Assembly: GCA_019155205.2 (NCBI GenBank) | Contig: JAHNZQ020000092.1 | Location: 348,532 to 378,871 of the forward strand | DNA length: 30,340 nt | DNA from: Gracilaria vermiculophylla | Taxonomy: Eukaryota; Rhodophyta; Florideophyceae; Gracilariales; Gracilariaceae | Direction: 5' to 3' | In this document: piece after piece, positions 1 through 30,340 of the stretch | How positions within the stretch are numbered: the stretch's first letter is position 1 | Layout of the letters: every line of letters starts with the position of its first letter | Notes under the pieces: generated by a model | The model's input: only the letters and a program-made list of their open reading frames with translations | The model's database searches: none | What the model was told of the DNA's origin: nothing | Translations under genes and position numbers: made by a program

Positions 1-224
1 TCGTGGATTCTCCAACGAAGTCGGCTTGCTTGGCCGGTTCTTACCCTCTGACTGCACGCCCAGTACGGGGTCGCCCGGATTTACACCCGGCTCGTGTCGA
101 CCCTATCAGAGGGCTCTCTCGCTGTGCTACCTCTCATTGAGAGCAAGCTTGAACACCTTGGTGGTGCTTCCACGACGCGGCTCGTGTCTGTGCCACGTTC
201 GTAGTTTGCACTACAATGCGCACA
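1..224. other. unassigned left edge
   Basis: No gene is recognised here. The open plus-strand frame that crosses this stretch continues antisense into the transposase remnant to the right and matches nothing I know. The recognisable transposase homology ends near 225, and no terminal inverted repeat was found, so this may be older repeat DNA or flank that replaced the end of the Tc1 element. Confidence 0.4.
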
Positions 225-1205
225 AACCATCATCGCCAGCAGTACTTAAACGTTTTTCAATTGAATTAAAATCTTGTGAGCGAACCGGTCACTCTAAAAC
301 AGATACCTCTGACTCATGTAGGCAACTTTTTTTAATTAAGATACAGTGTGCACAGACGCATTATTCAGTTGAAAAGTGAAATTTTATTCATGGAAACATA
401 AACCAAAAGGTAACAAATTCATTTATACAGTTTCGTTACACTTTTCAGCGTTGATGGTACCTTCAATGAATGCAATTTCAGTCAGACCTTTTTTAGAAAT
501 GCCCGCTCAGACCACCACAGAGTTTTCCCCTGAATGCCCGGTATAGAATTCATGACATTTCCTACAACGATCGTGCCAATAATATTTGTAGCTTTTCGGT
601 CCATCCAAATTGAACTATTTTTAATCAGTAAAAGTAACCTTTTCCCATTCTTTCTTTCAGTAAGAGTTTCTAGCACACCAGTTAAGTTTCTTTTGCTTGT
701 GATGGTTTTGGAGAAATAAAGTTTTCTTCATTTTTCTATACCCAAAAAATTTTTGTTTTTTATTTGCCTCCATATAGGTGATTTAGAAATGTTGAGATTA
801 AGATTTAATCCATTCGTTTTGAACGATACTTTTTCTTTACACAACTTCCTTATAATTCATTTTTTGTCCGCTGAACTGAGTTTCTTAAGGCGTCTTGGAG
901 CTCGTTTGAATACAAAAAGAGTCGGAGTTTTGAGAAAAGTAGCAATTCTGACCATCACCCGCTTTGATTTTGGAGCGATAGCACTGCTGGAGTGTTTCTG
1001 GGCGATTAACTGTTTCTGGGCGTTTAACTTTATGATTTTAATCTGTTCTTGCTTTGAAAGTGGAGGACCTCGAGCCATTTTTACTAGAAAGAAGACGGTC
1101 TACATATCTTTTTGAAACGATTCTATATCGTCTATCTGCAAAATCTAGCCTACAGTACAGTTTTGGGGCACTTTGAAGGGGTCATGTGCTTTTTGAAAAG
1201 CACAG
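225..1205 (-). pseudogene. decayed Tc1/mariner transposase, copy 1
   Basis: The minus strand encodes a broken Tc1/mariner-type DDE transposase. Translation starts at the ATG at 1078 (MARGPPLSKQEQ) with a Tc1-like helix-turn-helix region. Further along, in shifting frames with stops, come 'FLQNHHKQ', 'NWCARN', 'FNLDGP', 'YKYYWHD', 'GISKKG', 'IEGTIN', a 'NNASVH' block (family DNAPVH, so the second catalytic Asp reads Asn) and a weak 'LIQLKNV' block (family LNPIENVW). Upstream of the start, the sequence ending at 1205 reads CTGTGCTTTTCAAAAAG on the minus strand. It resembles the terminal repeat of copy 3 and is followed by TA at 1206-1207, the Tc1 target. The opposite terminal repeat was not found. 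Many stops and frameshifts show it is dead. Confidence 0.8.
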
Positions 1206-1340
1206 TAATTTTGCGTCATATCTACGCTCGCTGTACTTGCTAATTGTGCTATGTCTATCCGTCAAAATCTTTTCTCTCAACCGCGACGGAACAGACGTTT
1301 CCCGTTTTTAACTGGTGTATTGATATCAGTACTCTACTGT

Positions 1341-1693
1341 TGTCACATTCTTGTCAGTGTACTGATCCATGACGTAGGGATGTGTCTGCAAAGTTGACTC
1401 TGGGCAATCAAACAGGTCAGCAAAATGCTGGAGTCGTCGCTCCTCTCCCGCGACGCCATCGGGTTTACTCGGCCTAAGGCTAGACTTTTGTATCTTTGCG
1501 CCCGTGCCCGTTCGCGTGGGCGCTGTCTGGCGTCGTTCATGCTGATAATTGCAATCGGTGCTGTCGCCTATTCAAACTGGTATATTCAGAAGCTTTATGA
1601 TTTGCATTAAACCAATTCTAATTCATAGAGCACTGTGTGCTCTGCAACAGGGTTCATGGAGCACTCCGTTCTCTGCAACAGCGTGGTCCCACA
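1341..1693 (-). repeat. copia 3' LTR (left)
   Basis: 353-bp LTR, very similar to 6220-6604 along its length. The main difference is that it carries two copies of a 31-bp unit (1622-1652, 1653-1683) where the other LTR has three. The outer boundary is fixed by the ACTGT target duplication and the inner boundary by the purine tract. Confidence 0.95.
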
Positions 1694-1703
1694 GACCCCC
1701 CAG
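1694..1703 (-). promoter_or_regulatory. copia polypurine tract
   Basis: On the minus strand this reads CTGGGGGGTC directly before the 3' LTR, which starts TGTGGGACC. It sits 28 bp after the RNase H stop. A G-rich run at this place is the expected primer for plus-strand DNA synthesis. Confidence 0.75.
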
Positions 1704-1731
1704 TTGCAGCAAGCTCTTGCTGCAACTAAGT

Positions 1732-3487
1732 TCAAGTATCACTATTGAGACCAAACGATCTGTGGTTCGGGAGCAGTAGCGTTCCCGTTGCTGCTACTCT
1801 GTTAACGAGTCGATGAGATGTCGAGTTATTCTTTGTGAGTGCGTCTGCAGTATTCGCTTTCCCTTGAATCCAGCGTATGGAATCAAGCTCCTTCGATTCA
1901 AAGGAATCCCGGATGCGCTGCACGGTCTGCCGAAGCCTGTATTCCTTTCCTTTGTGAAGTGTCGTGATAGTATCAAATAGCCCTCTTGAGTCTACATTGA
2001 GAATATGTGAGAACGCGTCTTCTGGGGATATGGATTTTAGCGCGGCCTTGATGCGATACCCCCTATCATTTGCTTCTGTACACGTGATAATCTCAGCCCC
2101 GTATGACAAATGTGACACTCGTTTCTGCTTCATGCTAGCCCAGTCCACCAGGTGATAAGTTGTAGCGTCTCAAGTTGACGTTTTGTAGCGAATACCAGTG
2201 ACGAAACCAATCTGTCCGTACTTTTGACAAGCTGAAATATTAAAGGAGGCGTCGGAGAATGATACCACTTCAGCAAGGCTGATTGATTGTGATGGGGGGT
2301 GAAATGTGATCACTGGCCGTAGGTTCCGTAGTTCAGACAGCGTACGATATGCATCGATCAGTTGCTCGACTGTCAGTTGTGGGATTCTTTGCCGCATCAA
2401 TGATCCGAAGTATGCCGCTTGCGGTAGTGCTCTTCATCCGAGCCAAATGAGAGCTCCTGCCATAGCTCGATATGAACCAATCTCGTGCGGCTGTGCTTTA
2501 TCTTTTCGCATTGTTCTTCTAGTCTTGCTGATATTGATGGGCTTTATATCGTTCGCATAGTCTTCCATTGAAAGCTGTATTGTAAAGCCCTTCGCTTGCG
2601 AGATGGTGCAACCATTGAACTTAATTTCGTCATTGATAAAGGCCTTGCTGATCCTGAACCGAGTGTCAATCTCGTCTGCAAAAACACGCATGTCTTGTAC
2701 TGAAGCAGAGAAGAGGAGCTCATCAGTAAGTTTTGCGAGTAGCATCGTAATATCGCCATCCTCATTTCGTCGTACATAAAGTTGACTGACTCCAAAAGCC
2801 CGTGAAAATTTTGCCTCAAAGAGTAGCCAGTGCTCGACAACGGTAGCCCATTGCCTTCGAACTTTGCTGATTTCGTACGGGATCTTCACGAGCTTCCAGA
2901 GTGTGCCGCGTTTGCCACTCCACTCGGCTGGTGGCCTTACGTAGAGATCGCGTGTGATGGGTCCACTCTGCAGATATGCACCTTTGATGTGAATGAATCC
3001 AAGGCAAAATCTTAGGATCGAAGAAAAGGACAGGAGAATTCGAATAATGTCGAACTGCGCGTTTGCCGAATCGTTGCAAATGTTTCCTTTTTCAGTATCT
3101 CTATTGCCATGAGGACAAAGTCTGGCTTCCATTCGCTTTCGTTCCTTTTCTTCACTCTTTACCTTGTACACCACATGTGAACCGACCACATTAAGGTCTC
3201 TAGGCACCATGGAATCATGTACTTAGACATGACTCATGTACTTCGACATATGCTCCTTTCCAAGCCATCTCTAATTCTTCGTCGACAGCCTTATCCAAGA
3301 TCCACTGTGGCGCGCAGTCCATCTTTTTCCGAGTAACCTGTGCATTGCCGATCGCATTGTAAATATAGTTCAACACGTGCCGCTCATCTGAGCTGAGCTC
3401 TACTTCTTCGCTGCTAGGAGGGCCCTCTGCTGCGGGTTGTCCAATATCCCGGAATGTGTCTCCAACGACCGCGGTACTGAGTAAGGA
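1732..3487 (-). pseudogene. copia reverse transcriptase-RNase H, broken
   Basis: Copia-type RT and RNase H, last part of pol. The linker and the start of RT (3210-3487) need a frame change, near a local repeat of CATGTACTT. From 3210 the frame runs with two in-frame TGA stops, at 2434-2436 and 2170-2172, to the end at 1732. RT homology includes 'VGSHVVYKVK', 'KGAYLQS', 'DLYVRPP' and 'WKLVK'. RNase H includes 'SFSDASFN', 'SYGAE' and 'IRWIQGKANTADALTK'. The first RT catalytic Asp of the usual 'D-I-K-G-A-Y-L' block reads His (IHIKGAYL), and the usual DD pair reads 'LTDELL'. The protein would be inactive even if the stops were read through. Confidence 0.9.
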
Positions 3488-5119
3488 TTAACGCACCGGC
3501 GTGTTTGCTGATTCTATCTCATCAGTAGGGCTGTCCGGCCTAAATACATCGAGAATTATCTGTTCTGCCTCTGGTAGTTGCTCCGTTCCTTCTTCGGTAG
3601 CTGGTGGAGGAGCATCGTCCGCGAGTACGTCTTCCAGAATGCCTTCTTGTAACTCTTCTGCCAGCTTACTATCTGGGACCAGTCTCCCGTGTTCGTATGC
3701 CACTCTCATGGGTGGGCCTCAATTAGATCTTCTGCATCGAACGTAGAAGGGCTTCGTGTTTTTCACTGTGGCTTTGACCCATCGAACAGGATCCTTCTGT
3801 TTAGAGGTGTTATAATATACCCAAATGGCTGCACCAGGCTTGATAGTGTGCGAAGGGAGCAGGTGGCTATTGCGTGCTTTCAGCACTTTCTGAAGTGCTC
3901 GCGTCACCGTGGTGCGCTTATGTGCTTTGAGAAGCTCTTCTGGAACTTTGGTTGAAGGTATCCCCAAAAGCAATGGTGAGTATCCACTCGCAAGCTGGAA
4001 TGCGCTTATTATACTATTTCCGTGGAACAAGTTACAGAGAAAAGATGCACGTGCAACGAGAGTATTGGGGGCAGCGGTTGTTCTCTCTTTTGCGATACGC
4101 GACAGAACGGACTTGAACAGGCCGTTGTTGCGCTCCACCTTACCATTCTTAGAGGAGCATCGCGCTGGTCGGTCTCCAATCACGATGCCATGTGAGGATA
4201 GTGGCTTGGTGAGAACCGGTTTTGTAAACTCGGGATCAGCGTTAAAGAACTTTGGCGCACCATGATGATATATCCATTCCGATTCATGCTTGTTCGATAA
4301 TGCCTCTGCGTTCTTTTTAGCTACGATGACGCGCTCTCCGTAGTTCGTGCCAGCGTCGATGATGTTCAAAACTTCATACTTTTCCTCGCCAAAGTATACT
4401 CCGAGGAAATCTGTTTGTACTGATTCATTGAATGCCTCGTTCACATGGCTGATCGATATCTTCTTCCTTGGAGCTGGTCGACCACTCGACGCACAAACGT
4501 CACATGCTTTGTGGATGGTGTCACACATGTGGGATAGGTCGTCGTCCAATTTCTCTGCGTCTTCTAGCAATACCTTTATTTCGGTAGAAGAAGCATGAGC
4601 AAATCGGTGAATCTTTTTCAGTGCATTATTATCCATGTTCCCATCAGCATTTACCAGCAGCGCGTGGATGGTGGATGCATGATGCGGCATGATGTACATG
4701 CAAAGTCGGTCATCGCCGCAGCTATCGGGGCCGATGTAAGTTTGGAAAACCCGGTCAGCATTATCCATCGGACGTCGAAAGCGGAGTGTAGCTGGATTCG
4801 CGCGGTTTAGCGTGTCCGAGTGACGTTTGAGGTCTAAGCCGATCAGTAGTAGTGATGATCCGTGAACTAAATCGAACGGAATTGTTGTGGGGAGACCTTT
4901 CAGATCATTGATGACAAGGACCCAGGAGCATACAATCGGCCGTGCGTTTGCTCCAGTATTGCCCCACCCGTGGAGGTAGAGGTCACGAGGTGGCTCCAAG
5001 ATCAGCAGGATCCCGAGTGCATCGCACAATGATGTTTCTTCTTCAATGCCACCTGTAGAGGTTGGTGCTCCTTCATCTAATATTGGATTGAGGTCAGGGC
5101 GGAGCTCGCCTGTCCTCAC
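3488..5119 (-). pseudogene. copia protease-integrase, one in-frame stop
   Basis: First part of pol, lying in the -1 frame relative to gag and overlapping its stop (CAGTGAGG around 5119). Residues about 15-100 look like the aspartic protease, with DEGA in place of D-(S/T)-G-A. The integrase follows: zinc-binding H171, H175, C206, C209, then the DDE core D237 ('QTDFLGVYF'), D295 ('FNADPEF') and E329 ('GKVERNNG'). The frame is open for 466 codons, then meets TGA at 3719-3721. The same frame continues to TAA at 3488-3490 through an acidic linker. The integrase catalytic triad is intact. The canonical protease motif is altered, so activity of the polyprotein is doubtful. Confidence 0.88.
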
Positions 5120-6270
5120 TGCGGATAAAGCGACTTCATTACCGGCTTGTTCTTGGCGTCATCGGTCTTTGGTGAGTCGTCATCAGGGACTCGTCTCGCC
5201 TTCTGAGCCTTGTTCCGAGAGCGTCTTTTGCGCACTTTCCCCGAACAATCTTCCCTGTCTTTGTAACAGTGTCCAAGCTCTTCACATGCACGACAAGGAC
5301 TCTCCTCTTTGAGCTTCCTAATATACTGTCCACGGCCAGGTTGGGAGCTCGTGCCCCTTTTTCCAAGCATGGATCCTTGGACTTTGGGCTGGGTCCCAAT
5401 ATTACCATTCTGCTGGGCGTTGTACACATGTGATAGGTATTCAGACGCAATATCCTGGGTAAGCATGGGAACATTGCAGGATCGCTGGTCTCGAATCTTC
5501 TTTACCGCATCATTCACTTTAATCATTTGAACTCTGAGGGTTTGATGCTCGTTCTCGTTTGCGGTCGCAAGGAGTGCGGCTAAAGACTTCAATTCGACCT
5601 CCAAGGCAGTGCGTTGTGCCGATCGATCAACCTTAGAAGCATTACCCAAAGAGGTAAGTTTAAATACGAGAGCATTCATTGTGTCGGGTGTAAGGTTTGC
5701 GTTGTGAAGCATCAATATGGCGAACTGTCTACTTATTGCATCGCTGATGGCTCTTGTGTGATTTGTATAGCGCGCTACTGCACCAGAAAATTGGCTTGCA
5801 AAGCCCGAAACCTTTTCGTCAGGCCTACATTCACATTTTTGAATGGTGGTTAGTAAGTCTACCTCTCTCTTTATTGACTCCGTCGGACTGTCATTGGCTA
5901 TTACTTCAAGAAAGCTCTCAATCGGACGCTCATTATTCTGGTCTTCTGGCCCTCTGTCAAGACATAGGACACCCGACGTCTCTGCCTTCTTGAGCATATC
6001 CTGTGCTGTCTCATCGCAGGCGATAAAAATGATATGACCGGCCCCTTTGTACATTGTTTTCCACTTGTTATCAACCTTTGAGAACTTCGTCATCATACGC
6101 ATGCACCGACGCAACGCATCGTGGTAGCGAACTTTCGAAGTCACGTTCGTAACAAAACGTGGCGCATGGTTGAGACTGCCGCTGGACTCTGCAATTACAG
6201 ACCCTTCTGGGCCCATAACTGTCATATTTTGGTCAGTGTAGAGATCCATAACGTAGGGATGTGTCTGCAA
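5116..6270 (-). CDS. gag: copia Gag
   Basis: Open frame of 384 codons, the structural protein that would form the virus-like particle. The N-terminal part carries 'LNHAPRF'. The C-terminus has a zinc-knuckle-like motif C326-x2-C329-x4-H334 with a late Cys at 342, so the last spacing is not the standard CCHC, followed by a basic tail ('VRKRRSRNKAQKARR'). The first ATG (6270) lies inside the LTR and the frame reads straight through the LTR end and the primer-binding site. Other ATGs at 6249, 6226 and 6217 are possible, the last being the complement of the CAU anticodon inside the primer site. Which start is used cannot be decided here. It is intact, unlike pol, and ends in TGA where the pol frame begins. 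Confidence 0.85.
   Translation of the reverse strand: MQTHPYVMDLYTDQNMTVMGPEGSVIAESSGSLNHAPRFVTNVTSKVRYHDALRRCMRMMTKFSKVDNKWKTMYKGAGHIIFIACDETAQDMLKKAETSGVLCLDRGPEDQNNERPIESFLEVIANDSPTESIKREVDLLTTIQKCECRPDEKVSGFASQFSGAVARYTNHTRAISDAISRQFAILMLHNANLTPDTMNALVFKLTSLGNASKVDRSAQRTALEVELKSLAALLATANENEHQTLRVQMIKVNDAVKKIRDQRSCNVPMLTQDIASEYLSHVYNAQQNGNIGTQPKVQGSMLGKRGTSSQPGRGQYIRKLKEESPCRACEELGHCYKDREDCSGKVRKRRSRNKAQKARRVPDDDSPKTDDAKNKPVMKSLYPQ
6207..6219 (-). promoter_or_regulatory. copia primer-binding site, half initiator tRNA-Met type
   Basis: The plus strand reads CTGGGCCCATAAC, directly next to the 5' LTR. This equals residues 27-39 of eukaryotic initiator tRNA-Met: anticodon arm with CAU, ending at position 39. 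The minus strand therefore pairs with an internal part of that tRNA and not with its 3' CCA end. Drosophila copia is known to prime from a 39-nt 5' half of the same tRNA, and the match ends at exactly that position. Confidence 0.9.
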
Positions 6271-6604
6271 AGTTGACTCTGGGCAATCAAACAGGTCAGC
6301 ACAATGCTGGAGTCGTCGCTCCTCTCCCGCGACGCCATCGGGTTTACTCGGCCTAAGGCTAGACTTTTGTTTCTTTGCGTCCGTGCCCGTTCGCGTGGGC
6401 GCTGTCTGGCGTCGTTCACGCTGATAATTGCAATCGGTGCTGTCGCCTATTCAAACTGGTATTATTCATTTGCCTTGTGATTTGCATTAAACCACCTCTA
6501 GTTCATAAAGCACTGCGTGCTCTGCAACAGAGTTCATGGAGCACTCCGTGCTCTGCAACAGAGTTCATGGAGCACTCCGTGCTCTGCAACAGCGTGGTCC
6601 CACA
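6220..6604 (-). repeat. copia 5' LTR (right)
   Basis: 385-bp LTR, longer than its partner because it has a third 31-bp unit. On the minus strand it starts TGTGGGACCACGC and ends TGACA. It should hold the element promoter in the part close to 6604. The target duplication ACTGT follows at 6605-6609. Confidence 0.95.
6502..6594. repeat. three 31-bp tandem units in the LTR
   Basis: Units at 6502-6532, 6533-6563 and 6564-6594, each with a GAGCAC-TCC-GTGCTC type palindrome (the first unit is slightly diverged). They lie near the beginning of the LTR in its reading sense, the U3 region, where promoter or enhancer repeats are usual in retroelements. The left LTR has only two units. Confidence 0.9.
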
Positions 6605-6609
6605 ACTGT

Positions 6610-6861
6610 ACAGTATTGGATTCATTTCGTTTTCTCGTTTTTGCTGAGTTTGTGCATCTGTGGTCGTCCAGGCTTGGACGGGTGCGTGTTCGGACTTTGG
6701 GCTCGGCGAAACGAAAGCGAAACGGCGGTGTTTGAATGAAGTTTACGAAAGGCCCGGTGAGGCGGGTCGTGGTGTGCAATCAGGTGAGTTCGATGCCCCC
6801 GGGAGACGGAACGCATCAGGGCTCCGGCGGTCAACATATAGACTAAAACCTGCAACATTGG
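6610..6861. other. spacer between copia element and old LTR
   Basis: No gene or element is identified. Before the copia insertion this was joined to 1335. The part from about 6740 has faint likeness to the 174-bp repeat that lies left of the LTR at 10534, too weak to call. Confidence 0.4.
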
Positions 6862-7551
6862 TGTTGTACTGTCAGTGTTCCACTCGAGGTAGTACAGCAC
6901 AACGTCCGTTAGGAGTATTTTTTAGCTCCAAAGGTGCGTGTTCCTAGAGGTGGTCTCCAGCATTCGCTGTCGCGAGCCGGGGGAATTCTCGACGGGGATT
7001 CGCAAACACCAAGCGGAGGGGGAGGTTCACTGGGCGCACAATTCTCCTACAGGCACTGCTATGATGCCCCCCGGTGATCGGCGGCTTAGAAACCTGAGGA
7101 TGATCGACAAGAGTCTCCAACCGAAAAAGTAGATGAAGACCCAAGGGTGCTTGTATTTACTTCCCCAGAGTTAGAGCTCAACAGGCAGATTAATTATCAA
7201 GCCGGGAGCCTGCCTTGGCAGGTCTCACTACTGTAGTAATTACCCACACAAATTAACTAAAATAAATATAAATGCTACCGTCCCTTAAGGATACTGTAGC
7301 GCACGCAGGCAGAATTATGCACCACGTGGCTCCATTAATAGGGATATTACGCTCACAGAGTTCTGCATGACGTGAACAAACCAATATTGCCGCAACTCAC
7401 ACGTAGCTACCAATTGCAGAAAGCTTGATAGACGGCATCACTAGATTGCAGAATTACGCCATGTTAGTGAACTCGTCGTGAGTTTTCTTCCCACCAATAC
7501 ATCATCCAGATCCAAGCATATCACCGAGGCAATCTTCATCCGCAACCCTGA

Positions 7552-8517
7552 ATGGCGGAGCACTTCTGTCCGACCAACTCACCCATACCTCCACCAAACA
7601 ACAGCAGTGATATTCAGCAACCATCTGCAGAGTTAGCACCACGCGGCCGTCGTTCACGATTCACGCTGAGTGAGGATTTGATACTGGTTCGCGAAACAGC
7701 TGCAGCAAAAGCTCATATCGCACAACGTAATGGGGAAACAAGAGAACGCTTTGAGATGGCATCGAAGGTGAACGCTACACGGAAAGTTTCATCTTCTTTT
7801 AATGGGAAGAGCGTACAAGATCGATACAAGCGGCTGCAAGCGCGCTTTGATGAACGAGAAAAGATCGAAGCGCGCATGAGCGGGATAGGTGGCGGGGTCA
7901 GCGAGTTAGACGAACTTATTTTTCTCTTGAGGGAAGACAAGGAGACAGCTGAGGTCGAGAGAAACTCCAAGCTGCAAAAAACTCTGGAAAGAGATGAAGA
8001 AAAATATCGTCTTCGTGCTATATTGCATTAACGGGCAGGTATTCGGACGATCGGCAACAGCGGCATGGAGGATGAAGACGAAACCACCCGCGAGGATGTC
8101 ATCACTCCGAGGAAGCAGCGGCGAGGTGCGTCACGATCAAGTACACCCGGCTTTGGCCAGCCATTTGAAAGCGATATAGCGGTGTTTGTTTCTGTGATGG
8201 AAAAAGCTGATGCTAGCCGGCACGAGGTTGAGACGAAGAGGCTCCAACGTGATCGCGTGAGGTTTGAAGAAGAGTGCAATCGTCATCACTCTCACGAAGT
8301 CAAGCGCGGAAAAGATCGTCTTGAGCGCCAAAAGGACCGCGAGAGAACGGCGAAGCTCGAGCTCGCCAAATTCCGCCTCATGATGGAGGCTCTCGTCGAC
8401 AAGCTCGGTGGTTCAAGTGGAACTGGCCCGGCGCCTACGTCGCAATGCGACGTCATTCACGCAAAAGATAGCGTTGATGCAGACTCAGAAGGGCTGCGCT
8501 TCGCAACTCCGTGGTAA
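7552..8517 (+). pseudogene. Myb/SANT-like Harbinger partner protein, one in-frame stop
   Basis: One reading frame of 322 codons from ATG 7552 to 8517, interrupted only by TAA at 8029-8031. Residues about 34-110 ('RRSRFTLSEDLILVRE', 'KSVQDRYKRLQARFD') resemble the Myb/SANT-type DNA-binding domain of the second protein of PIF/Harbinger elements, which in known elements helps transposase reach the nucleus and bind the ends. A 'SGIGG' linker and acidic helix follow. The part after the stop is highly charged and probably coiled coil ('VKRGKDRLERQKDRER'). An ATG at 8065 could start a separate 150-aa protein, but the shared frame argues for one broken gene. Confidence 0.75.
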
Positions 8518-8562
8518 ACACTACGCACTGCTTGTCGCTACACTCGTTTCATTGCCCTACAT

Positions 8563-9498
8563 TTAATTACCCCAGTCAATGAACTCTTCCAAAGTAAAGA
8601 GTTGACAGTCAAAGTATGCCGCTACTTGATTAGAGTATGGCATGCTTTTTGCGTTCGACAAGAGCATGCTGCCTACGTGCAGTAAGCCAACTGGAGACTG
8701 TAGAACACGCATTTTGCGTTTGTAGTCAACAGTGTTCCAGTACTGTTTAATAAACATGCACTCGACGGTCATTCGTGCGCAAGACATGGCTCTGTTAACG
8801 GCAGCTTCGTTTTGGCTCAGTTCAGAGACTTTGAGTGGAATCCTGAGGTACTCACGCTCGTTGTAACCGTTATCTCCGTAGATGGAGGATTGCTTCTCGG
8901 CGAAGAATAAGAACTCCTCTAGCTACGCATCGATTCCGGACCTCACTTAATACGTCCAGTCGTCCCTACGCCCCTCAAATGGGCCAAATACGTGCATGAG
9001 CATGCCATCCGGCGTTGTTACAGCCTGAAATTTCAAGTTCTGTTTTCTTTTGTTTCCATTGTACACTATTGCTTGTAGTCCGTATTTGGATGGCCTCGCA
9101 ATTCCAATAACTGTGTTATCTATGAATCCGATACAGTTTTGTGAGGCACTACACTTGTTTCGCTCGGCAGCAGCATACCGTTCAGGGTTGTTTTCAATAA
9201 AAAGGTCACCCAAAAACCCAGCTAAGCGGTGCCCTCTGTTGGTGATGAGGGGCTCCATGCCTTCCCAGAATATCTCACACAGCTGTAAAGCGTTTTTTCG
9301 GAACAGTAGCTTGACATCTGTCCAACGAAGAGGTGTGGCCAACCGTTTGAGAATCACGCATGTTGTAAGTAGAGCAGAAATGAAATAACGGTTGCGACTG
9401 GTCACGTACTCAAGAACCTGTCCTTGCCCAAAGCACACAGTTCGAGGTATGTCGGACTTCAGAAATTGGAAGTGACTTAAGCAGGTGGCATCGTTCAT
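8563..9498 (-). pseudogene. PIF/Harbinger DDE transposase, two in-frame stops
   Basis: HARBI1-like transposase (DDE_4 nuclease type), start at ATG 9498. The N-terminal part ('HFQFLKSDIPRT') matches the family helix-turn-helix region. The catalytic core has D127 in 'GFIDNTV', then 'ARPSKYGLQAIVYNG', 'KFQAVTTPDG', and the second Asp at 179/180 in 'GRRDDW' (family GRRHD). The third acidic residue is in 'ARMTVE' near 8763. Stops TAA at 8947-8949 and TAG at 8923-8925 break the frame, but the same frame continues to the end at 8563 with 'GNQ'-type C-terminal wording (YSNQVAAYFDC, EEFIDW). The catalytic triad is still present, so the loss is probably recent. Confidence 0.88.
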
Positions 9499-10014
9499 GT
9501 TTGGGAATACATCTTAGAAAGAAGTCATCGAAACGAGACGACTATGCAATACAAGTGTTTTGTAGTTGAGTCGAGCTCTATCATAATGATTGAGCGGTAT
9601 AGACATGACCCTGGTTGTACAGACCTCGGACTTTGCGCCCGTCTCTGTATGAGAAGAAGAAGGATAGACCTCCATTTTCGGGCGGTATGAAGAGACAGGG
9701 CCTTTGTATTAGCTTGCAAAGTGGACTTGCGCGGCATTGCGCTGCTAGTAAGAGAAGGATAGAGGCGAAAGTGAAAGTACGGATTCTGAAGTAATACGTC
9801 CTTTGGTAGAATTACAAATGTGCGTAATTGTAACGTATTAGTCATATGAACAAAGCTGGTAGGAGTGCAGAATCTTCTGTAATGAAGTTATTTGGCACAC
9901 AGGCTTTGTAGCAGTATCCATTGCGTAGTATCTGTAATAAAATAAGAGCCCTCCTTAGGAGTACTTTGCCGTAAAGCCACAACACCATTTTTCCTTAGGA
10001 GCCACTGTACCACA

Positions 10015-10532
10015 TACACGCTTTCCTAAATTGCACCACGTCCTCAAGGTGCATCTTCCATTTTTTCGATCCCTGGGGTGGCTCTTATCGGTGTTAATGC
10101 AAGCGCGGCCTCCGGAAATGTGACTAGTTCTCTTCTTGGGGCGTCCCTTCATACTTCCATACTCCTGCGCGGTGTACCACCGCGGCTCGTGGTTTATCCC
10201 TTGCGGTGTTTGTGGGCCCAGGCCCTCCTTGACCCGGCTGTGTCTCATCCTTTTCGGCATAGCCCGTCGGTGCTGCCGCGCCAGTCGGCGGCGTGAGCTC
10301 CCGCGCACTCAACCGTCTCGTGCGCGGCTCAGGCGTGCGATCTTCGTGGCCGGCGCGTGGGTCAGTCCGGATTGGATACCGACTCCCTCACAGTGCTTGA
10401 TGCTACGATTGCTTCACGGGTTCTCCTTTGGGGAACACCCGATTCATCGTGTCCGTTCGTTTCGTCCCCGTGAAGGTATGTCGTCTCATAATCTTCTCGT
10501 CTGCGCCCCCTCCGGCCTCCACTGGATATGAA
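10015..10532 (-). other. 3' end of old gypsy-type internal region
   Basis: Remnant between the old LTR and the LTR at 10534. The first bases on the complement, AGGAAAG..., are a weak purine tract beside the old LTR. The last 174 bp (10359-10532) are a diverged copy of 11089-11261. On the minus strand that repeat reads 'FISSGGRRGRRREDYET', with a matching version in the other copy, so it was probably coding in the ancestor. No known domain is recognised. Short open frames on both strands here are not supported as genes. Confidence 0.6.
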
Positions 10533-10533
10533 T

Positions 10534-11088
10534 TGTGGTACTGTCAGCCCTCCTCTCGAGGTAGTAAACCACAACGTCCGTGAGGAGTTTTTGTTGACTC
10601 CAAAGGTGCGTGTTCCTAAAGGTGGTCTCCGGTATCCGCTGTCGCGAGCCGGGGGAATTCTTGAAGGGGATCCGCAAACACCAAGCGGAGGGAGAGATTC
10701 ACTGGGCGAACAATGCTCCTACAGGCGCTACTATGAGGCGACCTGGGGATCGGCGGCTTTGAAACCTGAGGACGATCGACGAGAGTCTCCAACCGGAAAA
10801 GTAGATGAAGACTCAAGGATGCTTGTCTTTACTTCCCCAGAGGTTAGGCTCGACCGGCAGATTAAGTATCAAGCCGGGAACCCGCCTCGGCAGGTCTCAG
10901 TACTGTAGCAGTTACCCGCACAAATAAACTAAATAAATATAAATTCTACCGTCCCTTAAAGATACTGTAGCGGATGCGGGCGGAATTATGCACCACGTGT
11001 CCCAGCTAATATAATACGAGGCCTCCTTAGGATATTATACCATAAGGCAACACCACCGTTTTTCCCATAGGAGCAGCCACTGTACTAC
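10534..11088 (-). repeat. gypsy-type LTR (3', left)
   Basis: 555-bp LTR starting TGTGGTACTGTCAG and ending CTGTACTAC. The expected last A is lost at the junction with the following repeat. It is clearly closer to the LTR at 16155 than to the old LTR at 6862. Confidence 0.9.
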
Positions 11089-11261
11089 GGGTCAGGCCAG
11101 AGTGGATACCGACCCCCTCAAGGCAATTGCCACTCCGATTCCTTCGAGGGTTCTTCTTCTGGAAGCACCCGCTTCAGCGCGTCCGTTCATTCAATGTCCG
11201 TGAAGGTGCAAGTCTCATAACCTTCTCGTATGCACCCCCGTCGGCCTCCACCAGATATGAA
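11089..11261. repeat. 173-bp repeat flanking the 3' LTR
   Basis: Homologous in the same orientation to 10359-10532. Both start GGGTCAG and end GATATGAA. The two copies flank the LTR 10534-11088 but differ at many positions, so they are not a recent duplication. In the old element this sequence sits 344 bp inside the LTR, and here it abuts the LTR, which points to a deletion of the terminal internal region including the purine tract. Confidence 0.85.
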
Positions 11262-11464
11262 CGTACGCTCCGCCATGGTGCTCCATACCTCGCCTGATTC
11301 CGGTAGCCCGGCTTCTCCTCGAATTCCATGATGGCGGCTTGACGCGCCCCCCCCCCCCCGTGGTGCATATAGCCACGGGTCGTTCCCCACGTTTTGTCAT
11401 ATCTCTCTCCTCAGGTGCCACCACGCATTCGGTCGCCATCTGTCCGGCTCCCTACACCTTCGGA

Positions 11465-12328
11465 ATGTCTTCTCCGACTCCGGCGCCCAGGTCTCCTTCG
11501 AATCCTGAGTTGTACCACACCTCAACCGGTGCAGCGTTCCGTCCAGGAGAGCATTTCGATCATCGCGCCACGTGGGTCTTCGTTCCGTCCCACGACAGGC
11601 GCGTAAGCCTCCCGTGCCCCGTGGGAGATTACATTCACTATTTCGGCCCATACCTTCAGGCGATGCAAATCCGCGCCGTACCGGAGGTTGCGTGGAAGGA
11701 CCAAAAGCGGAACCGGGTGGATGCCTATCGCGCTCACTGTCTCCACACTCAGGTGCACGGTGATAGCGCTACAACCACGGTAGGACACTGTTATACTCCA
11801 TACTTGAGGTGCGCCGAGGAACGCGAGATTCAGGCGCGACTCCAGGTACTGCTCCACAAGGAGAGCTCACACCAAAGAGAGGGGCGAACCGGAAGCATTT
11901 ACGATAGACGCTCTGCCCTCGCGGTGTTGCCCTTCGATCCCCCATACGATCGCCTGCACTGGCGCAGCAAAAATAGATGGGGAACGCACCTTGCAGACGA
12001 GACTAGAGTACGCACCGCCTTTAGGTACTTCTATGGTGGGCATAACCCGGAATTTTATGACGTGCCTTCCGGGCAGCGTCCGAGGTACTACCTCAAGGTG
12101 ATTGACTACTGGAGGGACCACTGGGTATCCCCGCACCTCTGGGTGGCGATGCCCATGACCTTCGTGCACCAGACCTCCGAGGTTCTTGATCCCCATGACT
12201 CCCTCGTGCGGTTTGTCATGTTGGTCGCCTCGACGGAGTTCGCGGTCGGCACCCTGATGGCGAATCTCCAAGCAGCGGACGAAAGCGTATCCTCCTATAC
12301 TCCATGTCGCGATGGCCACCTCTACTGA
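11465..12328 (+). CDS. hypothetical protein antisense within gypsy element
   Basis: Intact frame of 287 codons from ATG 11465. The frame is open upstream to about 11339, across a run of C at 11347-11356, but without ATG. I do not recognise the family. The predicted protein has a proline-rich start and then a globular-looking body rich in Trp, Tyr, His and Arg, for example 'YLQAMQIRAVPEVAWKDQK', 'FRYFYGGHNPEFYD' and 'DYWRDHWVSPHLW'. It has no clear membrane segment or signal peptide. It runs opposite to gag and pol and occupies the place of the missing RT/RNase H/integrase. Antisense extra ORFs between pol and the 3' LTR are known in some plant gypsy elements (for example Grande). Whether this is related or captured from the host is unknown. 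The minus strand is open only in pieces. Confidence 0.55.
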   Translation: MSSPTPAPRSPSNPELYHTSTGAAFRPGEHFDHRATWVFVPSHDRRVSLPCPVGDYIHYFGPYLQAMQIRAVPEVAWKDQKRNRVDAYRAHCLHTQVHGDSATTTVGHCYTPYLRCAEEREIQARLQVLLHKESSHQREGRTGSIYDRRSALAVLPFDPPYDRLHWRSKNRWGTHLADETRVRTAFRYFYGGHNPEFYDVPSGQRPRYYLKVIDYWRDHWVSPHLWVAMPMTFVHQTSEVLDPHDSLVRFVMLVASTEFAVGTLMANLQAADESVSSYTPCRDGHLY

Positions 12329-12443
12329 AACTCGTCGTATCAGCCGACCGCCGAACTTTTGTTCCACTTGTCGGCGTGGAAGTGGTCCCGTTCCGTAGGT
12401 GTGACGCTGCGAATCTCATATCCGATGGGTTGAAGGCCACCTT

Positions 12444-12884
12444 ACAGAACCTCAACGAGCAATCTTTCTTTCTCAAAAACACCACCAGAGAGGCCCATTC
12501 GGAATTGAAAGGCTCCATAATGCCCTTCTTCAGCATCCGGGTGACCTTATCGCGTTCGAAATCGCGCGCATGGGGTCCAGCCCTCCTCGGCAGTTGATGT
12601 ACCTGTTTCGCATTGGGTGTGAGCTGGATCCTATGCTTGGCCAGGCTCACCTAACCCAGAGGACCTGACCACATGTCCTCAACGGCGGATAGCATCTTTA
12701 CTACCCTATGGCGATACCCTTCGAAATCCTCGCCAATTTGGAGCTTCTCGTGCCAGGTTGCAGGAATCTCTTCCTTTGGAGCCGTTAAAGTCGCTTCTGC
12801 TTCCATGGTGGCGATTGAATCGCGTTTCACAAGGTCTTCCACACGAGGAAGATGAGCCAGTCCTGCAGGGTCGGGTAGTGCCAA
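12444..12884 (-). pseudogene. gypsy-type reverse transcriptase, N-terminal fragment
   Basis: Ty3/gypsy RT start: 'KHRIQLTPNAK', 'PRRAGPHARDFERD', 'KKGIMEPFNSEWAS' and 'LRKKDCSLRFC', the opening blocks of the domain. The frame is broken by TAG at 12651-12653, and the linker upstream of it (to 12884) is in the same frame. Homology stops at 'SLRFC' (12444), just where the conserved 'VDYR-LN' block should follow, so the palm domain with its catalytic Asp residues is absent. Confidence 0.88.
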
Positions 12885-13001
12885 TCCTACGACAGTTCCT
12901 TTCTAGAGCCTCAACGGCGACTCTTTCAGGTTTGCGAGCACAACCCTAAAGGGAATGTTCGATAATATTTCCATAACAACGTTTGCCATCATGAAGTGCT
13001 G

Positions 13002-13529
13002 CTATGTCGTCAGGTGTGGACTCCCCTTTCGGAATGAAAGGCCAGATGCAGAGGTTTGCACCAAAACTTCGCCCTGACTCCTAGCGCGTATTTCGATGCT
13101 CTTTACCATCCGGAGCTTATTCGACTGCGTCTCCTTTGGAAGATTATCCACGTGACGCGCATTGGCGTCCGGTCCTGGAGATACGGAGAAGATACCTACA
13201 GGGGCGGAGTCGTGAAACGTCCCCTTCCGCCGGCGTGGGTAGATTGCACGTAAATACCGATCCACAGAGGGAGCGCCCAATATGAATTTTGCGGCCAAGT
13301 TGGTTGCCACGAGGAACCACACCTTCATTTGTAAGGAGCCCAGCCGGAGATACAGGGGTATGGCTCCGAGGCTGTTCAATGCTTGACGCGATCCATCGCG
13401 CACCGTAGAGAGCTTGCCTGTCCTCAAGGAGCCGAGAGCAGACCGCGGGGGCACGTCGGCATGCACCAGATTGGAGCAGCTCTGGTATCGAGGAGAGCGC
13501 GCACCGTGGTGGAGGCAAGCAGGGAACAT
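13002..13529 (-). pseudogene. gypsy-type protease C-terminal part, frameshifted
   Basis: Minus-strand frame overlapping the end of the gag-protease frame. It includes 'FILGAPSVDRYLRAI', which corresponds to the end of a retropepsin ('LG-x-x-F-x-x-Y'). It is in a different frame from the block with the protease Asp (D392 of the upstream frame), so a frameshift near 13430-13530 separates them. 12885-13001 shows nothing clear. Confidence 0.65.
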
Positions 13530-14671
13530 CCGATAGAGGCGAATACCTTGTAATTCTCACGACGGAGCGTGAAAACAGAATCCCCAAAGGTGTCGAATGG
13601 GTCCAACGGGATTGCAGGGCCCACCGATTCGGCGTTGACGGAGCAGACGGCTTCTCCCCCTTTCCTAAAGGCGCCCTCCGTGGAGCTGAGGCTCGATGGT
13701 AAGGAGCCACGCGAGGCCTCTACGCGTGAACCTGAGGGTTTTCCTATTTTGAGGGGGGGCTGAGCTCCACTCGGGGACGGCTGCTGCGCATGCGCATCGA
13801 GATGCGACGTGTCCTTCTCAGGTGCAAACCGTTTGGATACTGGCCCTTGCGTTGCTGGTGCAAGTGACTGTGGAACAGGCTGCACTCCCAGTGTGGCGCA
13901 ATAACCGTAGTTTCCTTGAGGGGAGCGGATGTCAGGATATGCGGTTCGGTAACTCCCACTCTCTGTTGGTGTGTCCTTCAGGTCCTGGAAGTTCTTTTCC
14001 CGTTCCTGCAGGATGGCGGCCCTCATCGCCGGCGTGAGAGTCGTACAGTGTACTGACTTTTGAGACAAGCAAATCCTGCAAGGTGGTGAGTAGCCTCGAG
14101 GGTTCGCAAATCGGACACTCCTGTAAGATCCTGCCGAGGCGTACGAAGTGGAGGACGAGAATGTTCTCGTCCTAGACGGTGCTCTCTGAGATGAGGCGTA
14201 TGTGAGGGCAAGGGTCTCTTGCTCTTCCACGAGTGTGAGCTCGTGGACCTCCTCTGAAGTGCTGGAGTCCAACATCAGGGTGGACGCCCGACGGTTCCTT
14301 GAGGCCGTCGGTTTGTCCGAAAGGGGAGCATGGCTACGACGAGCGACACGGTGGATATCCCCATAGGATTCTGCAAAACGCGATAGCTCCGTATAGGTAG
14401 TCTTTAGGTGCGTTTTCAGGTGATTACGCACCCTCGCGCGTATCGAGGGAAGTAGTCCCTCGACAAACAACGACTTCAACCGCCGTTCGGAGTACACGTT
14501 CGTACACCAAAGGGCCTTCGTCCACAACCTCTGTGAGAACTCCGTCTCGGTAATTCCCGTGTTCTGTCTGTAGGAGGTGACTTCAGCGTCAGCCTCGGCT
14601 ATCATCTCGTCCGTGGCCCACCTTTTCAGGAGGAAATTCACCACCTCCGGGTACGTCAGCAAGATCTCCGT
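13424..14671 (-). pseudogene. gag: gypsy-type Gag C-terminal part and protease start
   Basis: Frame of 412 codons after an in-frame TAA (14672-14674). The first 110 residues are a retrotransposon Gag domain ('LLKRWATDEM', 'TEFSQRLWTKALWC', 'RRLKSLFVEGLLPSIR'). Residues 195-206 contain C-x2-C and a following H-C, a possible broken zinc knuckle. The tail is Ser/Pro-rich. Near the end D392-T-R-A ('VRALLDTRAAP') is the retropepsin active-site block with Gly replaced by Arg, which should abolish activity. Confidence 0.82.
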
Positions 14672-15999
14672 TTAAGGGTCATCCACAATGGTGCTCTCCT
14701 CCGTGAGGCGCGGCTGCACCAGCAAGTGGGCTTGGTCTGTGAGGTAGAACTGAAAAGAACAGACGGCGGCATCTTCATGGAAACCATTGGTATTACACGC
14801 TGAGCGGAAGCGTGTAAGAAAATTCAACACCGAGATGCGGTCTTCGCCTGAGAAAGAGTGCTTCTTCATTTGAATATCCATGCGGCGCTGGATCTTCGTG
14901 AGTGGTTTTGTGACCGACGCGTCGTAGAGTGTGGAGCGATCATTCAACCTATAGGAGTCATAATCCACCACTTTGGCAAAGAGGTCGTTAAGCGGGACGA
15001 CCTTCCTGACCCTTCTGCTTTTCTCCTTGGGAGGTATACTGTCCTCCGAGCTGGAGCTGTTCACGGATTCGGAGTCTGAGCTTCTCTCCGAATCGGTGCC
15101 TCGCTTTCTTCTTTTCTCCCTCCGTTTCTTTCGGCGTCTTTCCTTGAGGTGGTCTGGGTTACTGACGATGCCTCCGGTACGGCGGTCCACCCGAAAAGTA
15201 TCCTGTTCTTCTCTCCTTAGGTATATTCCTTCGCGATCGGTATCCTGTCTTTTTCCGCGGAGCGTCAGGTCCAGACCGTGTATGGCAAGATTCCTGAGGT
15301 GGTCCCGTTTCCCTACGGCAGTATCCTTTCCTCCTCTGGCGTAGGGGTTGGCAGTATTTTGTCCTTTTCTACCCGGGGTCACCTTAGGTGTTGATAGAGG
15401 GAACCTCTCTTCTACGGAAGAATAACTTTGAAACGCCGTTACGGGGAGCAGCTGCGTGGGTTGGGAACGAACCTTCGCACTGATAACATCTGAGATCCCC
15501 TCGAGGAAAGGATCGGAATCCAGCAAAGCATCCACAGCACGCACGGCGAGTGCTCTTCGTTGCCATTTCCTCTACAAGGGCGTGGCGGCGCGCTCCGAAG
15601 TGGGCTTCATCACCTGCAGGTATTCTTTCAACCAGATCTTGTGAGAGCCAATCCGTAAGGCGCAACGCCAGCGAGTCCAAGAGGGAGTCAGCCTGCGGGT
15701 GTTCCCATCCCTGTAGCTCTTGGAATGGCGGCTGTGGATGCCGTGTGCGGTTCCTCAACATCCACATCGGCGTTCTCGAGAGGAGTCGCGGGGGATTCCG
15801 CTTGTCTCCGATCATGCATGCTCCTAAGGCGATTCCTGAAACGCTCCATAGAAGAGCCAGGATTCCGAAAGAGACTTTCAGGGTCCTCCAGTGTGGCGGC
15901 CATCTCCTGGGGAGCGTTGCGCGTGCTGCGCCCACCGACGGAGTCGGTTGCTTGAGGATCCTGTAGGGGGGTTTCTATTGGATGTTCTGAGGAATCCAT
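14672..15999 (-). pseudogene. gag: gypsy-type Gag N-terminal part, frameshifted
   Basis: Three minus-strand pieces in different frames seem to make the N-terminal half of Gag: 15688-15999 (start 'MDSSEHPIETPLQD'), then part of 15384-15935, then 14672-15544. The last piece has a strongly basic then serine-rich stretch ('KERRRKKRREKRRKRG' followed by a Ser/Glu run), which looks like a nuclear localisation or RNA-binding region. It ends 'FLTRFRSACNTNGF' before TAA at 14672. At least two frameshifts (near 15750 and 15550) and one stop make it non-functional. The leader 16000-16136 has no ORF. Confidence 0.75.
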
Positions 16000-16136
16000 A
16001 GAGGAGAAGGTCGAAGGTGATTTTCTTCCACTTCAGGATCACCTTAAGGAAGAATTTCACTGTTGGGGTTCGGTCGTTGCAAACTATAGACACTGTTCTG
16101 CTGCGACCCTTGAAAATCTTTCAGGAAACTGACCTT

Positions 16137-16152
16137 CTAAGTCTGGAGACCA
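16137..16152 (-). promoter_or_regulatory. gypsy-type primer-binding site
   Basis: On the minus strand, two bases after the LTR end (ACCACA-AC), the sequence reads TGGTCTCCAGACTTAG. This is the usual form of a site that pairs with a tRNA 3' end (…CCA). I cannot assign the tRNA with certainty. Confidence 0.7.
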
Positions 16153-16154
16153 GT

Positions 16155-16707
16155 TGTGGTATTTTCAGTCCTCCTCTTGAGGTAGTAAAGCACAACGTCT
16201 GTTAGGAGTTTTTGTCGACTCTAAAGGTACGTGTTCATATAGGTGGTCTCCGGTATTCGCTGTCGAGAGCCGGGCGAAGTCTCAAAGAAGATCCGCAAAC
16301 ACCAAGCGGAGGAGGAGGTTCACTGGGCGCACAATGCTCCTGCAGGCGCTGCTATGAGGCGACCTGGGGATCGGCGGCTTAGAAAGCTGAGGACGATCGA
16401 CGAGAGTCTCCAACCGGAAAAGTAGATGAAGACTCAAGGATGCTCGTCTTTACTTCCGCAGAGGTTAGGCCCGACCGGCAGATTAAGTATCAAGCCGGGA
16501 GCCCGCCTTGGCAGGTCTCAGTACTGTAGCAGTTACCCGCACAAATAAACTAAATAAATATAAATTCTACCGTCCCTTAAAGATACTGTAGCGCACGCGG
16601 GCCGGATTATGCACCACGTGGCTCAGTCAATAAAATACGAGCCCTCCTTAGGAATCTCACGCCATAAAGCCACCCTACCATATTTCCTTAGGAGCCACTG
16701 TACTACA
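16155..16707 (-). repeat. gypsy-type LTR (5', right)
   Basis: 553-bp LTR starting TGTGGTATTTTCAG and ending CTGTACTACA on the plus strand. Gag lies to its left on the minus strand, so it is the 5' LTR. Confidence 0.92.
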
Positions 16708-16772
16708 GAGACCATCTTTAGGAACTCGCGCCATTGGGGTTAACAAGAACTCCTAATAGACGTTGTACTCTG
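16708..16772. repeat. decayed copy of LTR tail
   Basis: TTTAGGAACTCGCGCCATT here resembles CTTAGGAATCTCACGCCATA in the tail of the adjoining LTR, and AACTCCTAATAGACGTTGTACT resembles its last bases. It may be a tail duplication or the end of another, older LTR. Confidence 0.45.
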
Positions 16773-16829
16773 CCATCTCGAATCAAAAACTGAAGGGACC
16801 ATAGATAATGTGTACAAGGAGAAAGTTTT

Positions 16830-17141
16830 GTTTTTCAACAAGATAATGCACCGGTACAAAAATCTAAACTGGTGTCACATTGTCTACAAGAAGCAAAAAT
16901 GAAGGTAATGGATTGCCCAGCAGGCTCAGTAGAATTAAAGCACATTGAAAATGAATAATGTTTTTTATCAAGAATGGCTTATGGCTATGGAAGGCAGTTA
17001 AGCACATGTGTGGAATTAAAAAACTGTACTAAAAATTGTTCGGACATAATCATTATTTCGACAATTAATAAATACATCAATTTGAATCTTTATCGCTCTT
17101 TTTGCGTCATTCAGCAAAAAGGTGGGACAATGTGGTATTGA
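16830..17141 (+). pseudogene. Tc1/mariner transposase C-terminal fragment, copy 2
   Basis: The plus strand shows the second half of a Tc1/mariner DDE domain: 'FQQDNAPVQKSK' with the second catalytic Asp at 16842, a decayed 'HIENE' block in place of 'PIENVW', then 'RMAYGYGRQLSTCVELKNC' and the end 'CVIQQKGGTMWY' before TGA at 17141. It is closely related to the C-terminus of copy 3 but is not the same insertion. CTTTTGAAACAG near 17180 resembles the right end of copy 3. Confidence 0.8.
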
Positions 17142-17313
17142 GTCGCCAAAAGAGGCTTAAAGTTGATAAAGCTGTTATGCTTTTGAAACAGGTTTTGGAC
17201 TTAAATTTATTCTAATTGATTTAGTAGTCGTACCGTACCAAAATCACAGTTCTTTTACTTTCATACCGACTTCATATGATGTTGAAACAGGCTGTACTTG
17301 AAAGAAACACGTA

Positions 17314-18601
17314 CAGTGCGTTTGAAAAGTAGACGACACTGCAAAAGCGCGCCAAAATATGGATTTTTGCCTACTGTAGCCACCCCCCCTTCGTTAATAC
17401 CATCAAAAACGCGTTTCAAAAGTAAAGGACATTCCGTAGTATCCCTCAGTTATGGCGAGAGGAAGTCCTCTTTCGCTTTCAGAACAGCACTGAATCCTTA
17501 AATATAAAGAAGAAGGACACAACGTGTTCAATATTGCTAGAAAACTCGGCCGTTCGCGTCATGTTGTAGCATCATTTCTATCAAATCCGACAAAATATGG
17601 ATTTAAACGTTCCACTGGACGCCCCAAACTTCTGAAACCAGCTGGTGAGAGGCGTACAAAGCGCGGACTATCGCGGGGAAGTGCGTCGTGCATGAAAATT
17701 GCAAAAGCATGGCGTAAACAAGTCTTAAAAGCAACAGTATAGCGAGCAATCAAGCAAACAAATATATATCGATTCGTAAAGATGAAGAAAACATTTGTTT
17801 TGCAGGACCACCATAAAACAAATCGCGTTGCATGGTGTGCTCAGATGGCTTGCTGGAGAAATGAAGGGAAAGATGAGATATTCTCAGTTGAGAACAAGGG
17901 CAATTTAGACGGACCAGATTGCTTTAAATATTATTGGCATGATTTGAGAAAAGAAAAGAAAACTCTCACATCTACGCATTCTGGTGATGCTTCTGTTATG
18001 ATGGGGGCTCAAATCTCTAAGAAAGCTACCATTCATTTGCTTTTATTGAGGGTAATATAAATTTGGGAAGTTATCAGAATGTATTATACACCTATTTGTT
18101 ACCATTTGCATACTCCTTGCATGGAAATGATTTTGTTTCTCAGCAAGATAACGCTGCGGTACAAACTTCTACCTATATGAAAGAGTAGTTCTCAGAGCTT
18201 GGCATAAATGTCTTTCAGTGGCCAGCGTGATCGCCGGATTTAAACCCTATTGAGAACGTCTGGGGTTTATTGGCTAGGATGGTTTATGGCCATGGCAGGC
18301 AGTTTAATACAGTTTTTGATTTAAAAACTTGTATTGAAAATAGCTGGAAAACTATCAATAGTTCAACTTTGGATTCTTACATAGATTCAATGCCAAAGCG
18401 TTGCATTAGTGTAATCCTGCAAAAAGGTGCAAAAATCAATTATTGAACAAGAGATAATGACCGTTTGAAGTACAGTGTCCCGTCATTTTGAAACGATTTT
18501 TTAACTTAACATTTTTCAAAAACTGGTTAACATAGGCCTACAGTACTAAAATCGATGATTTGCATCAAAATGCCAGGTGTCCTATACTTTTGAAACAGAC
18601 T
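17314..18601 (+). mobile_element. Tc1/mariner element, copy 3, with both ends
   Basis: About 1.29 kb. Left end CAGTGCGTTTGAAAAGTAG after TA (17312-17313). The right end, on the complement, is AGTCTGTTTCAAAAGTATAG, followed outside by TA (18602-18603). Inner parts of the repeats also match (GGATTTTTGCCTACTGTAGCC against CGATTTTAGTACTGTAGGCC). Size and TA target fit Tc1/mariner. The transposase inside is broken. Confidence 0.8.
17450..18446 (+). pseudogene. Tc1/mariner transposase, broken, copy 3
   Basis: Nearly full length but interrupted. The N-terminal helix-turn-helix is 'NIARKLGRSRHVVASFL' with 'GRPKLL' (about 17530-17640). Then comes 'MKKTFVLQDHH' (17782), 'NLDGPDCFKYYWHDL', and, after the stop near 18060, 'SQQDNAAVQT', 'SPDLNPIENVWG' and the end 'LQKGAKINY' at 18446. 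The first catalytic Asp of the family block 'F-S-D-E-K' reads Val (FSVENK). The second Asp (DNAA) and Glu (IENVW) remain. A TGA lies between 'FQWPA' and 'SPDLN'. Confidence 0.85.
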
Positions 18602-18840
18602 TAAATTATTATTACTTTGCAGAACAGGGGTACGACATAAATAAACTACTTTATGACAGACAGAAATTGGCCAACCTTCCTTTCCACGGTTACAGCAGTG
18701 CATTGAGTACTGCGGCATGCGCCGACGACGACAGTGAATCTACGACTTGATCGCATGCACGCTCAAGCCACAGTGCCTCTCTGGAAGGTCTTCCGTTAGC
18801 GTTTCCAGGCTCAAGGAACGAGTTTAGCAGCGCACTCAAT

Positions 18841-21111
18841 ATGGCGGAGAACGCCGAGGTGCCGCTGCCCAGCCCCTCGGGCCGTAACATTCTTGTAACG
18901 TCAGCCCTTCCATACGTCAATAACTATCCTCACTTGGGTAACATCATCGGAGCCGTGTTATCCGCCGATGTGTATTCTCGCTATGCACGTCAGCGCTCTT
19001 GCAATGTGATTTACGTGTGCGGAACGGATGAATATGGCACCGCCACTGAAACAAAAGCGCAGCAGGAAGGGTTAACCCCTCGTCAAATATGTGACAAATA
19101 CCACGCCCTTCATAAAGAAGTCTATGCGTGGTTCGACATCAATTTTGACGTGTTCGGCAGAACAAGCACGGAAGTACATACGAAGATTGTGCAGTCTGTT
19201 TTTGAAAGGGTGCATGCAAACGGGTATGTTACACAGGATACTATCACACAGCTGTTCTGCGAAAAGGTTTGCCAGCGATTCTTGGCAGATCGCTATGTTA
19301 ATGGCGACTGTCCGCACTGCGGTTTTGACGACGCCAGAGGTGATCAATGTGACAACTGTGGCCGCATGCTTAATCCGGCGGAATTGCTGCGACCGCGATG
19401 CTCCACTTGTGGGAATGAGCCCATTTCCAGATCCACAACACATTTGTTCTTGGACCTGCCTAAACTACAAACCCGATTAGAAGACTGGGTGGCGGAAGCT
19501 TCCGAGAAAGGTAAGTGGACGAATAATGCATTGGCAATGACGCGGACGTGGCTGAACGATCAACTTAAGGCCCGGTGCATCACAAGGGATTTGAAATGGG
19601 GTGTTCCCGTTCCTCTCGAGGGCTTCACAGACAAGGTATTTTATGTTTGGTTCGACGCCCCCCTGGGATACCCCTCCATCACGGCTGAATTATGTGGCGA
19701 AGACTGGAAGAAATGGTGGTTACCCGATGAAGGCGTAGACGTTACGCTGATGCAATTCATGGGAAAGGACAATGTGCCATTCCACACGATCGTGTTCCCA
19801 GGGGCCTTGCTTGCTACAAGCGACCCCTGGACCATGTTGCACCACCTTTCAACGACAGATTATCTCAACTACGAGGACGGAAAGTTCAGCAAGAGTCGTG
19901 GCATTGGTGTGTTTGGGAACGATGCAATAGACACAGGCATTCCTTCAGAAGTGTGGAGATATTATCTGTTGCTTAATCGTCCGGAAGGATCGGATGCAGT
20001 TTTCACATGGGACGACCTTGCCGTGAAGAACAACGACGAACTTATCAAAACGCTAGGGAACTTTATGAATCGTGTGATCACGTTCCTGTACAAGTCGTTC
20101 GGCGGTGTGGTGCCGGAAGTTATTCCCGACAACAAAGAAGACGAGGAATTCACAGCTATGGTGAACACACAATTGGAGGAATACAAACGCCTGATGGACG
20201 CAGTGAGCCTGAAGGGCGGGTTGAAAAAAGCAATGGCCATTGCGAGCATTGGAAACTTGTACCTGCAGCGCAAAGAACCGTGGAGCTTGTTGAAACAAGG
20301 TGACACTCGCACGGCGGGCAGCGCTCTTGCGTACGCTGCCAACTTGGCAATGCTGGTGACGGTGATCTTGGAGCCGTTCTTGGGCACAAAATTCTCGGTG
20401 AAAGTGTTCTCACAGCTGGGGCTGCAGCATCGGGCTGGGGAGAACAATCTGATTCCGGAGAGGTTCGAACCGCTGCAATGGATCAAAGCGGGGGTGAAAA
20501 CAGGGAAACCGCAGATCCTGTTCACGACGCTGACGAAGGATCAGGTGGCGGAGTGGCGAAGAAGGTTCAGCGGCGACGCGTCGAGCGCAGAGCGGAACAA
20601 GCAGGAAAGCGAAAAGAGGCTGGGGCTGGACTTGCGCGTGGGGCAAATCGTGGACATCAAAGAACACGAGGAATCGGAGCGGCTGTTCGTGGGCAGGGTG
20701 GACGTGGGGGAGGGCGAGGCGCGCACGGTGGTGGCGGGCCTCCGGGACGCGTACACGAGGGACGAGCTGCACGGGCGCAAGGTGATCATGGTGTGCAATC
20801 TGGCGCCGGCCACTTTGGGGGGGGTGGAGTCGCAGGGGATGATCCTAGTGGGCGAGAAGAAGAAGGTGACGAAGGTATTGAGCGCGGATGAGGGCGCGCG
20901 CGTCGGGGACAGAGTGGTGGCGCAGGGCGTGGGAGTGGGCGACATGGGGCAGCCCTTGGACCGCAAGGGCTTCCAGGCGGCGAGCAAGATGCTACGCGTT
21001 GCCATGGGCGGGCAGGTCGTGTTCGACAAGAAGCACGCGCTCGTGGTGCAAGCGGACGCCTCGCTGCTGGTGCGCTGCGCTGGCGTGCCGGACGGCGCCA
21101 AAGTTAAGTGA
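18841..21111 (+). CDS. methionyl-tRNA synthetase with C-terminal tRNA-binding domain
   Basis: Charges tRNA-Met with methionine for cytosolic translation. 756 aa, no intron. The class I core has 'HLGN' at 31-34 (HIGH motif) and 'KFSKS' at 348-352 (KMSKS). The connective domain has Cys pairs 157/160, 170/173 and 187/190 that fit zinc knuckles. An alpha-helical anticodon-binding region follows (about 390-560), with 'NLYLQRKEPW' at 472-481. Residues 593-756 are an OB-fold EMAPII/Trbp111-type domain ('LDLRVGQIV', 'VCNLAP', 'ESQGMIL'), the fused tRNA-binding module found in plant and some other eukaryotic MetRS. There is no organelle presequence before the core, hence a cytosolic role. The start at 18841 is the first ATG with coding likeness. 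GC content rises strongly from about 20550 into the next gene's 5' region. Confidence 0.97.
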   Translation: MAENAEVPLPSPSGRNILVTSALPYVNNYPHLGNIIGAVLSADVYSRYARQRSCNVIYVCGTDEYGTATETKAQQEGLTPRQICDKYHALHKEVYAWFDINFDVFGRTSTEVHTKIVQSVFERVHANGYVTQDTITQLFCEKVCQRFLADRYVNGDCPHCGFDDARGDQCDNCGRMLNPAELLRPRCSTCGNEPISRSTTHLFLDLPKLQTRLEDWVAEASEKGKWTNNALAMTRTWLNDQLKARCITRDLKWGVPVPLEGFTDKVFYVWFDAPLGYPSITAELCGEDWKKWWLPDEGVDVTLMQFMGKDNVPFHTIVFPGALLATSDPWTMLHHLSTTDYLNYEDGKFSKSRGIGVFGNDAIDTGIPSEVWRYYLLLNRPEGSDAVFTWDDLAVKNNDELIKTLGNFMNRVITFLYKSFGGVVPEVIPDNKEDEEFTAMVNTQLEEYKRLMDAVSLKGGLKKAMAIASIGNLYLQRKEPWSLLKQGDTRTAGSALAYAANLAMLVTVILEPFLGTKFSVKVFSQLGLQHRAGENNLIPERFEPLQWIKAGVKTGKPQILFTTLTKDQVAEWRRRFSGDASSAERNKQESEKRLGLDLRVGQIVDIKEHEESERLFVGRVDVGEGEARTVVAGLRDAYTRDELHGRKVIMVCNLAPATLGGVESQGMILVGEKKKVTKVLSADEGARVGDRVVAQGVGVGDMGQPLDRKGFQAASKMLRVAMGGQVVFDKKHALVVQADASLLVRCAGVPDGAKVK

Positions 21112-21500
21112 GGGGACGGCGTAGCGGTGCAGCGCAGCGCCCGGTGCCACGCCGCGCCGCGCCGTGCACCACGCAGGGGAAGATACAGCGCACATTCATT
21201 CTTTGCCCACGGCGCCCAATGGCGCGCGCACACGTCGCCGCCATCCGCCGCCGCCGTCTCGCACCCGTGCGCGGCGCAGCCAGTGTGGCCCCCGCGGCAC
21301 TCCCGCGCCACCGCAGCGCCTGCGGCCCGCGTGGTCGCGTGCACGCACAGCGCAGCACTCCCAGCGCGCGTGCCCCCATCACTCGCCCCCGCAGCCACTT
21401 GCCCTCATCGCAGCAGCCGCGCCGCCGCCACTCGCTGCTTCCTAACGAACCTATCCCTCCCCCTCGACCCCGTCCCGAGCACCCCCGCCCCCATCTCCCC
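21112..21500 (+). other. GC-rich spacer / possible 5' extension of the GTPase gene
   Basis: 389 bp between MetRS and the most likely start of the GTPase. It is rich in G and C and open in the GTPase frame all the way. An in-frame ATG at 21219 would add 94 residues rich in Arg, Ala, Pro and Ser and almost free of acidic residues, which resembles a transit peptide or simply translated 5' leader. No clear promoter element is seen. Confidence 0.5.
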
Positions 21501-23255
21501 ATGGCTTCCACGCACGACTGGGTCACCTCCGTCAAGGACGCGTCCGAGCAAAGACGGCGGCGTGGCGCAAGCCCCCCAGCCCCCACGCACGGCGATGCCA
21601 ACATCTCCCACCCCGACGTGCAGCGCGCCGCCGCCACCCGACCCGCAGCCGACCTGCAACCCGAGGACGACGAGGGCTTCATCGAGTACAAGTGGAGCTT
21701 AGTCTCTCCCTCGCGCGAACGCTTTGCCCAGCTCGTCACGCAGCTCAACTTCCGCTTGTTCGAGGGCAATGGCGAAGCCATATACGAAATAGGAGTAGAG
21801 GACAACGGCCGAAAGAAGGGCCTAACGCAAGACAGATTAGACGCCTCGTTAGGCACCCTCAAGGAGATGGCGCACGAGCTCGGAGCCGAGACACAGGTGC
21901 TTCGCGAGGCTGACGGCAAAGAGGGCAGAGTCGCTCAGGTGCTCGTCAGAAAGGTGCCAAAGGCATTGGAGGACTACGTTGACATTCGTATCGCCGTTGC
22001 TGGAAACGTCGATTCTGGCAAGAGCACCCTGGTGGGCGTCCTCACCGGAACCGGCGCGCTCGACAACGGAAGGGGACTTGCCCGCTCACAGATATTTACC
22101 CACAAACACGAAATGGAATCCGGTCGCACTTCCACAGTGTCGCAAGCCATCATTGGCTTCGATGCAACCGGTTCAATTGTAAACTACACCGATGTTCGTC
22201 ATCTCACCTGGTCCGATGTCGTCGAAAAGTCGTCCAAAGTCTTGACTTTTTTCGACCTTGCGGGCCATGAACGTTACCTCAAGACCACAGTATTCGGTCT
22301 CACCGCCCATGCTCCGGATTACTGCATGCTGGTCGTAGGAGCAAACATGGGCGTGTTGCGCATGACCAAGGAGCACCTGGCCATCGCCCTCGCCCTCAGA
22401 GTTCCCGTGTACATAGTTGTGACCAAGACTGACTTGGCCCCGAACCAGATTTACACTCACACGCTCACAACATTACAACGTATACTCAAGAGTCCAAGCG
22501 CTGGAAGAAAGCTTCCCGTCCTTGTTAAGAGCATGGACGAGGTAACGCTCGCCGCTCAAAACATCGTCAATGATCGCGTTGTGCCAATTTTTTCAATTTC
22601 CAATGTTACCGGCGTGGGTCTCGACTTGTTACGTGCTTTCTTGAATCTTGTGCCATCGCGACGGAATTGGCGCCAGCACATGGATGAGCCAGCTGAATTT
22701 GCCATTGATGAAACATTCGTTGTGCCGGGCGTTGGCACCGTGGTTGCCGGAACTACAACAGCTGGCGCTGTCAGTTTAGGACAGGTTCTCAACCTCGGAC
22801 CTGATGGTCGCGGCAAATTCATCAAAGCGCAGGTCAAGTCTGTCCATTACAAGCGAACGCCTGTCAAACGCGTCGTTGCCGGTCAAGCTGGCTCATTAGC
22901 GCTTAAGAAAGTCAAGCGATCCGCTGTCCGCAAAGGGATGGTGTTGCTTGATGCCAATGTCCGACCGGGAGCTATCCGTGAATTCACAGCCGAAGTGCTA
23001 GTGCTCTATCACGGAACAACGATCCGCGAGGGTTACGAACCAGTATTACACTGCGAAACGATCAGACAAGCGGCCAAAGTACTATCGATAGACGCTCCGA
23101 TCATCAGAACTGGCGACCGTGCAACAATCAAGTTTCGATTCATGTACCACCCGGAGTACGTCAAAGTGGGAGCGCGATTCATTTTCCGTGAGGGGAGGAC
23201 CAAAGGCCTTGGAAAGATCACTTCAGTGGACATCACGGAGCAAACACGAAATTAA
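21501..23255 (+). CDS. GTPBP1/2-type translational GTPase
   Basis: 584 aa from ATG 21501. GTP-binding protein of the EF-1-alpha/EF-Tu superfamily, GTPBP1/GTPBP2 branch, which in animals acts in mRNA surveillance and ribosome-linked quality control. G1 'GNVDSGKS' 168-175, G3 'DLAGHERY' 252-259 and G4 'TKTD' 308-311 are all present, followed by EF-Tu-like beta-barrel domains 2 and 3 (about 390-580; 'VVPGVGTVVAGT', 'RFMYHPEYV', 'FREGRTKGLGKI'). The N-terminal 50 residues are low complexity. The region 58-160 ('EGFIEYKWSL', 'IYEIGVEDNG') is typical of the branch and absent from EF-Tu. The start is chosen because homology begins soon after it. A start at 21219 would give 678 aa. It converges on the POP gene. 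Confidence 0.93.
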   Translation: MASTHDWVTSVKDASEQRRRRGASPPAPTHGDANISHPDVQRAAATRPAADLQPEDDEGFIEYKWSLVSPSRERFAQLVTQLNFRLFEGNGEAIYEIGVEDNGRKKGLTQDRLDASLGTLKEMAHELGAETQVLREADGKEGRVAQVLVRKVPKALEDYVDIRIAVAGNVDSGKSTLVGVLTGTGALDNGRGLARSQIFTHKHEMESGRTSTVSQAIIGFDATGSIVNYTDVRHLTWSDVVEKSSKVLTFFDLAGHERYLKTTVFGLTAHAPDYCMLVVGANMGVLRMTKEHLAIALALRVPVYIVVTKTDLAPNQIYTHTLTTLQRILKSPSAGRKLPVLVKSMDEVTLAAQNIVNDRVVPIFSISNVTGVGLDLLRAFLNLVPSRRNWRQHMDEPAEFAIDETFVVPGVGTVVAGTTTAGAVSLGQVLNLGPDGRGKFIKAQVKSVHYKRTPVKRVVAGQAGSLALKKVKRSAVRKGMVLLDANVRPGAIREFTAEVLVLYHGTTIREGYEPVLHCETIRQAAKVLSIDAPIIRTGDRATIKFRFMYHPEYVKVGARFIFREGRTKGLGKITSVDITEQTRN

Positions 23256-23593
23256 CGTCACCAATGAATCAAAGATATATGAACATACAGAGCGTGACTC
23301 AAGTATGACGGAGTGACCAGTCATGCTTCGGGCTTCAGCAATTGAAAGGATAATCTCGCATGTCCACGGTGTAACATTAATATTCTCACTCACAGCCGTT
23401 ACTCTGTACTTCTCTTCGGTTCATTAAACACACCTGCCCACTAAAACAGCCTTAAATACATTAGCTCGTCACGGAAGCGACTGAAACCGGACATCTTTGT
23501 CAGGGCTCGAAGAACCCAGTGCCCTGACGAGATTCATCATCAGAAAATTACCTTTTCGGTCTTCAAATACGGTGATTGCAGGGTTTACAGGGT
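23256..23593. other. convergent 3' spacer with a hairpin
   Basis: 338 bp between two gene ends. It should hold both 3' UTRs. GTCAGGGC (23499-23506) and GCCCTGAC (23521-23528) form a perfect 8-bp stem with a 14-nt loop. No gene is seen. Confidence 0.6.
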
Positions 23594-25948
23594 TCATTTC
23601 GCCTCGTACCAAGATTGCCCATGCTTTGCGTCCACAGTTAAATCAACCCGAAGGTTGATATCCACTGGATTCTTCATCTTCTCGATTACGATTGGGAGAG
23701 CAATTTCGGCTGATTCTTCCGGCCCTTCAAGGATTATCTCATCATGAACCTGCAGAACTATCCGCCAACCTAATGTTCTCAGAATTCGATCTTGGTGCAA
23801 TCTGAGCATTGCACCCATTACCAAATCTGCTGCAGACCCCTGCAGGGGGGCATTGATGGCAGCTCGTTGTGCTCGAAATCTGTCATATGGTTTCGCAGAA
23901 ATAATGTCCGGTAAATGTCTTCTTCTCCCAAGGATTGTTTCGACAAAATGATTTTCCTGAAGAAACCTCTTGCACTCCCGCTGCCACGTTCGCACCTCTT
24001 GGCGCTCCTTGTACCACAGATTCAGCGTCTCCGCGGCTTCCTCTTCACTAGTATTCCAGTCTTTTGCAAGACCAACGACGGTTTTCCCGTATGCAATTGA
24101 AAAATTTAATGTCTTTGCTTTCCTTCTTTCAGTCGGAAACATATCTTTCAGAAGTGGCACGTTCCTCGAGCCCTTTGCGCCCTCTTCTCGTTCAAGAATG
24201 CATTTTCCTTGCGAAACTGCGTCCTTCACATTCTCAAACATGGTTAACGCGGTTCTTGAGTGGAAATCTCCTCCGGCCCGGAATGCTTCGATCATGGATT
24301 GGCAGTTTGTGATATGAGCTAACAAGCGCAGCTCGAGCTGTCCGTAATCTGCTATGATGAGCGAATTCCCACTTTCTGGGACGAACGCTTTCCGAATTTT
24401 GTACCGATCCTTTTCCAAAGCAGGTTGGTTTTGCAAGTTCGGTCGGCGGGAGGAAAGTCGTCCTGTCTCGGTGTTCAGATTCAACGAGGCGTGTATTCTG
24501 CCGTCTTTTCCAGGCCACTGTTGCAGAGGAAGTATGAAGCTTGACATGAGGCTCGAAACTGAAGTGGCATTGATAAGGTCTTCAATGGCCATGCCCATTT
24601 CGATATCGTCGTCACCATCGTTGTTTGAGATTCGCTTTGACAGTTTATTCATGGCCTTAGCCGAAACGCTTGGCCATCCTTTGGCCGTATATTCCTCTGG
24701 CTTCTTTCCCAAACCCTCTAGCACGACATCAACCTTCACTTTCTTTTTTGAATCGGATCCGGTATACATCTTGTACATCTCTTGGTCTTGCTCAGAATCG
24801 CTATTCTGAAGCTGTTGAAGATATCTTTCTCGCAACTTGCCGGTCAACGCCAGGTTGAAAGACTTCCGACGAGACATGGTCTCCTTCTTGTCAAGCTTAT
24901 TGGTACAAGGGGCAAAGAACAACTGCTGTTTCTGAAGATCAGAATGTACATTCATGTACTTGGCATCGGGGGAGTGTTTCTCAGCCCAGCGTCGAAACTT
25001 GTCTTCGTACGCCAATTGCTCCTCCTGCGCGTGAATCGCGGCTTCCTTCAACCAGCTGGTGTCAACCTTGAATCCCGTACTTTCCATGTCAGTCAGAAGC
25101 TCGCCGAAAGGAACAAGGATGCTATTGTACAAGTCGAACAGACTTTTGTATCGCTCAACAACTTCTGGAACACTGTTGCTGCCGCATATGGTCATGTTTT
25201 GCAGTTCGTTCTTGAGACGATGAGAGAGGCGATGAGTCAGCTCTGCATCCATGGAAGCGTAATCAATCCACTCATCTCTGAGTTGGATATCGTTGTGGAT
25301 ACTGAGAGTGCTGAGGGCAGCTTTTTTACCATCAAGAAGACCAAAACGTTCAGACATACTTGTCTTTCGCATATCGGATTGCAAGAAATGTTTGCAAAGC
25401 TCTTGCAAGGAGTATTTTTGAAGTGAGGAGTCAACCAGCCTTGCCATGTGCATGGTGTCGCCGGCAAAGCCGCGAGCGGTGATTCCGTGATTACCGAGGA
25501 CATGTCTGTCGAAGGAATAATTATGCCAAACTTTGGGTCTTGTCTCATTCTCAAAGTAAGGACGCAGTGCATGAAGAACGCCCGGCTTCATGCAGTCAAC
25601 AAACAGCCTTGGCCCAGTTCCGAAGTCGACATGGTGGCCTGCGTACGCTGTGGCGCAGAGAACACGTCCGTTTCCAACAGGACTCTGTTTCGAGGGGTCA
25701 ACGCCGGTAGTTTCCGTATCCCACGCCACCAGAGTATCATTGGGAAGCGTATATAGTTTTGAGACGACGCTGGCTGCTGTGCGCAGGTCGTGTACGACGG
25801 TCACATTCTCAGGCGCGGACGGCGATTGTGGGACAACGAACGGAGTGTGTCGTGAGTGCAACACAGGCAAAGCAGCGGACTGGGCGTGGGTGAAGCGCCG
25901 GGTCGGCAATCGTGCTCCGAGGCGAAGCGGAAGAGCGAGCGCAGGCAT
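23594..25948 (-). CDS. plant/protist organellar DNA polymerase (POP), active form
   Basis: Family A replicative DNA polymerase of plastids and/or mitochondria, 784 aa from ATG 25948 (an in-frame GTG lies 5 codons upstream). The Arg-rich, acid-free N-terminus ('PLRLGARLPTRRF') looks like a transit peptide. The 3'-5' exonuclease is complete: Exo I D77/E79 ('AWDTETTG'), Exo II N143/D147 ('HNYSFD'), Exo III Y230/D234 ('DYASMD'). Polymerase motif A has D534 ('ADYGQLELRLLAH'). Motif B has R608, K612, F616, Y620 ('RRKAKTLNFSIAYGK'). Motif C is H735-D736-E737 ('QVHDEI'). The lysine-rich insert before the palm, around 'GLGKKPEEYTAKGWPSVS', is typical of POP. Red algal and plant POPs are known to act in organelles. 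No intron is seen. Confidence 0.96.
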   Translation of the reverse strand: MPALALPLRLGARLPTRRFTHAQSAALPVLHSRHTPFVVPQSPSAPENVTVVHDLRTAASVVSKLYTLPNDTLVAWDTETTGVDPSKQSPVGNGRVLCATAYAGHHVDFGTGPRLFVDCMKPGVLHALRPYFENETRPKVWHNYSFDRHVLGNHGITARGFAGDTMHMARLVDSSLQKYSLQELCKHFLQSDMRKTSMSERFGLLDGKKAALSTLSIHNDIQLRDEWIDYASMDAELTHRLSHRLKNELQNMTICGSNSVPEVVERYKSLFDLYNSILVPFGELLTDMESTGFKVDTSWLKEAAIHAQEEQLAYEDKFRRWAEKHSPDAKYMNVHSDLQKQQLFFAPCTNKLDKKETMSRRKSFNLALTGKLRERYLQQLQNSDSEQDQEMYKMYTGSDSKKKVKVDVVLEGLGKKPEEYTAKGWPSVSAKAMNKLSKRISNNDGDDDIEMGMAIEDLINATSVSSLMSSFILPLQQWPGKDGRIHASLNLNTETGRLSSRRPNLQNQPALEKDRYKIRKAFVPESGNSLIIADYGQLELRLLAHITNCQSMIEAFRAGGDFHSRTALTMFENVKDAVSQGKCILEREEGAKGSRNVPLLKDMFPTERRKAKTLNFSIAYGKTVVGLAKDWNTSEEEAAETLNLWYKERQEVRTWQRECKRFLQENHFVETILGRRRHLPDIISAKPYDRFRAQRAAINAPLQGSAADLVMGAMLRLHQDRILRTLGWRIVLQVHDEIILEGPEESAEIALPIVIEKMKNPVDINLRVDLTVDAKHGQSWYEAK

Positions 25949-26265
25949 GACGAGCCGCCACACGCCCGGCGCCGGCGGCGAAGGTCCGCGCGATGTGCCC
26001 GCGCGCAGACCACTTGGCCGGGAGCCCTATCGTGCTGGCCACGTGGCACTCAACCAAACAGTAGGCCGGCGCCGCTATTGATACATCCAATCAGCGCAAG
26101 CCACAGCTCACGGTCGCCAGAGTCCGAGGGATCTCAGATTCTCACTATTGCTCGAGGACTGCAATCTTGATGGACACATACTAAACGACGAAGGGAGATT
26201 GCATCTTACATGGAGCGCATAAATTTGACGTCTATCGACGCCCGCCGCCGGATTATGAATAATGT
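25949..26265 (-). other. spacer between the two POP-type genes
   Basis: 317 bp, GC-rich near the active POP start. It must hold the 3' end of the upstream paralogue and the promoter or leader of POP. ATGs on the plus strand here only open antisense frames. No RNA gene or clear motif is seen. Confidence 0.6.
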
Positions 26266-28431
26266 TTATGACAGTCTGCGCAGTGCTCGGAAATTATCCC
26301 CGCGCAGGATCCTGAGCTGATGCAAAGCACTCTCTAGTATCGCGCCGCCGCCGCTGCTAGATACCAGCGTGTCTAACACAGCGGGAGCAGCCTCTTCAGA
26401 CGACCAACGCGGCCCTTGGAGCACAATTCTGTTCGCATCAGCGAATATGATGCGCCACGCCAGGGCATTGATTCTTTCGCTATGAACGATTTTCAGTACG
26501 CTCTGCATCATGAAGTCTCCAGCAGATCCTTCAATCGTGAAAGTCATGCCTTCGTTTACGGCCACCGCGGCGCGCCTGCCTTTCCGCAATTTCAACGCCC
26601 GCTGCCTACCCTGCAGTGTTTCTGCAACCTTTCGATTTCTTATTTTTCCGGCTTCCCTATCGTGCCATAGCTTAACTGCAGGATGCACTTGGAACCAGCC
26701 ATTCATGAGCTGTGAGGCCCGCACTGCGTCACACTTCATCACGCTCTTCACAATTTCCACTCGCGCTCCCTTGCTCATGCAAACATCAAGCATCCTTGCC
26801 ATGTGAAACTTTTCTGGAAATGCTCTTCGCACTGTAACACCTTCCCCCTCCAAAACACAGCTGCCATCGTACAGAGCATGGGCAATTTCTTTCGAAAACT
26901 CTTTTGCCAGGTACGCATGCGCCCCATCCTTTAGCCGCAATCTTTCCTTCAGACGCTCACAGTCGGAAAGGTCTGCCAGAGCACAAAGGTTCAGGTTTTC
27001 GAATTGCAAAACCACAAGTTCGTGATCCTTCTTGGCCCGTAGCACCTCGAAAACATTCGCGCAGACGTTCGTCCAAAGTTGACCTTTCTCAAAATCTGTT
27101 TTTGTCATCATCCTCACTTGTCCTTCAGAATCCACTACTTGCTTTACGCCTTTTTCAAAGTTTTGTGCTGCTAGTTTCAAAGTTCGCGCATTCTGCAGTC
27201 CGTTAATCGCAGAATATGCAGTTTGTAATTTAGGTTCCTGTGAGGAACTGAGAGCTTTCACCACGCTTTGCAAAGCAGACATATTAACAGAAGGCACGCC
27301 ATTGGAAGTATATTTTTCAGGCGCCAGTCCAGCTCCTCTCACCAATATTTTTCTTTTTTTTCCGGGACTTCTTTTCCCTCGAGTTATTCCGACCGCATTA
27401 CCTTCCATGTCTCGCTCACGAGCAGAAAACGTTTTTTCTGTCGGAGTTCTCTCAGATTTGTTCTGTATATTCTGATACGGTGCAAACAGAATGTGTCGGA
27501 GCATTGAAGTGGTGATATCTACCTGGGATACTTCATCACAATATATTTTAGCCCAACTTTCGAAGATGGATTGATGAGATCTGCGATCATTCTCAAAACG
27601 TTGTAACACATTACAAAGCATTTCGTCGTCTAGAAAAAGGCATTGATTTCCGACAGTGCACAGGCTCTTCTCGATCTGAGCATAAAACCTTTCGTAAGCT
27701 TCAAAACAGTTTTTTGCTTCACCTGAAAACAAGCCCTTTTTCAGCATCTTAGTTTTCATTCTTCCATACATATGGAATATTGCATATGCATCACCATATG
27801 CAGAAGAAATCCATCCGTCACTCAAAAGCCTCATGTCATAAGTGGGCAGGTCCCAAGGCCGATCCTGAAAACCAATCATGGATTCCCTCTTGTCCCGCGC
27901 ATGCTTGCTCACAACTTTTTTGACGTAGGAATCGAAGCTCTTCTCTTTCAGTCCTGATATGCGGAGCATTGCTTGAACATCGTGCAAACACCCACGCGCT
28001 TCAATACCCCTGCTAAATAGATGACTCGTAAACTTTTCCATATCAAAACAAACTGCCTTTGCCATTCTATCCTGAAAATACTCCCGGAATAGTCCCCATA
28101 CTGCAGCCTCATGTCCGGAAGATGGACATACAAATGCCCCTGCTCCATCCTGAAAAGCGTTGCCAGCGTACGCGCACATAGTCATCATAGCTGGCGAAGT
28201 CCTCGGAGGCAAAGCTTGAGAGCTCCATGCTACGGTTGTGCCATCCGGCAACTTTAGCAAAGCTTCTATTGCTTGCGATGCTGTTCTTACGTCATTTACG
28301 ATTGAAACTGGCAGGTGAGTCCTTTCAAGTTCGTCTTGATCGTGATAGGTTGTTTGAGCGCTCGAAGTGAATGCCTTTCGAAGCACAGAAATTCGACGAT
28401 GAGTGCCAACCCACGACCTGATGCCATTCAT
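26266..28431 (-). CDS. POP-type DNA polymerase paralogue, catalytically dead
   Basis: 721-aa intact frame, homologous to the neighbouring POP along its whole length: 'DVRTAS' near 47-52, 'FREYFQDR', 'GLAPEKYTSNGVPSVN', 'LEGEGV' and 'WRIIFADANRIVLQGP' align in order. The catalytic positions are lost. Exo I D and E read S70 and Q72 ('AWSSQAL'). Exo II N and D read D130 and F134. Exo III Y reads S211, and only its Asp (D215) is kept. Motif A D reads Q476 and its E reads N481. Motif B R, K, F, Y read F542, R546, V550, K554. Motif C HDE reads A666-N667-R668. The N-terminus ('MNGIRSWVGTHRRISVLRK') looks like a mitochondrial presequence. No stop or frameshift, so probably a functional pseudoenzyme, for example an accessory subunit. 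A young pseudogene is less likely given how far it has diverged. Confidence 0.88.
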   Translation of the reverse strand: MNGIRSWVGTHRRISVLRKAFTSSAQTTYHDQDELERTHLPVSIVNDVRTASQAIEALLKLPDGTTVAWSSQALPPRTSPAMMTMCAYAGNAFQDGAGAFVCPSSGHEAAVWGLFREYFQDRMAKAVCFDMEKFTSHLFSRGIEARGCLHDVQAMLRISGLKEKSFDSYVKKVVSKHARDKRESMIGFQDRPWDLPTYDMRLLSDGWISSAYGDAYAIFHMYGRMKTKMLKKGLFSGEAKNCFEAYERFYAQIEKSLCTVGNQCLFLDDEMLCNVLQRFENDRRSHQSIFESWAKIYCDEVSQVDITTSMLRHILFAPYQNIQNKSERTPTEKTFSARERDMEGNAVGITRGKRSPGKKRKILVRGAGLAPEKYTSNGVPSVNMSALQSVVKALSSSQEPKLQTAYSAINGLQNARTLKLAAQNFEKGVKQVVDSEGQVRMMTKTDFEKGQLWTNVCANVFEVLRAKKDHELVVLQFENLNLCALADLSDCERLKERLRLKDGAHAYLAKEFSKEIAHALYDGSCVLEGEGVTVRRAFPEKFHMARMLDVCMSKGARVEIVKSVMKCDAVRASQLMNGWFQVHPAVKLWHDREAGKIRNRKVAETLQGRQRALKLRKGRRAAVAVNEGMTFTIEGSAGDFMMQSVLKIVHSERINALAWRIIFADANRIVLQGPRWSSEEAAPAVLDTLVSSSGGGAILESALHQLRILRGDNFRALRRLS

Positions 28432-29147
28432 TGCGAAAAACTGTGTTTCTCAACCACGGTGATGACTTGTGTTCAATTCAACATGATCTGCAGTTGTGGA
28501 ACAGGATTTAACCAAGAGCCGAAGCAAACAATGGTCGGTTAGAGTCGACGTTGAGAACTCTAAGGTTTCGCGGTGCAAAAGAGCCCACTTTTTTTCAAGT
28601 CAGGCGTCGTTCGACTGCACTGATTATCCTGCATTCCTTCGTAAAATCTTAGGATTCACTTGTCAGCTGCACGTGACGCCAAATTGAAACTCATCCCCAT
28701 TGCAAAGGGTTTCCAGTACCGTATCTTGTTTGCGATTGAACTGAGTCGGTCAGAGTGGTAGTTCTTAGACAGTGAATAGCGATCACAATCCCATTTCGGG
28801 TTTGTCGACCTCGCAAGTGATGTCGATTAGCATTCGCTTTTCTATATATTGATTTATTTAGAAAATGGAACTGAAATATGAGGAACAGGCGCGCTCGATT
28901 TTTTCAATAAGCAAAAAATAATTCACAGAATCACCTTATTGTAGATGTTACAACTGATTTGTAAGGATAAACCTCAATACTCGCTCGATAATTAAATGGG
29001 AGAAAGGTGATTGACTACTTTTAATATACCTCAGTGCCTCTTGTTGGTCATCAAGAGTGTTTAACCCTTTTGAACCTAAAAACTCTTATCTCTACAATAG
29101 TAGAGATAAGAGAGCACCAATTACAAGCGAACGCTTGTGGCCTCGCG
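28432..29147. other. intergenic, no gene seen
   Basis: About 0.7 kb upstream of the dead POP paralogue and of the doubtful ORF to the right. It should contain the paralogue's promoter. The part from about 28840 is A/T-rich. No transposase or RNA homology was recognised. Confidence 0.6.
29083..29112. repeat. perfect 13-bp inverted repeat
   Basis: CTCTTATCTCTAC (29083-29095), loop AATA, GTAGAGATAAGAG (29100-29112). It lies just left of a possible small ORF and could be a hairpin in RNA, a protein site or the end of a small foldback element. Confidence 0.85.
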
Positions 29148-29597
29148 ATGCAATCAACAGTGGTGAAGTGCACATTTCGTGCATGCGCATTCGCAGCGAA
29201 CTGGCTCGAATGTTTTCCTCGAAACGGTGCCAGGACAGCCGCGACGGGTTCATCGTACAGTTGCTTCTTTAAGCAGTTCTACAGCGCAACCAACGCGCTA
29301 CCTTCCATCGAGAGCCCTATAGCCTTTCCCTACCGCCCGAGCATCATCTGCTCGCTCTTGCGCCCGCCTACACAGCTCTTAGGCCGTCACAGATTTTACG
29401 TTCCCTATCAATGTGCTTCTACCTACTGCAGCATACATCTTAGATGCAAACGGTCAACATCCACTACGTCTATACCCGGATATCTTTTGATTTCTTCTGC
29501 ATTCACGCGTATGCAGCACAAACAAGAAAAGTTTATCGACAGGTTGATTTCTGGTTTCTCAATATCTTTTAGTGAGAGACAAAAAAAACCCAGGTGA
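29148..29597 (+). CDS. doubtful hypothetical ORF
   Basis: 149 codons from ATG 29148 (the frame is open upstream to 29034 without ATG). The sequence is rich in Ser, Cys, Arg and Phe, with no recognised domain, no conserved-looking block and no paralogue in the window. The C-terminus is basic ('SERQKKPR'). It may be a chance frame, and I include it only as the longest frame in this stretch. Confidence 0.2.
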   Translation: MQSTVVKCTFRACAFAANWLECFPRNGARTAATGSSYSCFFKQFYSATNALPSIESPIAFPYRPSIICSLLRPPTQLLGRHRFYVPYQCASTYCSIHLRCKRSTSTTSIPGYLLISSAFTRMQHKQEKFIDRLISGFSISFSERQKKPR

Positions 29598-29629
29598 TCG
29601 TACGAAGCCGCAACACACCTAACTCAAGA

Positions 29630-30010
29630 GTGTGTTAATACTGTGTGTCTTTGTAACTGTCTGTTTATTTGCACCTTTGTTACTGTTCCTGTTTGCCAAT
29701 GTGCCAGTGAAAACTTGTGTTTGTCTGTTATTGTGTGTATACGCTTGTTTGTCTGTCTACTTTTTTATTGGTATCGCTTTGTGTGTCTTTGGGACTGAAA
29801 GTCTGAGTCGGTGTCTGTTTGTGTGTTTCTCTGAGTTCGTTTATTTCTGTACGTCTGCGTCTGTGGGTCTGCGTGTGATTCTGTGTGTGTTTTTTTTCTA
29901 TGTTTCCTTTTCGATGTCTGCGCGTGTGCGTCTGAGTGTGTTTGTTTCTATGCGTGAGGGCTTTAAGTGCAAAAATAACGTTTCTGCGTGTGTTTGTAAC
30001 TGTTGTTCAC
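29630..30010. repeat. degenerate GT-rich tandem tract
   Basis: About 380 bp dominated by variations of TGTGTCTTTG / TGTCTGT with strong G+T bias on the plus strand. The open frame over it (Val/Cys/Leu/Phe-rich) follows from the composition. It is probably a decayed simple repeat. Confidence 0.75.
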
Positions 30011-30340
30011 GACGTTTTTTTGGATTCTACTGATTTTCATGGAGCGAGAAAAAGAACGTGAACTGTTTGGCTTGCATTGTGAAAGTGCTTCAAGCCAGTA
30101 AGAGGTAAGTCACTCGGATGAAAGTGCTTTACATACAAACAGCGCAACGGGAGCAGAGTCGAAAAAAATAAAGGACACTGTTGTGACTTTGTAGTATAGT
30201 GAGGGTGAGGTAATTCTAGTATTTGGTACCAAGGGTGGTGGGTACGGTTCGCATGGAGAACAGCCACGTGGGCGACCTAGAGGTAATCTTAATTGCTAGG
30301 TCAATTTTAGAATTTACTGTAGAGTGCCGGGGGTGCACCT
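30011..30340. other. unassigned right edge
   Basis: Nothing recognised. A short minus-strand frame (76 codons) has no supporting features. A gene or repeat may begin beyond the window. Confidence 0.4.

Follow-up and report, generated by a model that had tools for sequence, protein, structure and literature searches.

The locus and its gene pair

The window analysed here is the whole stretch of 30,340 nucleotides from Gracilaria vermiculophylla. It carries on its minus strand two related genes arranged head to tail, a diverged gene here called the pseudo-POP and, 317 nt downstream of it with the same orientation, the gene for the organellar replicase POP. The features of the pair are as follows.

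26266..28431, minus strand: pseudo-POP gene, an intron-free 721-codon frame; ATG at 28431, stop at 26266-26268
28342..28431, minus strand: presequence-like N-terminus, residues 1-30; net charge +5, first acidic residue at 31
27739..28314, minus strand: exonuclease-like domain, predicted to be inactivated, residues 40-231; S70/Q72, D130, S210, with D214 kept; limits approximate
28183-28227, minus strand: residues 69-83, the former Exo I site; among the most conserved pseudo-POP parts though the catalytic residues are gone
26362..27141, minus strand: polymerase-like palm and fingers, predicted to be inactivated, residues 431-690; limits approximate
26269..26361, minus strand: C-terminal tail, residues 691-721; conserved among pseudo-POPs, unlike the POP tail
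25949..26265, no strand: gap inside the pair, 317 nt long by the gene coordinates
23594..25948, minus strand: POP, the intact live paralogue, 784 aa from its ATG; exonuclease and polymerase motifs complete

The 721-codon frame has no internal stop. Its own assembly (44.8 Mb, 27 contigs) was searched with the protein and with the Pfam DNA_pol_A profile, only the best candidates being scored and introns being ignored. The protein query matched at the pseudo-POP and POP loci only. The six-frame search with the profile gave three matches, all inside the frames of these two genes, with 34.9 bits for the pseudo-POP frame together with neighbouring matches. One copy of the pseudo-POP was found in the genome.

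Other features lie elsewhere in the window. On the plus strand there are a methionyl-tRNA synthetase that is encoded by one frame and bears a tRNA-binding domain at its C-terminus (18841-21111) and a GTPase with EF-Tu domains 1-3 (21477-23255); a longer GTG-started frame of this EF-Tu-type GTPase, from 21108, is probably not entirely coding. On the minus strand, a frame at 2434-3210 matches the RVT_2 reverse transcriptase (67.3 bits), long frames beside it (3719-6270) gave no Pfam match at E 0.001, and a frame at 8947-9498 matches part of DDE_Tnp_4, a transposase domain, with 32.1 bits over positions 1-55 of the 158 in the profile.

Homology to POP and predicted fold

The initial annotation had described an uninterrupted frame aligning with the neighbouring POP, and this was borne out by BLASTP, in which residues 42-689 aligned with 166 of 722 positions identical (23%, 149 bits), the E value of 2e-41 being that of a single pairwise comparison. 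Identity between the two proteins is about 19-25%, varying with the alignment. Taken alone, the window pseudo-POP scores 32.9 bits for DNA_pol_A, just below the cut-off of 34.3, and the exonuclease Pfam model gave no match to it, whereas the neighbouring POP reaches 285.4 and 83.5 bits for the two models. When the four pseudo-POPs described below were compared with Pfam at E 0.01, DNA_pol_A was matched by all four and the exonuclease model by two; nothing beyond these two models was found, and no homology to families B or Y. As judged from these alignments, the pseudo-POP is a homologue of a family A polymerase with an N-terminal 3'-5' exonuclease.

The structure prediction called for earlier succeeded in part. 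With the 49 POP rows in the alignment a Pol I fold was predicted at pLDDT 84, residues 1-38 being of low confidence, but with the four pseudo-POPs alone as alignment the prediction failed (pLDDT 33.9). The model at pLDDT 84 indicates that the sequence is compatible with the fold and is no independent proof of it, because it borrows from the 49 POP rows.

Orthologues and their distribution

Two protein searches, the first querying with the window protein by itself and the second with a four-row alignment, returned only the same three full-length orthologues: one of 721 aa in Agarophyton chilense, one of 722 aa in Gracilaria domingensis and a EukProt Trinity transcript of 717 aa. In the alignments the window protein is P0001 and these three are P0003, P0004 and P0005 respectively. 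The four-row search, at E 0.01 and with 7998 candidates scored, gave nothing beyond these three. When the orthologue alignment was used to scan prokaryote genomes and viral contigs, there were 57 and 32 pattern matches, none of which was confirmed by tblastn. The two named species belong to the Gracilariaceae. In Gracilariopsis chorda, of the same family, POP is present (P0008) and a pseudo-POP was not found in the protein set, which does not imply absence from the genome. It should be noted that the G. domingensis orthologue is publicly named 'Ribonuclease H', which looks like a misannotation. RAD52 is reported to be missing from Agarophyton vermiculophyllum, which stands out in this respect from the other taxa in the comparison (PMC10250338).

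In both A. chilense and G. domingensis the contig with the pseudo-POP is as long as the contig with the POP, so that the linkage of pseudo-POP and POP has probably been kept in these species. The search for orthologues with common substitutions, proposed in the initial annotation, found that the three full-length orthologues carry most of the losses, and this sharing answers the possibility that the window copy alone is decaying.

Lost, kept and deleted residues

Motif states were read from an alignment of the four pseudo-POPs with 49 POPs; residues are given E. coli Pol I numbers (Arg754 and so on), which we take to correspond to the alignment positions. In the exonuclease part, the last carboxylate (window D214) is the sole survivor of the series Asp, Glu, Asp, Tyr, Asp and is retained in all four. 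The Exo I Asp/Glu pair is Ser/Gln in all four (window S70/Q72). The Exo II Asp is absent throughout: the window has D130, its second Exo II position is not Asp, and according to the alignment the Asp column reads F/F/F/W or T/A/T/T. The Exo III Tyr is replaced by Ser or Pro. The changes claimed for Exo I, II and III are thus present, with the correction that S210, and not S211, stands opposite the Exo III Tyr.

In the palm and fingers the window states are Q476, F542, V550, K554, T630, E634 and A666-N667-R668. Common to the four pseudo-POPs are the replacement of Glu710 by Asn or Ser, of Arg754 by Phe, of Tyr766 by Lys, of Asn845 by Thr and of Gln849 by Glu, as well as the loss of His881 and Glu883 of motif C; Phe762 has become V, G, K and T across the four. 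The remaining positions are divided. Taken in the order window, A. chilense, G. domingensis, transcript, the motif A Asp column is Q, N, D, D (window Q476), the motif C Asp column N, N, D, D (window N667) and the Lys758 column R, R, K, K. The Arg841 column reads N/N/N/S or Arg in all four according to the alignment, and because its state varies in this way no claim is made on it. In addition, the POP-invariant LQNQP segment is deleted in all four, 9-12 residues being gone with a size that varies with the alignment; ten POP-invariant columns are deleted in total, seven of them being L, Q, N, Q, P, K, D of this one segment. The deletion and the losses of Asn845 and Gln849 had been overlooked in the initial annotation.

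Its reading of motif B, in which R, K, F, Y (Arg754, Lys758, Phe762, Tyr766) become F, R, V, K, describes the window protein correctly; across the four proteins R, F and Y are lost and K is kept in two. Of the aspartates of motifs A and C, neither remains in the window species or A. chilense, and both are kept in G. domingensis and the transcript. The phrase 'both active sites erased' therefore holds for the former two and does not fully fit all four, because the metal-binding aspartates survive in the other two. The simplest reading of this pattern is that the exonuclease residues, most fingers residues and LQNQP would have been lost before the four lineages diverged, with the aspartates following at a later stage on the branch that leads to the window species and A. 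chilense; the loss pattern also suggests an order of decay following the abandonment of catalysis. The same columns could be read to mean that a residual or changed metal-dependent activity exists in G. domingensis and the transcript species and was lost in the other lineage, as P0004 and P0005 still have the motif A Asp, the motif C Asp and Lys758, all three of which are changed in P0001 and P0003. However, Arg754, Tyr766, Gln849, Asn845, Glu710, His881 and Glu883 are lost from all four and the LQNQP segment is deleted, which makes such an activity improbable.

Among 121 POP-type proteins (the window POP and the 120 matches listed out of 1736), the 17 critical positions are invariant apart from the fragment P0052, which is without the exonuclease part, and F762L in P0088. 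Divergence alone fails to explain the losses, because Klenow, distant yet active, retains the pseudo-POP's lost motifs when aligned to the window POP. A total of 163 POP-invariant columns (at least 95% of the 49 rows) could be compared: every pseudo-POP conserves 46 of them and every one departs from POP at 99, while the other 18 are mixed. Those kept are mostly structural (37 of 88 structural columns, as against nine of 75 polar ones), so that 66 of the 75 polar positions are not kept across all four proteins. At 55 of the 99 changed columns the four pseudo-POPs have one new residue in common, compared with 194 of 505 POP-variable columns (Fisher p 0.0018). This fixation hints at a new constraint where the active sites were, and it is suggestive only, since core positions evolve slowly anyway.

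Maintenance of the gene

Pairwise identity among the four pseudo-POPs is 58-66%. A neutral simulation on the window gene was used in place of dN/dS, with the orthologues as proteins only; it had a single transition/transversion weight, no indels and 60 runs per orthologue. Neutral drift to the divergence seen produced on average 13.5, 14.2 and 15.9 stops per orthologue and never fewer than six in any of the 60 runs each, while the real proteins have none. The replacements are conservative, with a mean BLOSUM62 score of +0.12 to +0.19 as against -0.54 to -0.58 in the simulation. Invariant columns are unevenly distributed along the protein (windowed variance 0.0255 versus a maximum of 0.0173 in 2000 shuffles), and the longest invariant run, of nine, is not unusual, being reached in 272 of the 2000 shuffles. 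Conservation is lowest in the presequence and highest in the polymerase part and the C-terminal tail; the tail is 71% identical with that of A. chilense and 77% with that of G. domingensis and is possibly a new interaction surface. The block 61-90, which holds the former Exo I site, is 70% invariant.

A decaying pseudogene was rejected on the full-length frames in four species together with the neutral simulation. The catalytic residues are lost and the rate of change is roughly double that of POP (identity between the same species 64/60% versus 82/81%), as decay or an artefact of gene prediction would have it, but one of the frames comes from assembled transcripts, the 14-16 or so stops expected are absent, replacements are conservative and conservation varies by domain, so that either is highly improbable. 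By the evidence of the sequences, the pseudo-POP is instead a predicted pseudoenzyme, an enzyme homologue without catalytic residues that is kept by selection, and very probably a conserved, predicted-inactive family A paralogue. The earlier proposal of a full-length POP paralogue that is predicted to have lost both activities and is kept by selection is upheld, with the reservation that the aspartates survive in two of the four.

Origin of the duplication

Trees were built from 53 rows and from 30 of those 53, the group labels of metagenome rows being taken from their position in the tree. The four pseudo-POPs form one group (SH-aLRT 100). The stem joining them to the POPs is 10.0 changes per column long with 53 rows and 7.0 with 30, too long for the tree to place the clade. 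Trees joining the pseudo-POPs to the five Gracilariales-type POPs or to the three Gracilaria-type POPs were 9.2 (AU p 0.72) and 8.5 (p 0.70) log units above the free search, so an origin of the duplication within Gracilariales is allowed. Columns that separate Gracilariales from other florideophyte-like POPs match the pseudo-POP consensus by 1 to 0, with 9 on neither side; a looser cut gives 5 to 6 (40 neither). Those that separate Gracilaria-type from Gracilariopsis-type POPs match it by 0 to 6 (28 neither). Few of these columns are polarisable, and the shared states do not settle the date. Within the clade, the window protein and that of A. chilense pair in the 30-row tree (support 98), and the 53-row tree gives 58 for another arrangement.

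Proposed role

The sequences show a tandem paralogue of the organellar replicase that has lost most of its proofreading and nucleotide-selection residues, and that nevertheless persists at full length in four species, the evidence for one of these being assembled transcripts. The N-terminal 30 positions are acid-free in all four pseudo-POPs, with a net charge of +4 to +6; the protein is probably organelle-targeted, and it may be imported through this presequence-like N-terminus. Against this, amphipathicity is above the background mean in one of the four only. The protein would fold like the Klenow fragment and act without catalysis, most likely by partnering or regulating the active POP, or else by binding DNA where organellar replication takes place. 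The logic of such a role is borrowed from the dead C-terminal module of Pol epsilon, from ImuB and from trypanosome dead paralogues that activate live partners (PMC5201418 and PMC3663545), and it is because dead paralogues elsewhere activate live partners that we favour a partner or regulator of POP. We consider the chance that the pseudo-POP is a non-catalytic organellar partner or regulator to be about even. That it binds a primer-template as POP does is argued against, at the level of predicted function, by the 66 polar invariants and the conserved segment that have not been kept. The POP of C. merolae, present in both plastid and mitochondrion, is reported to be highly processive as a single polypeptide (PMC3914683), and there is thus no obvious need for a subunit that adds processivity. 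The Gracilariopsis chorda protein set, with POP and no pseudo-POP found, also counts against a partner, as does the dependence of the fold model on POP rows.

The main rival is a role away from POP, in which the Pol I scaffold would be retained and the protein exapted out of organelle DNA replication, as in poxvirus F12, which serves virion morphogenesis. The loss of most invariant polar residues and of LQNQP, the very long stem, the new residues fixed at 55 of 99 formerly invariant positions and the C-terminal tail that differs from that of POP would all suit such a change; the acid-free basic N-terminus in four of four and the apparent linkage to POP suggest an organelle role instead, and on balance we hold exaptation to be rather unlikely. 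Returning to the partner or regulator, a more specific form of it, in which the tandem duplicate turned into a dedicated non-catalytic POP subunit setting processivity, targeting or activity in the Gracilaria group, is tentative and rather doubtful. If true, it would mean that POP can be heteromeric and that a dead polymerase of family A has a part in the replisome; the open-licence papers searched contained neither case. The pseudo-POP raises the question whether POP always works alone, and with a conserved dead POP next to the live gene, the conversion of a replicase into a non-catalytic factor can be tested in a clean case.

Comparison with known systems

The initial annotation knew of no described dead POP, and in agreement with this the open-licence papers searched held neither a dead POP nor a family A protein with a dead polymerase domain. 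The pseudo-POP resembles POP in being homologous over most of its length, in its exonuclease-plus-polymerase layout, in its basic N-terminus and as a tandem neighbour, and differs from it in being without the catalytic and nucleotide-selection residues and LQNQP and in having another C-terminal tail. PolG2, the catalytically dead, synthetase-like accessory subunit of the animal mitochondrial polymerase, is like it by analogy only, as an inactive protein that assists a family A polymerase of an organelle; the pseudo-POP is a paralogue of the polymerase itself.

Second POP copies in algae are recent duplicates or copies for different organelles, according to a survey (PMC6523293). Dead polymerases of family B are described in PMC2669801 and PMC4304020. 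Inactive modules are important for nuclear replication in the case of Pol epsilon and for bacterial mutagenesis in that of ImuB, of family Y. The C-terminal module of Pol epsilon is similar to the pseudo-POP in that exonuclease and polymerase are inactivated yet conserved and paired with an active polymerase; as described in PMC2669801, it is of family B and within the same polypeptide, while the pseudo-POP is of family A and a separate gene. ImuB, a catalytically inactive family Y protein that works with DnaE2 in bacteria, is likewise an inactive homologue of polymerases that has its own gene and serves as a partner; its partnership, in bacterial error-prone synthesis, is reported in PMC12926913, whereas that of the pseudo-POP is inferred only. 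In passages of that survey, inactivation in family A concerns the exonuclease domain: PolA2/APEX share with the pseudo-POP family A membership and an inactivated 3'-5' exonuclease domain, and differ from it in being bacterial, suggested low-fidelity polymerases whose polymerase domain is taken as live.
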